Source: Alcanivorax limicola (GTDB lineage: Bacteria; Pseudomonadota; Gammaproteobacteria; Pseudomonadales; Alcanivoracaceae). Taken from it: a DNA stretch of 64,000 bases. The stretch covers positions 186,001 through 250,000 of the forward strand of contig NZ_JAIOUB010000001.1 of NCBI RefSeq assembly GCF_019931215.1, given 5' to 3'. The translations under genes were made by a program, and so were the position numbers. Shown here one piece after another: positions 1 through 64,000 of the stretch (its first letter is position 1; each line of letters begins with the position of its first letter). Below the pieces are notes generated by a model, which saw nothing but the letters and a program-made list of their open reading frames with translations, had not been told where the DNA came from and made no database searches.

Positions 1-1
1 G

Positions 2-1141
2 TCGACGCAGCTTGAAACACTGCCCGAGGGCTTTGTTCCCCAGCGGCAGGTCAAGAAGATATTGGAAGATCGCCGCAAGATGACGGCGGGTGCGTTGCCG
101 ATCAACTGGGGCTATGCCGAGACCCTGGCTTACGCCACGTTGATTGATCAGGGCTTCCCCGTGAGGCTGACCGGTCAGGATTGTGGTCGCGGGACCTTCT
201 CTCACCGCCATGCGGTGCTGCACAATCAGAAAAACGGCGAGCCGTATGTGCCGTTGCAGCACCTGTACGACGAGCAGCCGGCATTTGAAATCTACGACTC
301 GCTGCTGTCAGAAGAGGCCGTGCTGGCATTCGAATACGGCTATGCAACGACAGCGCCCAAGTCCCTGGTCATCTGGGAGGCCCAGTTCGGTGATTTCGCC
401 AATGGCGCCCAGGTGGTGATTGATCAGTTCATTTCATCCGGTGAAGCGAAATGGGCCCGTGTCTGCGGCCTGACGTTGCTGTTGCCGCACGGTTATGAAG
501 GGCAGGGGCCTGAACATTCTTCTGCACGTCTCGAACGTTTCCTTCAATTGTGTGCCGAGCACAATATGCAGGTCTGCATGCCGACGACGCCTGCGCAGAT
601 ATTCCATCTGCTGCGGCGTCAGGCCATCCGCCCGCTGCGCAAGCCGCTGATCGTGATGAGCCCGAAAAGCCTGCTGCGCCACAAGCGCGCTATTTCGTCA
701 CTGGATGATCTGGCGGGCGGGCATTTTGAAACGGTGCTGGCCGAGGCGGAAGAGCTGAATGCAGACAAGGTGCAGCGCGCCATACTGTGTAGCGGCAAGG
801 TGTACTACGACCTGCTGGAGAAGCGCGAGGCTGATGGTATTGATGATGTCGCCATCATTCGTGTGGAACAGCTTTACCCGTTCCCGGAAGAGCGCCTTTA
901 CGAAGTGCTCTCCGCGTACAAGAAGCTGAAAACAGTGGTCTGGTGCCAGGAAGAGCCCATGAATCAGGGTGCCTGGTATTGCAGTCAGCACCATATGCGT
1001 AACGTGACAACACGGCTCAGCCGCAAGCTCAATCTGCATTATGCAGGGCGGGATTCGGCGGCAGCGCCGGCGGCCGGCCTGATGTCCCAGCATGTTGCCC
1101 AGCAACAGAAGCTGGTGCAGGACGCGTTCGAGATTGAGTAA
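2..1141 (+). CDS. sucA: 2-oxoglutarate dehydrogenase E1 component, C-terminal part (cut by window edge)
   Basis: This is the thiamine-diphosphate E1 subunit that decarboxylates 2-oxoglutarate and passes the succinyl group to the lipoyl arm of SucB in the TCA cycle. The reading frame is already open at base 2, so only about the last 380 residues are present. The C-terminal transketolase-like domain is clear: FSHRHAVLH, the EYGYA motif, IWEAQFGDFANGAQ, a GQGPEHSSAR segment (shared with this family), VEQLYPFP and the terminal EEPMNQGAW signature. The start codon and N-terminal lipoyl-binding and ThDP regions lie outside the window. It is followed 33 bp later by sucB on the same strand, the usual operon order. 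Identification is certain; only the missing N-terminus limits it. Confidence 0.97.
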   Translation, partial: STQLETLPEGFVPQRQVKKILEDRRKMTAGALPINWGYAETLAYATLIDQGFPVRLTGQDCGRGTFSHRHAVLHNQKNGEPYVPLQHLYDEQPAFEIYDSLLSEEAVLAFEYGYATTAPKSLVIWEAQFGDFANGAQVVIDQFISSGEAKWARVCGLTLLLPHGYEGQGPEHSSARLERFLQLCAEHNMQVCMPTTPAQIFHLLRRQAIRPLRKPLIVMSPKSLLRHKRAISSLDDLAGGHFETVLAEAEELNADKVQRAILCSGKVYYDLLEKREADGIDDVAIIRVEQLYPFPEERLYEVLSAYKKLKTVVWCQEEPMNQGAWYCSQHHMRNVTTRLSRKLNLHYAGRDSAAAPAAGLMSQHVAQQQKLVQDAFEIE

Positions 1142-1174
1142 TTTCCAGAATTGAATCGGAATCAAGGGCATAAC

Positions 1175-3909
<2,735 letters not shown>

Positions 3910-3920
3910 ACGGGTTGTCG

Positions 3921-3948
3921 GGCCGCGTTACCCAAAAGGAGCGCGGCC
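3921..3948 (+). terminator. Intercistronic hairpin between lpdA and sucC
   Basis: GGCCGCG at 3921-3927 pairs perfectly with CGCGGCC at 3942-3948 across a 14-base loop, followed by ATTGTTTA. The tail is only moderately T-rich, so this may be a weak terminator or an mRNA-processing or stability element that lowers sucCD expression relative to sucAB-lpd. Confidence 0.5.
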
Positions 3949-3969
3949 TGATTGTTTAGAGTACGTCTA

Positions 3970-3975
3970 TATAAT
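3970..3975 (+). promoter_or_regulatory. Consensus -10 box just upstream of sucC
   Basis: A perfect TATAAT lies only 11 bases before the sucC ATG. The best -35 candidate at a 16-base spacing, CTGATT at 3948-3953, is poor. If used, transcription would begin a few bases before the start codon and leave almost no leader, so this may be coincidental. Confidence 0.35.
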
Positions 3976-3986
3976 GGAAATCTGAC

Positions 3987-5156
3987 ATGAACCTGCATGA
4001 ATATCAGGGCAAGCAGCTTTTTGCCGAATACGGCTTGCCGGTCTCTACGGGCTTTGCCTGTGACACACCTGAGGAAGTCGCGGCAAAAGCGAAGGAAATC
4101 GGCGGCACACGCTGGGTGGTCAAAGCCCAGGTGCACGCGGGTGGTCGTGGCAAGGCCGGTGGCGTGAAGCTGGTCGAATCCCCGGAAGACGCGGCCGACT
4201 TCGCCCGAAAGTGGCTGGGCCAGCGACTGGTGACCTTCCAGACCGATGAACGCGGTCAGCCGGTCTCCAAGATTCTGGTAGAAACATGCACGGATATTGC
4301 CGATGAGCTGTATCTGGGCGCAGTGGTTGATCGTGCGACCCGCCGCGTTGTGTTCATGGCCTCCACCGAGGGTGGTGTAGAAATCGAGAAAGTGGCCGAA
4401 GAAACACCGGAGAAAATTCTCAAGGCGGTTATCGACCCGCTGGTCGGTGCGCAGCCCTACCAGGGCCGCGAGCTCGCTTTCCAGCTCGGTCTCAAAGGGG
4501 ATCTGGTCAAACAGTTCGTGAAGATCTTCATGGGGCTGGCCAAGCTGTTCGAAGAGAAAGACCTCGCACTGCTGGAAATCAACCCGCTGGTCATCACCGA
4601 GCAGGGAAATCTGCACTGCCTGGATGCCAAATTGGGTATCGACGGTAGCGCGCTGTATCGCCATCCGGAATTGAAAGCGCTGGAAGATCCCAGCCAGGAG
4701 GATCCGCGTGAGCGTCGTGCAGCCCAGTGGGATCTGAATTACGTGGCGCTTGAGGGCAATATCGGTTGCATGGTGAATGGCGCGGGTCTGGCCATGGGCA
4801 CCATGGATATCGTCAAGCTCAAGGGCGGCGCACCGGCCAACTTCCTGGATGTCGGCGGCGGTGCCACCAAAGAGCGCGTGACCGAGGCCTTCAAGATCAT
4901 CCTGTCTGATGACCAGGTCAAGGGCGTGCTGGTCAATATTTTCGGCGGCATCGTGCGCTGCGACCTGATCGCTGACGGTATTCTCGGTGCGGTGCAGGAA
5001 GTGGGTGTGCAGGTGCCCGTCGTGGTGCGTCTGGAAGGCAACAATGCCGAACTGGGCGCCAAGAAGCTGGCCGAGAGTGGCCTCAACATTATTGCGGCCA
5101 AGAGTTTTGATGATGCCGCTGAACAGATCGTGAAAGCCGTCGGGGGTGCAGCGTGA
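3987..5156 (+). CDS. sucC: Succinate-CoA ligase [ADP-forming] subunit beta
   Basis: Beta subunit of succinyl-CoA synthetase, which makes succinate, CoA and ATP from succinyl-CoA. The 389-residue length is typical. It begins [12 protein letters not shown] and shows the ATP-grasp fold ([18 protein letters not shown]), LEINPLVIT for metal binding and the C-terminal [10 protein letters not shown] and [12 protein letters not shown] motifs that contact the alpha subunit and substrate. A GGA element 8 bases upstream serves as a weak ribosome binding site. Its stop overlaps the sucD start (GTGA), so the two subunits are translationally coupled. Confidence 0.97.
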
Positions 5157-6028
5157 GCGTACTGATTGATAAAGATACCAAAGTCATCTGTCAGGGCTTC
5201 ACCGGTGCGCAGGGCACCTTCCACTCTGAGCAGGCGATTGCCTACGGCACAAAGATGGTAGGCGGTGTGACGCCGGGCAAGGGGGGGCAAACCCACCTTG
5301 GCCTGCCAGTATTCGATACCGTACGCGAAGCGATCGAGAAGACCGGCGCCACGGCGTCAGTGATCTACGTCCCTGCCGCGTTCTGCAAGGACTCGATCAT
5401 CGAAGCGGCGGATGCCGGTATCGAGCTGATCGTGTGTATCACCGAAGGCATTCCCACGCTGGATATGCTGTACGTGAAAGAGTACATCAGCCGCAAGGAA
5501 GGCGTGCGTCTGATCGGCCCCAACTGTCCGGGAATCATCACGCCGGGTGCGTGCAAGATCGGCATCATGCCGGGGCATATTCATCAGCCTGGCAAGGTCG
5601 GTATCGTGTCACGTTCCGGGACTTTGACCTATGAAGCCGTGAACCAGACCACGACGCTGGGCTTCGGGCAGTCCACCTGTATCGGCATTGGTGGCGATCC
5701 GATTCCGGGCACCACCTTCATCGACGCACTGGAGCTGTTCCAGAATGATCCGCAGACCGAGGCCATCATCATGGTGGGTGAGATCGGCGGGACAGCGGAA
5801 GATGAGGCCGCGCTTTATATCAAAGCCAATGTGACCAAGCCTGTAGTGTCCTACATCGCTGGCGTGACCGCGCCTGCGGGCAAGCGCATGGGGCATGCCG
5901 GTGCAATCATTGCCGGTGGCAAAGGTACGGCAGACGAAAAGTTTGCGGTGCTGGAGGAAGCAGGGGTCAAAACGGTGCGCAATCCGGCACAGATAGGCCA
6001 GGCATTGAAGGAACTGACCGGCTGGTAA
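5153..6028 (+). CDS. sucD: Succinate-CoA ligase [ADP-forming] subunit alpha
   Basis: Alpha subunit of succinyl-CoA synthetase, carrying the CoA-binding Rossmann domain and the phosphorylated histidine. The 291-residue product shows [15 protein letters not shown] (CoA binding), [29 protein letters not shown] and the active-site histidine in MGHAGAII. The start is a GTG at 5153 overlapping the sucC stop by 4 bases, which fits one-to-one subunit synthesis by coupling. It ends the sucAB-lpd-sucCD cluster; a strong intrinsic terminator begins 20 bases after its stop. Confidence 0.97.
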
Positions 6029-6047
6029 AGTAGCCGGATGTTCTGTC

Positions 6048-6075
6048 AAAAAAGCCGGCGAAAGCCGGCTTTTTT
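6048..6075 (+). terminator. Intrinsic terminator of the suc operon
   Basis: A six-base GCCGGC stem (6054-6059 with 6064-6069) closed by a stable GAAA tetraloop is flanked by six A before and six T after. The A/T flanks make it usable in both directions, so it can also end the leftward gene at 6102-6341. Confidence 0.93.
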
Positions 6076-6101
6076 GCAGGTGTGGCCGGGACGGGCAACT
6101 C

Positions 6102-6341
6102 TCAATGCAGTGTGTCGTCGTCCTCCAGGTCAAAGGCTTCGTAGCCATTCAACTCCCGTGCGAGCCGGCGCTGTTCCAGGCGATCCTCGATCCGGTGCCG
6201 CATGTCCAGGTTGAAGCCTCTGGAGCGGGGAGTGGGTTCGTCCTGTTCCTCTTCGGCTTCTTCGTCGAGAAAATCGATGTCCTCATTCATCAGCATCTCT
6301 TCCGTATCGTCATAGTCTTGCTCAGCGCGATGATCGGTCAT
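6102..6341 (-). CDS. PA3496-family small acidic protein
   Basis: A 79-residue, strongly acidic protein: an Asp/Glu-rich first half (DDTEEMLMNEDIDFLDEEAE) followed by a basic helical stretch (RHRIEDRLEQRRLARELN) and an acidic tail. This charge layout matches the PA3496 family of pseudomonads and relatives, described as putative regulatory or envelope-integrity proteins without a firm mechanism. The ATG at 6341 is chosen because AGGAGGG lies 7 bases upstream; the in-frame ATG at 6365 would swallow that site. It has its own sigma-70-like promoter at 6483-6511. Confidence 0.8.
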   Translation of the reverse strand: MTDHRAEQDYDDTEEMLMNEDIDFLDEEAEEEQDEPTPRSRGFNLDMRHRIEDRLEQRRLARELNGYEAFDLEDDDTLH

Positions 6342-6482
6342 GGCAGGCCCTCCTGCGAATTCCACTCAACTTGACTGTTCAACTTCAGCATCAACTGCAA
6401 CTTGCCAGTTACCTTGCCCCCCGTGGGGAGGAGCGGGAGGGCTGGCCGGGACCGCCGGTCGCCGTTTCCAGTCCACAGCGCC

Positions 6483-6511
6483 TGTATACCGCCGACTTTT
6501 GTCCTTGACAA
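6483..6511 (-). promoter_or_regulatory. Sigma-70 promoter for the PA3496-family gene
   Basis: On the minus strand TTGTCA (6511-6506) and TATACA (6488-6483) are separated by exactly 17 bases. Transcription would begin near 6476 and leave a leader of about 135 bases containing a short C4/G4 hairpin. The rest of the 6342-6568 gap holds nothing else I recognise. Confidence 0.65.
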
Positions 6512-6568
6512 GAAAAAAATAAGCAAAATGGCATACCGTCTGTCGGGCGATGGGTGGGGCGCCCGAGG

Positions 6569-7456
6569 TCAGTGGTCGGAACGGCGATCGCGGGTGAAGA
6601 CAACGGCAAAAATGCCGCTTGCGATGACGATGGCCATGCCCGTAAAGGCCAGGCTATCCGGGAGCTCGCGCCAGTACCACCAGTCCAGCAGGCCCGCCAC
6701 CGGCACCGCGGCATAGCTTAGCGGCGCGATCAGGCTGGTGGGGGCATGGCTGTAGGCGCGGGTGTAGAGCACCATGGTCAGAAAGATCGACAAGCCGACA
6801 TAGAGCATGCCGCTGGCCGCCAGCAGGGACACCGGCTGAAGGTTGAGTAGCGCCATCGGCGTACTGGCGGCAAAGGAAATTGCGAAATAATAGAACAGGA
6901 TACGGTTTGCGGGCTCGCTGGTGGAAAGGGCGCGGGTCGTGGCCATGGAGATGGCGAGCGCCAATCCCGCAGTCATGCCCAGGAGGTGGCCGAGCTGAAT
7001 ACCCTGACTGGCGGGGCGCAGAATCATCAGTATCCCCGCGAATCCGCCAGCCAGGGCGACCCACCGCGCCAGCGGGATCTGCTGCCTCAGGCCAATGAAA
7101 ACGATCAACGGGACCCAGAGTGGCGCAGCGCTGCGTAGCAGGGTTGCGTCGACCAGCGGGATGTAAGGCAGTGCCAGGTAGTAGCAGGTAAACCCCAGCC
7201 AGCCTCCCAGCGAGCGCACGGTATGCAGCGCAGGGCGCTGTGTCGCCAGGGCGGCAGGCCCGTGTCGCAACAACCAGGGCAGCAGCAATAGCGTGCACAG
7301 ACCGTACTGGACCCAGACGATCAGCCAGGGCGATACGCCTTCGCTGCTGATGTGCTTTACTGTGGCTGCTGCGGTGCTGGCGACCACGGTTGTTGCCAGT
7401 GCATAAAAGACACCAAGCGGAATGTGATGGCGGTCAAGGCTTGCAGGAAGCTTCAT
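6569..7456 (-). CDS. DMT-superfamily transporter with two EamA domains
   Basis: An integral membrane protein of about 295 residues with roughly ten hydrophobic helices arranged as two EamA repeats (for example VFYALATTVVASTAAATVKH near the N-terminus and LIAPLSYAAVPVAGLLDWWY near the C-terminus). The family exports amino acids, purines or other metabolites, but substrate cannot be read from sequence. The start is uncertain: the ATG at 7456 gives the usual family length, while an ATG at 7510 would add 18 hydrophilic residues, and neither has a convincing ribosome binding site. It is divergent from the gene at 7571. Confidence 0.85.
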   Translation of the reverse strand: MKLPASLDRHHIPLGVFYALATTVVASTAAATVKHISSEGVSPWLIVWVQYGLCTLLLLPWLLRHGPAALATQRPALHTVRSLGGWLGFTCYYLALPYIPLVDATLLRSAAPLWVPLIVFIGLRQQIPLARWVALAGGFAGILMILRPASQGIQLGHLLGMTAGLALAISMATTRALSTSEPANRILFYYFAISFAASTPMALLNLQPVSLLAASGMLYVGLSIFLTMVLYTRAYSHAPTSLIAPLSYAAVPVAGLLDWWYWRELPDSLAFTGMAIVIASGIFAVVFTRDRRSDH

Positions 7457-7570
7457 CTGGTCAGTGGCCGGCAGGCTTTGTAAAGTGTGGCGTAAATGAG
7501 ACAACGGCATCAGCAGCGTCGCTGGCGTGCTTAATGATACAGCAAAAGGCCATGGGGAGATGGTGAGCGA

Positions 7571-9274
7571 ATGACACAGGTGATGCTGATTATCGGGCTG
7601 ACACTGGTCCTGTTGGGAACCTTCGGACTGATGCGCGATATTGCGGCCAAGGGCCGTAGTGCGCTGGTGTTCCTGCTGCCGCTGGCAGGTTTGCGCCATG
7701 TGCAGGAGAACTGGTCTGACATCTGGTGGGCTGCCTTGATGCGCGTGTTTGGCGTCGCGCTGATACTGCTGGGGCTGGGGTTGGCCGTGGCGCGGGACCC
7801 GCAACTGCTGCACGAGCCACAGCGTGTATTTGGCGCCACCGGCGGGGGGCAGGAGGGCGTGCTTGCGGGCAGCCAGCGTGCTGCGCTGAACGCCTTTGTC
7901 AGCTCAGAGGAGGCGATTCGTATTGCCATCCGCAATGATGCCAATCCGCGCCTGAGCGGCAGCGTTAACGGCCACACATTCCAGTATGACCGGGCTGAAC
8001 TGATTAACGGTGTTTTCAGCGCGCAACAAGGCGAGGGCTTCATACCGGATCTGGAAGTGCGCATTCTGCTGCGCGAAAACCCCATGCCCATCACCCAGCG
8101 CCGCACGTTGCTGGTGCGCCCGGGAGATGAGATGCCCCCGGAGATACATCTTTCCTGGCGAGAGCAGGGCCGCGACCTGCCGGAAACACTGATCATCACC
8201 GAAGGCTATCGCATGGAGCTGCACCTTGCGCCGCTGGATCACAATCAGCTCACCGGGTTTCTGCAATTGATTCTGCCGGACACGCGGCGCAGCTTTCTGT
8301 CCGGCGATTTCACCGCACATACCAATCACCTGCGCTACCTGGGCAATCAGGTGGACCTGACCTTTGATCATCCCGACACGCTGAACTATCTGGTACGAGA
8401 GCACCTGCGGGGGCAGTTCCCCGAGGGAATGATCAGCCGTATCGAGGTTCTGGATACCCGCATGCAACGCCGCGAACAGACGGGCAGCAGCCGTGTGCGT
8501 GTCACGCTCCGTAACGGCCGGGTCGAGGAACGTCTGCTGCGTCTCGAGCGTTCCAGTGTCGGCTGGGCCATGCGCCCGGGGGCGACGGAGATCACCGTTG
8601 TTGAGGCGGGTGAGCGGGGGGATCTGCGATTGATCACGGCGGCACCGCAACGTAAAGCGAGTGATAGCGAGGCTGGCGCAGCGGTGCCACCACCACCGCC
8701 CATCACGCGTTCCTTCACTGATTTCGGGGAGTATACCGGCCAGCAGGTAGAGCTGTTGCGCGTTGATGGTTCCCGTCAGACCGGTATTGTGCGGTCGGTC
8801 AATTCTGACAGGCTGATGTTGGAGACGACGGTCGGTAGTGGTTCGCTGGCTTACACGGTGACGTCAGAAGAGTTGGTGATGTTGCAGTTATCCAGCGGGC
8901 AGCAGGTTTATGCTGAAGGCCACGCGCCGCCAGGGCCTGCGGCGACGCAGCAGTCCGTCACGTTGGCGCCGGAAAAAACGGCGCAGCAAGGCACCGCTGA
9001 CGAGCGCGCGCTTGACGAGAGTGCGATGGATGAGCGCGCGACGGAGGCGGATCAGCCCGCCTCGACGGCCCTGTCTGATGAGCACCAGCAATACAAGAAG
9101 CTGATCGGGCGGCAGGTGCGTATCAGTGGGCACGACGGTCGGGTTCGCACCGGCGTGCTGCGCAACGTTGACGATCGACAGCTGACGCTGGAGGTGCCTG
9201 TGGGGGCTGGTGCACTGGAGTATTACTACCGGCCGGATGAGATCGCCAATCTTGAGCAGGTAACACATCAATGA
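7571..9274 (+). CDS. Uncharacterised membrane-anchored protein with duplicated C-terminal domain
   Basis: I do not recognise this 567-residue protein. Two hydrophobic helices occupy about residues 4-20 and 55-78, followed by a large, probably periplasmic, mixed alpha/beta region with no family motif I can name. A proline-rich linker (PPPPP near 373) leads to two related domains, about residues 387-445 and 507-565. Both share the pattern GxQV, DG, a TG followed by a VxxV or LxxV strand, an L-x-LE strand, VG-x-G-x-L-x-Y and an E about ten residues on. The strand pattern resembles a small Sm-like beta barrel, but that is inference. A GGGGAGA element precedes the ATG. The stop overlaps the next gene (ATGA), so the two are co-translated. 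Confidence 0.8.
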   Translation: MTQVMLIIGLTLVLLGTFGLMRDIAAKGRSALVFLLPLAGLRHVQENWSDIWWAALMRVFGVALILLGLGLAVARDPQLLHEPQRVFGATGGGQEGVLAGSQRAALNAFVSSEEAIRIAIRNDANPRLSGSVNGHTFQYDRAELINGVFSAQQGEGFIPDLEVRILLRENPMPITQRRTLLVRPGDEMPPEIHLSWREQGRDLPETLIITEGYRMELHLAPLDHNQLTGFLQLILPDTRRSFLSGDFTAHTNHLRYLGNQVDLTFDHPDTLNYLVREHLRGQFPEGMISRIEVLDTRMQRREQTGSSRVRVTLRNGRVEERLLRLERSSVGWAMRPGATEITVVEAGERGDLRLITAAPQRKASDSEAGAAVPPPPPITRSFTDFGEYTGQQVELLRVDGSRQTGIVRSVNSDRLMLETTVGSGSLAYTVTSEELVMLQLSSGQQVYAEGHAPPGPAATQQSVTLAPEKTAQQGTADERALDESAMDERATEADQPASTALSDEHQQYKKLIGRQVRISGHDGRVRTGVLRNVDDRQLTLEVPVGAGALEYYYRPDEIANLEQVTHQ

Positions 9275-10176
9275 ATATTCTGATCACGGGTGGCAGTGGC
9301 TTTGTCGGGCAGCATCTGTGTCCGGTGCTGACGCGCCGAGGGCACGATGTCACGGTACTGACGCGGCAACCCGGCAAAGCCGCAACACGCTTGCCTGAGG
9401 CCGTCACGCTGGTCGCAGACCTTGCAGCGATAGCTGACGACGCGCATTTCGATGCGGTGATCAACCTTGCCGGAGAAGGTATCGCTGATCGCCGCTGGAG
9501 CGAGGCCCGCAAGCAGGTACTCCTGGATAGCCGCGTGGGTGTGACGCGGGCGCTGGGCGCCCTGTTTGACAGATTGATCCACAAGCCGCCGTTGCTGATA
9601 AACGGCTCGGCGGTGGGTTTTTATGGTGATGCCGGCAACGCGGAGCTGACGGAAAGCTCACCCGCAGCGCGGCGGGATTTTACCTATCTGTTATGTGACG
9701 CATGGGAGCAGGCAGCCCGGGATGTGGCCAAACAGCATGGCACTCGGCTGTGCGTATTACGGATTGGCGTCGTGCTGGGTCGAGAAGGGGGAATGCTGGG
9801 GCGTTTGCTACCGGTATACCGTCTCGGATTGGGGGCGCAGCTGGGCGATGGCAGCCAGTGGTTTTCCTGGATACACATTGATGATCTGGTGGCGCTCATA
9901 TTGCGCTGTCTGGACACGCCCGCTGCCAGCGGTGTCTACAATGCGGTCGCACCGGAAGCAGTGCCTCACGGGCGTTTCCACACCGCACTGGCATCACGCT
10001 GTCGCCGGCCCGGCTTCATGCGGGTGCCGGCCTGGCCGTTGAAGCTGGGGCTGGGAGAAATGTCGGTGCTACTGCTCGGGGGGCAGAAAGTCGTACCGCG
10101 CCGTCTCATGGATCAGGGCTTCGTGTTCAGCTACCCGACCCTGGACGCTGCTCTGGGCGAGATACTGTCCGCCTGA
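9271..10176 (+). CDS. TIGR01777-family SDR epimerase (YfcH-like)
   Basis: A 301-residue atypical short-chain dehydrogenase/epimerase of the SDR39U1/YfcH group. It starts MNILITGGSGFVGQHL, a Rossmann GxxGxxG nucleotide-binding motif, then VINLAGEGIADRRW, INGSAVGFYGD and RIGVVLGREGGML, and ends in a DUF1731-like C-terminal domain (GEMSVLLLGGQKVVP). The biochemical substrate of the family is not established; NADPH binding is expected. It overlaps the upstream unknown membrane protein by 4 bases, implying shared expression, and lies about 100 bp before gpsA. Confidence 0.9.
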   Translation: MNILITGGSGFVGQHLCPVLTRRGHDVTVLTRQPGKAATRLPEAVTLVADLAAIADDAHFDAVINLAGEGIADRRWSEARKQVLLDSRVGVTRALGALFDRLIHKPPLLINGSAVGFYGDAGNAELTESSPAARRDFTYLLCDAWEQAARDVAKQHGTRLCVLRIGVVLGREGGMLGRLLPVYRLGLGAQLGDGSQWFSWIHIDDLVALILRCLDTPAASGVYNAVAPEAVPHGRFHTALASRCRRPGFMRVPAWPLKLGLGEMSVLLLGGQKVVPRRLMDQGFVFSYPTLDAALGEILSA

Positions 10177-10278
10177 ACGCCAGGATGAGCCGCTGCATTG
10201 CGGCCCGACGCCGGGATGCTTATGATGCCGGGCAACCTTGCTGGCACAGTGCCAGCGCCAGGAGGCGAACAAATCACC

Positions 10279-11307
10279 ATGACGGACAAAATGGAAGTCG
10301 CGGCGGTACTGGGCGGTGGCAGTTTCGGCACCGCCATCGCCACAATTCTCGCCCAACAGGGGCATGCGACGCGCCTGTGGGTACGAGACCCGGAAACCGC
10401 GGCGGCAATCAATCGTGACCGCGAGAACCCTCGATACTTCCCGGGTGCCGAGCTGCCTGAAGGCGTGCTGGCCAGTGAAGATCTGCACGAAGTCCTTGGC
10501 GGCGCCACGCTGGTGTTCATGGCGGTGCCGAGCAAGGCGTTCATGGACGTTCTGGCCCAGGCGAGAGACGATATTGCAGAAGGCACTATCGTTGTCAGCT
10601 GCACCAAGGGTATCAGTGCCGATGGCTTCCTGCTGATGAGTCAACTGCTCGAACGGGAGTGGCCGCATACCCGTGTCGGGGTGTTGAGTGGGCCCAATCT
10701 CGCCAGAGAAATTGTCGAGCGCAAGTTTACCGGAACCGTTATTGCCAGCCCCCACCCTGAGGTGTGTCGGCGTATCCAGGATGCGTTGTCCTGTGATTAC
10801 TTCCGGGTCTATGACAGTGCGGACATGTTCGGTGTGGAACTTGGTGGCGCTCTGAAGAATATTTACGCCATCGCGACGGGCATGGCCGCAGCGCTGGGCG
10901 TTGGCGACAATACACGTGGGTTGCTGATCACGCGCAGTCTGGCAGAAATGAGCCGCTTTGCTGCGCACCTCGGGGGGAGCCCGATGACTTTTCTGGGGCT
11001 GGCCGGGGTCGGTGATCTGATCGTGACCTGCTCATCCAGCCTGTCGCGCAACTACCAGGTCGGATACCTGATAGGGCAGGGCAAGACCGTGGAGGAGGCC
11101 GTTGACGTGTTGGGACAGACCGCCGAAGGGGTCAATACCATCCGGCTGGTGGCAGAGCGAGCCCGGGAGCTGGATATTTACATGCCGCTGGCCTCGGGAT
11201 TGTATGAAATCCTCTTCAACCAGCTGCCTCTGACGCAGGTCATCGATTCCCTGATGCGCGGTGAACACAATCACGATGTGGAGTTTGTCCGCGAGGCAGT
11301 ATCCTGA
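10279..11307 (+). CDS. gpsA: Glycerol-3-phosphate dehydrogenase [NAD(P)+]
   Basis: Cytosolic enzyme that reduces dihydroxyacetone phosphate to sn-glycerol-3-phosphate, the backbone for phospholipids. The 342-residue product has the N-terminal GGGSFGTA dinucleotide motif, SGPNLAREI, the catalytic lysine in ELGGALKNIYAIA, and the C-terminal GDLIVTCSS and SRNYQVG motifs. I choose the ATG at 10279, downstream of AGGAGG at 10260-10265; the upstream in-frame ATG at 10198 would add residues unlike the family. Its stop overlaps the sixA start (TGATG). Confidence 0.95.
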   Translation: MTDKMEVAAVLGGGSFGTAIATILAQQGHATRLWVRDPETAAAINRDRENPRYFPGAELPEGVLASEDLHEVLGGATLVFMAVPSKAFMDVLAQARDDIAEGTIVVSCTKGISADGFLLMSQLLEREWPHTRVGVLSGPNLAREIVERKFTGTVIASPHPEVCRRIQDALSCDYFRVYDSADMFGVELGGALKNIYAIATGMAAALGVGDNTRGLLITRSLAEMSRFAAHLGGSPMTFLGLAGVGDLIVTCSSSLSRNYQVGYLIGQGKTVEEAVDVLGQTAEGVNTIRLVAERARELDIYMPLASGLYEILFNQLPLTQVIDSLMRGEHNHDVEFVREAVS

Positions 11308-11792
11308 TGCGCCTGTATGTGGTGCGCCATGGTGAAGCCGAGCGGCAGGTGACGACTGATGAGGCCCGGGCACTGACACCTCGGGGGCGTGAAGGCGTTC
11401 GCCAGCTCTGGGAGACGTTGACCTCAGAGGGAGAGCGCCCGCTGCGGTTGTACACCAGCCCCTATGTGCGTGCGCGCCAGACTGCCGCTGAGATTGCTGA
11501 TATCTGTGGCCTTGACGTGACCGACACCTGCGACTTGCTCGTTCCTGACGGTCATCCGCAACGGGTACTGGACTGGTTGCTGGGTCTGACCATGCAGCCT
11601 GCTGATCAGGATTCACCGCTGGTGCTGGTCAGCCATATGCCCCTGGTGGCGCATCTGGTGGGGCAGCTCTGCGAGGGCCCCTCGGCGCGCCTGCCCATGG
11701 GCGTGGGCGCCGTCGCGGCGCTGGATATGGAGGTGGCGGCCATGGCGGGCGCCAGACTGGCCTGGTTGCGTGCCCCGGGTGACCTTTTCTGA
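11307..11792 (+). CDS. sixA: Phosphohistidine phosphatase SixA
   Basis: A short (161-residue) histidine-phosphatase-superfamily protein beginning MRLYVVRHGEAE, the RHG catalytic motif, with the second conserved histidine in VSHMPLVAHLV. SixA dephosphorylates phosphohistidine on HPt domains or on the nitrogen phosphotransferase protein NPr. Overlap with gpsA by the TGATG junction indicates translational coupling, an arrangement I recall from other gammaproteobacteria. It is followed 12 bp later by a thioesterase gene. Confidence 0.9.
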   Translation: MRLYVVRHGEAERQVTTDEARALTPRGREGVRQLWETLTSEGERPLRLYTSPYVRARQTAAEIADICGLDVTDTCDLLVPDGHPQRVLDWLLGLTMQPADQDSPLVLVSHMPLVAHLVGQLCEGPSARLPMGVGAVAALDMEVAAMAGARLAWLRAPGDLF

Positions 11793-11804
11793 CGTGGAGA
11801 ATAT

Positions 11805-12242
11805 ATGGCCATCTGGACTCAGGCGCCCGATCTGGCGACCGCCAACCGCCTGCAGCAAGGCACAATTTGCGAGCACCTCGGCATCCGTATCACGGACATT
11901 GGCGATGACAGCCTGACTGGCACCATGCCGGTGGACACCCGTACGCACCAGCCGATGGGCATTCTCCATGGGGGTGCCTCGGTGGTGCTGGCCGAGTCAC
12001 TCGGTAGCATGGCCGCCAATATGTGTGCGGCACCGGGGCACTACTGCGTTGGCCTGGATATCAACGCCAACCACCTGCGCAGCGTGCGCACGGGCCTGGT
12101 GACCGGTGTGGCGCGACCGTTGCATCTGGGGCGCAGCACCCAGGTGTGGGAGATACATATCCGGGAGGAGTCAGGCAAGCCGGTGTGCGTTGCGCGGTTG
12201 ACCATGTCGGTGCTGGCTGGCGACCGTTCGTCGGCGATCTGA
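11805..12242 (+). CDS. Hotdog-fold acyl-CoA thioesterase, MenI/YdiI-like
   Basis: A 145-residue single hotdog domain very like E. coli YdiI: MPVDTRTHQPMGILHGG, then SVVLAESLGS with the catalytic glutamate, and GLDINANHLRS. YdiI hydrolyses 1,4-dihydroxy-2-naphthoyl-CoA and other acyl-CoAs. No menaquinone genes are visible here, so a general acyl-CoA or aryl-CoA thioesterase role is as likely. A GTGGAG ribosome binding site lies 6-11 bases upstream of the ATG. It is the last gene of the apparent gpsA-sixA-thioesterase operon. Confidence 0.87.
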   Translation: MAIWTQAPDLATANRLQQGTICEHLGIRITDIGDDSLTGTMPVDTRTHQPMGILHGGASVVLAESLGSMAANMCAAPGHYCVGLDINANHLRSVRTGLVTGVARPLHLGRSTQVWEIHIREESGKPVCVARLTMSVLAGDRSSAI

Positions 12243-12269
12243 TACCTCCAGCGCTGCAGACTGGACGCC

Positions 12270-12285
12270 TGTGATGTTTGTCACA
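12270..12285. promoter_or_regulatory. CRP/Vfr-like palindrome upstream of the HD-GYP gene
   Basis: TGTGA at 12270-12274 and TCACA at 12281-12285 are separated by six bases, the exact core of the CRP/Vfr consensus. It lies about 150 bp before the HD-GYP start at 12432; a TACTAT at 12297-12302 could be a -10 box. The rest of the 12243-12431 gap contains a 7-base inverted repeat (GCGAAAG 12322-12328, CTTTCGC 12349-12355). Confidence 0.5.
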
Positions 12286-12431
12286 TACCATACTAGTACT
12301 ATTCGGGTTGGCCCGTCTGATGCGAAAGGGTTAGTTTTCAGGTGAGCGCTTTCGCTGGTATCAAGGACTTGGCAGGGACTGAAACGTAGCGAGCGACGAG
12401 TGTGACAAGTAATCGGGGGGTATCCTGAACC

Positions 12432-13670
12432 ATGGCTGTCAGGACTGAACGTGTTGAAACCAGCGATTTGCAGCTCGGCATGTATGTGTCAGAGCTTGAT
12501 CGTGCCTGGATCGAGACACCCTTCCCGTTACAAGGCTTCCACATCAAGACTCAGGATGATGTCGAGCAGCTCCGGGTCTGGTGCCGGCATGTCTATATCG
12601 ATCGCCAACTGAGCACCTGCAAGCTCGAACCGCAGGCCGCGGCATCAGCGCCAGCCCGTCCACGGGTCCGTGGCGGTATCGGCAAGTTCACCCCGGTAAA
12701 ATACGAAGTCAGCCAGACACTCAAGCAAGAGGTGGTGTCTGCCACCCTGTATCACCGCGAGGTAACCCGCGCTGTGGTGCATCTGCTCAATGATCTGCGC
12801 GCGGAAAAGGGCCTCAACCTGCGTGTGGCACGCAAGGCGGCGGCGGTCATGGTGCACAGCATCCTGCGTAATCCGGACGCCATGGTGTGGCTGGCGCGTA
12901 TCAAGGATTGTGATAGCTACGGTTATGCGCACAGTATCCGGGCTTCAATCCTGGCCACGGTGTTTGGCCGTCATATCGGACTGCCCCGGGACGTACTCGA
13001 AAACCTCGCCACTGGTGTGTTGCTGATGGATACCGGCAAGACCCGTCTGCCGCGCAGCATGCTGGTCAGCACGGAGCGATACGGACCGGAAGACCATGCC
13101 GCCATGCGCGAGCACGTGAATCATGGCATTGAGCTGCTGCAGCACTGTGGCGGCGTAAACGACCAGATGCTGGCGGTGGTGCAATACCATCATGAGCGCC
13201 ATGATGGCAGCGGCTATCCCTTTGGTCTCAAGGGAGGGGAAATCCCCTTGCTGGCACGCATTGCCGGGATCGTCGACACCTATGACGCGATGACCAGCGA
13301 CCGTCCCTGGGCACAGGCCCGGACAGCTACTGAGGCGGTGTCCGAATTGTATGAGCTGCGCGACAGCGGTTTTCAGAGCGCGCTGGTGGAGCAGTTTATT
13401 CAGGCGGTCGGTGTTTACCCGACCGGCACGGCGGTCGAGTTATCCAATGGTGACAAGGGTATTGTAGTGGCACAGAACGCGACACGGCGTTTGCGCCCCC
13501 AGGTCATGGTGATTCGCGATGCCAGTGGTAACACGCTGGAGCGGCCGCATATTGTGGACCTGATGAGCGTACAGCGGGACGCAGACGATTTGCCTCTGGC
13601 TGTGGCCGGATGTATTCGTGCCAGCAGCGAGAAACTGGATCTGGTCAATTTGCAGATCAACGCGGTCTGA
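12432..13670 (+). CDS. HD-GYP domain protein (DUF3391 type) with altered HD dyad
   Basis: A 412-residue protein with an N-terminal DUF3391 domain (about 1-130, starting MAVRTERVETSDLQLGMYVS) and a C-terminal HD-GYP domain (about 135-345). HD-GYP proteins hydrolyse the second messenger cyclic di-GMP using a metal centre. The GYP segment HHERHDGSGYP (253-263) and the IVDTYDAMTSDRP helix are intact. The position that should read HD in the LLHDIGK motif is LLMDTGK (199-203), replacing a metal-binding histidine with methionine. The protein may therefore have reduced or different metal loading, or act as a sensor. Family assignment is firm; catalytic activity is doubtful. Confidence 0.9.
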   Translation: MAVRTERVETSDLQLGMYVSELDRAWIETPFPLQGFHIKTQDDVEQLRVWCRHVYIDRQLSTCKLEPQAAASAPARPRVRGGIGKFTPVKYEVSQTLKQEVVSATLYHREVTRAVVHLLNDLRAEKGLNLRVARKAAAVMVHSILRNPDAMVWLARIKDCDSYGYAHSIRASILATVFGRHIGLPRDVLENLATGVLLMDTGKTRLPRSMLVSTERYGPEDHAAMREHVNHGIELLQHCGGVNDQMLAVVQYHHERHDGSGYPFGLKGGEIPLLARIAGIVDTYDAMTSDRPWAQARTATEAVSELYELRDSGFQSALVEQFIQAVGVYPTGTAVELSNGDKGIVVAQNATRRLRPQVMVIRDASGNTLERPHIVDLMSVQRDADDLPLAVAGCIRASSEKLDLVNLQINAV

Positions 13671-13684
13671 AGGCCGGCTTCGTT

Positions 13685-14047
13685 TTATTGCTCCGCCTTC
13701 TCAAGTAGCAGCGGCTCCAGCGGTTTGCCATCACTGCCCTGGAGTGTCACGCTTACCGTCATGTTGCGCAGAGGCGCATGGCCGGGAATTTCACGTAAAC
13801 GTCGCACATAATCCTTAACCCGCCCTGCGATCCAAGGGTGAACCGTGGCGTCTATCTGCACGGCGCCACAGCGCTTGCCGCGTTTGGCATACCATATCAG
13901 CAAGGCGGCACTGAACGCCTCATAGCAGGGCTTGAATGCGTCGAAATCATCCGCTGCGAAGGTAATCAGGAAAACACGCTTGCGCGTCAGCAATCCGGGC
14001 ATTTTTTTATCGGTGAGTGTCAGCCCCGGCGGCAAGGTTTCTGTCAT
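13685..14047 (-). CDS. Uncharacterised 120-residue protein coupled to the voltage-sensor-like gene
   Basis: I do not recognise this protein. It is 120 residues, has no membrane helix or signal peptide, and reads as a mixed alpha/beta soluble protein (RVFLITFAADDFDAFKPCYE, LLIWYAKRGKRCGAVQID, VKDYVRRLREIPGH). It starts at an ATG overlapping the stop of the upstream membrane protein gene by 4 bases (ATGA), which implies coupled translation and perhaps a shared task. It converges on the HD-GYP gene with 14 bp between stops. Confidence 0.72.
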   Translation of the reverse strand: MTETLPPGLTLTDKKMPGLLTRKRVFLITFAADDFDAFKPCYEAFSAALLIWYAKRGKRCGAVQIDATVHPWIAGRVKDYVRRLREIPGHAPLRNMTVSVTLQGSDGKPLEPLLLEKAEQ

Positions 14048-15135
14048 AACGGATTTCCTCTGCGGTTACCTTCGGCTTTGGCGGCTTTGGCGGTTTTGGC
14101 AGCTTTGCGTTCAGCCTCTGCGCGTTCTTCTTCCAGTTTCCAGTTCTGTACCGCCACCTGCCGCTTTATCTGGTCCAGCACGTCCATCAACGTATCGCGA
14201 ACCAGACTGTTGAGCTGCTCGGCGTTGCCCGCGCTGTTCTCGATCAGGTCATTGAGAAGCTTGTCGACGGTGTCCCGGTAATCCGGGTGGCTGATATCGG
14301 CAATCAGTTGGTCTACCAGTGCGATACCGACCTCCCGAACCGCCTCACCGATCAAGGCGACAGCGCGTGGCCCGGCAACGGGTATGGCGGCCAGGCGAGC
14401 ACCGCTGCGGGTGTTGCCCAGCGCCTCGTCGGTGAGGTGCGACAGGTACCGCCCCAGGGGTTCCCGATAATCGGCATGGGTTTCCTGAGCAGCGCTGATC
14501 AGTCGCCCGGCGGCGAAGTCCACCAGACTGGCCTGGCGTGGCAGCAGGACTTCATGCTGGATACGCTGCATCAACGGGTTGCCCTCGCTGATTTCCCGCT
14601 GCACGCCATCCAGTACATTGAGTACGACGCGGTCGGAGATTTCCTCCACCAGCACTTTGTAGTATTTCAGAAGTGTGGCGCCGATGTAGGTGTCGCGAAG
14701 GTCTATCACGCCCAGCCGCTGAAGACGCAGCAGCAGACTGATGATGCGCAGGGTACGGAGCCAGCGGAAACCGCCAACCGGAATGCAGCCCAGCAGATCG
14801 TACCAGTGAATAAACGGAAAGAAGAACCAGCGATGATAGGTTTGCCGGGCTGCCGCGATGATCCAGCGAACCAGGAATTCCGTCAGATAGACGGCGACAA
14901 ACCACAGGTCATAGAAGAAGAAATCAGCGTGAATCGTGTCTGCGTACAGTGCTGTCAGATCGGGGGCGACCGCAGCCAGCGCATCCTGAACCCGAGACAC
15001 GGCAAACAGCCAGTCAAAGATGATCAGGGAGAGGTTGATGACCACCAGGATGATCATCAACACGTCCACCAGCAGCCCGAGGCGGTCCCAGAGGTTGCTG
15101 GCGCGGAACTTGTCGGGGTGCAGATGCACGCTCAT
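14044..15135 (-). CDS. Voltage-sensor-like membrane protein without a visible pore domain
   Basis: A 363-residue protein with four N-terminal membrane-type segments: about residues 20-45, 72-96, 103-120 and 122-142. The fourth carries arginines at 124, 127, 130, 137 and 140, an every-third-residue ladder typical of voltage-sensor S4 helices; the second has acidic E86 and the third a WYD motif (111-113), as voltage-sensor countercharges do. After it no pore helix or selectivity-filter motif appears. The remaining 220 residues look soluble and helical and end in a charged Ala/Glu/Lys tail. Homologues may be labelled ion transporter. The ATG at 15135 follows the xthA stop by 2 bases and has AGGGA upstream. 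Confidence 0.75.
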   Translation of the reverse strand: MSVHLHPDKFRASNLWDRLGLLVDVLMIILVVINLSLIIFDWLFAVSRVQDALAAVAPDLTALYADTIHADFFFYDLWFVAVYLTEFLVRWIIAAARQTYHRWFFFPFIHWYDLLGCIPVGGFRWLRTLRIISLLLRLQRLGVIDLRDTYIGATLLKYYKVLVEEISDRVVLNVLDGVQREISEGNPLMQRIQHEVLLPRQASLVDFAAGRLISAAQETHADYREPLGRYLSHLTDEALGNTRSGARLAAIPVAGPRAVALIGEAVREVGIALVDQLIADISHPDYRDTVDKLLNDLIENSAGNAEQLNSLVRDTLMDVLDQIKRQVAVQNWKLEEERAEAERKAAKTAKAAKAEGNRRGNPL

Positions 15136-15137
15136 GC

Positions 15138-15950
15138 TCAGTCCCTGAAACGTGCCCAGACCGGACAATGGTCAGAAGGGCGTTCCATGGCGCGTATGCC
15201 GTAATCGATACCGGTATCTTCCAACCGGTCGATCAGTGGCGCTGTAGCCAGCACGGTATCAATGCGCAGGCCGCGTCGCGGTTCCCGCTCAAACCCTTTC
15301 GAGCGGTAGTCAAACCAGCTGAAGCGATCGTCGGCCTCGGGATAATTGACCCGGTAGGTGTCGGCGAGGCCCCAGTCCAGGAGTTCGTCGAACCATTCCC
15401 GCTCTTCTGGCAGAAAGCTGCATTTGCCATCACGCAACCAGCGTTTGCGATTGCTGTCGCCAATGCCGATGTCGGTGTCCCGGGAGGAAATGTTGAAGTC
15501 GCCCATGATGGCGACTTGCTCGTCCGGTTGGTGCTGATCCTGCAAGTAGCGTTGCAGATCTGCATAGAAGCGGGCTTTTGCAGGAAACTTGATCGGATGA
15601 TCGCGGCTTTCGCCCTGGGGGAAATAGCCGTTCAGCACGGTCAGTGACTGGCCGTTGTACTGCATCCGGCCGATGATCATGCGCCGCTGGGCGGCAGGTT
15701 CATCAGAGGGAAAACCATACTGCACTGCCGCCAAAGGCTCCCGGCTGATCAGTGCGACACCGTAGTGGCCCTTTTGCCCGAAGAAATAGGGGTGATAACC
15801 CATTTCCCTGACCGCCTCGGCAGGAAACTCGTCATCCTGAACCTTGGTTTCCTGAAGTCCGATCAGATCCGGTTGGTGCTGGCTGATGACCGCTTCAAGT
15901 TGCGGCAGACGGGCGCGGATACTGTTGATATTGAATGAAACCAGTTTCAT
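15138..15950 (-). CDS. xthA: Exodeoxyribonuclease III (AP endonuclease)
   Basis: Mg2+-dependent 3'-5' exonuclease and abasic-site endonuclease of base-excision repair, exonuclease-endonuclease-phosphatase superfamily. The 270-residue product shows every catalytic motif: [19 protein letters not shown] with the metal-binding glutamate, [16 protein letters not shown] and the terminal PSDHCPVW. The ATG at 15950 is preceded by GGAGGAAGG; four in-frame codons upstream would erase this site. It appears to be the first gene of a leftward operon with the voltage-sensor-like protein and the 120-residue protein. Confidence 0.95.
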
Positions 15951-16114
15951 GCCTTCCTCCATTGCTGGTTGGCATTGTAGGGTGGCGCCGCGTCGGTCAC
16001 CAGCTTTTGCCGGGCTTCCGCATCACTTCATCAACATGCCGTGGCTGGCGCCATCGTGCAAGGCATGGTTCCATACGCTTCGCACTTGCCGATCAGCACG
16101 CAATGAGGATCACC

Positions 16115-16984
16115 ATGACAGATCGTCCAACCCTGGTGTTCGCCCACGCCAATGGCTTTCCCGGTGGCAGCTATACCACTTTCCTGGCCCCTTTCCGGGA
16201 GCATTTCCATGTCGAAGTGATGGATCGCATGGGGCATGACCCACTGTACCCTGTGGACGCCAACTGGGAGAGTCTGTCCCGTGAACTGGAAGCGAAACTG
16301 GCGCAGCTGCCTCGGCCTTTCGTCGGTATGGGGCATTCCATGGGCGGGGTGATGATGTGCATGGTGGCGAGCCGCCGGCCGGACTGGTTTCAGGCGTTGG
16401 TGATGCTGGACCCGCCCCTGATCAATGGCTGGCAGGGCCATCTGTTCAATCTTGCCCGGCTGATGGGCCTGGGTGACCGGATTACGCCCGCCGGGCGCAG
16501 CAAGGGGCGCAGGGCGCGCTGGGCGGATCGCGCCGAGGCGGAGGCCTACTTCCTGCGGCGGCCGTTCTTCCAGCGCCTTGATCCGCGCTGCCTCGCGGAT
16601 TATCTGGCCGCCGGACTGGAGGTGGATGACGATGCGCCCGGTGAGGGGGATGCCGGCGCTCTGCGGTTACGTTATGCTCCGGAGGTGGAAGTGAACGTTT
16701 TTCGTACCACACCGGGAAACATCGGACGGCTGCCTCGGCTGCAAGTACCCGGTCTCATGGTGTCAGGCGCTGAATCGGAGCCCATGTTCCTCAGCAGTGC
16801 CCGCCGCCATGTGCAGCGCCATGGAATGGTTCATCGTCTGGCGCCAGGCGGGCATATGTTCCCGCTGGAAAATCCTGAAGCGGCATCAGACATCATTCTC
16901 ACCGGGTTGCAAGGGTTGGGCGTCATGCCTGCCCGGGACACAAAGGGGCAAAATGACGATGTCGCGCAGCATACGCCGGCCTGA
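16115..16984 (+). CDS. Alpha/beta hydrolase
   Basis: A 289-residue alpha/beta-hydrolase-fold protein. It shows the N-terminal VFAHANGFPGGSY oxyanion-hole region, the nucleophile elbow GHSMGG and a C-terminal histidine in APGGHMFPLENP. Substrate is unknown; esters, lactones or haloalkanes are all possible for such proteins. The ATG at 16115 is chosen because GAGG at 16105-16108 lies six bases upstream; the ATG at 16103 would place that site inside the gene. Its 3' end overlaps the next hydrolase gene by about 32 bases, suggesting a two-gene unit. Confidence 0.88.
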   Translation: MTDRPTLVFAHANGFPGGSYTTFLAPFREHFHVEVMDRMGHDPLYPVDANWESLSRELEAKLAQLPRPFVGMGHSMGGVMMCMVASRRPDWFQALVMLDPPLINGWQGHLFNLARLMGLGDRITPAGRSKGRRARWADRAEAEAYFLRRPFFQRLDPRCLADYLAAGLEVDDDAPGEGDAGALRLRYAPEVEVNVFRTTPGNIGRLPRLQVPGLMVSGAESEPMFLSSARRHVQRHGMVHRLAPGGHMFPLENPEAASDIILTGLQGLGVMPARDTKGQNDDVAQHTPA

Positions 16985-17825
16985 AGAGCGGCGCATAGAG
17001 GCTTGGGGCCTGACATTGCAGGGGCGCTACTGGCCGGGTGAGGGGACACCGATACTGGCCTTGCATGGCTGGCTGGACAATGCCAATTCCTTCCTGCCGT
17101 TGTCGGCACATATCCGCAATCCGCTGTTCGCACTTGACTCCGCAGGGCATGGCAAATCGGCGCACCGGCCATTTCACAGCGTCACGCACTACATCGACAA
17201 TATACGTGATGTGATTGCCGTGGCGGACAGCCTGGGCTGGGAACGTTTTATTCTCATGGGGCACTCCATGGGCGCAGGTATTGCCAGCCTGCTGGCGGGT
17301 GCATTTCCGGAGAGGATAGTGGGCCTGATCCTGCTGGAAGGGCTTGGGCCACCCACGACACCGGGCAGTGATGCACCGACAACCCTGCGTAAAGCGATTC
17401 GCGCCATGCAGGATCTTTCCGCCAAGCGAAAGCCGCGCTATGCACGCGTCGACGAGGCGGTTGCAGCGCGCACGCTGGGCTTTGGCGGGCTGTCGGAAGA
17501 CGCCGCCCGGTTGTTGTGTGAGCGCGGCCTGGAATCTGTCGCAGGGGGCTGGACCTGGCGTGCCGATCCGCGACTGCGGCTACCCTCGTCACTGCGACTT
17601 ACCGAGGAACAGGTGCTCGGTTTTCTCGGCGCTATCACTGCACCGACACTGCTGATCGGGGCGGAGCAGGGGCTTGAGGGGGGAGGCGCCTTCGCCACGC
17701 GAGCAGCGCACGTGCCGCAACTGGAGGTGGTGCGGGTGCCCGGGCGCCATCATGTGCATATGGAAGCCGCTGCGGCCGTGGCTGAAATCATCAATCCCTT
17801 TATTGACCGGATTGTTCAGGCCTGA
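16953..17825 (+). CDS. Alpha/beta hydrolase (second of a tandem pair)
   Basis: A 290-residue alpha/beta hydrolase with LALHGWLDNANSF (oxyanion loop), ALDSAGHGKS, nucleophile elbow GHSMGAG and catalytic histidine in VPGRHHVHME. Only the fold motifs resemble the preceding gene product, so this is not a recent duplication. The start lies inside the end of the upstream gene: either the ATG at 16953 or that at 16959, both after AAAGGGG at 16942-16948; spacing slightly favours 16959. Substrate unknown. Together with the MaoC hydratase downstream it may serve fatty-acid or ester catabolism. Confidence 0.88.
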   Translation: MTMSRSIRRPEERRIEAWGLTLQGRYWPGEGTPILALHGWLDNANSFLPLSAHIRNPLFALDSAGHGKSAHRPFHSVTHYIDNIRDVIAVADSLGWERFILMGHSMGAGIASLLAGAFPERIVGLILLEGLGPPTTPGSDAPTTLRKAIRAMQDLSAKRKPRYARVDEAVAARTLGFGGLSEDAARLLCERGLESVAGGWTWRADPRLRLPSSLRLTEEQVLGFLGAITAPTLLIGAEQGLEGGGAFATRAAHVPQLEVVRVPGRHHVHMEAAAAVAEIINPFIDRIVQA

Positions 17826-17911
17826 GTCCGTCCGTCATGGAGCACAGGGCCCGGCGCGTTATGATTCCCGTGCACACGAGCCTATCGGTGAGATCTCAAA
17901 GGGAGAGAAAA

Positions 17912-18373
17912 ATGAAAGTTGTTGAGCCGAATCAACTGACAGAATATGTAGGTAAAGAGCTGGGTGAATCGGAGTGGTTTCTGATTGATCAGGCCCGTAT
18001 CAATGCGTTTGCTGACGCAACGCTGGATCACCAGTTTATTCATGTGAACCCGGAACAGGCAAAAATGACGCCGTTCGGCAGCACCATCGCCCATGGCTAT
18101 CTCACCGTGTCACTGCTGCCGTATCTGCAGACCAGCATTGACGGGTTGGTGGTCCCCAAAGGTCTGAAGATGGGCATGAACTACGGTTTTGACAAATTGC
18201 GCTTCATGGCGCCCGTCAAGGTCGACAAGCGGATTCGTGCCAGAGCGACCTTGATGGAAGCGACCGAGCGCAAGCCGGGCCAGTGGCTGTTCAAGCTGGA
18301 GTGCACTGTCGATATCGAGGGTGAGGACAAACCTGCGCTGGTCGCTGAATGGCTGGTGATGTACTTCGTATGA
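17912..18373 (+). CDS. MaoC-family (R)-specific enoyl-CoA hydratase-like protein
   Basis: A 153-residue single hotdog domain of the MaoC dehydratase type. The catalytic pair appears in the family pattern: FADATLDHQFIHVNPE with Asp/His, then FGSTIAHGYLTVSLLP. Members hydrate trans-2-enoyl-CoA or act on related thioesters. The ATG at 17912 follows GGGAGAG at a good distance; a longer frame from 17837 lacks support. It lies between hydrolase genes and a hydrolase-like gene, consistent with lipid metabolism, though no direct operon overlap is seen. Confidence 0.9.
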   Translation: MKVVEPNQLTEYVGKELGESEWFLIDQARINAFADATLDHQFIHVNPEQAKMTPFGSTIAHGYLTVSLLPYLQTSIDGLVVPKGLKMGMNYGFDKLRFMAPVKVDKRIRARATLMEATERKPGQWLFKLECTVDIEGEDKPALVAEWLVMYFV

Positions 18374-18396
18374 TCTGACGGGAGCAGGGCAGCGAC

Positions 18397-19341
18397 ATGC
18401 TGAGCAAGACGATCAGATGGGGCCGGCGTGTGCTGGATAATCGTTCGGCGGTGCGCCGGGATGTGTCTCTGGCGCTGTCCCATGTCGGCCAGCTGCCCCG
18501 GCTGCTGTCACCCGGTCAGGATGAGCCCACAGCGCATTCGGAGCTGGATTCAGCCAGCTATGCCAGTCGCGGTGACTGGCTGAATGCGCTGGTGCAGATT
18601 CTGACCCCCGGACGCCGCGCCTCATGCAGCGCTGGCACACTGGTATTGCGGCCGCCAAGGACCGTACAGGAGCCGGTGGGCGAGCGCTGGTTCTTTATCA
18701 ACGGTATGGCCTGTCCACCACCGGTAGCCATTCTCAATGGTCTGGAAATCGCCCGTACTTTCGGGCGCCCGGTACATCTGTTGCACATACCGACCGCGGG
18801 ACTGGCGGCGGATGTGCTGGATGTCGCTGCGGCCCGCACGTTGCGCAAGGACGGCTATCTTTCTCGCACCGCGTTTTATGTGGTGGAGGAGGCATTGCGC
18901 CAGCATGACAAGGTGGTGCTGGTTTGCCATTGCCGTGGTGCCATCACCGCCAGCTATATTGTCCGCCAGCTGCTGCGCAGCGAGGCGACCCGGGCATTGG
19001 CGGCAAAGCTCGAGATCTACAGCATCGGGGGTATTGCAGACAGTCTTGAGACTGATGCAACGCTCAGCCGGGCGGCGGGTCGCCCGGTGCCCTATGTAGA
19101 ACATTTTGCTAACGGCGGAGATTATTTTTCCCGGATTGGTATACTCTCGCACCTGGATAGCACCGCTGGTATTGTATTCTGTATTCCGGCACGTACCGGG
19201 CATTTGCTTAATCAGCATTATCTGGCTGGTATTGCCAGGGGGGATTACTGTCAGCGGAGTTCACGTTTGTATCGCTATGCGCGTGGGCGCGATCCGGGGA
19301 CAGCGTACAGCGTGGAGCCAGCATGCCTGGACAATCCTTGA
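18397..19341 (+). CDS. Uncharacterised hydrolase-like protein with cysteine at the nucleophile position
   Basis: A 314-residue protein I cannot assign to a named family. The centre looks like an alpha/beta-hydrolase core: RWFFINGMACPP (about 97-108), a strand RPVHLLHIPTAG, and KVVLVCHCRGAITASY (172-187), where the usual GHSxG elbow reads CHCRG, so Cys179 would sit where the serine nucleophile normally is. A C-terminal histidine occurs in ARTGHLLNQHYL. No signal peptide or membrane helix is evident. It starts 23 bp after the MaoC gene and may share its transcript. Confidence 0.78.
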   Translation: MLSKTIRWGRRVLDNRSAVRRDVSLALSHVGQLPRLLSPGQDEPTAHSELDSASYASRGDWLNALVQILTPGRRASCSAGTLVLRPPRTVQEPVGERWFFINGMACPPPVAILNGLEIARTFGRPVHLLHIPTAGLAADVLDVAAARTLRKDGYLSRTAFYVVEEALRQHDKVVLVCHCRGAITASYIVRQLLRSEATRALAAKLEIYSIGGIADSLETDATLSRAAGRPVPYVEHFANGGDYFSRIGILSHLDSTAGIVFCIPARTGHLLNQHYLAGIARGDYCQRSSRLYRYARGRDPGTAYSVEPACLDNP

Positions 19342-19402
19342 CCAAGCGCCCGCATGGCCGTCGACGGTTCTGACACGGTTTTGACAAGAGGCAGGAGTTT
19401 CA

Positions 19403-20545
19403 ATGTCGCAATTACCCGGCCGCTCGGCCGGCAAGCCGCGTCTGATCATCGTTGATGATTCACGCGTCATGCGCGCAGCCGTCAAGAAAATGCTTGGCGA
19501 GCGCTTTGACGTTGTGGCCGCCGAAGACGGTCAGAAAGGGTGGGACGCGATTCGCGCGGATCAGTCCATTCAGGTGGTATTTACCGATTTATCCATGCCC
19601 GAGATGGACGGTTACGAACTGCTGCAGCGTATACGGACCTGCGATGATCCCGGCGTCGCGGGTCTGCCGGTGATTATTGTCACTGGCGCTGAGAACGACG
19701 ACGCTGCGCGGGAACGGGCACTGGAGCTGGGCGCTACCGACTTCATCAGCAAACCCTTCAATACGACAGATCTGACTGCCCGTGCGACGGCGCACGCCAA
19801 TTATCAGCGCGCGCGCAAAACCCTGGAAGAGCGCACCACCATCGATACGCTCACCGGCCTGGGCAATGCGGCGTTCTATGCGGCGCGCCTGAAGCAGGAT
19901 CTGGCTTTTGCCGCACGCCATCAGCACGCCCTCTCTGTGGTGCGGTTCGAGGTTGATCAGTTCAACAAGCTGTTTATCCGGGCAGGAAAAGAGGCGGCAG
20001 ATCATGCGCTGGTTGAGGTCTCTCGCCTGGTTGCGCGGCTGATCCGCAAGGAAGATACCGCCGCGCGCATTGGCGTGGCGCAGTTTTCGGTCACACTGCC
20101 AACGGCCGACGGCGCGGGCGCCCGGGTGTTTGCTGAACGTTTGTGCCGGCAGGTGCGGGAAGCCGCTATCAGCCATGCTGGTCGGCGCTTGCCGGTGACG
20201 ATATCCGTGGGCGTGCTTTCTCCCGGTACGCACCCGGGCCAGACCACGCGCTCCGTGCAGGAAGAGGCGGCTACCGTGTTACAGGCAGCAGTCTCTGCGG
20301 GCGGCAATCGTGTGGTGACAGACAGTGATCTGAGAAAAGCGGCGCGCGACAGGCTGCCTTCCTCGCCGGAGAAGCCGGAGAAGGGCGCCTATGCCTCCCC
20401 GTCCATCAGTGTCGAACAGGCGCTGGCCATGTTGAAGGCAGGGCGTGATAAAGATGTCGCTGCGCACGCGGCCGCATTGCGGGAGCAGCTGGCGCCATTG
20501 CTGGCGTTACTGGAGCAGGGCGTGGAGCAGGGAGGCCCGCATTGA
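19403..20545 (+). CDS. Response regulator with degenerate GGDEF domain
   Basis: A 380-residue protein with an N-terminal receiver domain: acidic pocket D18/D19, phosphoacceptor D62 in FTDLSMPEMDG, T94 and K117. It is followed from about 145 by a GGDEF-like domain that begins with DTLTGLGNAAFY. The catalytic signature is lost: the GGDEF position reads GVAQF (224-228) and the metal-binding aspartates are not conserved, so cyclic-di-GMP synthesis is unlikely. A helical tail follows from 330. It may be a phosphorylation-controlled binding or scaffold protein. AGGAG precedes the ATG. The stop overlaps the next start (TGATG). Confidence 0.9.
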   Translation: MSQLPGRSAGKPRLIIVDDSRVMRAAVKKMLGERFDVVAAEDGQKGWDAIRADQSIQVVFTDLSMPEMDGYELLQRIRTCDDPGVAGLPVIIVTGAENDDAARERALELGATDFISKPFNTTDLTARATAHANYQRARKTLEERTTIDTLTGLGNAAFYAARLKQDLAFAARHQHALSVVRFEVDQFNKLFIRAGKEAADHALVEVSRLVARLIRKEDTAARIGVAQFSVTLPTADGAGARVFAERLCRQVREAAISHAGRRLPVTISVGVLSPGTHPGQTTRSVQEEAATVLQAAVSAGGNRVVTDSDLRKAARDRLPSSPEKPEKGAYASPSISVEQALAMLKAGRDKDVAAHAAALREQLAPLLALLEQGVEQGGPH

Positions 20546-21069
20546 TGAGTGTGCAATTGGCCCGGACAAGGCGGTTTCCGGTATCGGCGTCAGCACTTTA
20601 CAGCGTGCTGACTTGCCGGGCTTACTACGACGCGCGATTTGCCATGTCCGGGGTAACGGATTACGGCTACGAAGAAGAGCAGATGCCCGATGGCGCTTTG
20701 CTGATTCGTTTGACGCGCCAGATGGATGTGAAGTCCGGCAAGGTTCCTGCCTTTGCTCGCCGCTTTATCGGTCGCTCAGCGGCGTTGATCAGCGAGTTCG
20801 TCTGGCAGCCCGGTACGACACAGCCTTTTCGTGCGGGTTTCCGTTTTTCCATGGGCAGCGTGCCGGTAACGGTTGCTGGCAGTATGACATTGAGTGAGGA
20901 TGGTGCGGGGCACGCGCAGCAGGATCTGGAGGCTGATATAACCAGTTCGGTCCCGCTGCTGGGCCGCAAACTGGCGCAGCTGGTAGCCGATCAGGTAGAC
21001 AAGGGTCTGGCCTCCGATTCCCGCGCCACGCTGCGCTATCTGGAAGAGCAAGGCATGCTGACCCGATGA
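20545..21069 (+). CDS. DUF2505 family protein
   Basis: A 174-residue protein of the DUF2505 type, predicted to have a START/SRPBCC ligand-binding fold: ARTRRFPVSASALYSVLT, a central beta-rich segment (GFRFSMGSVPVTVAGSM) and a C-terminal helix (GRKLAQLVADQVDKGL). Function is unknown; the fold binds hydrophobic ligands. The ATG at 20545 overlaps the previous stop by one base with GGAGG upstream, so it is translationally coupled to the degenerate GGDEF regulator. It converges on the SDR gene with only 4 bp between stops. Confidence 0.82.
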   Translation: MSVQLARTRRFPVSASALYSVLTCRAYYDARFAMSGVTDYGYEEEQMPDGALLIRLTRQMDVKSGKVPAFARRFIGRSAALISEFVWQPGTTQPFRAGFRFSMGSVPVTVAGSMTLSEDGAGHAQQDLEADITSSVPLLGRKLAQLVADQVDKGLASDSRATLRYLEEQGMLTR

Positions 21070-21073
21070 TGGG

Positions 21074-21880
21074 TCAGGCACGCATTTTTCGGCCCAGCGC
21101 AATCATTGCCTGATAAAAGCGTGCCGGGCGCCAGCGCTTGTTTCGCCACGCCCGCTTCCCCGCGGGGTGCGGCAGAATCAGAAACTGTTTTTTCTCGATG
21201 CCACAAAATATATGCTCGGCGATTTCGTCGGCGCTATAGGATTGCGATTCGAGCAGTTTCTCGAACCTGGCCCGAGTGACCGGGTCCGGTGTGCGCAGGG
21301 AATCGCTGAGATTGGTTTTGAAGAACGACGGGCATGCGACGCTGACCTGGATGCCCAGCGGGGCCAGTTCGCTGTGCAGGCTTTCCGACAGGCTGACGAC
21401 ACCGGCCTTGGAGACGTTATAGCTGCTCATGCCTGGCGGCGGTGTCAGCCCTGCCATGGAAGCAATGTTCACAATGTGTCCGCCGCCCTGACGTTTCATG
21501 GCAGTGAGCGCAGCGCGACAGCCCCGCACGACCCCCATCAGGTTGATATCGACGATCCACTCCCAGTCCGCCGCCGGTATCATCTCGAACAGACCTGCTG
21601 CGGCAACGCCGGCGTTGTTGACCATGATGTCCAGTTGGCCCCAGCGAGATACGACACGTTCAACCGCCAGCCGCAGATCTGCTTCCTTGCGCACATCGCA
21701 GGGGATATACATGTGCCCGATGTCCATGTCGGCGAGTGCCTTGCAGGTTTCATCGGCGCGCAGGCTGTTGGTGTCAGCGATGGCAACGCGGTAACCGCGT
21801 TTGCCAGCCAGTTCAGCCAGTGCCCGGCCAAGGCCGGAGGCGCCGCCGGTAATGAGGATAGTGGGAAACAGGGTTGTCAT
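21074..21880 (-). CDS. Short-chain dehydrogenase/reductase
   Basis: A classical SDR of 268 residues: TGGASGLG nucleotide motif at 11-18, D62 in the CDV segment, NNAG at 88-91, catalytic S141, Y154 and K158 (SSYNVSKAG). The D36 after the second strand (IADTN) suggests NAD preference. A basic C-terminal extension (KRAWRNKRWRPARFYQ) is common in SDRs acting on lipids or sterols, but the substrate is not readable. It starts 12 bp downstream of the leftward symporter gene and is probably cotranscribed with it. Confidence 0.9.
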   Translation of the reverse strand: MTTLFPTILITGGASGLGRALAELAGKRGYRVAIADTNSLRADETCKALADMDIGHMYIPCDVRKEADLRLAVERVVSRWGQLDIMVNNAGVAAAGLFEMIPAADWEWIVDINLMGVVRGCRAALTAMKRQGGGHIVNIASMAGLTPPPGMSSYNVSKAGVVSLSESLHSELAPLGIQVSVACPSFFKTNLSDSLRTPDPVTRARFEKLLESQSYSADEIAEHIFCGIEKKQFLILPHPAGKRAWRNKRWRPARFYQAMIALGRKMRA

Positions 21881-21892
21881 GGCAGATTCATC

Positions 21893-23167
21893 TCAGAGCT
21901 GACGCGTCGGTACGGATAGTACCCCTTCTTCACCTTCGCTGCGTGCGATGAGCACCGCGCCGACACTGTCGCCCCAGATATTCACCGCGGTGCGACACAT
22001 GTCCAGCACCCGATCGGTCACCAGGATCAGCCCGATAGCCTCCGGCGGCAAACCGACCATGCCCAGGATCAGTGTTATCGCCACAAGACTGGCGGCTGGC
22101 ACGCTGGCCACGCCGATGGAAGTCAGCAGCGCGGCGATGACGATCATGAATTGAGAAGCCAGCGACAGGTCCATGCCGTAGGCCTGGGCAATGAAGACCA
22201 CCGCAACACATTCATACAACGCTGTGCCATCCATGTTCACGGTGGCGCCCAATGGCAGGACAAAAGTCGCGCTGCGGCGGGAAACGCCGGAGCGTTTTTC
22301 CACGCATTCCATGGTCAGGGGGAGTGTGGCCGCCGAACTGGCAGTGGAAAAGGCGGTAAGCAGCGCCGGGGTCATTGCTTTCATATGCCTTACGGGGCTG
22401 CGACGTGCGAGCAGCCGAATCGCCAGCGGCAGGATGACAAAGGCATGTATCGTCAATGCCAGCAGTACGGTGAGGAAAAACCACGCCAGCGGTGCAATAG
22501 CGGAGAAGCCGGTACGTACCACCGTGGCCGCGATCAGGCCGAATACGCCCAGGGGAGCGAAGCGGATAATGAACATGGTGATCTTCACCATGGTCTCATA
22601 CAGGCCGTCGATGGCATGGCGCAGCGCGCTGCCAGCATCGCCGTCAACCTGGCGCAGGAAATAACCGAACAGCAACGAGAAGACAATCAGGCCCAACAGC
22701 TGACCGGTTGCGGCGGCGTGGAACAGGTTGGAGGGCACCATTTGCAGGATGATGCCGGCGAAGTCGCCGACGCCGCGCCCCTCAACCCGCGCCAATACGT
22801 CGGCGGTATTCTCTGCCAGACCGAGTCGGTCACCGGCAGCTTCGCCGCCAATGATGCCGGGCTGAATCATGTTGACCACCAGCAAACCGACAATGACGGC
22901 AATCAGGCTGGTGCCGAGATAATAGGCGAGGGTTTTGCTGCCAAGGCGGCCGAGATCCCGTCCGTCTGCGAGCCCGGTCAGACTGCTGATGATGGCGGTG
23001 GTGATCAACGGTACGACCACCATCTGCAGGCCACTGATAAACAGCTGACCCACCGTATCGTAGATCGCCAGCAGGGGGATGCCGAAAAACTGCGTGCTTT
23101 CTGTCGTCAGCCAGCCAGCCAGGGCCGCCAGTACCATGGCCAGGAAAATCTGGTTATGCAGCTTCAC
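21893..23167 (-). CDS. Dicarboxylate/amino acid:cation symporter (DAACS family)
   Basis: A 424-residue sodium- or proton-coupled transporter of the GltP/DctA family. Several hydrophobic helices are visible, with the hallmark serine-rich re-entrant loop (TAFSTASSAATLPLT), the LPLGATVNMDGTALY motif that binds substrate and cation, and the last-helix DRVLDMCRTAVNIWGD motif. Glutamate, aspartate or C4-dicarboxylates are the usual substrates. The start is a GTG at 23167 (MKLHNQIF), supported by GGGAG upstream. A palindrome lies about 50 bp upstream at 23208-23224. Confidence 0.93.
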   Translation of the reverse strand: MKLHNQIFLAMVLAALAGWLTTESTQFFGIPLLAIYDTVGQLFISGLQMVVVPLITTAIISSLTGLADGRDLGRLGSKTLAYYLGTSLIAVIVGLLVVNMIQPGIIGGEAAGDRLGLAENTADVLARVEGRGVGDFAGIILQMVPSNLFHAAATGQLLGLIVFSLLFGYFLRQVDGDAGSALRHAIDGLYETMVKITMFIIRFAPLGVFGLIAATVVRTGFSAIAPLAWFFLTVLLALTIHAFVILPLAIRLLARRSPVRHMKAMTPALLTAFSTASSAATLPLTMECVEKRSGVSRRSATFVLPLGATVNMDGTALYECVAVVFIAQAYGMDLSLASQFMIVIAALLTSIGVASVPAASLVAITLILGMVGLPPEAIGLILVTDRVLDMCRTAVNIWGDSVGAVLIARSEGEEGVLSVPTRQL

Positions 23168-23207
23168 GCATCACTCCCTGTTGACCGGCCTGATCTGGTG
23201 CCGGTGA

Positions 23208-23224
23208 TATGCTTTTTGTGCATA
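23208..23224. promoter_or_regulatory. Palindrome upstream of the symporter gene
   Basis: TATGC and GCATA arms flank a seven-base spacer, a perfect 17-base dyad about 40 bp before the GTG start. It overlaps a minus-strand TATGCT that could be a -10 box, so it could be an operator. The binding protein is unknown. Confidence 0.35.
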
Positions 23225-23277
23225 GCATACGCAGCGGATGACGGCCGCCGCAACCGCGCTGGCTGGCCGGGGTGAGT

Positions 23278-23970
23278 TCAGAGCAACTGGCTCAGGTGTT
23301 TGTCCAGCTCCGGTTGCGTATCGCGCACCTGGGCGACGGCGTCGGCGAGCGCCCGATCTGCGCTGACCGGGCCGATGCGTTCGGCCAGCACGACATAGGT
23401 GCGGTTGACCAGCGCCTGCAGCAGCGCCTCCGGGACGGCGGGTACACTTAATGCCGTTCCCGATGCCGTTTCGTCCGGGCTGGCATTTCGGCGGTCCCTG
23501 TTGTCGCCACCCAGCCAGCGCTGCATGGCATTGACCAGTGCGGGTGGCCAGGTATCGCGATTGATGGATGCCAGCAGATCCAGGCGAAAGCTGTGCCGCT
23601 GCGGCAAGGGCACGCGGCTGCTCAGGGCTTCCATGAGCGCAGAGAAAGCCGCGGCAACAGAGGCAGCGGAGCCGCCGGTTCCGGCATCGTCACGCCGTTG
23701 CGGATGCTGCCCGGCCAATGGATCGGGCAGCAGAGAGTGCACGGGCATATTCATGGCCTGCACCAGACTCAGCAGTATCGCCGAGCGTCTTTCGCGCAGG
23801 CTTTCGTCCTGGCAGATGTCCGAAATAAATCGCTGCAGCGTGAAGCGTGGCCGTTCCGCGTAGTGTGTTTCCCAATGGTGCAGCGCCGCCATCAGGTCTT
23901 CACGGGGCAGAAACGGTTTGAGGCCGGTATAGACTGCGCGGCGCTTGTCGACGAGCTCCTGGTTGTTCAT
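23278..23970 (-). CDS. Uncharacterised protein translationally coupled to amt
   Basis: I do not recognise this 230-residue protein. It has no signal peptide or membrane helix. Visible parts are a helical N-terminal region (RRAVYTGLKPFLPREDLMAA, HWETHYAERPRFTLQRFISD), a low-complexity middle (GQHPQRRDDAGTGGSAAS), a second helical region and a C-terminal helix-rich segment (LLQALVNRTYVVLAERIG). It starts at an ATG overlapping the amt stop by 4 bases (ATGA), the position where other bacteria often encode the PII protein GlnK; this sequence has no PII T-loop motif. A link to ammonium transport is inferred from coupling only. Confidence 0.72.
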   Translation of the reverse strand: MNNQELVDKRRAVYTGLKPFLPREDLMAALHHWETHYAERPRFTLQRFISDICQDESLRERRSAILLSLVQAMNMPVHSLLPDPLAGQHPQRRDDAGTGGSAASVAAAFSALMEALSSRVPLPQRHSFRLDLLASINRDTWPPALVNAMQRWLGGDNRDRRNASPDETASGTALSVPAVPEALLQALVNRTYVVLAERIGPVSADRALADAVAQVRDTQPELDKHLSQLL

Positions 23971-25259
23971 CGGCTTGCCTCGATGCTGCCGGCCCGCTCA
24001 GCGGTGTAGGCGGTCGTCTCACCGGCAAATTCCGGATAGCCGATTTCGGCATGCTCACTCAGATCCAGCCCGCGCTGTTCATGCAGGGCGCTGGCTCGCA
24101 GCCCCATGGTCAGAGCGATGAGGCCGTACATCAGCAAAGCAGAGAAGAAGGTCCAGGCGAAGCAGGCCAGCACGCCGATGACCTGAACAGTGACAACGTG
24201 CGCGTTGAACATATCGCCGTGCAGGAACAATCCGGCAGCAATGGTGCCCCAGGCGCCGGCGACGCCGTGGGCAGACACCGCGCCAACGACATCGTCAAGA
24301 CGCCAGCGCAGCAGCATGTGCATGCTGAGGCTGCACAGCATGCCTGCGATCAGACCGGTGATCAGCGCGTAGGGCGGCAACATGGTGGCACACCCTGCAG
24401 TGACCCCGACCAGCCCCGCCAGGCTGCCATTGACGGTTTCCGTCAGTAGTATCGGGCGGCGGCTGACAAGCGCCAGCAACATGCTGCCACAGGCGCCCGC
24501 CGCAGCGGCCAGCTGGGTGTTGAGATTGATCAGGCCGATATCCGTGGAGGCCTCCAGTGTCGAGCCGCCGTTGAAACCGAACCAGCCGAACCAGAGAATG
24601 AAACCGCCCAGCGCCACCAGCGTCAGATTATGGCCGCGTATTTCCCGTGGGCGCCCCTGATCATCAAAGCGACCCAGGCGAGGGCCGAGCACCAGGATGC
24701 CGGCCAGCGCACACCAGGCGCCGACGGAGTGCACGACAGATGAACCGGCGAAATCGATGAACCCCATCTGGGCCAGCCAGCCATTGTCGTTCCAGACCCA
24801 GCTGCCAAATACCGGATAGATGAAGCCGATGATGCCCAGCGCGCCCACCAGATAAGCACCGAAGCGCGTGCGTTCGGCCATGGCGCCACTGGCAATGGTG
24901 GCGGCCGTGGCTGCAAACATGGTCTGGAACAGCAGCATGCCATAGGTCTGGTTATCCGCCTGGCTGATCATGAAGCTGCTGGTGCCGTACCAGCCCTGAC
25001 TGTCGCCGAACATCAGGCCATAACCGACCGCCCAGAATATGAGAGTGCCTACGCACACATCCATGTAGTTTTTCATGACCACATTGAGCGCATTCTTGGC
25101 GCGGGACATGCCCGATTCCAGCAGGGCAAATCCGGCCTGCATCAGAAACACCATTGCCCCGGCTGCTGCCAGCCAGACCATATTGACGGCGGCGTCGCCA
25201 TCACTGGCGGCCGCCATGGACGGCACCAGACAGAGCAGGCCGATCAGCCAGATATACAT
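23967..25259 (-). CDS. amt: Ammonium transporter, Amt family
   Basis: A 430-residue Amt/Rh-family channel. It begins with a cleavable-looking signal (MYIWLIGLLCLVPSMAAA), then about eleven membrane helices with family motifs: FALLESGMSRAKNA, DFAGSSVVHSVGAWCALAG, GWFGFNGGST and the pore histidine region SAHGVAGAWGT. A cytoplasmic tail ends the protein. The ATG at 25259 has GGAG upstream; longer in-frame starts back to 25436 run through the promoter and encode no family sequence. A strong sigma-54 promoter and NtrC-like site lie upstream, so nitrogen-limitation control is likely. Confidence 0.95.
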   Translation of the reverse strand: MYIWLIGLLCLVPSMAAASDGDAAVNMVWLAAAGAMVFLMQAGFALLESGMSRAKNALNVVMKNYMDVCVGTLIFWAVGYGLMFGDSQGWYGTSSFMISQADNQTYGMLLFQTMFAATAATIASGAMAERTRFGAYLVGALGIIGFIYPVFGSWVWNDNGWLAQMGFIDFAGSSVVHSVGAWCALAGILVLGPRLGRFDDQGRPREIRGHNLTLVALGGFILWFGWFGFNGGSTLEASTDIGLINLNTQLAAAAGACGSMLLALVSRRPILLTETVNGSLAGLVGVTAGCATMLPPYALITGLIAGMLCSLSMHMLLRWRLDDVVGAVSAHGVAGAWGTIAAGLFLHGDMFNAHVVTVQVIGVLACFAWTFFSALLMYGLIALTMGLRASALHEQRGLDLSEHAEIGYPEFAGETTAYTAERAGSIEASR

Positions 25260-25333
25260 GATGATTGTGCTCCAGAACGGTTTTACTCGAGTCCGGCGGT
25301 GCTCAGCGCGGATGACTCCCCCATTCGGAACGT

Positions 25334-25349
25334 TGCAACCGGCGTGCCA
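25334..25349 (-). promoter_or_regulatory. Sigma-54 (-24/-12) promoter of amt
   Basis: Read on the minus strand, CTGGCACG then CCGG then TTGCA matches the sigma-54 consensus YTGGCACGNNNNTTGCW at every fixed position. Transcription would start near 25323, leaving about 64 bases of leader before the amt ATG at 25259. Confidence 0.82.
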
Positions 25350-25411
25350 GCACGGTGCACCGCCATGCAGCGTGCGCAAGTCGCGTTCTGGCTGTGCATC
25401 AGCCGGGGCAC

Positions 25412-25426
25412 GCACCATTGTGGCGC
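25412..25426. promoter_or_regulatory. Candidate NtrC enhancer site for amt
   Basis: GCAC, seven bases, then GCGC matches the NtrC core GCAC-N7-GTGC in seven of eight positions. Its centre lies about 96 bases upstream of the predicted amt start site, the usual enhancer distance. Only one site is visible, and it sits close to the stop of the next gene. Confidence 0.45.
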
Positions 25427-25468
25427 GGCGAAGCAATGTCTGGCGCGCAATGGCGCATCAAGTCAGTG

Positions 25469-26170
25469 TTAGCGAAAGGTGACCAGATCGGCCGGTTGCA
25501 GATGGCTGTAGTTGTTGAAATAAGACAGGTGCAGCTGCCCCTCTTCGTGGGTAATGCAACTGATGGACGCGTTGGCGATACGATAGTTGAGATGGCGCAA
25601 CAGGCTGTCATCGGCGCCGAGTACCTGTTGCAGTATCACGGCGATGACGCCGCCGGAGGTGAAGATACCGATGCGTTCACCGGGGCGGGCATCGGTCAGG
25701 ATGTCGGCCATGGCAGCGCGCACACGCTGGCGAAATGCGGGCCAGCTTTCCAGATCCTCGCGCGGGAATTCACAGGACTGCCAGCTGCCCAGCGTTGCCA
25801 GCAATAACGGCTGGAAGTTGCGATGAAAACCGTTCTCCCCCGTCAGCAGTTGGCCCAGCTCGGGTTGCTGGCGAATCACCCGTGGCAGGTAGTGGCGCAC
25901 GATGTGCTCCGCCTGGAATTCGTTGAAACCGGGGTGCTCCTGCTGCTGCGAAATACCGTTGACGCCCGGTTGCTGCAGATAGGCGGCAGCGGTATCGCGC
26001 TGCCGCATCAGATTGCCGTGGACCACCCGGTCCAGCGGAGCGCTCGTGGACGTGCTCAGATGGGCAGCCAGTACCTCGGCCTGACGCCGGCCCTGAGGCG
26101 AGAGCACATCGTAGTTGCTGGCGCCGAAGGAGGCCTGGCCGTGGCGGATGAGCAGGATGTCAGTGGTCAT
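25469..26170 (-). CDS. Histidine phosphatase family protein
   Basis: A 233-residue phosphoglycerate-mutase-like protein starting MTTDILLIRHGQASFG, with the RHG catalytic histidine, the conserved arginine in HGNLMRQRDTA, acidic GFNEFQAE and the second histidine replaced in context by IFTSGGVIAVI, where most family members read a histidine after the strand (for example VSHGG). It may therefore have altered activity. Substrate is unknown. Its ATG overlaps the upstream EVE gene stop by 4 bases, so the two are cotranslated. Confidence 0.87.
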   Translation of the reverse strand: MTTDILLIRHGQASFGASNYDVLSPQGRRQAEVLAAHLSTSTSAPLDRVVHGNLMRQRDTAAAYLQQPGVNGISQQQEHPGFNEFQAEHIVRHYLPRVIRQQPELGQLLTGENGFHRNFQPLLLATLGSWQSCEFPREDLESWPAFRQRVRAAMADILTDARPGERIGIFTSGGVIAVILQQVLGADDSLLRHLNYRIANASISCITHEEGQLHLSYFNNYSHLQPADLVTFR

Positions 26171-26655
26171 GATGCTCCGGGCGGATGTTGTGAGGGCTGG
26201 GTCAGCTTCAATCCGGAGAGAATATACGCTGCGGCGGCAACATCCACCTCCTGAATGGACAACCGGCCCCGATTGACCAGTTCCAGGTGTGCAAGCCTGG
26301 GGTCCTGCTTCACGGCCTTCAGTGTGAGAGGCTGCCCGGCATGGCCTCTATAGGCCACGTCCACCCGCAACCAGCGCGGGGCGTCCAGACTGGATCGGGG
26401 GTCGAACCAGGGGGATTGCGGATCGAACTGGGTGGGGTCCGGATAGGCGTCACGCACGACTTCCGCCAGACCGACGATTGCCGGCACCTTGCAGCTGGAA
26501 TGATAAATGAACACCGTATCGCCGCACTGGACGGCATCGCGGAGCCGGTTGCGTGCCTGGTAGTTGCGAATGCCTTCCCAGCCGCAGCGCTGCTCCCGCT
26601 GAAGATCGTCGATGCTGTAGGCATCGGGTTCGGTTTTGAACAGCCAGTACGCCAT
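26167..26655 (-). CDS. EVE domain protein
   Basis: A 162-residue EVE-domain protein (PUA-like fold) that begins MAYWLFKTEPDAYSIDDLQ, followed by WEGIRNYQARNRLRD, GDTVFIYHSSC and a C-terminal beta-strand set. EVE domains are thought to bind modified bases in nucleic acids, but a cellular role for this group is not established. The ATG at 26655 has GGAGG eight bases upstream; longer in-frame starts to 26949 overlap the divergent promoter region. It is followed by, and overlaps, the histidine phosphatase gene. Confidence 0.92.
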   Translation of the reverse strand: MAYWLFKTEPDAYSIDDLQREQRCGWEGIRNYQARNRLRDAVQCGDTVFIYHSSCKVPAIVGLAEVVRDAYPDPTQFDPQSPWFDPRSSLDAPRWLRVDVAYRGHAGQPLTLKAVKQDPRLAHLELVNRGRLSIQEVDVAAAAYILSGLKLTQPSQHPPGAS

Positions 26656-26721
26656 GGGTCGGGGCCTCCTTGTCTGCCATGCATTGTCTTTCGTATGCCG
26701 GGCCCTGACGGCCCGCCGGGT

Positions 26722-26727
26722 ATTATA
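26722..26727 (-). promoter_or_regulatory. Consensus -10 box upstream of the EVE gene
   Basis: A perfect TATAAT on the minus strand lies about 67 bases before the EVE start codon. No good -35 element is visible at 16-18 bases. Confidence 0.45.
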
Positions 26728-26797
26728 GCGGATCGCCTGACCCTGGCGTCCCGGATCAGCGCGGCATGCCCTCGAACGCGACTGTGATCCCGGATTC

Positions 26798-26806
26798 TGT
26801 GATAAT
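26798..26806 (+). promoter_or_regulatory. Extended -10 box upstream of prmB
   Basis: TGT followed by GATAAT forms an extended -10 promoter element about 20 bases before the first prmB ATG. The -35 region is weak, as is common with extended -10 promoters. Confidence 0.45.
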
Positions 26807-26824
26807 CTTCGCCGCCGGAATGGG

Positions 26825-27763
26825 ATGCTCAACATGATCAGTGAACTCGAACAGCAACAGGCCAGCCAGGCGCTGGTCACCGTACGCGACTGCCTGCGCT
26901 GGGGCGAATCTGCCCTGCGCCGGGGCGAGGCGTTTCTGGGGCACGGCACGGATGATTATGGCGATGAAGCGCTGAATCTTCTGCTGCATGTCCTCGGCCT
27001 GCCCTGGGATTCGGATCCGCGCTTGCTGGACGCGCGTCTGCTGCCGCTGGAGCTTGACGCTTATGTGGCATTGATGACCCGGCGCGTGAATGAACGGATG
27101 CCTGCGGCCTATCTGACCGGACGGGCCTGGTTCTGTGGCCTGGAATTCCGTGTGGATGAGCGGGTGCTGGTGCCGCGTTCGCCGCTGGCCGAACTGATCG
27201 AGCAGGGTTTCGAGCCCTGGATTGTCCCGGAACAGGTGCACCGGGTGCTGGATCTGTGCACCGGCAGCGGTTGTATCGCCATTGCGCTGGCGGCGGCTTT
27301 GCCCCATGCGCAGGTGGATGCCTCCGATATCTCTGAGGATGCGCTGGCAGTGTGTCGCGAGAATATTGCCCTGCACGGCGCCGAGAATCAGGTTCGCGCC
27401 TTGCTGGGCGACGGGCTGGCTGCGGCGCAAGGGCAATACGATCTGATCGTCACCAATCCGCCCTATGTGGACGCGCAGGACATGGCCAGCCTGCCTGATG
27501 AATACCGGCACGAGCCTGTGCTTGCACTGGCCTCTGGTGCGGATGGTCTGGATTTCACCCGTCGGCTGTTACGCGAGGCGCCGGAGTATCTGAGCGAGCA
27601 GGGCGTGCTGATTGTGGAGGTGGGCAACAGCTGGGAATCCATGCTGCGGGCATGGCCCGAGGTGCCCTTTTTCTGGTTCGAATTCGAGCGGGGCGGGCAT
27701 GGCGTGTTCATGCTGACCCGCGACCAGCTACTGGCTCACGCCGAGGCCTTTGCGGCGGTTTGA
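26825..27763 (+). CDS. prmB: 50S ribosomal protein L3 N5-glutamine methyltransferase
   Basis: S-adenosylmethionine-dependent enzyme that methylates a glutamine of ribosomal protein L3. The 312-residue product has an N-terminal helical domain, the AdoMet motif VLDLCTGSGCIAIALA, the acidic VDASDIS segment and the catalytic NPPYVD signature shared with PrmA/PrmC/HemK-type enzymes; the VLVPRSPLAELIE stretch separates PrmB from PrmC. Starts at 26825 or 26834 are both possible; GGGA at 26822-26825 favours the second slightly. It is followed by aroC, a common neighbour in gammaproteobacteria. Confidence 0.93.
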   Translation: MLNMISELEQQQASQALVTVRDCLRWGESALRRGEAFLGHGTDDYGDEALNLLLHVLGLPWDSDPRLLDARLLPLELDAYVALMTRRVNERMPAAYLTGRAWFCGLEFRVDERVLVPRSPLAELIEQGFEPWIVPEQVHRVLDLCTGSGCIAIALAAALPHAQVDASDISEDALAVCRENIALHGAENQVRALLGDGLAAAQGQYDLIVTNPPYVDAQDMASLPDEYRHEPVLALASGADGLDFTRRLLREAPEYLSEQGVLIVEVGNSWESMLRAWPEVPFFWFEFERGGHGVFMLTRDQLLAHAEAFAAV

Positions 27764-27834
27764 GTTACCATGCGAGGATGCTGTGCAAAGCGCAGCTGAC
27801 CGCAAATCGGGTCTGACAGACAGGACAGGTAGAT

Positions 27835-28956
27835 ATGGCAGGTAACAGCTTTGGTGAACTCTTCCGTGTCACCACCTTCGGCGAAAGCCATGGCCCGGCG
27901 TTGGGCGCCATTGTGGACGGCTGCCCGCCGGGGCTGACATTGTCGGAAGCTGATCTGCAGTGCGAGCTGGACCGGCGCAAGCCTGGCACCAGCCGTTACA
28001 CGACCCAGCGTCGTGAGCCGGATCAGGTGCGTATTCTCTCCGGTGTCTTCGAAGGCAAGACCACCGGCTGCCCGATCGGTTTGTTGATCGAGAACACCGA
28101 CCAGAAATCCAAGGACTACTCTGATATCGCCAACACCTTCCGGCCGGGTCATGCGGATTACACCTATCACCGCAAGTACGGTTTTCGTGACTACCGGGGT
28201 GGCGGGCGCTCGTCCGCGCGCGAGACCGCCATGCGCGTCGCCGCCGGGGCCATTGCCCGCAAGTGTCTGGCAGAGCAGTTTGGCATTCGTATCTATGGTG
28301 GCGTGGTTCAGATCGGCAGTGTTCGCGCCACCGCGTTTGACTGGCACACCGTCAACGAGAATCCGTTCTTCTTTCCGGATGCCGCTCAGGTGCCCGCACT
28401 GGAACAACTGATCAACGCCCTCCGCAAGGACGGCTCGTCCATCGGTGCGCGGGTCAACGTCTACGCCGAGGGTGTGCCGGCCGGGTGGGGCGAGCCGGTG
28501 TTCGACCGGCTTGATGCCGATCTGGCCCGGGCCATGATGAGCATCAACGCGGTCAAGGCGGTGGAGATCGGTGACGGTTTTGCCGTGGTGGAGCAGCGTG
28601 GTGAGCAGCACCGCGATGAGATGACGCCAGAGGGCTTTCTCAGCAACCACGCAGGCGGTGTGCTGGGGGGGATCACCTCTGGCCAGCGTATCAAAGTGTC
28701 CATGGCGCTGAAGCCGACCTCCAGCATCCTGATTCCAGGGCAGTCGGTCGATGTGCAGGGCCAGCCTGCCGAGGTGGTCACCAAGGGGCGCCACGATCCC
28801 TGTGTCGGCATACGGGCGACACCCATCGCCGAAGCCATGCTGGCGCTGGTGCTGATGGACCACTGCCTGCGTCATCGTGCCCAGTGTGGCGATGTGCAGC
28901 CCTCCGGCGTGCCGATTCCGGCAGGCCAGGATCACGACATACCGGGCCAGGGTTGA
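27835..28956 (+). CDS. aroC: Chorismate synthase
   Basis: Reduced-FMN-dependent enzyme that converts 5-enolpyruvylshikimate-3-phosphate to chorismate, the last shikimate-pathway step and the precursor for the tryptophan genes further along. The 373-residue product starts [20 protein letters not shown] and shows the family signatures [18 protein letters not shown], [22 protein letters not shown] and KGRHDPC. All expected regions are present. It lies between prmB and an MFS transporter, the latter beginning 11 bp after the aroC stop, probably on one transcript. Confidence 0.97.
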
Positions 28957-28967
28957 GCGTACCGGGC

Positions 28968-30116
28968 ATGCGAGGTATGCCCTGGTACTGGCGGCTGTCC
29001 GCCTTTTACCTCTTCTATTTCGCGCTACTCGGCGTGCTGGTGCCGTACTGGAGTCTGTATCTCCGGGAAGATGGTTTCAGTGCCGCCGAGATTGGCCTGC
29101 TGATGGCGGTCCCGCAAATCACCAAGATGGGGGCGCCGAATCTGTGGGGCTGGCTGGCCGATACCACCGGCCAGCGCTTGCGCATCATCCGTACCGGTAA
29201 TCTGCTTGCCGCCGTAATATTTACCGGCGTTTTTTTCGCTGACGGCTTCTGGTGGATGTTGCTGGTGCTGGCTGGCTTCAGCTTTTTCTGGAACGCGGTG
29301 CTGGCCCAGTTTGAAGTGCTGACCCTGAGTGCCCTGGGGCATCGCAGTGATCGCTACAGCCAGATCCGTGTGTGGGGCTCTGTCGGTTTTGTGCTCGCGG
29401 TGCTCGTGTTGGGCCGGGTGCTGGACAGCGCCCCGGTATCGGTGGTGCCCTGGGTCTTGCTGGCGTTGCTCTGGGCCATCTGGCTGTGCACGCTGACACT
29501 GCCCGAGCAACAGCAGGTTCACCGGCGGCCAGCCCGAGGTGGTCTGCTGGCATTGCTGCGGCGTCGCGAAGTGCTGGTGTTCTTTGTCTGCGCTTTCCTG
29601 ATGCAGATGTCCCATGGGCCTTACTACACGTTCTACACCATCTATCTTGTGGACATGGGCATCAGTCGCGGTGTCGCCGGGCAGTTGTGGGCTTTCGGCG
29701 TTATCGCGGAAGTCGCCGTGTTTCTGCTCATGCACCGGCTTCTGGAAAGGCACTCGCTGGCGTTGATCATTCAGGCCAGCTTGTTGCTGGCCGCAGTGCG
29801 CTGGCTGATTATCGCGACCCAGGCCGACAGCATGAGCATGCTGGTGCTGGCTCAGGTGCTGCATGCCGCCAGCTTCGGCAGTTTCCATGCGGCGGCGATT
29901 GCCTGGCTGCACCGCACCTTTCGGGAGGGGCACGCGGGTCAGGGACAGGCGCTGTATTCCAGTCTCGGTTTCGGGGCCGGCTGGGCGGTGGGGGCGACGC
30001 TTTCGGGGTTGTTCTGGGACCAACTTGGCGGCACCAGTTTTCTGCTGGCAGCTGGCGTGGCGTTGTTTGCGGCGGTGCTGGCGGTGCTGTTTCTGCGCAC
30101 GCCTGCTGTGGACTGA
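28968..30116 (+). CDS. MFS transporter, HcaT-like (PPP family)
   Basis: A 382-residue protein with about twelve hydrophobic helices, starting MRGMPWYWRLSAFYLFYFAL. Its opening and the VPYWSLYLREDGFSAAEIG loop resemble the 3-phenylpropionate transporter (HcaT/YfcJ-like MFS_1 group). The substrate cannot be inferred. The start is not firm: the ATG at 28968 or the one at 28977 both lie after a poor ribosome binding site. It is 11 bp downstream of aroC. It converges on the phospholipase D gene with no space between. Confidence 0.87.
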   Translation: MRGMPWYWRLSAFYLFYFALLGVLVPYWSLYLREDGFSAAEIGLLMAVPQITKMGAPNLWGWLADTTGQRLRIIRTGNLLAAVIFTGVFFADGFWWMLLVLAGFSFFWNAVLAQFEVLTLSALGHRSDRYSQIRVWGSVGFVLAVLVLGRVLDSAPVSVVPWVLLALLWAIWLCTLTLPEQQQVHRRPARGGLLALLRRREVLVFFVCAFLMQMSHGPYYTFYTIYLVDMGISRGVAGQLWAFGVIAEVAVFLLMHRLLERHSLALIIQASLLLAAVRWLIIATQADSMSMLVLAQVLHAASFGSFHAAAIAWLHRTFREGHAGQGQALYSSLGFGAGWAVGATLSGLFWDQLGGTSFLLAAGVALFAAVLAVLFLRTPAVD

Positions 30117-31361
30117 TCAGTCCGCAGCAGGGTGGGCGGTTGCCGTGGCCCAGATGCCTCTGACCAGCTTCATGAAACGCAGCCCGATGGTGTGCCAGAA
30201 CAGGGTGCGTGTACGCGTCAGTAGCCCGCGTTCCTGCCACGCCTCACGTGTGACGAGCACGGATTCCCTGTCCAGCAACGCTTTCATCTCTGCCATACGC
30301 CCGGCAAATCCCTGATCGACCGTCTCCACGTTTGCCTCAAGATTCCAGCTACTGTTCCAGATGTCATAGTTGAAGGAACCCATGGTGCTCCAGTTATCTG
30401 CTCTGGCTGCCTTGAGATGCAGAAAGCGGGCCTGGTACTCATGAATCTGCACACCGGCGTCGAGTAGACGCTGGTAGTAGTGCTGGCCTGCGTAGCGAAT
30501 GGCCGGGTGATCAGTATGCTCACCACCGAGAGTCAGGTGCACGCTGACGCCGCGTCGTGCGGCAATGAGCAATGCCTTGTACAGGGAGCGCGGCGGGAGG
30601 AAATAGGGCGTGCACAGCCAGACTTCCGTGCGTGCACGCAGAATGCGGCGCACCAACGTCCTGATCAGGGGGTTGCGGCGGCCGCCGCGTGCCGCATTGA
30701 CGCGTGCCCAGGTGGTATTTCGCCGGTCCTGCCGCACGGGTTCAGGGCGCTGCGCCGTCAGGCGCCACCGCACGGCACCGCTTACCGGGCCCGCATCTGC
30801 CAGACGCCAGGCCTGGTCGAACAACATGCGAAAATCGGCCACCAGGGGCCCACGGCAGGCGAGCATGGCATCCATCCAGGCTTCATCGCCGTGCAGGCGG
30901 GGGTCATAGCGGTCATCAATGCCCATGCCGCCTACCCAGGCGCGCTCGTCATCAACAATGATCAGCTTGCGATGATCCCGCACCAGGGCGCTGATCAGGT
31001 GGCCCATGCGCACCGGGTTGAAGAACAGCAGTGTCACTCCGGCGTCGCGTAAACGTTGCCGATCTTGGCGACTCAGTGCGGCGCTGCCAATGTCATCAAG
31101 CAGCAGCTGCACCGATACGCCCCGTTGGACCGCTGCGCTGAAGACCGCAAACCACTCGTCGAACAGCACCCCGGAATTGCACATATACAGCTCAATGCAG
31201 ATGCTGCGCCGGGCGCTCTGCATGGCCGTGCGGATATGGGGCAGGTAACGCTGGCCGCCAGCCTGAATCGAGAGCGTACAGCGACTTCGCCAGGGCCAAC
31301 GCAAGCGCCCCGCAGTGTTGGTGGTCCGGGGGTAGGTGTCGGGTACAGAGGAGGCATTCAT
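30117..31361 (-). CDS. Phospholipase D / cardiolipin synthase-like protein
   Basis: A PLD-superfamily protein of about 414 residues with two HxKxxxxD catalytic motifs: HRKLIIVD in the first half and HLKAARAD in the second. Two such motifs form one active site, as in ClsA/ClsB cardiolipin synthases, which join two phosphatidylglycerol molecules. The usual N-terminal membrane helices of ClsA are absent, so it is closer to the soluble ClsB/YbhO type. The start is uncertain (ATG 31361, ATG 31406 or GTG 31409), none with a good ribosome binding site. Confidence 0.87.
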   Translation of the reverse strand: MNASSVPDTYPRTTNTAGRLRWPWRSRCTLSIQAGGQRYLPHIRTAMQSARRSICIELYMCNSGVLFDEWFAVFSAAVQRGVSVQLLLDDIGSAALSRQDRQRLRDAGVTLLFFNPVRMGHLISALVRDHRKLIIVDDERAWVGGMGIDDRYDPRLHGDEAWMDAMLACRGPLVADFRMLFDQAWRLADAGPVSGAVRWRLTAQRPEPVRQDRRNTTWARVNAARGGRRNPLIRTLVRRILRARTEVWLCTPYFLPPRSLYKALLIAARRGVSVHLTLGGEHTDHPAIRYAGQHYYQRLLDAGVQIHEYQARFLHLKAARADNWSTMGSFNYDIWNSSWNLEANVETVDQGFAGRMAEMKALLDRESVLVTREAWQERGLLTRTRTLFWHTIGLRFMKLVRGIWATATAHPAAD

Positions 31362-31638
31362 GCAAATGATAACTCGCGGTGCGGTGGACGTCCGGGCAGC
31401 GTTCATCACATCAGACTGAAACGAGTATGCCGGAAAAACGATGTAAAATGTGAAGCTGGTACTGTCGTTTGGTTATTTCGGGTGACGCAACCGGGGCGAT
31501 AAGCTGGCAATATGCCGAAGTGCGCAGTGAACAGGTATACACTCAACGAGAGGGTGTGTAACTGCTGCCAATTGAAGATCACCGGACAACGGTGGCAATC
31601 CAAGAACAATAGCCTTTTTTACAGGGCGGGAGAGCAGT

Positions 31639-33195
31639 ATGAGTCGTTATTCTTCGGGCATCCGGATGGTGCCTTGTGTGGCCGGGGTCGTGTTCACCAT
31701 AACGAGTACGAGTGTTTTCGCGGCGGGCTTTGAGCTGCCTCAGCGAGGCATCAAGGAAATGGGTATCGGGTACGCCGGCTCCGCCGCGCTGCTGGAGGAC
31801 GCTTCGGCAGTCGCCAACAACCCGGCCGGGCTGATGCGTCTTCAGGGACGCCAGGTCAGTGGCGGTGTGACATTGATTCGCTCCGGTTTTGATTACGACG
31901 TCACCGTGGAGCGGGAATTGATCGACGGCACCGGCGGGACAGTGCCCGGCCGCGAAAGCGGTAGCATCTCGGCGCTGTCGGTAGCGCCCCATGTGTATTA
32001 CAGCCAGCGCCTGTCGGAGAATTCTGCCGTGGGTTTCGGCATCTACGCGCCTTTCGGCTCTACCACCAGCTACGATGAGGACTGGGCCGGGCGCTATCAT
32101 GCGACGGACACCGATATTACCGCGATCAACTTCAATCCGGTATTTGCCTGGCAGGCTACCAATACGGTGTCGGTGGGTTTGGGCGTGGTCATCCAGCGTT
32201 TCGAGGGTGAATTCCGCAATGCCATCGACATCGGTTATCTGGTGGCCGATCAGGTGATCCAGGAGCTTGAACAGAACAATCTTGCCAGTCTTCGTGAAGA
32301 TCCACAGGATCTTGTCGACAGAATGGCCCATCAGTTTGATGTCGATAACATCATGACCGTGGACAGCTGGGGTTATGGTTTCAACTTCGGCCTGCTTTGG
32401 GAACCGACGGACCGCAGTCGCGTGGGCTTCAACTACGCCAGCGCAGTGCGGCAGGTTGCCGATGGGGATGCCAAGCGCCCGCAAACACTGGATCCGGATT
32501 TCCAGCAGGACCTGGAAAACGCGATCGCGGCGACCCAGATATGGGGCATTGGCTTCATTCCCAGCACCATCGGAGGTTTGCAACCTGCTTCTGCGACGGA
32601 AGGTGCGGAACGTGCCGTGGGGCCGTTGGGCGCCCAGGGTGGAAAAATCCAGTTGATCACCACCATGCCGGAGGTGGCGACCCTCAGCGGCTATCATCAG
32701 TTGTTCGATACGCTGGCGATTACCGGCGGTGTGACATGGACCAACTGGAGCCGGGTGGATGAGTTGCGTTTTACCTACGTAGATACCTCTGACCGTGGTG
32801 GTAGCGACATTACCGGGTCCGGTGATGATGTGCGCCGTCGTGATCTGGTTGTTCCTTTTGAGTGGGAAGATACTTTCCGGTACGGGGTGGGTGCGATATT
32901 TACCGGCATTGATAACTGGGCATTGCGCGCGGGCTTCAGCTATGACGAAAGCCCGGTGCCGAACCCGGAGCGGCGTACGGCACGCGGGCCGGATAGTGAT
33001 CGCATGATTTTCGCATTGGGTGCCGGTTGGCAATGGCGGGATAATCTGGGGATAGACGTGGGTTACAACTACACCCATTTCACCTCATCACGCATCAATA
33101 ACCGGGAAAATCCGGCGGGCAGCCAGCATCGCATGGAAGGTAACTACGATGGCGGGCTGCATAATATCGGTGTGCAGGCCAACTACGTGTTCTGA
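31639..33195 (+). CDS. FadL/OmpP1-type outer membrane transport protein
   Basis: A 518-residue outer membrane beta-barrel of the long-chain fatty acid and hydrocarbon transporter family. A signal peptide ends at about residue 29 (SVFAAGFELP), then come the family hallmark ASAVANNPAGL in the N-terminal plug, many amphipathic strands, and a C-terminal strand ending in phenylalanine (NIGVQANYVF), the usual barrel-assembly signal. In E. coli FadL imports fatty acids; relatives take up alkanes and aromatics. GGGAGAG lies just upstream of the ATG. The 277 bp gap before it (31362-31638) contains a TATACA that could be part of a promoter but no strong -35 element. Confidence 0.93.
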   Translation: MSRYSSGIRMVPCVAGVVFTITSTSVFAAGFELPQRGIKEMGIGYAGSAALLEDASAVANNPAGLMRLQGRQVSGGVTLIRSGFDYDVTVERELIDGTGGTVPGRESGSISALSVAPHVYYSQRLSENSAVGFGIYAPFGSTTSYDEDWAGRYHATDTDITAINFNPVFAWQATNTVSVGLGVVIQRFEGEFRNAIDIGYLVADQVIQELEQNNLASLREDPQDLVDRMAHQFDVDNIMTVDSWGYGFNFGLLWEPTDRSRVGFNYASAVRQVADGDAKRPQTLDPDFQQDLENAIAATQIWGIGFIPSTIGGLQPASATEGAERAVGPLGAQGGKIQLITTMPEVATLSGYHQLFDTLAITGGVTWTNWSRVDELRFTYVDTSDRGGSDITGSGDDVRRRDLVVPFEWEDTFRYGVGAIFTGIDNWALRAGFSYDESPVPNPERRTARGPDSDRMIFALGAGWQWRDNLGIDVGYNYTHFTSSRINNRENPAGSQHRMEGNYDGGLHNIGVQANYVF

Positions 33196-33237
33196 TGCGC
33201 TCTTCTGATAAATCTCCCTGCAGGACACTTGCAGAAA

Positions 33238-33263
33238 TCGGCCCGGGCGTCAGCCCGGGCCGA
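33238..33263. terminator. GC-rich hairpin shared by fadL-like and fghA genes
   Basis: A perfect 11-base stem (TCGGCCCGGGC, 33238-33248, with 33253-33263) and GTCA loop. The fghA stop codon lies in the loop, and the fadL-like stop is 42 bases upstream. There is little T-tract on either side, so it may be a bidirectional terminator or RNA stabiliser for convergent messages. Confidence 0.6.
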
Positions 33264-34104
33264 GTCCGAGATGAGCGGCGTGATAGCGCAGATGATCATC
33301 GATAAAACTCGTGATGAAGTAATAGCTGTGATCATAGTGTTCATGGCGGCGCAGGTTGAGCGGGTGATCATGCTGTTGACATACTGCTTCCAGCGCGTCT
33401 GGCATCAGCTGCTCGGTCAGAAAGTTGTCTGCCATACCCTGATCAATGAACAGCGGCTGTCTTGATTTCCCTTCTGCGATCAGCGCACACGCATCATAGG
33501 TATCCCAGCATTTTTCGTCGTCGCCGAGATACGCGCTGAATGCCTTGCGGCCCCAGGGACAATGCGTTGGGTGAGTGATCGGCGCGAAAGCGGACACCGA
33601 GGCATAGCGTCCGGGCTGCCGAAGCGCGCAGACCAGGGCGCCGTGCCCCCCCATGGAATGGCCGCTGATCGCTTCGGCATCACTCAGCGGAAACAGCGCT
33701 CGCACGAGAGCAGGCAGTTCCCCGGTCACGTAATCGTACATTTGGTAGTGCTGATCCCAGGGCGCCTGCGTCGCATTCACATAAAAGCCGGCGCCAGAAC
33801 CGAAATCATAGCTGTCATGCTCGCCGGGGAGGTCGGTGCCGCGCGGGCTGGTATCCGGGCAGACTATTGCCATGCCCAGCCGGGCTGCAAGCCGGAACGC
33901 CCCCGCTTTACCGGTGAAGTTTTCGTCAGTGCAGGTCAATCCCGATAACCACCAGAGTGCCGGGACAGGGCCTTGTTCTGCAGCGGGCGGCAGGAATATC
34001 GCAAAGGTCATGTCGCAGCGCAACACGCTGGAGTGGTGGCGTATGCGGTGCAGCCAGCCCCCATGGCATCGTACGCGGGCAACGGTTTCAGTGGACAGAC
34101 TCAT
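33250..34104 (-). CDS. fghA: S-formylglutathione hydrolase
   Basis: Esterase-D-type serine hydrolase that converts S-formylglutathione to formate and glutathione, the second step of glutathione-dependent formaldehyde detoxification. The 284-residue product has LSGLTCTDENF, the nucleophile elbow SGHSMGGHGAL, the aspartate in IDQGMADNFL and histidine in HYDHSYYFI, all characteristic of FrmB/FghA. It begins 8 bp after the stop of the dehydrogenase gene for the first step, so the pair forms an operon. Confidence 0.96.
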   Translation of the reverse strand: MSLSTETVARVRCHGGWLHRIRHHSSVLRCDMTFAIFLPPAAEQGPVPALWWLSGLTCTDENFTGKAGAFRLAARLGMAIVCPDTSPRGTDLPGEHDSYDFGSGAGFYVNATQAPWDQHYQMYDYVTGELPALVRALFPLSDAEAISGHSMGGHGALVCALRQPGRYASVSAFAPITHPTHCPWGRKAFSAYLGDDEKCWDTYDACALIAEGKSRQPLFIDQGMADNFLTEQLMPDALEAVCQQHDHPLNLRRHEHYDHSYYFITSFIDDHLRYHAAHLGLGPG

Positions 34105-34112
34105 AAATGCTC

Positions 34113-35366
<1,254 letters not shown>

Positions 35367-35509
35367 CTATTCAGATCACAAGTATGCGGTTTTTTCGGGA
35401 TGGTGAACAATGGTTCGCCTAAATACATTTTTCCGATTGTTGCACATCTGTCCGCGCCTGTGGCATCACAGAATCTGGTCCGGGGATGACCAGGTCAGGG
35501 GACATCATC

Positions 35510-36328
35510 ATGAGCAACAACATGAGCAACAACGCGCGATATCTTGAGCAGTTAATGGCCATGGCTGTGACGCAGCCGGTTTATCTCTGCACCTTCTACG
35601 CCACCTTGCTGGACGCGACGGTATATATCCTGGGCGGCAACCTGTTGCCGCAACCGGACCTGACGCCGTTGCGACAGGAAATACGCTGGCGGCGTGGGGG
35701 ACGACGGGACCTCATGCCTGGGACGGGAGTGCTCGTGCAGCACTGGTGCCTCGACGACGGCACGCGATTTCTACCGTGCTTTACCTCGTTGTCGGCACTG
35801 CGGGCTGCGATCGACAAGGACAGTGCGTATCTGGCGCTTCGTGCACGGGATCTGTTTGCCATGACCTCCGGCAATACCCTGATACTCAATCCCTGCCTTC
35901 CAGTGAGCAAGATCCTGTGGCCCAGCGATATCGAGATGTTGCTGGAGCAGGACGCCATGGATATCCGCAACTGTGTCCTGAGTATGCCGGAGCATTATCC
36001 GCAATCGCTGGCGGAGGCGCTTGCGCGCACCTTGAGCCGTCACCCGGAAGTCGGACGCGCCTGGTTGGCCCAGGTCGTGAACGAACCCGCGGCAAAGCAT
36101 CATCTGGTACTCGCGCTGGAGGTGGATGGGGATGCTGAGGATGTGCTGCGGGAAACCGGGCTGGCCGCCAGCCAGTATGTGACTGATTCTCAATTGCTGG
36201 ATTTGTGTCGTGTGCAGGTGGACCGGGCCGGGCTGGCGGAAGAGTTTTTTGCCGAGACGCCGCCTTTTTATGAACGTGTCTGGGGCCGCAAGCTGGCAAT
36301 GTCGCCGGATACCATCGGTCACGCCTGA
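35510..36328 (+). CDS. sseB: SseB family protein
   Basis: A 272-residue SseB-like protein: N-terminal SseB domain with RFLPCFTSLSALRAAI and LRARDLFAMTSGNTLILNPC, then a C-terminal SseB domain (DAEDVLRETGLAASQYV, FYERVWGRK). E. coli SseB is named for enhanced serine sensitivity; the molecular role is unclear. The ATG at 35510 is chosen because AGGGGA lies seven bases upstream; the N-terminus then begins with a short MSNN repeat, so an internal ATG at 35522 is also possible. The 3' end overlaps the convergent LysR gene by 10 bases. Confidence 0.88.
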   Translation: MSNNMSNNARYLEQLMAMAVTQPVYLCTFYATLLDATVYILGGNLLPQPDLTPLRQEIRWRRGGRRDLMPGTGVLVQHWCLDDGTRFLPCFTSLSALRAAIDKDSAYLALRARDLFAMTSGNTLILNPCLPVSKILWPSDIEMLLEQDAMDIRNCVLSMPEHYPQSLAEALARTLSRHPEVGRAWLAQVVNEPAAKHHLVLALEVDGDAEDVLRETGLAASQYVTDSQLLDLCRVQVDRAGLAEEFFAETPPFYERVWGRKLAMSPDTIGHA

Positions 36329-37212
36329 TGTGTCTGCATCTCTTGTCTCAATATCTCCAGAAAGTGCCGTCCCGCATTGGACAGGCTGCGTGCCGGGTGC
36401 ATGACATAGCCGAGTTGGCGGACCGGTAGCTGGGTTGTGACAGGCAAGGTGCGCACCTGGCCGTCAAGCATGGTTGCTGGCAAGACACTCCAGCCCAGGC
36501 CGATGGAGACCATCATATAGATGGTTTCCAGATAGTTGGTCGACATGGAGATGTTCAGGGTCAGCGCATGGTCGTCGAACAGCTTTTCGACAATGCGACG
36601 GGTAAATGTGACCGGTGACGGCAAGATGGCGCTGTAGCCGGTCAACATGGCCAGGGTAACTTGCCGCTCCTGCGCCAGCGGATGCTCCGGCGCGGCCATG
36701 AATACCAATGGATCCTGCCAGATCACCTCACTGGTCACCCGGGGATCCGGTGCCGGGGGCAGGGTAACGACGCCCAGCTCCAGATCGCCTTGCAGCACAC
36801 CCTCCCAGGCTTCTTCGGAGTCAATGAAGTGGATATCCAGTTGCACCTCCGGGTAGCGGCGGGAGAATTCCCGCAGTACAGGCGGCAGCCGGTGCAGCCC
36901 GATGTGATGGCTGGTGCCGATGCGTAGCGTGCCGCCGACATGTCCTGCCAGATTGCTGATGGCGCGGCTGGTATCTTCCATGTCCCGCAGGATATTGCGG
37001 GCCCGGGGCAACAATGCCTGCCCGGCCTCAGTGAGATGTACCTGCCTGCCGATGCGATCAAACAAGCGCGTGCCGAGTTGCTGCTCCAGCAGGGCAATGC
37101 GCTTGCTGATGGCGGGCTGCGTGACAAACAGGGCTTCGGCGGCAGCGGAAAAGCTGCCCTGGTCCGTGACCGCCAGAAAGGCTTGCAGGCTGTGGGTGTC
37201 CATTTTATTCAT
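36319..37212 (-). CDS. LysR-family transcriptional regulator, divergent from leuCDB
   Basis: A 297-residue LTTR with an N-terminal winged helix-turn-helix (LQAFLAVTDQGSFSAAAEAL, VTQPAISKRIALLEQQLG) and a C-terminal inducer-binding domain. It is divergent from leuC with 109 bp between starts, an arrangement seen in pseudomonads. It probably responds to a branched-chain pathway intermediate, but the ligand is unknown. Start: the ATG at 37212 (MNKMDTHS) or ATG at 37203; a GGA fits the second better. Inverted repeats that may be its binding sites lie at 37211-37256. Confidence 0.92.
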   Translation of the reverse strand: MNKMDTHSLQAFLAVTDQGSFSAAAEALFVTQPAISKRIALLEQQLGTRLFDRIGRQVHLTEAGQALLPRARNILRDMEDTSRAISNLAGHVGGTLRIGTSHHIGLHRLPPVLREFSRRYPEVQLDIHFIDSEEAWEGVLQGDLELGVVTLPPAPDPRVTSEVIWQDPLVFMAAPEHPLAQERQVTLAMLTGYSAILPSPVTFTRRIVEKLFDDHALTLNISMSTNYLETIYMMVSIGLGWSVLPATMLDGQVRTLPVTTQLPVRQLGYVMHPARSLSNAGRHFLEILRQEMQTHQA

Positions 37213-37256
37213 TCCATTTGGGAATCGCTAAGATAAATAATATGAATTGGATTTAT
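37211..37256. promoter_or_regulatory. Inverted repeats between lysR and leuC, candidate LysR sites
   Basis: ATTCC-N5-GGAAT (37211-37225), which contains the LysR-type T-N11-A core, overlaps the regulator start codon. ATAAAT-N12-ATTTAT (37233-37256) follows. Both lie in the only AT-rich stretch of the divergent gap, as expected for autoregulation and leuC control. Confidence 0.45.
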
Positions 37257-37321
37257 GGATGGCAAGGCCCTAAGCTGACTCCAGTAACGATATGCCCGTA
37301 TGGCGGGCCGGGGAGTCAGAG

Positions 37322-38743
37322 ATGGCAGGCAAGACACTTTACGACAAACTCTGGGATGCGCACCTTGTCACCGAGCGTGATGACGGGTCGGCGCTGATCT
37401 ATATCGATCGTCAGATCATCCATGAGGTGACATCGCCTCAGGCCTTCGAGGGCCTGCGGCTGGCCGGTCGTCAGCCCTGGCGTGTCGGCGCCAACTTCGC
37501 GACCCTTGACCACAACGTGCCCACCACGCCGTTCAGCAATGCATCGGAGATCGTCGACGATACATCGCGGATTCAGGTGCAGACGCTGGAAGACAATACC
37601 CGCAGCTTTGGTATCCGTGAGTTCGGTATCGGCGATGTGCGTCAGGGCATCGTGCATGTCATGGCGCCGGAGCAGGGGGCCGTGCTGCCCGGCATGACCG
37701 TGGTCTGCGGTGATTCGCACACCTCCACCAACGGCGCACTCGGCTGTCTCGCCCACGGGATCGGCACCAGCGAGGTGGAACACGTGCTGGCGACGCAGTG
37801 CCTCGTGGCGAAGAAAATGAAGAACATGCAGGTGCGCGTCGAGGGCGATCTGGGCCCCGGCGTGACCGCCAAGGATGTCGTGCTGCATATTATCGGCGTG
37901 ATCGGCACCGCCGGCGGCAATGGGCATGCCCTGGAGTTCGCGGGCAGTGCCATCGAATCCTTGTCCATGGAAGGGCGCATGACGATCTGCAACATGTCCA
38001 TTGAGGCGGGTGCGCGCGCCGGCATGGTCGCTGTGGACGACAAGACCATTGCCTATTGCGAAGGTCGGCCGTTTGCCCCCACGGGTGAGCAGTGGGACCA
38101 GGCCGTTGCCTACTGGCGCACCCTGCGTTCGGATGATGATGCGGTTTTCGATACGCTGGTCGAGATTGATGCTGCGGAGATTCAACCACAGGTGTCCTGG
38201 GGCACATCACCGGAAATGGTGTTGCCGGTGGGCGCCACCTTGCCGGACCCGGACAGTGAAACCGATGCCGTAAAACGCTCTGGCATGGTGCGGGCCTATG
38301 AGTACATGGGGCTGACACCGGGTATGAAGATCAGTGATATCCATGTGGACCGGGTGTTTATCGGGTCCTGTACCAATTCCCGTATCGAGGATCTGCGTGC
38401 GGCGGCCGAGGTGGCGCGCGGGCGGAAGAAGTCGGATTCCGTCAAACAGGTGCTGGTGGTGCCGGGCTCGGGTCTGGTCAAACGGCAGGCCGAGGAAGAG
38501 GGGCTCGACAAGATCTTTCTGGCCGCAGGCTTTGAATGGCGCGAACCCGGTTGTTCCATGTGTCTGGCCATGAACCCGGACCGGCTGTTGCCCGGGGAGC
38601 ATTGTGCCTCGACCTCGAATCGCAATTTTGAGGGCCGTCAGGGTAATGGCGGGCGCACGCATCTGGTCAGCCCGGCCATGGCTGCGGCGGCTGCCGTTGC
38701 CGGCCATTTTGTCGATATCCGCCGTTTTGCCGAGGAGGCCTGA
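37322..38743 (+). CDS. leuC: 3-isopropylmalate dehydratase large subunit
   Basis: Large subunit of isopropylmalate isomerase, which interconverts 2- and 3-isopropylmalate in leucine biosynthesis. The 473-residue product shows the aconitase-family 4Fe-4S cluster cysteines in [17 protein letters not shown] and [13 protein letters not shown], plus [14 protein letters not shown] and [11 protein letters not shown] near the end. The ATG at 37322 follows GGGGAG and encodes [14 protein letters not shown], a standard start. It is first in leuC-leuD-leuB; the leader region has no leucine-rich peptide, so I see no sign of attenuation. Confidence 0.97.
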
Positions 38744-38747
38744 GATA

Positions 38748-39389
38748 ATGGACAAGTTCACGACGCTTGACGGTCTCGTGGCGCCGCTTGATCGCGCCAA
38801 TGTGGATACCGATCAGATTATTCCGAAGCAGTTTCTGAAATCCATCAAGCGCACGGGTTTCGGACCCAACCTGTTTGATGAGTGGCGTTATCTGGATGAA
38901 GGGCAGCCCGGTCGTGACAACAGCCAGCGGCCGTTGAACACGGATTTTGTGCTCAATCAGCCGCGCTATCAGGGTGCGCAGATACTGCTGACTCGCCGTA
39001 ACTTCGGTTGCGGGTCGAGCCGCGAGCATGCGCCCTGGGCGCTGCTTGACTATGGTTTCCGCGCAATCATCGCACCGAGTTTTGCGGATATCTTTTTCAA
39101 TAACTGCTTCAAGAATGGCGTGCTGCCGATCGTACTGCCGGAAGCGGTGATCGATGCCCTGTTTGATGAGGTCGAGCAGACAGAGGGTTACACCCTCAAT
39201 GTCGATCTGGCCGGGCAGTATGTACAACGCCCGAACGGCGAGCGTACGGCATTCGAGGTGGACCCGTTTCGCAAGCATTGCCTGTTGAACGGTCTGGATG
39301 ATATCGGACTGACGCTGCAGGACGCGGATGCTATTCATGCCTATGAAGCCGCGCGTCAGAAAAAAGAGCCCTGGGTGTTTGTGGAATAG
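38748..39389 (+). CDS. leuD: 3-isopropylmalate dehydratase small subunit
   Basis: The 213-residue small subunit that completes the isopropylmalate isomerase active site with LeuC. It starts [22 protein letters not shown], contains the substrate-binding loop [15 protein letters not shown], and ends in the normal C-terminal swivelling domain. The start lies 4 bp after the leuC stop with GAGGAGG inside the leuC end, supporting coupled translation. Length is typical for the bacterial two-subunit enzyme. Confidence 0.97.
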
Positions 39390-39437
39390 CCTCGGGGCGA
39401 CGAATCAGCAGGACGTAACCACAGAATGGAACCAAAT

Positions 39438-40514
39438 ATGACGAAGCAGATTCTGATCATGCCCGGCGACGGTATCGGGCCCGAAATAGTCGCGGAAGCA
39501 GTGAAGGTGTTGCAGGTGGCCCAGCAGCGTTTCGGCCTGGATATTGCCACTGATGAAGCGCTGGTAGGGGGGGCGGCCTATGATGTGCACGGTGATCCGC
39601 TGCCGGACGTCTCACTGGAAAAAGCACGCGCCGCCGATGCCATTCTGTTTGGCTCCATTGGTGGCCCGAAGTGGGACACGATCGAGCGAGACAAGCGGCC
39701 GGAACGGGGGCTTTTGCGTCTGCGTTCGTCGCTGGGCCTGTTCGCCAACCTGCGGCCGGCGCTGCTGTTCCCGCAGTTGGCGGATGCCTCGAGCCTGAAG
39801 CCGGAAGTGGTCAGCGGCCTGGATATCCTGATTGTGCGTGAGCTGACCGGCGGCATATATTTCGGCCAGCCACGCGGTATCCGCGAAGAGAACGGTGAGC
39901 GCGTCGGCTTCAATACGGACGTGTACAGCGAAAGCGAAATTCGACGTATCGGCCGTGTCGCGTTTGATCTCGCCATGGCGCGGGGCAAGCGATTGTGCTC
40001 CGTCGATAAAGCCAACGTGCTGGAAGTGACCGAGCTGTGGAAGGAGATCATGACGGAGCTGTCCGCAGAGTATCCCGAAGTCGAGCTGTCACATATGTAT
40101 GTGGACAATGCCGCCATGCAGCTGGTACGCGCGCCCAAGCAATTTGATGTGTTGGTAACCGGTAACCTGTTTGGCGATATTCTCTCTGATCAAGCGGCAA
40201 TGTTGACCGGGTCGATTGGCATGCTGCCGTCTGCGTCGCTGGACCAGGCGCGCAAGGGCCTTTATGAGCCTTGTCATGGTTCTGCACCGGATATTGCCGG
40301 CCAGGGTATTGCCAACCCGCTGGCGACGATTCTGTCGCTGGCGATGCTGCTGCGCTACAGCCTGGATCGCGGTGATGTGGCGCAGGCCATCGAGGCGGCG
40401 GTGGAAACGGTGCTGGAGCAGGGCCTGCGTACTGCCGATATCCATACTGAGGGTTGCCGCAAGGTAAGCACCGCGGAAATGGGTGATGCAGTGGCTGCAG
40501 CGCTCTCTGCCTGA
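39438..40514 (+). CDS. leuB: 3-isopropylmalate dehydrogenase
   Basis: NAD-dependent oxidative decarboxylase of leucine biosynthesis. The 358-residue product has the dimeric dehydrogenase fold with [46 protein letters not shown], the catalytic lysine in [10 protein letters not shown] and the NAD loop ending in [15 protein letters not shown] use the ATG at 39438 ([12 protein letters not shown]); an upstream ATG at 39426 adds four residues. It ends the leuCDB set and is followed after 45 bp by asd. Confidence 0.97.
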
Positions 40515-40559
40515 GCGCTTTTGCCCGAAAAAATTCCTTGAACGCAACGGGAGCAAGAT

Positions 40560-41678
40560 ATGAAACGAGTCGGATTTGTAGGGTGGCGCGGCATGGTGGG
40601 CTCAGTGCTCATGGAACGCATGCGCACCGAGAACGATTTTGCTGATATAGAGCCAGTGTTCTTTTCCACGTCCCAGACCGGCGAGCCCGGCCCGGATGTC
40701 GGTAAAGACATCCCGCTGTTGAAAGACGCGCACAGCATTGATGAGCTGAAGGCGCTGGATGTGATCGTGACCTGTCAGGGCGGTGATTACACCAACGAGG
40801 TATTCCCGGCGTTGCGTGAAGCCGGCTGGAAGGGCTACTGGATTGATGCGGCCTCGGCACTGCGCATGAAAGATGACGCCATTATCGTGCTTGATCCGGT
40901 CAATCGCCGGGTTATCGACGAAGGTGTGCAGTCCGGCGTGCGTAATTTTATCGGTGGCAACTGTACTGTCAGCCTGATGCTCATGGGCCTCGGCGGTCTG
41001 TTCAACGCCGGTCTGGTGGAGTGGGCGAGCGCCCAGACCTACCAGGCGGCGTCCGGAGCAGGCGCGCAGAACATGCGTGAGCTGATCGCCCAGATGGGCA
41101 AGATCAACGCGGATGTTGCATCACTGCTTGCCGACCCTCGCAGTGCCATCCTGGATATCGACACGCAAGTTGCCGCCACCATGCGTGGCGATCTGCCCGT
41201 GGAGAATTTCGGCCACCCGCTGGCCGGTAGCCTGCTGCCCTGGATCGACAAGCAGCTGGATAACGGGCAGAGCAAGGAAGAGTGGAAAGCGCAGGCGGAA
41301 ACCAACAAGATTCTCGGTCGCACTGCTGCCCCGGTTCCGGTGGATGGCACCTGCGTCCGTATCGGCGCCATGCGTTGCCATAGCCAGGCGTTGACGCTGA
41401 AGCTGAACAAGGACGTGCCGCTGGACGAGTTGAGCGACATGATTGGCAAGGCCAATGACTGGGTGAAAGTGGTGCCCAACGAGCGAGAGGCCACCTTGCG
41501 TGATCTCACGCCGACAGCGGTGACCGGCACACTCACGATACCGGTGGGTCGCCTGCGTAAACTGAACATGGGCCCACAGTACCTCAACGCCTTTACCGTC
41601 GGTGATCAGCTGCTGTGGGGCGCCGCCGAACCGCTGCGGCGCATGCTGCGTATCCTGCTCGAGCATCATCCTGCTTGA
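40560..41678 (+). CDS. asd: Aspartate-semialdehyde dehydrogenase
   Basis: NADP-dependent enzyme that reduces aspartyl phosphate to aspartate semialdehyde for lysine, threonine and methionine synthesis. The 372-residue product is of the gram-negative class: [17 protein letters not shown] nucleotide motif, [12 protein letters not shown], the catalytic cysteine in [11 protein letters not shown], and the histidine-containing [21 protein letters not shown] serves as ribosome binding site. It is followed by a paralogue that has lost the catalytic residues. Confidence 0.96.
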
Positions 41679-41743
41679 ACGGCATGCAACATGGCTGCTT
41701 GCTCCAAGGCTAACTCCGCACCCCACCAGAACAGGGATACAAC

Positions 41744-42757
41744 ATGAGTCGTCAGTTTGATATCGCCATCGCCGGTGCCACCGGCCTGGTAGGGGAGATG
41801 CTGGTGGAGCTGCTCGCCGCCAGTGATTTGCCGGTGGGTGAAGTTGCCCTGCTGGCCTCAGCGGAGTCCGCCGGCAAGCGGCTGGCGTTTCGTGGCCGAC
41901 ATCGCAGCACCCAGGCGCTGGATGAGTTTGATTTCAGCACGGTGCAGCTGGCGTTCTTTGCGGTGCCGGAGGCGGTAGCCCAGGCGCATGTCGAGCGTGC
42001 GGCCGAAGCGGGCGCCATTGTCATTGATGTCAGCGGCGCTTTTGCGGCGGATCAGAGCGTGCCGGTGGTAGTGCCGGAGGTGAATGCGGAGATGCTGACG
42101 GATTTCCGTGAGCGCGGCATCATTGCCAGCCCGTCCCCCGGTAGCATCCAGTTGGCGATGGCACTCAAGCCGTTCCTGGATGCCGTGGGGCTGGGGCAAA
42201 TCAATGTCACCGTCTGTGAATCCGTTTCCGAGGCCGGACGACCGGGTGTGGACGAGCTTGCGTCGCAGACCGCCCGACTGCTCAACGGGCAGAGCCCTGA
42301 ACCGAAGCTGTTCAATCAGCAGATTGCGTTCAATGCGCTGCCGCAGACTGGCGCGGTGCTCGAGAGCGGCGCGTCCCGTTCGGAAGTCAGACTGGCGCTG
42401 GAAACCATGCGCTTGCTGGGCGAGCCCGGGCTGCGTATCAACGCGACATGCCTCAGATTGCCGGTATTTTTCGGGACATCTCTGGTGGTGCAGCTGGAAA
42501 CCGGCCAGCCGCTGGACGCGGGGCAGGCGGTGGCACTGCTGGAGTCTGCCCCGGGGCTGGTGGTCGTTGAGCGCCCTGAAGGGGCAACACTGATCGGAGA
42601 CGCGCTGGGGCACGACGGGGTATGGGTCAGCCGGGTGAGGGCAGATCTGTCCCGTGAGCAAGGACTGAATCTGTGTCTGGTCACCGATAATCTGCGTAAA
42701 GGGGCGGCGCTCAACTGTGTACAAATTGCCGAATTATTGATAAAAGACCATCTGTGA
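41744..42757 (+). CDS. Asd paralogue (USG-1-like) lacking catalytic residues
   Basis: A 337-residue member of the aspartate-semialdehyde dehydrogenase family starting MSRQFDIAIAGATGLVGEML. It matches the USG-1-type second gene found after asd in pseudomonads. The active-site segment that should read NPNCSTIQM is SPSPGSIQL (129-137), removing the cysteine nucleophile, and the GHS of the C-terminal domain is GTS (near 245), removing the histidine. It is therefore unlikely to be an active dehydrogenase. Cofactor binding may remain. It precedes fimV, the usual order. Confidence 0.88.
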   Translation: MSRQFDIAIAGATGLVGEMLVELLAASDLPVGEVALLASAESAGKRLAFRGRHRSTQALDEFDFSTVQLAFFAVPEAVAQAHVERAAEAGAIVIDVSGAFAADQSVPVVVPEVNAEMLTDFRERGIIASPSPGSIQLAMALKPFLDAVGLGQINVTVCESVSEAGRPGVDELASQTARLLNGQSPEPKLFNQQIAFNALPQTGAVLESGASRSEVRLALETMRLLGEPGLRINATCLRLPVFFGTSLVVQLETGQPLDAGQAVALLESAPGLVVVERPEGATLIGDALGHDGVWVSRVRADLSREQGLNLCLVTDNLRKGAALNCVQIAELLIKDHL

Positions 42758-42932
42758 TGGATACTTACTGGCAATATGTGACACAGTTTCTAGGTTTGTA
42801 CAGGTCGCCAGTGCACAATGTCTGAGCTGGCCTGAGGCTGGGCACAGTATGTCATGAATCCCTTCCGGGGGCTGTCAGGCAGGCGAAACTGCCGGTCTGC
42901 GGTGGGAGGCATAATAAATAAAGGGTTCAACC

Positions 42933-45881
42933 ATGTTGCGAAGACTTGGGATCGGCTTTACCGCATTGGCACTCTTGTGGCCGGGTATGGCAGCAGCGCT
43001 GGGGGTGGGAGATTACTCGCTCAACTCCTATCTGAATCAGCCTCTGGACATGGAAATCACCCTGCGGGATACACGTGGGCTGAACGAAGAGCAGCTGCTG
43101 GTCAGCTTGGCGTCTGACCGCGATTTTGCCATGGCCGGTATTGATCGCCAGTCCATGCACAGCGAATTGCGCTTCGACGTCACGATCAATGACGACGGTA
43201 GCGGCGTGGTGCGTATCACCACCCGGCAACCGGTGCGTGAACCCTACCTCAATTTCCTGGTGGAATATCTGTGGCCTACGGGGCGCATGCTCCGTGACTA
43301 TACCGTGCTGCTTGATCCCCCCAGCTATGCAGCAGATCGTCGGGATGCGCCGGCCGCTCCTGCGACCAGCGCGCCCGCGCGTCGAGATACCGCCCCTGCC
43401 GCGCCATCTCGCCCGGCAGCAGATGCACCCCGCGAGCCTGCTCGTGTCGCGACGCCGGATCGTCCGCGCCAGACTCGGCCGGCAGCCACGGACACCGGTC
43501 CGCGCAGCACCCATACCGTTCGCTCGTCTGACACCATGTGGCGTATTGCCCGGGATAACCGACCCTCCAGCAGCGTGTCAGTACAGCAGATGATGGTGGT
43601 GATTCAGGAAATGAATCCCGATGCCTTTATCAATGACAACGTCAATCTTGTGCGGGAGGGCGCTGTATTGCGCCTGCCCACAGAACAGGAAGTCCGTGCC
43701 ACCACGACCCGCGATGCATTGGCCTCCGTGGCAGAGCAGAACCGCCAGTGGCGGGAAATGCTGCAGGCGCGCGGTATCGCAGTGCCCGGGCGGCAGCAGC
43801 TGGATGGCACGCCGCGCACGATAGAAGAGAGTGTCGCCACGACCCGGCCGGATCAGGGACAGGTGCGTCTGGTTGCGCCGGAGTCTGCAGGCACGGGGGC
43901 CGGCACTGGTGCAGGCTCGGCCCGCGAAGGCGATAGCGCAGCACTCCAGAATGAACTGGCGATTCGCGATGAAAATCTGGACCAGCTGCGTCGTGAAAAC
44001 CGCGAGCTGGCAGAGCGCCTGAATGACCTGGAAGGGCAGGTGGACACCAGCGAGCAGATACTGAGTTTGCGCAATGACCAGATCACCCGCCTCCAGGAAG
44101 AGCTGCGTCGGCTGCGTGAGGAGCGTGGCATCGAGATTGAGGATGACAGCCTCCTGGCGCCAGTGCCTGGGCCCGGAAGGGATCAGGATGAGGCGGCAGC
44201 GGACGAAACGGTGGCCAGCGATGATGATGCTGCTGAGGATGGCAGCGACGATGCCGTCGCTGCGGCCCCTGCTGGTCCTGCAGCGATTGAGCCTGAAACG
44301 GCACCGCCCCGGCCGGAGCCTATACTTCCGGCGCCGGCACAGCCGTCACTGATGGATTCCCTGCTGGGTAACCCGCTGCTGCTTGGTGCTGCAGCGGGTC
44401 TTCTGGTATTGCTGGCCGTGCTCGCCGTGGTAATGCGCCGTCGTCAGCAGGCCGCAGCCATGGATGATGAAGAATATGAAGAGTACGAGGAAGGCGATGC
44501 CTTCGGTGACGACGATGACTTCCTGCCGCCGTTAAGTGATGACGACGATGATGCATCGGGGCGCGACGGACCGATGGGCGACGAGGCGCCGATGCAGCAG
44601 CCGGGCCAGGATCCGGCCGAGCAGGTTGACGTTTTCATGGCGTACGGCCAGTACCCGCAGGCGCTGAGTCATTTGCGCAGCGCAATCAATGCCGAGCCGC
44701 GCCGCATCGATCTGAAAAAACGCCTGCTGGATGTGCTGGTAGAAAGCAACGATGCACCTGCTTTTGAGCAGGAAGCGACCAAATTGAGTGGCCTTGATCG
44801 TGACCTGGATCAGCACATCACAGCGCTACGCTCGCGCCTGCAAGGCGCCGATGCGGCGCAGGATGATGATGAACTCTCGTTCGATGACCTGGCGATGGAT
44901 CTGACCGCCGAGCCGACTAGCCAGAGTGCCCCGACCGTTGCCGACGAAGCGGACGAGGAAGAGGCTCTGTCGCTGGATTTCGGCGATGACGGCAGTGACG
45001 GCGGCAGGAACCTTGAGACATTGTCTCTCGATGATGGCGAAAATAATCTGGACGATCTGGGCGATTTCGATCTCGAGTTGCCTGATGCACAGCCTGAGAC
45101 GCAGCAAGCCGCCGGGCCGGCGACCAGCGCGCCAGTCGCTAATAACCGCTATTCGCTGAATGAAGTGGATGATCTGTCTGAAGACGAGGTCTCGGCAAGC
45201 CTGGGGGCCGAGTCGGTGCTGGAGCTGGATGGCGACGCGGGCACGCTGGACGAAGCGGACATGGATTTTGGTGAGCTGAAGCTGGACGATGTCAGTGACG
45301 AGTTCTCGGGTGTCGACAGTGACACGGCCTCACTGGACGTCGATGATCTTGATCTGTCGCTGGACGATCTGGACCTCGGCAAGCAGCCTGGCAACCGTGC
45401 TCCCCAGAGCGATGACCTTGAATTGACGCTGGATGACGCTGATCTGGAGGAGAGCTCTGATTTCGGGAGTTCTGATTTCGAAAGCCCGGGTTTCGAAAGT
45501 GATGCTGCGAGCAAGGCGGATCTGAATGACCTGGCGCTCACCGACAGTGCGGTGGATGATTCCGGCCTTGATGACCTTTCTCTGGATGATCTGTCACTGG
45601 ACGAGGCGCCGAACGAGGCAGAGCCCGCTCCGACTCCGGCGCCAGCCCCGGCCCCGCCTGCGGTGGCTGCGAGCCTGCCGGAGGATGCGGGTCTCGGCGA
45701 TGACGACGATTTCGACTTCCTGGGCGAGACGGACGAGAACGCGACCAAGCTGGATCTGGCCCGTGCCTACATCGATATGGGTGATACGGAAGGCGCGCGG
45801 GATATCCTTAATGAAGTGGTTTCCGAGGGCAATGACCAGCAGCAATCGGAAGCGCGGGAGCTGCTCACTCAGGTGGGTTGA
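42933..45881 (+). CDS. fimV: FimV/HubP-type polar organising protein
   Basis: A 982-residue inner-membrane protein that in Pseudomonas and Vibrio organises type IV pili and polar components. Signal peptide (about 1-23), a FimV N-terminal domain (VGDYSLNSYLNQPLDMEI), a peptidoglycan-binding LysM domain at about 194-250, a coiled coil (about 340-410), one membrane helix at about 483-505, a very acidic Asp/Leu-rich cytoplasmic part with recurring LDDLDL-like units, and the conserved C-terminal FimV domain with a TPR-like motif from about 935 (KLDLARAYIDMGDTEGAR). The 42758-42932 upstream gap holds no clear promoter that I could identify. Confidence 0.93.
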   Translation: MLRRLGIGFTALALLWPGMAAALGVGDYSLNSYLNQPLDMEITLRDTRGLNEEQLLVSLASDRDFAMAGIDRQSMHSELRFDVTINDDGSGVVRITTRQPVREPYLNFLVEYLWPTGRMLRDYTVLLDPPSYAADRRDAPAAPATSAPARRDTAPAAPSRPAADAPREPARVATPDRPRQTRPAATDTGPRSTHTVRSSDTMWRIARDNRPSSSVSVQQMMVVIQEMNPDAFINDNVNLVREGAVLRLPTEQEVRATTTRDALASVAEQNRQWREMLQARGIAVPGRQQLDGTPRTIEESVATTRPDQGQVRLVAPESAGTGAGTGAGSAREGDSAALQNELAIRDENLDQLRRENRELAERLNDLEGQVDTSEQILSLRNDQITRLQEELRRLREERGIEIEDDSLLAPVPGPGRDQDEAAADETVASDDDAAEDGSDDAVAAAPAGPAAIEPETAPPRPEPILPAPAQPSLMDSLLGNPLLLGAAAGLLVLLAVLAVVMRRRQQAAAMDDEEYEEYEEGDAFGDDDDFLPPLSDDDDDASGRDGPMGDEAPMQQPGQDPAEQVDVFMAYGQYPQALSHLRSAINAEPRRIDLKKRLLDVLVESNDAPAFEQEATKLSGLDRDLDQHITALRSRLQGADAAQDDDELSFDDLAMDLTAEPTSQSAPTVADEADEEEALSLDFGDDGSDGGRNLETLSLDDGENNLDDLGDFDLELPDAQPETQQAAGPATSAPVANNRYSLNEVDDLSEDEVSASLGAESVLELDGDAGTLDEADMDFGELKLDDVSDEFSGVDSDTASLDVDDLDLSLDDLDLGKQPGNRAPQSDDLELTLDDADLEESSDFGSSDFESPGFESDAASKADLNDLALTDSAVDDSGLDDLSLDDLSLDEAPNEAEPAPTPAPAPAPPAVAASLPEDAGLGDDDDFDFLGETDENATKLDLARAYIDMGDTEGARDILNEVVSEGNDQQQSEARELLTQVG

Positions 45882-45899
45882 TCCCTGACCGGATATGTC

Positions 45900-46712
45900 A
45901 TGACGCGTATTGCCCTGGGTGTTGAGTACGATGGCAGCCGCTATCATGGCTGGCAGACACAACAGAAAGGCATTGCCTCGGTGCAGCTGGCCGTCGAGAC
46001 GGCACTGGCCAAGGTGGCGGATCATCCGGTGTCGGTGAGCTGCGCCGGCCGCACGGACGCCGGCGTCCATGCGACGGGGCAGGTCATCCATTTTGATACC
46101 GGCGCAGAGCGCACTGAGCGTGGCTGGGTCTTTGGCGCCAATACCAACCTGCCTGCAGATATTGCCATTCGCTGGGCGCGCCCGGTAAGCGAGGCGTTTC
46201 ATGCTCGCTTCGGTGCGCGTGCCAGACGCTATCGCTATGTCATCTATAACCATCCCATTCGGCCGGGCCTGTACAACCGGCAACTGACCTGGAACTATCG
46301 GCCGCTCGATGTGGCGCGCATGCGCGCCGCGTTGCCGGCGCTGCTGGGCACCCATGATTTTACCTCCTATCGCGGCATCCACTGTCAGGCGAAGTCGCCG
46401 GTGAAAACCCTGCATCACCTGGCGCTGTATCAGCAGGGGCCCCTGCTGGTGCTGGAGGCCGAGGCCAACGCTTTCCTGATGCACATGGTGCGTAACATTG
46501 TTGGCGTGCTGATGGCCATCGGTACCGGCAAGGCCGAGCCGGAATGGGCCGGGCAGGTGCTCGCCGCCCGTGATCGGCGCCAGGGCGGTGTCACAGCGCC
46601 GCCGTTTGGGCTGTATCTGGTGAACGTGGATTACGACAGCAGCTTTGGTCTGCCGGCGGAGCAGCTGGGTCCGCAATGGTTGCCGCATGACCTGTCAGCC
46701 TGGTCATCCTGA
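45900..46712 (+). CDS. truA: tRNA pseudouridine(38-40) synthase
   Basis: Makes pseudouridine at positions 38, 39 and 40 of many tRNAs. The 270-residue product begins MTRIALGVEYDGSRYHGWQ and carries the catalytic aspartate in CAGRTDAGVHATGQV, then RYRYVIYN, FTSYRGIHCQ and the MHMVRNIVGVL motif. It starts 18 bp after fimV, as in pseudomonads. The following 107 bp contain the promoter for the trp genes. Confidence 0.96.
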   Translation: MTRIALGVEYDGSRYHGWQTQQKGIASVQLAVETALAKVADHPVSVSCAGRTDAGVHATGQVIHFDTGAERTERGWVFGANTNLPADIAIRWARPVSEAFHARFGARARRYRYVIYNHPIRPGLYNRQLTWNYRPLDVARMRAALPALLGTHDFTSYRGIHCQAKSPVKTLHHLALYQQGPLLVLEAEANAFLMHMVRNIVGVLMAIGTGKAEPEWAGQVLAARDRRQGGVTAPPFGLYLVNVDYDSSFGLPAEQLGPQWLPHDLSAWSS

Positions 46713-46745
46713 AGGCCGCTGTTTGACGCGCTGATCATTAAAATT

Positions 46746-46754
46746 TGCTATACT
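46746..46754 (+). promoter_or_regulatory. Extended -10 promoter for the trpF-metZ gene run
   Basis: TGC directly followed by TATACT makes a strong extended -10 element, with transcription expected near 46761. The nearest -35-like element, TTGACG at 46723-46728, is 20 bases away, too far for normal use. A short hairpin (AGCTC/GAGCT, 46769-46782) lies in the leader. Confidence 0.6.
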
Positions 46755-46819
46755 CCGTGACTTGTCAGAGCTCGTCCGAGCTTACCTGAGCCGCTTTTCA
46801 AGCTGGCAGGAGATCGTGT

Positions 46820-47476
46820 TTGTTTCGCACCCGGGTCAAGATTTGTGGCATCACCCGTGCTGATGATGCATTGGCTGCGGTGCGTGCGGGTGCGGACGCC
46901 ATCGGGCTCGTCTTTTACGCCCCTAGTCCCCGAGCGGTGACCGCAGAGCAAGCGGCGCAGATCTGCGCCGTCTTGCCCCCCTTTGTCACCACGGTGGGGC
47001 TGTTTGTAGACGCCGCAGAGGCGGATGTGGCGGCGGTCTTGTCCCACGTGCCACTGGATTTGCTGCAGTTCCACGGCGATGAAAGCCCGGCCTACTGCCG
47101 CAGCTTCGGCAGGCCGTGGATCAAGGCTCTGGCGATGCGAGACGGGCTGGACGTTGCGGCTTGCGTGGAGCGCTATGCAGGCGCCCGTGGCTTGCTGCTG
47201 GATGCCTGGGTACCCGGTGTGCCGGGTGGTACGGGTGAAGTGTTCGACTGGGCGCGTATTCCTGATGCGTTGTCCATGCCGGTTGTGCTGGCCGGGGGGC
47301 TGACCCCGGACAACGTGGCGCAGGCCATTGACCAGGTCAGACCCTGGGCAGTGGATGTCAGTGGCGGTGTTGAAGCCCGGGATGCGTCAGGTAACGCATT
47401 GCGCGGGATCAAGTCCGCCCGGGCCATGAACGCATTTATTCAGCAGGTTCAACTGCGAGGAGTAGAAGGTGGCTGA
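46820..47476 (+). CDS. trpF: N-(5'-phosphoribosyl)anthranilate isomerase
   Basis: TIM-barrel enzyme for the third step of tryptophan synthesis after chorismate. The 218-residue product has the catalytic cysteine in [41 protein letters not shown] and the phosphate-binding [14 protein letters not shown] and DVSGGVEAR. The start is a TTG at 46820: AGGAGA lies exactly six bases upstream and no ATG or GTG in frame precedes the catalytic motif. It overlaps trpB by 8 bases. Confidence 0.95.
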
Positions 47477-48689
47477 ACGTCCCGATTATGCAGCGTTTCC
47501 CGATGCCCGCGGGCACTTTGGTGCCTACGGCGGGCGATTTGTTTCAGAAACCCTGATGGCCGCATTGAGCGAACTTGAGGAAACCTATCTCAAGCTGCGC
47601 GACGATCCTGTCTTCCGGGCTGATTTCGATCAGGACATGGCAGATTACGTGGGCCGTCCGTCGCCGCTGTATCTGGCCGAGCGCTGGAGTGACAAGATCG
47701 GCGGGGCGCGTATCTGGCTCAAGCGCGAAGATCTCAATCACACCGGTTCCCACAAGGTGAACAACACCATTGGCCAGGCGTTGCTGGCCAAGCACATGGG
47801 CAAGCCACGGGTGATTGCCGAAACCGGCGCGGGCCAGCATGGCGTGGCGACGGCGACCGTTGCGGCGCGGCTGGGCCTGAAGTGCCAGGTGTACATGGGC
47901 GCTGAGGATGTGGAGCGCCAGAAGCTCAACGTTTTCCGGATGCGCCTGCTTGGCGCAGAAGTGATTCCGGTGACGTCAGGCTCTGCCACCCTCAAGGACG
48001 CCATGAACGAAGCCATGCGTGACTGGGTCACCAATGTGGATGATACCTTCTATATCATCGGCACCGTGGCGGGCCCGCATCCGTACCCGATGCTGGTGCG
48101 GGATTTTCATCGCATCATCGGTCTGGAAGCGCGTGAGCAGTTCATGAGCCGCCACGACGGCCGCCTGCCGGATGCGCTGATTGCCTGCGTCGGTGGCGGG
48201 TCCAACGCCATCGGTCTGTTCCACCCCTTCCTGAACGATGATGGCGTGGCCATGTACGGCGTGGAAGCGGGCGGTGACGGTATCGAGACCGGCCGCCATG
48301 CTGCACCGTTGGCTGCTGGGCGTCCGGGGGTGCTGCATGGCAACCGTACTTACCTGATGGAAGATCAGGACGGGCAGATCATTCCGACCCATTCGGTTTC
48401 AGCGGGGCTGGACTATCCCGGAGTAGGGCCTGAACATGCGTGGCTCAAGGACATGGGCCGTGTGCAGTACGTGTCAGTCACCGACAAGGAGGTGCTGGTC
48501 GCCTTCCACGAACTGACGCGCACCGAGGGCATCATGCCGGCACTGGAAACGGCCCACGCCGTGGCCTACGCGGGCAAGCTGGCGAAAACCATGTCCCGTG
48601 ATCAGCACATCATCATCAATCTGTCTGGCCGTGGCGATAAGGACATTCATACTGTCGCCGCAATGGAAGGCCCGAAACACGCATCGTGA
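47469..48689 (+). CDS. trpB: Tryptophan synthase beta chain
   Basis: PLP enzyme that condenses indole, channelled from TrpA, with serine to give tryptophan. The 406-residue product contains the PLP lysine at about residue 96 in [47 protein letters not shown]-type PLP phosphate loop and [10 protein letters not shown]. The start is a GTG at 47469 with GAGGAG six bases upstream, inside the end of trpF. In P. aeruginosa trpBA are at a separate locus; here they sit within the trpF-accD interval. Confidence 0.97.
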
Positions 48690-48699
48690 GGAGTAACAG

Positions 48700-49509
48700 G
48701 TGAGTCGCATAGCAACATGTTTTGCAACGCTGGCAGCGCAGGGACGCAAGGCACTGATTCCCTTCGTGACGGCGGGGGACCCGGTACCGTCCGTGACCGT
48801 GCCGTTGATGCACGCCATGGTGGAAGCCGGTGTCGACGTGATCGAGCTGGGCATGCCGTTTTCCGACCCGATGGCCGATGGCCCGGTCATCCAGCTGGCC
48901 TGCGAACGCTCCCTGGCCGGGGGCACGACCCTGATGCGCGTGCTCGAGATGGTCAGCGAATTCCGCCGTGACAACGACATGACACCGGTCGTCCTGATGG
49001 GGTATCTCAATCCTGTCGAAGCCATGGGCTACGAGGTGTTTGCCGAGCGTGCCGCCAAGGCCGGCGTTGACGGCGTTCTGCTGGTGGACCTGCCACCGGA
49101 AGAGGCCGAGAGCGTCGCGCCGCTGTTTGATCAGCATGGGCTGGATCGGGTCTTTCTATTGGCGCCGACCACCACCGAAGCGCGCATGCAGATCATCGCG
49201 GCAGCCGGCACCGGTTACCTGTATTACGTGTCGCTGAAAGGCGTTACCGGCTCCGGCGCCCTGAATGTGGATGAAGTGGCGGCCAAGGTCGAAACAATTC
49301 GCAAACATGCAAAATTGCCCATCGGGGTCGGCTTTGGTATCAAGGACGCTGCTTCCGCCCGGGCTATCTCCCGTGTTGCGGATGGTGTCGTGGTGGGCAG
49401 TGCGCTGGTACAGCGTATTGCGGACCATGCCGATGAGCCGGAAAAGATTCCGGCACGGGTATCGCAACTGCTGGCAGAGATGCGTGCCGCGATGGATGAG
49501 AGCGAGTAA
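48700..49509 (+). CDS. trpA: Tryptophan synthase alpha chain
   Basis: TIM-barrel subunit that cleaves indole-3-glycerol phosphate to indole and passes it through a tunnel to TrpB. The 269-residue product has the catalytic glutamate in [18 protein letters not shown], the loop aspartate in [21 protein letters not shown] and GVGFGIKD. The start is a GTG at 48700 after GAGGAG. It is 10 bp from trpB and 3 bp before accD, so all belong to one run of genes. Confidence 0.97.
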
Positions 49510-49512
49510 TAC

Positions 49513-50394
49513 ATGAGTACAAACAACTGGCTGGAGAAGATCCTTCCCGCGATACGGCGCACCGGCGAAGACCGCAGGGCCAGCGTGCCCGAGGGGCTGT
49601 GGCGCAAGTGCCCGCGCTGTGACGGGGTCTTGTATCGGCCGGAGCTTGAGCGCAACCTTGAGGTGTGTCCGAAATGTGGCCATCACATGCGAGTCAGTGC
49701 GCGAAAGCGGTTGAAGCTGTTTCTCGATGAGGGCCCCCAGGCTGAAATCGGTGCCGAACTGATGCCGGTAGACCGGCTCAAGTTCCGCGATTCCAAGAAG
49801 TACAAGGATCGCCTTGTTGCGGCACAGAAAGAAACCGGCGAGGGAGACGCCTTGATCGTCATGCGCGGCAGATTGAAAACACTGCCCGTGGTGGCCTGCG
49901 CCTTTGAATTCCGCTTTATGGGGGGCTCCATGGGCTCCGTCGTCGGCGCGCGCTTTGTGCGTGCCGTGGACGTCTGTCTGGAGCGCAATATTCCCTTGGT
50001 ATGTTTTGCTGCCAGCGGTGGAGCGCGCATGCAGGAAGCGCTGTTCTCACTGATGCAGATGGCGAAGACCAGCGCCGCATTGCAGCGCATGCGTGAGGCG
50101 GGACTGCCGTTTATCTCGGTGCTGACTGATCCGGTCTACGGCGGTGTTTCGGCGTCCCTGGCGATGCTGGGCGACGTCAATATTGCCGAACCCAATGCCC
50201 TGATCGGTTTTGCCGGGCCGCGCGTCATCGAGCAGACGGTGCGCCAGAAGTTGCCGGAAGGCTTCCAGCGCAGTGAGTTCCTGCTTGATCACGGCGCAAT
50301 CGACATGATCGTGCATCGCCATGAAATGCGTGACACCCTGCACCGGCTGCTGGCCAGCATGATGCACGCACCGGCAGCTGAACCAGCGGCCTGA
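49513..50394 (+). CDS. accD: Acetyl-CoA carboxylase carboxyltransferase subunit beta
   Basis: Carboxyltransferase subunit that with AccA moves carboxyl from biotin to acetyl-CoA, starting fatty acid synthesis. The 293-residue product has the N-terminal zinc ribbon with C33, C36, C52 and C55 ([22 protein letters not shown]), then the crotonase-type core with [23 protein letters not shown] and [13 protein letters not shown]. It starts 3 bp after trpA and is followed, after a repeat-containing gap, by folC. Confidence 0.97.
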
Positions 50395-50398
50395 TTTC

Positions 50399-50457
50399 AT
50401 GCCCCGGCCCTGTGTTATGCCCCGGTCCAATTTCATGCCCCGATTAAAGGGCCGGGG
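50399..50457 (+). repeat. Triple ATGCCCCG repeat with competing hairpins between accD and folC
   Basis: ATGCCCCG occurs three times (near 50399, 50417 and 50435). A downstream GGGCCGGGG (50449-50457) can pair with the first copy (CCCCGGCCC, 50402-50410, nine pairs), with the second (CCCCGGTCC, 50420-50428, nine pairs with one G-T) or partly with the third (50438-50442). It has no T-tract, so it looks like an mRNA structural element rather than a terminator. Confidence 0.55.
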
Positions 50458-50501
50458 TGTTTGCCGATTCCCCCGGCCGTTTCCAATATGACTGCTCTGA
50501 C

Positions 50502-51824
50502 ATGACTGGTGCTGATAGAACCGGCTCTGCCTCCCCCCGCGACCTGCCTGCCTGGCTGGCGCACATCGAATCTCTCCACAGCCGCGAAATCGATATGGGT
50601 CTGCCCCGTATCAGAGAGGTCGCGATGCGTCTTTCTCTGCTGCCGTGGACTGGCCCTGTGGTGACTGTTGCCGGCACCAATGGCAAGGGGTCGACCGTCG
50701 CGTTACTGCATGCGCTGGCGTCGGCCGCCGGTTATCGCACCGGGGTTTATACCTCGCCGCATATCCTGCGCTTCAATGAGCGTGTCCAGATTGCCGGGCA
50801 GCCGGCGGATGATGCGTCGCTATGCGAGGCATTTGCGGTGGTCGAACAGGCGAGGGGAGAGACCCCCTTGACCTACTTCGAGTTTTCGACGTTGGCGGCC
50901 CTGTGGCTGTTTCGTGCCGCCGAGCCTGATCTGCTGATTCTGGAGGTCGGTCTTGGCGGTCGTCTGGATGCGGTCAATCTGGTGGACCCGACGGTGGCGG
51001 TGATCACTTCTGTCGGGCTGGATCACATGGATTGGCTGGGGGATACCCGCGAGGCGATTGCCACCGAAAAGGCCGGGATTCGTCGTCCGGGCGTGCCGCT
51101 TCTTTATGGCGAGGAAGACATGCCTGCGGTGGTGGCCGAACTGGCGGCCGCTGATCAGGTGCCGCTGCTGCGTGCAGGGCAAGTGTTCGGCAGTCGGGAA
51201 ACCGGCCTGGCCACAGACCAGTCGTTGGCGCGTGAGGCGGCTGGCGCAGAGATATGGTGGCAGCAGGCTGGTCAGGTACGCCGCCTGGCAACGCCGCCGG
51301 TGTGGTTGGGGGCGGATAACCTGGCGACGGCCACACAGGCGTTGGCGGTGCTGGATATGCTGCCCCCTGAACCGATGATTCAACGTGTGGCGGGTGAACT
51401 CCGTCTGCCCGGGCGTTGTCAGCATCTGCGGTGCAACGGCATCGACTGGTATCTGGATGTCGGTCACAATCAGGAGGCCATGACCCGCTTTCTGGGCCGT
51501 TTGCCCCCGGCGCGGCCCGGGAGCAGTACTCTGGCAGTCTGTGCCATGCTGGCCGACAAGCGTCCGCAAGCACTGCTGCCTTTTCGGGATCAGGTCACAC
51601 GCTGGTTTCTGGCCGATCTGCCGCCGCCAAGAGGCGGGCAGGGCGAGCACCTGCAATCGGCATTGGGCGATGCAGCAGTGTCTGATGTGTACGCGACAGT
51701 AGAGGCGGCCGTGCAGGCCGCAGCAGAGGCGGCGCTCCCCGGTGACCGGGTACTGGTGTTCGGCTCGTTTTTCACCGTTGCCGCGGCACAGCCCGTGATT
51801 GACAGTATGCCAGGCCAGGGATGA
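50502..51824 (+). CDS. folC: Bifunctional dihydrofolate/tetrahydrofolate synthase (folylpolyglutamate synthase)
   Basis: Mur-ligase-family enzyme that adds glutamate to dihydropteroate and to folates. The 440-residue product has the P-loop VTVAGTNGKGSTVA, YTSPHILRFNERVQI, the FSTLAALWLF region, EVGLGGRLDAVN, SVGLDHMDWLG and GHNQEAMTRFL. I use the ATG at 50502 (MTGADRTG); a GTG at 50457 would start inside the upstream hairpin. No strong ribosome binding site is seen. The stop is 13 bp before the SPOR gene. Confidence 0.94.
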   Translation: MTGADRTGSASPRDLPAWLAHIESLHSREIDMGLPRIREVAMRLSLLPWTGPVVTVAGTNGKGSTVALLHALASAAGYRTGVYTSPHILRFNERVQIAGQPADDASLCEAFAVVEQARGETPLTYFEFSTLAALWLFRAAEPDLLILEVGLGGRLDAVNLVDPTVAVITSVGLDHMDWLGDTREAIATEKAGIRRPGVPLLYGEEDMPAVVAELAAADQVPLLRAGQVFGSRETGLATDQSLAREAAGAEIWWQQAGQVRRLATPPVWLGADNLATATQALAVLDMLPPEPMIQRVAGELRLPGRCQHLRCNGIDWYLDVGHNQEAMTRFLGRLPPARPGSSTLAVCAMLADKRPQALLPFRDQVTRWFLADLPPPRGGQGEHLQSALGDAAVSDVYATVEAAVQAAAEAALPGDRVLVFGSFFTVAAAQPVIDSMPGQG

Positions 51825-51837
51825 CGGAGATGCGGAT

Positions 51838-52422
51838 ATGAACAGGCAGGTAACCCAGCGTATTGTCGGCGTCATCCTGTTGTTGCTGCTGGCGGCAATT
51901 GTCACGCCGTTTCTGTTGCGCAGCCCGGAAGAGGTGCGCGTGGCGCTGGATCTGAGCCTGCCCCCTGCGCCGGAGTCGCCGGCCATGGCGATCGAGCCGG
52001 TGGTCAGTGATGCCGAGGTGGCCGAGTCCGATGCGCGTATCAGCGATGAGCGGGACACCGTGCGTCGCACGGCAGAGGCCGCTGAATCACCGGTGGGTAT
52101 CCCCGAGCAGGAGCCAGCCGAGCCGGCCCCTGATGTGGCCGACGAGGCGCCGCCGACCGCGCCACCGGCTGCACAGCTTTCAGGCTGGGCGGTACAGGTC
52201 GGCAGCTTCAGCCGTGTCGACGGCGCCGAGAGTCTTGCCCAGCGCTTGCGTGATGCCGGTTATCGGGCCTTCACTCGCCGCTTCGAACAACCCGGGCAGA
52301 CCTTGCACCGTGTCTATCTGGGGCCGGAGCTGGACCGTGATCGGGCACGTGATTTACGTGAGCGCGTCGCGGCGGACGAGAACTTCGCGCTGCAGGGGCT
52401 GGTGGTATCAGTAGGGCCCTGA
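51838..52422 (+). CDS. SPOR-domain membrane protein (DedD-like)
   Basis: A 194-residue cell-division-type protein with a single membrane helix near residues 9-26 (IVGVILLLLLAAIVTPFLL), a long Pro/Ala/Glu-rich periplasmic linker, and a C-terminal SPOR domain of about 75 residues (GWAVQVGSFSRVDGAES, VYLGPELDRDRAR). SPOR domains bind denuded glycan strands at the septum. Position between folC and cvpA matches E. coli dedD. The ATG at 51838 has GGAGA seven bases upstream. Confidence 0.9.
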   Translation: MNRQVTQRIVGVILLLLLAAIVTPFLLRSPEEVRVALDLSLPPAPESPAMAIEPVVSDAEVAESDARISDERDTVRRTAEAAESPVGIPEQEPAEPAPDVADEAPPTAPPAAQLSGWAVQVGSFSRVDGAESLAQRLRDAGYRAFTRRFEQPGQTLHRVYLGPELDRDRARDLRERVAADENFALQGLVVSVGP

Positions 52423-52513
52423 TACGTGTCTGTGGTGTGCAAAATCATCGCGTCGGCGTGGGCAAGGGCCTGCGCCTCTGCTACCATTCGCGTCCTCATC
52501 ATGTGGTGCGGAT

Positions 52514-53002
52514 ATGAACCTGGCAGACGGCGTGATCCTCTTCATTATAGCCGTGTCGGCGCTGATCAGTGTGCGACGCGGGTTCATGCGCGAAGCCTTC
52601 TCCCTGGTCACCTGGGTGGCCGCTTTTGTTGTTGCCCGATTGTTCGGTCCCGGTCTGGAGGTCATGCTGGAGTCCTCCATTGACACGCCGAGTGTGCGCA
52701 TGGCGGTGGCATTTGGCAGCCTGTTCGCCGCCACCCTGATCGTCGGGGCGTTGATCAACCACCTGCTGGGTGAGCTGGTACGCGTGACCGGGCTCAGCGG
52801 GACGGACCGGTTGTTCGGAATGGTATTCGGTGCCGTCCGCGGCATGGTGGTGGTGATTGTGCTGGTAGCGCTGGCCGGACCGATGTTTGTGGAAGATGCC
52901 TGGTGGCAGCAGTCGATGCTGGTGCCTCAGTTTGCGATGATGGAAGACTGGTCGCGACAGCTTGCTGAAGAGTTTGTCGCGTTTCTGATGAATATTGGCT
53001 AG
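52514..53002 (+). CDS. cvpA: CvpA family membrane protein
   Basis: A 162-residue inner membrane protein with about four hydrophobic helices, starting [23 protein letters not shown] and including [15 protein letters not shown] and the [19 protein letters not shown] motif of the family. In E. coli it is named for colicin V production and linked to envelope robustness; the mechanism is unsettled. It is 11 bp upstream of purF, as usual. I saw no PurR-type box upstream. Confidence 0.92.
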
Positions 53003-53013
53003 GGGAACCGAGC

Positions 53014-54543
53014 ATGTGCGGGATTGTGGGCATTGTCGGGCACTCGAACGTGAATCAGAGCATCTATGATGCGCTGACCGTTCTGCAGCATCGTGGCCAG
53101 GATGCCGCGGGTATTGTCACCTGTGATGGTGACCGCCTGTTCCTGCGCAAGGACAATGGCATGGTGCGCGATGTGTTCCGTAACCGGCACATGCGCCGTC
53201 TGGTGGGTAACATGGGCATTGGCCATGTGCGCTACCCCACGGCGGGTTCCTCCAGCTCGGCGGAAGCGCAACCGTTCTACGTCAACTCGCCCTATGGCAT
53301 CACACTGGCGCACAACGGCAACCTGACCAATTCCCAGGCGCTGGCGGAAGACATCTTTCGCGCTGATCTGCGCCACATCAATACCACCTCGGATTCCGAA
53401 GTGCTGCTGAATGTGTTTGCCCACGAATTGCAGCAACTCGGCAAGCTGATGCCGGGGCCGGAGGACATCTTCAGTGCCGTGCGGCGTGTGCATGAGCGTG
53501 TTGAAGGCGCGTATGCGGTGGTGGCAATGATCACCGGTTACGGCATTCTGGCGTTCCGCGACCCCTATGGTGTGCGCCCGGTCTGCTACGGCAAGCGTGA
53601 AACCAGCCGTGGCGTCGAATATATGGTCGCCTCCGAGAGTGTTGCGTTGTCTGCATTGGGCTTTCATCTGGAGCGGGATCTCGCCCCCGGCGAAGCGATC
53701 TACATCACCGCTGATGGTCAGCTGCACACCCAGCTTTGTGCTGATAATGCGCAGCTCTCGCCGTGTATTTTCGAGCAGGTTTATCTGGCGCGTCCGGATT
53801 CGATTATCGACGATATTTCCGTCTACAAGGCACGCCTGCGCATGGGCGACAAGCTGGCGGAAAAGATACTGCGGGTATGGCCGGATCATGACATCGATGT
53901 CGTCATCCCGATCCCGGATACCAGTCGTACTTCGGCGCTGCAGCTGGCCAATACGCTGGAAGTAAAATACCGCGAAGGCTTTATCAAGAACCGCTATATC
54001 GGGCGGACCTTCATCATGCCCGGCCAGCAGCAGCGCAAGAAATCCGTGCGCCAGAAGCTCAATGCCATCGAGCTGGAGTTCAGCGGCAAGAATGTGTTGC
54101 TGGTGGATGATTCCATTGTGCGTGGCACGACCTGTAACGAGATCATTCAGATGGCCCGGGAAGCGGGTGCCAGAAAGGTGTATTTCGCCTCTGCTGCGCC
54201 GCCGGTCCAGTTTCCCAATGTGTATGGCATCGATATGCCGGCCGCCGGGGAGCTGATTGCCCATGGGCGTAGCGTAGAGGAAATCTGCGAACTGATTGGC
54301 GCAGATCGTCTGATCTATCAGGATCTGGAAGATCTGATCGAAGCCTGCCGGGAAGGTAATAGTGACATAGAGCATTTCGAGTGTTCGGTGTTTGACGGTA
54401 ATTACCTGGCCGGTAATATCAACCGGGATTATCTGGATTATCTTGAGCAACTGCGCAACGATACGTCCAAACGTGAACGCGATCAGGAGCGCTCTGCGGC
54501 GCTGGCCGAGAACGGTGCCATTGATCTGCACAACGCCGAGTAG
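53014..54543 (+). CDS. purF: Amidophosphoribosyltransferase
   Basis: Commits PRPP and glutamine to purine synthesis. The 509-residue product starts MCGIVGIVG, so that Cys2 becomes the N-terminal glutamine-amidotransferase nucleophile after methionine removal. Further motifs are [26 protein letters not shown] and, in the C-terminal phosphoribosyltransferase domain, the PRPP loop [13 protein letters not shown]. The absence of a long propeptide fits the E. coli type rather than the Bacillus type. It is followed 47 bp later by metZ. Confidence 0.97.
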
Positions 54544-54590
54544 GCTGGATCGACAGTAGTCCCAAACAAAAATGACACAGGAAGCACCCC

Positions 54591-55817
54591 ATGGCAGAGC
54601 GGCAATTGCCGGATGATCTGAGTCTCGACACCCTGGCCATCCGGGCCGCTGAGTTGCGCACGGACGAAATGTCCCACTCCGAAGCACTGTTCCTGACGTC
54701 CAGCTTTGTCTATGAGTCAGCGGCACAGGCTGCGGCCCGTTTCTCCGGCGAAGAACCGGGCAACGTCTACTCCCGTTTTACCAATCCGACAGTCAGGTCT
54801 TTCGAGCAGCGTCTGGCGGCGATGGAAGGCGGTGAGCGCTGTGTGGCGTTTGCGTCCGGCATGGCTGCCATCACGGCGGTCTTCATGTCGCTGCTGAATC
54901 CGGGCGATCACATCGTCAGCTCCCGGGGTGTGTTTGGCACGACCAACGTGGTCTATGACAAATACCTGAAGAAATTCGGTATCGAGACAACCCTGGTGGA
55001 CCTGGCGGATCTGGATGCCTGGCGTGCGGCGATACGGCCCGAGACGCGCTTTCTCTATCTGGAAACGCCCTCCAACCCCTTGGCGGAAGTGGGGGATATT
55101 CGCGCGCTCGCCGATCTGGCGCATGAACACGGTGCGCAACTTATCGTGGACAACTGCTTCTGCACCCCGGCGCTGCAACGGCCGCTGGATATGGGCGCGG
55201 ATTTCATTATTCACAGCGCCACCAAGTACCTGGACGGGCAGGGGCGTTGCCTGGGCGGGGCGGTGATTGGTCCGGCGGAGCCGATGACAGAAGTGCTGGG
55301 CTTCCTGCGGACCTGTGGCGCCACCCTGAGCCCGTTCAATGCCTGGGTCTTCCTCAAGGGGCTGGAAACCCTGTCCCTGCGTATGCAGGCACACTCGCGC
55401 AATGCCCAGGCGTTGGCGGAGTGGCTGTCGGCGCAACCGGGCATGGCGCGGGTTCATTACGCTGGCCTCACGTCACATCCGCATCATGAACTGGCCAAGC
55501 GCCAGCAATCAGGCTTTGGCGGTGTCTTGTCGTTCGAGGTGGAAGACAGTGACGGCAAGCGGGATCGTCAGGCGGCCTGGCGCTTTATCGACGCCACCCG
55601 ACTGGTGTCGATCACCGCCAACCTGGGGGACGTGAAAACAACCATTACACACCCGGCATCGACCACCCATGGCCGTGTCAGTGATGAGGAAAAGCAGCGC
55701 TCCGGCATTCGCGAGAATCTGATTCGTGTGGCCGTGGGGCTGGAGGGCATTGCTGACCTGAAAGCGGATATGGCGCGCGGCATCGCAGCGCTGGGGTATA
55801 CGCCGGGCCAATGCTGA
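54591..55817 (+). CDS. metZ: O-succinylhomoserine sulfhydrylase
   Basis: PLP enzyme that makes homocysteine directly from O-succinylhomoserine and sulfide in methionine synthesis. The 408-residue product is of the Cys/Met-metabolism family: VYSRFTNPTVRSFEQRLAAM, the cofactor-contacting FASGMAAITAV, and the PLP lysine near residue 212 in HSATKYLDGQGRCLGG, the GQG pattern seen in MetZ. The position after purF matches Pseudomonas metZ. The ribosome binding site is AGGAAG. Confidence 0.94.
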   Translation: MAERQLPDDLSLDTLAIRAAELRTDEMSHSEALFLTSSFVYESAAQAAARFSGEEPGNVYSRFTNPTVRSFEQRLAAMEGGERCVAFASGMAAITAVFMSLLNPGDHIVSSRGVFGTTNVVYDKYLKKFGIETTLVDLADLDAWRAAIRPETRFLYLETPSNPLAEVGDIRALADLAHEHGAQLIVDNCFCTPALQRPLDMGADFIIHSATKYLDGQGRCLGGAVIGPAEPMTEVLGFLRTCGATLSPFNAWVFLKGLETLSLRMQAHSRNAQALAEWLSAQPGMARVHYAGLTSHPHHELAKRQQSGFGGVLSFEVEDSDGKRDRQAAWRFIDATRLVSITANLGDVKTTITHPASTTHGRVSDEEKQRSGIRENLIRVAVGLEGIADLKADMARGIAALGYTPGQC

Positions 55818-55837
55818 TCTGATACCTGGGGATTCTG

Positions 55838-56746
55838 ATGCAAAAGCTTCATGACGCGCTGGAGCGTGTCGGCAAGGTCGTACTGGGCAAAGATGAACAG
55901 ATACGGCTGGCGGTAGCCTGCATGCTGGCCCGGGGGCACTTGCTGATCGAAGATCTCCCCGGTATGGGCAAGACCACGTTGGCTCATGCGTTGTCGCGGA
56001 TCTTCTCGCTGGATTATCAGCGCGTCCAGTTCACCAGTGACATGCTGCCGGCTGACATTCTTGGTGTCTCGGTATTTGATCCGGACAGTCGCCGTTTCGA
56101 GTTGCGCAAAGGGCCAGTCTTTACCCAGTTGCTGCTGGCTGACGAGATCAACCGTGCGACACCGAAGACCCAGAGCGCGTTGCTTGAAGCCATGGAGGAG
56201 CGGCAGGTGACGCAGGATGGCGAAAGCCGTCCGCTGCCACAGCCGTTCTTTGTTGTGGCTACGCAAAATCCTCTGGATCAGGGTGGCACCTTCCCGCTGC
56301 CGGAATCCCAGCTCGACCGTTTTCTGATGCGCATCAGCCTCGGCTACCCGGCCCCGGAGGCTGAAATGTCCCTGCTGCGAGCGGGTGATCTGCGCGAGCG
56401 CGCGCTGGATATGAGCCCCGCACTGACCGTGGCAGAGCTGATGGCGTTGATGGCCGAGGTGGAACAGGTGCATGCCTCCGAGGACCTGCTCGACTACCTG
56501 CAGCGCCTGCTGGAACACAGCCGTGGTTGTGGATGGTTTACCGCCGGGCTGTCACCGCGTGCCGGGCTGGGTGTGTTACGCGCAGCGCGTGCCTGGGCGT
56601 TGCTGGACAAACGCAAGTATGTCATCCCGGAGGATATTCAGGCTGTGCTGAAGCCGGTATGTGAGCACCGTCTGCAGTCTGCTTCGGGCGGCACGGCAGG
56701 TGGCGCCGCCAGCCGCCTGCTGGAGGCTGTACCGGTGGTGCGCTGA
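55838..56746 (+). CDS. MoxR-family AAA+ ATPase
   Basis: A 302-residue MoxR ATPase, a chaperone-like AAA+ protein often encoded with DUF58 and transglutaminase genes. It shows Walker A in EDLPGMGKTTLAHAL, Walker B in LLLADEINRATPKTQSALLE, sensor 1 in FFVVATQNPLDQGGTFPLPE and the C-terminal lid with GLSPRAGLGVLRAARAWA. GGGGA precedes the ATG. Its stop overlaps the next start (TGATG), giving a coupled moxR-DUF58-tgpA operon. Confidence 0.94.
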   Translation: MQKLHDALERVGKVVLGKDEQIRLAVACMLARGHLLIEDLPGMGKTTLAHALSRIFSLDYQRVQFTSDMLPADILGVSVFDPDSRRFELRKGPVFTQLLLADEINRATPKTQSALLEAMEERQVTQDGESRPLPQPFFVVATQNPLDQGGTFPLPESQLDRFLMRISLGYPAPEAEMSLLRAGDLRERALDMSPALTVAELMALMAEVEQVHASEDLLDYLQRLLEHSRGCGWFTAGLSPRAGLGVLRAARAWALLDKRKYVIPEDIQAVLKPVCEHRLQSASGGTAGGAASRLLEAVPVVR

Positions 56747-57720
56747 TGGCCACCGCCGGGATGCGCAGTCTGTACCGGCGCTGGCTGGATCGCCGCATGC
56801 CGGCAGCGCGGCAGCAGCAATTGACGCAACGCCGGATTTTTATTCTCCCCACCGGGTATGGTGTGTTCTTCATGGTGATTGCCGGGAGCCTGTTTCTCGG
56901 CGGCATCAATTATGAAAACAACCTGATCATGGCCCTGTCATTCCTGATGACCAGCCTGTTCATGATCGCCATCCTGCATACGTTTCGTAATCTTTCCGGG
57001 CTGGTGTTGCGCGCCGGGCGCATGGCGCCGGGCTTCGCCGGTACTGACGGGGCGCTGGAGCTGGTCCTGCATGCCGGCGATCAGCAGGCACACACCGGCC
57101 TCTGGCTGGCCTATCCCGGGGCAGCGCCGGAAGAAGTTTCGGTGTCGCCCGGAGAGGAAAAAAACGTCTGGCTCAGCGTGCCGTTGCGCCGCCGTGGCTA
57201 CAACCGGGCGGGGCGGGTGCGTATCGAAAGTCGTTACCCTCTTGGCCTGTTGCGTGCGTGGAGCCTGTTGGACATGGATCAGGCTTGCCTGGGTTGGCCA
57301 CGTCCGCTGGCCAGTGAGGAGTGTCCTGCCGGTGGTGGCGAGCAACTGCAGGGGCAATACGCGGGTCGTCAGCGAGGCAGTGATGACTTCCAGGGATTGC
57401 GCAGCTACCAGGAGGGTGACTCGCCGCGGCAGGTGGACTGGAAGGCCTATGCCGCCGGGCGCGGGCTGCACAGCAAGCACTTTGCGGACCCCGCTGAAGG
57501 TTGGTTGTGGCTCGATTGGTCATTGTTACCCGCCATGGATACGGAAACCCGCCTGGGGCGTCTTGCCTGGTGGGTGCTGGCGCTGGAGCAGCGCCAGCAA
57601 CGGTATGGTTTGCGCCTTCCGGGGACTGAATTGCCGCCGGCATTGGGGGCGGACCAGCGTCGTCGCGCGCTGGATATGCTCGGTCTTTACGGTGAGAACA
57701 TTCAGGGGGGAGAGCACTGA
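56746..57720 (+). CDS. DUF58 domain protein
   Basis: A 324-residue protein with two hydrophobic helices near the N-terminus (about 40-55 and 60-75) and a DUF58 domain with the hallmark YQEGDSPRQVDWKAYA around 222-237. These proteins resemble von Willebrand factor A domains and are thought to work with MoxR ATPases in assembling envelope or surface complexes. Both its start (TGATG at 56744) and stop (TGATG at 57718) overlap its neighbours. Confidence 0.92.
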   Translation: MATAGMRSLYRRWLDRRMPAARQQQLTQRRIFILPTGYGVFFMVIAGSLFLGGINYENNLIMALSFLMTSLFMIAILHTFRNLSGLVLRAGRMAPGFAGTDGALELVLHAGDQQAHTGLWLAYPGAAPEEVSVSPGEEKNVWLSVPLRRRGYNRAGRVRIESRYPLGLLRAWSLLDMDQACLGWPRPLASEECPAGGGEQLQGQYAGRQRGSDDFQGLRSYQEGDSPRQVDWKAYAAGRGLHSKHFADPAEGWLWLDWSLLPAMDTETRLGRLAWWVLALEQRQQRYGLRLPGTELPPALGADQRRRALDMLGLYGENIQGGEH

Positions 57721-59789
57721 TGCGGGTGTATCAGGTCCCTCAACATGCGTTTCTGCTACTGGTTGGCGGCGCATTGCTGGCTGCAGCACCGCATTTGCTG
57801 CTGGGGCCACCGTGGCTACGCATTCTGTTGCCCCTGCTGTTGCTGGCGCGGGTGCTGATTCAGCGGGGGCGACTTGCCATGCCCGGTCGTATGGTTCGCG
57901 TGGTGTTGTTGGCCGGTGTGGTGCTGGGCACCCTGTATACGCATGGCACAGTCCTGGGCCCCGAGGCAGGCACTTGCCTGTTGATCGCGGCGTTCGGCTT
58001 GAAAACACTCGAGATGTTCCGACTACGTGATGCGTACGTCCTGCTGGTGCTGGGCTATTTCGTGCTGGCAACAACCTTTCTTTTCTATCAGAGCCCGTTG
58101 GCCGCGTTATACGTCTTCGTCGTCATGGTATTGCTGACTGCTTCGCTGGTCGGCATCAATCGCCCCGAAACCGGGGCTCGTTCCCGCACGCATTTGCGTC
58201 TGGCCTCGGTCATGCTGCTGCAGGCGTTGCCGTTGATGGTGTTGCTGTTCGTGCTGGTGCCGCGCATCGCGCCGCTCTGGGCACTGGAATTCCAGAGCGA
58301 GGGCGCGCGCACCGGCATGAGCGACTCCATGGCGCCGGGGGAGGTGAGTCGCCTCACCGAGTCAACTGAACTGGCATTTCGTGTCGAGTTCGAGGGGGCG
58401 GTGCCCTCACCAGCGGAGCGCTACTGGCGTGGTATGACCTACTCGCTGTTCGATGGACGCCGCTGGAGCCAGGCCTCGCCAGGCGGTTTGCCGCGTCCGG
58501 ATCTGGTGATTTTTCCCGGTCAGGGCACGGCGCCCTGGCACGAGCAATTGCAGGCGCAACATGCCGCGATGGCTGATACCGATGCTGCGCCGGTATATCG
58601 CTATCGCGTGGTGCAGGAGGCGAGCCGTCGCCCCTGGCTCTATACGTTGGCGGTGCCGTTCGTCCGGGGGCCGGCGCGTGGTATCGGGCAGGTCCGGGAC
58701 TTTCGTCTGGTCAAGGAAGGCGACATTGAACAGCGGTTTGCCTACAGCGTAGAGAGCTATCCACTGTTGACGGCAGCAGTGGGGCTGCCGGACTGGGAGC
58801 GTGACTTCAATCTTGCCTTGCCGGAGCTGGGCAACCCGCGCAGTCGTCAATTGGCGCAACGTCTGTTTGATGCAGAGGGCGGGGATGTCGAGGCCTATGC
58901 GTTGCGGGTGCTCGCGCATTTTCGTCAGGAGCCTTTCTACTACACCCTGGAGCCGCCTTTGCTGGGCGGCAATACAGTGGATGAATTCCTGTTCGATACA
59001 CGGCGCGGGTTCTGTGAGCATTACGCGTCGGCCTTCGCCTTCATGATGCGCGCAGCCGGTGTGCCGGCGCGCATTGTTGCGGGGTATCAGGGGGGCGAAC
59101 TGAACCCGGTCGGCAATCATCTGCGCGTCCATCAGTATCATGCGCACGCCTGGGCAGAGATATGGATTGATGGTCAGGGGTGGGTGGAATTCGACCCGAC
59201 GGGCGCGGTGGCGCCGGAGCGCATCGAGCGAGGCATGGATCGCTTTCTCGGTCGTGAGATGGGCGCACTGCAGAATCTGCTCAGCGGTGCGGCGTTCAGT
59301 CGCAATCCGTTGCTGGCACGTCTGCGCAACAGCATCGATTATCTGCAGTTCAGTTGGCAGAAGTGGGTGCTGGGTTACGACGAGAGCAGTCAGATGGCCT
59401 TTCTGGAACGCTGGCTCAAGGACGTATCGCCGCTGCGTATCGGCCTGGTATTGCTGATCGGAACGGTTGCCATCCTGTTGCCAGTGGCCCTGTGGGTGCT
59501 GTTGCGTCGGCGCGGACCGCCGCGTTCGCCGCTGCAGCGCGAGTATCGTGCCCTGCGCAAACAGTTGCTGCGCAGCAATATTGCGGTCTCTGAGGGCCTG
59601 CCGCCCCGTGCCGTATCGGAGACGGTGGCGCGCGCTTGCCCTGCCGCTGCTGACGCAATACGCGCCTGGGTGTCGCAATATGAGCAGGCAGCCTACGCGG
59701 AGCACGCGGACGCACAAGCCTTGCAACGCCTGCGGCGTCTGCGGCGCGCATTGCGGTGGCGCTTGCGGCGCAGCGCTCTCTCCGGGTAG
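57720..59789 (+). CDS. tgpA: TgpA-like membrane transglutaminase
   Basis: A 689-residue protein like P. aeruginosa TgpA, whose periplasmic transglutaminase domain is needed for viability there. About five to six N-terminal membrane helices (DUF3488 region, to about 190), a periplasmic transglutaminase core with catalytic cysteine at about 432 (RRGFCEHYASAF), histidine near 475 (HAHAWAEIW) and aspartate near 490 (EFDPTGAV), another membrane helix near 570 (IGLVLLIGTVAILLPVALWV) and a C-terminal DUF4129 tail. A 16-base tandem repeat spans the stop codon. Confidence 0.94.
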   Translation: MRVYQVPQHAFLLLVGGALLAAAPHLLLGPPWLRILLPLLLLARVLIQRGRLAMPGRMVRVVLLAGVVLGTLYTHGTVLGPEAGTCLLIAAFGLKTLEMFRLRDAYVLLVLGYFVLATTFLFYQSPLAALYVFVVMVLLTASLVGINRPETGARSRTHLRLASVMLLQALPLMVLLFVLVPRIAPLWALEFQSEGARTGMSDSMAPGEVSRLTESTELAFRVEFEGAVPSPAERYWRGMTYSLFDGRRWSQASPGGLPRPDLVIFPGQGTAPWHEQLQAQHAAMADTDAAPVYRYRVVQEASRRPWLYTLAVPFVRGPARGIGQVRDFRLVKEGDIEQRFAYSVESYPLLTAAVGLPDWERDFNLALPELGNPRSRQLAQRLFDAEGGDVEAYALRVLAHFRQEPFYYTLEPPLLGGNTVDEFLFDTRRGFCEHYASAFAFMMRAAGVPARIVAGYQGGELNPVGNHLRVHQYHAHAWAEIWIDGQGWVEFDPTGAVAPERIERGMDRFLGREMGALQNLLSGAAFSRNPLLARLRNSIDYLQFSWQKWVLGYDESSQMAFLERWLKDVSPLRIGLVLLIGTVAILLPVALWVLLRRRGPPRSPLQREYRALRKQLLRSNIAVSEGLPPRAVSETVARACPAAADAIRAWVSQYEQAAYAEHADAQALQRLRRLRRALRWRLRRSALSG

Positions 59790-59817
59790 TGCTCTCTCTG
59801 GATAGCGCTCTCTGGAC
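59772..59817 (+). repeat. Tandem 16-base repeats over the tgpA stop codon
   Basis: Units AGCGCTCTCTCCGGGT (59772-59787), AGTGCTCTCTCTGGAT (59788-59803) and a partial AGCGCTCTCTGGA (59804-59816). The stop codon (59787-59789) joins the first and second units, so the second and third copies are untranslated. The rest of the gap to 59927 holds a T-rich patch (CCCTTTTTGTTACC) but no clear terminator stem. Confidence 0.7.
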
Positions 59818-59927
59818 CATGCCGCTGCAAGGGTAGTCATTTAATCCCTTTTTGTTACCTTCTGCCCGGGCCGACTGGCTGGCATGCTGTTGCGCTTTCC
59901 AGATAATCCAAACATCCCGGAGGTATT

Positions 59928-61274
59928 ATGCGGGGGGCAACTTTTTTGCTGGCCGGTCTGCTCGGCTGGTGCGGCAGCGCCGGGGCCATGGGGCTGTCAG
60001 AGGCGTTTGATCTGGCGACAGAGTTCGACCCGGCGATTCCTCAATCACTGGCAATCTACGAGGCGGATCGTCAGTTGGGCCGCCAGGTCAGCGGTACCCT
60101 GAAACCCTCCCTGAATGCCTTTGGCAGTGCGGCCCGTGGGCGAGCAGAAGTGGAAAGCAATGTGTTTCCCGGCGGCGAGGACGAAGGCAATGTCTACAGC
60201 GCCGGTATCGAGCTGCGCCAACCGTTGTATCGGCGGGACTGGGGCGCGCGGGGCGAACAGGCGGGGGCGCTGGACCGGATTGCGGATATTGGTCGCGAAG
60301 ACCGTATTCAGCGATTGATACTGCGTGTAGCCGAACGTTATTTCGCTGTGCTGGAAGCCCGCGACGGGCTGGAGCTGGCGCAGCTGGAGCAGGACGCCCT
60401 GGACAAGGCACTGGAAGATACCCGCAATCGCGCAGAAGCCGGTGTTGTGGCTCAGACGGAACTACAGGAAGCCCGTGCTCGCTCGGATCTGGCCCGGGCC
60501 GGGACGATCCGGGCAGAGGCGGCACTGGAGTCCGCTCAGGACGCCCTCGACGAGATCACCAACAATGGTTATGCACCGTTGCCGAGACTGGGTCGGGACA
60601 CGGTTCTGCCGCCGGTTACGCCAGCAAGCGTCGATGACTGGCTTGAAACGTCTCGACGGCACAGCCTGGTGTTGATGCAGGCCCGGGAAGGGGTTGTCAC
60701 CGCTCAGGCAGAGGCGGCAGCACGGCGCTCAGCCTACACACCGACGCTGGATGCGGTGGCCGGCTATGACTATATGGATACCCGCGACTTTTCGGATGGC
60801 ATGGAGCGGCGTGAAGCCCGTATCGGTCTCGAGCTTCAGGTGCCGCTCTACCAGGGCGGCGCCAATACGGCGCGCAGCCGCGAGGCCGCTTTTCGGCTGG
60901 AAGCGAGCCGGGCAGAGCTGGCGCGGCTGAATCTGGAAACTGACCGGCGGATCAGACAACTGTTTCGGGGCGTGCAGGCGGATTTGCTGGAAGTCGACGC
61001 ATTGCAACGTGGTCAGGAGTCTGCGGCTGCGGCACTGGAAGCGACCCGTAACGGCTACGAAGCGGGGACGCGGACCATTCTTGACCTGCTGGATGCCGAA
61101 GCGCGGCTGGCGGATGCGCGCCGCAATTTTTCCGGCGCCCGTTATCAGTTCCTGATGAGCTCGCTGACGCTGTATTACGAAGCCGGTGTGCTCACTCCAG
61201 AAGAAGTGCGTCGCCTGGATAATCTGCTGGAAGCGGGTTCTGACGAGCCCGTATTCGGTATGTCACGCTACTGA
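59928..61274 (+). CDS. TolC-family outer membrane protein
   Basis: A 448-residue outer membrane efflux protein with a signal peptide (about 1-20, GWCGSAGAMG) and two OEP repeats, each with paired helices and strands: a first with SVYSAGIELRQPLYRRDWG-like strand, the second with RIGLELQVPLYQGGANTARSR. The C-terminal AGTRTILDLLDAEARLADAR segment is the TolC equatorial motif. It resembles the TolC/BepC type. It functions as an export channel for efflux or type I secretion; no inner-membrane partners are next to it, so it may serve several systems. GGAGG precedes the ATG. Confidence 0.94.
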   Translation: MRGATFLLAGLLGWCGSAGAMGLSEAFDLATEFDPAIPQSLAIYEADRQLGRQVSGTLKPSLNAFGSAARGRAEVESNVFPGGEDEGNVYSAGIELRQPLYRRDWGARGEQAGALDRIADIGREDRIQRLILRVAERYFAVLEARDGLELAQLEQDALDKALEDTRNRAEAGVVAQTELQEARARSDLARAGTIRAEAALESAQDALDEITNNGYAPLPRLGRDTVLPPVTPASVDDWLETSRRHSLVLMQAREGVVTAQAEAAARRSAYTPTLDAVAGYDYMDTRDFSDGMERREARIGLELQVPLYQGGANTARSREAAFRLEASRAELARLNLETDRRIRQLFRGVQADLLEVDALQRGQESAAAALEATRNGYEAGTRTILDLLDAEARLADARRNFSGARYQFLMSSLTLYYEAGVLTPEEVRRLDNLLEAGSDEPVFGMSRY

Positions 61275-61300
61275 GCAATAGCACTGCCACAGGCAGTCGT

Positions 61301-61331
61301 CGTCAAAGGCGCGGCAAGCGCGCCTCTGACG
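61301..61331. terminator. Hairpin between convergent tolC-family gene and ppnP
   Basis: CGTCA-AA-GGCGCG pairs with CGCGCC-TC-TGACG with one mismatch, closing a GCAAG loop. No T-tract follows on either strand, so a role as a bidirectional terminator is possible but not certain. Confidence 0.45.
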
Positions 61332-61338
61332 ATCTGGC

Positions 61339-61371
61339 TCAGCGGTACAGGCAACGTTAGCGGTACAGACA
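61339..61371 (-). repeat. Duplicated C-terminal codons of ppnP
   Basis: On the minus strand the sequence encoding Cys-Leu-Tyr-Arg-stop (61371-61357) is repeated three bases later (61353-61339), again ending in a stop in the same frame. The copies differ at two of 15 bases. Confidence 0.75.
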
Positions 61372-61638
61372 AAGATAGGCGGTATCCACTGCCACTTTCA
61401 GCTGGAAGCTGGCATTGGCAGGCACTTCAAATGTGTCATCGGCGGCAAAGGTCTGCCACGTTTCGGCGCCCGGCAGCTTGACGGTCAGTGCGCCACTGAT
61501 GACTTTCATGATCTCGTGCTGGCTGGTGCCGAACTCGTACTCCCCCGGGGCCATAACGCCGACGGTTGCGGGCAGGGTCTCGGTCTGGAAAGCGATTGAG
61601 GCCACCTGGCCATCAAAATACTGGTTGGTCTTGAACAT
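61357..61638 (-). CDS. ppnP: Pyrimidine/purine nucleoside phosphorylase PpnP
   Basis: A 93-residue cupin of the DUF1255/YaiE family, reported to phosphorolyse purine and pyrimidine nucleosides to base and ribose-1-phosphate. It begins [17 protein letters not shown] and shows the family [27 protein letters not shown] and AYLCLYR end. The ATG at 61638 has GGAGA six bases upstream; ATG 61650 would overlap it. The coding end is followed by a short in-frame duplication of its last codons. Confidence 0.92.
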
Positions 61639-61744
61639 GGTCGTCTCCACATCAGGGGGCGCGAGTATCGCATGCTCTGTGTTTCCCCCGCCAGATCACC
61701 CGGTTAAACTCGCCAGCTCTTCACATTCTTGACTTCACACCCGT

Positions 61745-64000
61745 TTGAGTATTGCAGGAGATACAGCGCTGCCTTCCTTTCCGGCCGACAATTTGCCCAT
61801 TGATGAGGCGCTGCCCGACCTGCTTGCTGCCTTGAGCAGGTCACCGACGGTGGTGTTGCAAGCGCCACCAGGCGCGGGCAAGACCACGCGTGTGCCGCTG
61901 GCACTGGCTGATGAATCGTGGCTGGCCGGGCAACGCATCCTGATGCTCGAACCGCGCCGCATGGCCGCACGCAGCGCGGCGACCTATATGGCGCGTCTGC
62001 GCGGCGAGCAACCGGGGCAGACGGTCGGTTACCGGACCCGGCATGACACGCGCATCGGCGCAACGACGCGTATAGAGGTGGTCACCGAAGGCATTCTGAC
62101 GCGATTGCTGCAACAGGACCCGCAGTTGAGCGGGTATGGCATTGTGATATTTGACGAGTTTCACGAGCGCTCCTTGCAAGCGGATCTCGGTCTGGCGCTG
62201 GTGCGGGAAAGCCAACAGGTGCTGCGGCCTGATCTGCGCGTGCTGGTGATGTCGGCGACGCTGGACGGTGAGCGGCTCTCTGCCTTGCTGGATCAGGCGC
62301 CGGTAGTCAGCAGCGCCGGGCGCATGTTTCCGGTATCGATAACGTATCGCCCTCCGGGGCGCACGCCCTGGCTGGATCATGCCGCACAGGAAATCCGGCA
62401 ACTGCTGGCTGGCGATTGTGGTTCAGTGCTTGTGTTTCTGCCGGGTGCAGCGGAAATGCACGGTTTGCAGCGCCGCCTCAACGGTATGCTGCCGCAGGAC
62501 GTCCAGATCGCTGCACTGGCGGGGGACTTGAGCCCGGCAGCGCAGGACGCCGCTATTGCACCGGCACCGGCAGGCCAGCGCAAACTGGTGCTCTCCACGG
62601 CCATCGCCGAAACCTCACTGACCATCGAGGGCGTGCGTACGGTGGTGGACTGCGGCTGGTCACGACGCCCGCACTACGATCCCGGCAGTGCCATGACCCG
62701 GCTGATCACCGAGCGCGTATCGGCCGCATCCGCCACGCAGCGTAGCGGCCGTGCCGGGCGGCTGGCGCCCGGTCATTGTGTGCGCTTGTGGGCGGAGTCC
62801 GAACGGTTGTCAGCGTTTTCGTCGGCAGAGATACAGCACGCGGACTTGTCTGATCTGGTGCTGGAGCTGGCGGCCTGGGGCTGTCACGACCCGAGCACAC
62901 TGACCTGGCTTGATATACCGCCCCCGGCGGCCTTCGAGCGCGCCCGGTCTTTGCTGCAACAGCTTGGCGCGCTTGACGGCAGCGGTTGTATCACCGCACA
63001 CGGCAAGGCCATGCAGCGCGAGGCCTTGCCGGTGCGCCTGGCACACATGCTGTTGTGCGGACGTGCGCGGGGCCAGGGGCCGCTGGCAGCAGAGCTGGCC
63101 GCCTTGCTGTCCGATCGGGATTTGTTCGCCGGGCCGTTGGCCCGGGAGCAGGGCGTTGATCTGCACCGTCGCCTGGCGGTGTTGCGTGCGCCTGCGAGCG
63201 CGGTGCCGGCTGGCGTGTCGCGCTCGCGACTGCAGCAGGCGCGGCAACTGGCCCGGCGCCTGGGCGCGCAGGCAACGCACCACGCCGACGACGAGACGGG
63301 GGCGCTGCTGGCCCTGGCGTACCCTGATCGCATTGCCCGGCGGCGTCCGGGGAACGCGCCACGATATCAGCTCAGTAACGGCCGCGGTGCGTCGCTACCG
63401 GAAGAAGACCCCCTGGCCACAGCGCCCTGGCTGGTGACGGCGGAGCTGGACGGCGATGCGCGCGAGGCACGTGTGTTTCTGGCGGCTGAGGTGCGTAGCG
63501 ACCAGATCGAGGACGCCTTTGCCGAGACGTTGATCGAGGAAGCCGACCGCGTGAGCTGGGACAGCCGGGCAGGGCAGGTGGTGGCCCGCAGGGAGCGACG
63601 GCTTGGCGCGTTGCTGCTGAGTGATGGTGCACTGGCGCGCCCGGACGCCGAGGGCATACAGGAGGCCATACAGGCGGCCATGCTGGAGGGCGTCCGTCAC
63701 GCGGGGCTTGATGCGCTGCCCTGGCGCCCGGTGCTGCGGCAATGGCAGGCGCGGGTGATGATGCTGCGTGCGCTGGCGCCGACAGACTGGCCGGATGTCT
63801 CTGACGCAGCGCTGCGGGATGCGCTGCCCAGCTGGGCCGGACCGTTTCTCGAGGGCATGACACGGTTGCGGCAACTCGACGATTTCCCGTTGCCCGAGGC
63901 GCTGCAGGCGCTGCTGGATTATCCCGCCCGACAGATACTGGCCCGCGAGGCGCCGACCCATGTCCGTGTTCCCAGTGGCAGTGAGATCATGCTGGATTAT
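61745..64000 (+). CDS. hrpB: ATP-dependent RNA helicase HrpB (3' end cut by window edge)
   Basis: DEAH-box helicase open from 61733 to the window end. Motifs in order: Walker A QAPPGAGKTTRVPL, LEPRRMAARSAAT, TEGILTR, DEFHERSLQADL, SATLDGERL, FLPGAAEM, STAIAETSLTIEG and QRSGRAGRL, as in E. coli HrpB. The last part of the C-terminal domain is missing. The start is not clear: no ATG or GTG precedes the P-loop in frame. TTG 61745 is the outermost choice, TTG 61793 gives the family-like LPIDEALPDLL start, and CTG 61769 has AGGAG eight bases upstream. HrpB function in rRNA or mRNA processing is poorly known. Confidence 0.92.
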   Translation, partial: MSIAGDTALPSFPADNLPIDEALPDLLAALSRSPTVVLQAPPGAGKTTRVPLALADESWLAGQRILMLEPRRMAARSAATYMARLRGEQPGQTVGYRTRHDTRIGATTRIEVVTEGILTRLLQQDPQLSGYGIVIFDEFHERSLQADLGLALVRESQQVLRPDLRVLVMSATLDGERLSALLDQAPVVSSAGRMFPVSITYRPPGRTPWLDHAAQEIRQLLAGDCGSVLVFLPGAAEMHGLQRRLNGMLPQDVQIAALAGDLSPAAQDAAIAPAPAGQRKLVLSTAIAETSLTIEGVRTVVDCGWSRRPHYDPGSAMTRLITERVSAASATQRSGRAGRLAPGHCVRLWAESERLSAFSSAEIQHADLSDLVLELAAWGCHDPSTLTWLDIPPPAAFERARSLLQQLGALDGSGCITAHGKAMQREALPVRLAHMLLCGRARGQGPLAAELAALLSDRDLFAGPLAREQGVDLHRRLAVLRAPASAVPAGVSRSRLQQARQLARRLGAQATHHADDETGALLALAYPDRIARRRPGNAPRYQLSNGRGASLPEEDPLATAPWLVTAELDGDAREARVFLAAEVRSDQIEDAFAETLIEEADRVSWDSRAGQVVARRERRLGALLLSDGALARPDAEGIQEAIQAAMLEGVRHAGLDALPWRPVLRQWQARVMMLRALAPTDWPDVSDAALRDALPSWAGPFLEGMTRLRQLDDFPLPEALQALLDYPARQILAREAPTHVRVPSGSEIMLDY

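Follow-up and report, generated by a model that had tools for sequence, protein, structure and literature searches.

What does a voltage-sensor domain (VSD) do in a bacterial protein that has no ion-conducting pore? The question is raised by a 363-residue protein encoded in the window, by which we mean the whole 64,000-nucleotide stretch of Alcanivorax limicola DNA that was analyzed. A preliminary description of this stretch saw in the protein four membrane segments resembling a voltage sensor, with a soluble helical region after them where a pore would be expected, and took the next gene, encoding a 120-residue protein of no recognized family, to be its likely partner in a two-part effector. 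Hv1 proton channels and voltage-sensing phosphatases were named as the known proteins of this kind.

The features of the locus are collected in Table 1. On the minus strand of the window, the genes follow one another in the order xthA, VSD gene, 120-aa gene. The gap between xthA and the VSD gene is 2 nt; the latter starts with ATG at 15135 and stops with TGA at 14046–14044, and the ATG of the 120-aa gene lies at 14047–14045, so that the ATGA overlap reported previously agrees with the ORF coordinates. The DUF3391 + HD gene, which is convergent with the 120-aa gene, is also found beside the VSD locus in L050, L052, L061, and L085. Window positions 10198–11792, close to the locus, hold a gpsA-like and a SixA-like gene (both named by eye), and clusters of such genes stay near the VSD locus, in convergent orientation, in a number of Alcanivoracaceae loci.

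Table 1. Coordinates of the locus features, counted from the first nucleotide of the window
Feature	Position	Strand	Basis
Pore-less voltage-sensor protein, 363 aa	14044..15135	minus	ORF, family alignment
120-aa protein, orphan homologue of VSD-linked Ser/Thr kinase C-terminal domain	13685..14047	minus	
xthA, exodeoxyribonuclease III	15138..15962	minus	NCBIfam PRK11756, E 2.5e-134; synteny
DUF3391 + HD domain protein (HD-GYP-type by our own naming)	12432..13670	plus	Pfam
VSD, residues 15-142 (S1 15-44, S2 72-97, short S3 103-115, S4 about 121-140)	14710..15093	minus	AlphaFold2 model, VIA, hhalign
S2, residues 72-97, D76/Y83/E86/R90 at canonical spacing	14845..14922	minus	alignment
S4, residues 121-140, R124, R127, R130, R137, R140 (DSSP helix 126-140)	14716..14775	minus	alignment, model
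All-helical C-terminal region, residues 146-360 (about 215)	14056..14700	minus	model, conservation

The residues on which the voltage-sensor reading was originally built, E86, W111-Y112-D113, and R124, R127, R130, R137, and R140, are all where they had been placed. Their conservation was read from an alignment of 77 homologues from six phyla (A2: the window protein and 76 loci, chosen from those in hand to thin near-copies and leaving out the 94-aa fragment L037 and the true channel L038); removal of L049, L092, L097, and L104 from this set gave alignment A5. R124, R127, and R130 are invariant (77/77), and W91, W103, Y112, G116, and P119 are also kept in every member. The charge-transfer center, which consists of an aromatic and an acidic residue in S2 and an acidic residue in S3, is present: position 83 is F or Y in 75/77, position 86 is acidic in 76/77 (E in 68, D in 8), and position 113 is D in 76/77 and E in the remaining one. 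D76 is kept in 76/77 homologues and D41 in 72/77, with E in four others, and residue 133 is S in 58/77. The spacings 34–41, 76–86, 83–86, 86–90, and 113–119 are identical in all 77, and the dN/dS (NG86) of the VSD gene against its nearest relative is 0.055. Because the arginines are invariant, the spacings fixed, and dN/dS at this value, the VSD pattern is more than chance. A truncated channel gene was rejected in view of the 77 homologues and purifying selection.

This region is a VSD homologous to S1–S4 of voltage-gated channels. Scanned singly, the window protein matches Pfam Ion_trans weakly (E 2.2); across the 77 members, scanned in the same way, no family matches more often than Ion_trans (25/77 at E<=1, best 0.0014), and neither the window protein nor its homologues match any Pfam or NCBIfam family at a convincing score. 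When the 77-member VSD alignment was compared by hhalign with 30 bacterial Ion_trans channels (L038 and 29 chosen from 39 listed Ion_trans matches), the probability was 97.0% (E 1e-10), with S1–S4 in register; by channel subset, it was 97.4% for Kv-type and 92.0% for Nav-type channels. Reversed sides, used as controls, gave 1.2% and 3.7%, and 10 column shuffles gave at most 3.6%. The first VSD-family profile also matched L038, a genuine potassium channel with the TVGYGD motif, at E 6.6e-4. In S2 of the channels, 29/30 have an aromatic residue three positions before the glutamate and R/K four positions after it, and 23 of those 29 also have D/E ten positions before it; the S3 Asp-to-Pro distance is six in 77/77 homologues and in several Kv-type channels as well. 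Searches of PDB sequences at E up to 10, either with the whole protein (phmmer) or with a profile of its VSD part, returned no chain; profile A1 gave one chance match (E 0.39), and the 77-member profile gave helical-repeat and other chance matches (best E 0.017).

The AlphaFold2 model (77-row alignment; mean pLDDT 92, pTM 0.66) has S4 at residues 126–140 by DSSP and helices throughout residues 150–360. A comparison with known sensor structures had been proposed at the outset, and in VIA superpositions residues 15–144, S4 included, indeed lie on known VSDs: those of hERG (residues 16–144, Z 8.2, 3.2 Å over 104 residues), Kv4.2 (residues 15–136, Z 8.5, 4.1 Å over 104 residues), and NavAb (residues 13–144, Z 8.3, 4.7 Å over 106 residues). 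All but one of the 50 VIA matches listed (Z 7.1–8.7) carry the title of a voltage-gated or CNG channel, the exception being titled only "channel D complex"; 25 of the 50 are compact (rmsd 3.1–5.4 Å over 99–110 residues), and the other 25, the top row included, have an rmsd of 8.7 Å or more and reach into the helical tail. Z values of 7–9 are modest for a helical model, below the comfort level of the tool, and could reflect a common helix arrangement. There is no Hv1 structure among the 50 matches listed, an absence that proves nothing, and Foldseek with the whole model gave no significant match (best E 0.16). Taken with hhalign and conservation, the model and its superposition bear out the four-segment, VSD-like N-terminal region of the preliminary description.

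The missing pore is equally borne out by hydropathy, filter pattern, and model. Past residue 145, the top 19-residue hydropathy is at most 1.55 in the 77 homologues, versus at least 2.27 past residue 110 in 30/30 channel fragments. The K+-filter pattern occurs in 0/77 homologues versus 10/30 channels. The model has no S5-pore-S6-like part; no two-helix pore follows S4, which superposes within the VSD. On the one hand, the family resembles prokaryotic Kv and BacNav channels (Ion_trans, PF00520) in its homologous S1–S4, countercharge spacing, and S4 arginines. On the other hand, it differs from them in lacking S5–S6 and the selectivity filter, in having a near-absent S3–S4 loop, and in carrying a long helical tail.

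Does such a domain still sense voltage? The linker from P119 in S3 to R124 in S4 is 4 residues long in 75/77 homologues, leaving S3b and the S3–S4 loop nearly gone; in the seven channels where the equivalent linker is measurable, it has 9–16 residues in six and 2 in one (L038 was excluded because its value was a spurious pattern match). With a linker of 4 residues, S4 travel may be small. The VSD fold could even have been retained as a mere membrane anchor or scaffold without voltage sensing, in line with this shortened loop and with what is known of other VSDs, e.g., those of CNG channels, which are nearly voltage-independent. However, a scaffold would not need all of the S4 arginines and countercharges, and these are precisely what the 77 homologues preserve (R124, R127, R130, D113, D76, and an acidic residue at position 86, at the frequencies given above); we therefore regard this explanation as unlikely.

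A protein that works like Hv1, with the VSD itself conducting protons under voltage control and the tail only dimerizing, would provide relief of pH or membrane potential; we find this somewhat less probable again. The S4 signature of Hv1 is RxWRxxR, and a typical Hv1 was rejected because this signature occurs in 0/77 homologues. Hv1 also has a selectivity aspartate in S1, the place of which we take, through spacing, to be position 34 of the VSD family; this position is N in 74 homologues, S in 2, and D in 1 (N34 in the window protein), so the aspartate is missing in nearly all. Even so, the gross architecture, a pore-less VSD with helical cytoplasmic tail, is that of Hv1, the S4 pattern of three arginines and then a small residue (S133 in most homologues) resembles its R1–R3 followed by N, and D is found at position 34 in 7/20 Moraxellaceae homologues. 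The large conserved tail, much longer than that of Hv1 and with nearly invariant residues of its own, suggests more than dimerization, and the family is bacterial. The conserved tryptophan in S4 of Hv1 is described in a 2023 proton-channel review (PMC10377628). As a separate observation, the seven Moraxellaceae homologues with D at position 34 are the better candidates for a proton current.

Least probable, to the point of being improbable, is that the protein serves a pore-bearing channel encoded elsewhere in the genome as an accessory or silent subunit assembled with it. The window genome does have one ordinary Ion_trans channel above the Pfam cut-off. In a search of 578 crudely called ORF products from 98 loci, however, the profile of the 30 channels matched (E up to 1) 31 members of the VSD family and L038, one of the sequences on which it was trained; the 480 neighboring products gave no match. 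The C-terminal tail, moreover, has no Pfam family. A voltage-sensing phosphatase, similar as it is in coupling a VSD to a cytoplasmic output region, was rejected, since neither the Pfam matches of the window protein nor the 25 families listed for the 77 members include such a family, and the tail is all-helical in the model. Identity with Hv1 or a voltage-sensing phosphatase, the known pore-less sensors named in the preliminary description, is therefore not supported.

The helical region after the VSD is as had been described, about 215 residues instead of 220. It carries a conserved EE-x-SDR motif at 164–169, near its start, and K324, V327, and W332 near its end. No enzyme or other family was found in it at a convincing score by Pfam, the 25 families listed for the 77 members included. 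Folded alone, the region gives a pLDDT of 87 and a pTM of 0.57. Foldseek with this region found no significant match (best E 0.066, to chemoreceptor rods), and the best VIA match had Z 7.4 at 19 Å rmsd, with large rmsd values throughout the top rows. We read the rod-like matches as a sign of shared long helices, not of kinship; judging from the model, the region is probably an extended, oligomeric stalk.

The explanation to which we lean, with moderate confidence, is that the 363-residue protein is a membrane-potential sensor that stands alone and feeds into cytoplasmic signaling. We infer the voltage sensing and signaling, along with S4 movement, oligomerization, and partner contact; VSD homology, pore absence, conservation, gene order, and the homology of the 120-residue protein to a kinase tail were computed. 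The protein would be an integral-membrane VSD (S1–S4) whose S4 continues, where a channel has its pore, into a long helical region in the cytoplasm that is probably oligomeric. When the membrane potential changes, S4 would move or re-tilt, so that R124, R127, and R130 would pass the charge-transfer center of Y/F83, E86, and D113. The shift would alter the post-S4 helix (residues 150–183, with the EE-x-SDR motif) and hence the helical tail, which would be read by cytoplasmic proteins, with partners differing between lineages. The likely readers in Alcanivorax would be a receiver protein and a Ser/Thr kinase encoded just downstream; in the clade of the window, the C-terminal domain of the kinase would be left alone as reader, in the form of the 120-residue protein.

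What may tie the 120-residue protein to this scheme is its ancestry. The strictly adjacent gene of the VSD gene in the bacterial group of the window is xthA, directly upstream, and not the 120-aa gene: xthA holds this place in 30/30 loci of relatives and in 35/80 named loci, two sets that overlap. The 30 loci were read with flanks of 1.5 kb only, so failure to see the 120-aa gene in them carries little weight; the 35 were read with flanks of 3 kb. In 17 of these 35, the order is xthA, VSD gene, receiver, and kinase, with a domain like the 120-residue protein as the tail of the kinase, the receiver and kinase having been assigned by tblastn to one Pfam-checked locus, L054 (receiver PF00072, E 2.2e-26; Ser/Thr kinase PF00069, E 2.4e-51). 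Three of the 35 have the receiver and a free tail, the kinase part being gone; two, and likewise the window, have the free tail only, with the receiver gone as well; and 13 have neither receiver nor kinase or tail within the 3 kb flanks, one of them (L055, left out of the tree described below) with a flank too short to show either. In Alcanivoracaceae loci, what varies between the VSD gene and the gpsA-like and SixA-like genes is this receiver-kinase cassette. Among the 80 named loci, both the cassette and the directly adjacent xthA are confined to the Alcanivoracaceae clade of the tree and L085.

The 120-residue protein is homologous to the last ~115 residues of the kinase, with 41% identity and E 2.1e-21 over query residues 273–399, and itself has no kinase domain; the two other matches to the kinase query in the window genome cover the kinase part only. 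Thus, it is homologous to the C-terminal domain that Hanks-type Ser/Thr kinases (PF00069) carry in the same locus of relatives, and it is unlike these kinases in that the kinase domain is gone. Among 274 genomes of the class, the tail domain was found in the genome of the window only. The earlier statement that the partner belongs to no recognized family holds in so far as neither Pfam nor NCBIfam gives the 120-aa gene a family at a convincing score, and in an alignment of 14 of the loci carrying the tail domain (A4) the best Pfam matches are DUF2188 (E 0.0036) and FhaA_N (E 0.029), in one member each; it does not hold in so far as the protein is a homologue of a kinase C-terminal domain. The gene is under purifying selection (dN/dS 0.10 by NG86 against the nearest relative).

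In a tree of 44 VSD proteins, the free-tail clade of the window (SH-aLRT 99) is sister to a locus with receiver plus free tail (97). The group around this clade, whose base is unresolved, holds several whole cassettes, and L085, about which the tool warns, stands outside it on a long, weakly joined branch (71), yet has a whole cassette. The tree is a quick one, with SH-aLRT support only and long branches, and was rooted with nine selected outgroup rows; parsimony on it implies loss of the kinase domain, with the tail kept, along three branches. The simplest history suggested by these sequences is one of loss, first of the kinase domain and then of the receiver, with the tail retained. An obligate pair of VSD and 120-residue protein was rejected, because the two genes are directly adjacent only in the small clade of the window; direct pairing is accordingly peculiar to this clade. 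The better supported reading is that the 120-residue protein is the tail that stayed behind from a Ser/Thr kinase linked to the VSD, and for that reason a functional link to the VSD protein is still plausible. We infer that it may be the tail domain, rather than catalysis, that stays tied to the sensor.

The family extends well beyond this clade, as counted in samples or by pattern-limited searches. With the window genome counted each time, matches were found in 39/57 sampled relatives, in 7/274 evenly drawn genomes of the class (one of them the 94-aa fragment), and in 13/299 genomes of the phylum. Two short peptide patterns run against genome contigs gave 295 encoding stretches, the best 80 of which come, judging by record titles, from Pseudomonadota (53), Balneolota (13), Bacteroidota (10), Calditrichota (2), Bdellovibrionota (1), and Rhodothermota (1). 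The neighborhoods in these 80 named loci vary, with the reservation that ORF calling was crude, that some frames are antisense, and that each cluster was named from a single member checked by Pfam. A DUF1631-GGDEF-EAL gene immediately precedes the VSD gene in nine loci (L084, L086, L088, L089, L093, L097, L099, L105, and L106), seven of which have an HD-GYP-like gene downstream, as in the window, and an ECF sigma factor gene does so in 5/80. Such repeated regulatory neighbors outside the clade of the window speak in favor of the sensor reading. Other clades have neighbors without an evident signaling role, namely, queG (downstream in 11/80), an amidase (8/80), a thioesterase, and a transporter. 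A shorter pore-less VSD relative of 261 aa is encoded in another genome (L049 1303–2085), with a cNMP-binding/patatin-like neighbor named by eye.

With the Acinetobacter baumannii homologue as query, matches were obtained in 46/61 genomes of one family, one of them marginal (E 3.1e-4); because the best matches share 75% identity with the query, we take this family to be Moraxellaceae. In the best 20 of the 46 loci (L168–L187), minC is always the next recognized gene after the VSD gene on the same strand (20/20, gaps of 118–509 nt), minD was seen in 19, and an acyltransferase gene lies upstream in 18. In the A. baumannii records L165 (3815–4861) and L166 (3815–4861), the VSD gene is upstream of minC, minD, and minE. 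Several of the plasmid records involved (hits H3, H6, and H7) are chromosome-sized (3.7–4.1 Mb), so a plasmid location of the homologue cannot be deduced. All 20 Moraxellaceae homologues have E instead of D in S3 and L in place of the S2 aromatic residue, and all keep R124, R127, R130, E86, and R90. MinD localization in bacteria reportedly depends on membrane potential. Tentatively, and with less assurance than for the sensor itself, bacterial stand-alone sensors of this family might signal membrane potential without ion flow, in Alcanivoracaceae via a receiver and a Ser/Thr kinase (or its orphan tail) and in Moraxellaceae in connection with division-site placement by the Min system.

The 2023 review reports, after database searches, that every prokaryotic VSD is joined to a pore for K+, Na+, or Ca2+ (PMC10377628), and the present family appears to be an exception. 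Since known prokaryotic VSDs are said there to carry a pore domain throughout, a pore-less bacterial VSD family looks undescribed; the titles and abstract beginnings listed in literature searches mention none, which is weak evidence of absence, as the searches were partly unproductive. Two A. baumannii records annotate the VSD homologue as "preprotein translocase subunit SecA," and the identity of the family corrects this annotation. The family also supplies small, soluble-tailed VSDs for biophysics. If these sensors do signal membrane potential without ion flow, they would be the prokaryotic equivalent of the voltage-sensing enzymes of eukaryotes, with an output that is separate and swappable. 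If the family senses voltage, the question of how bacteria sense membrane potential becomes directly testable, and some bacteria could read membrane voltage directly as a signal.
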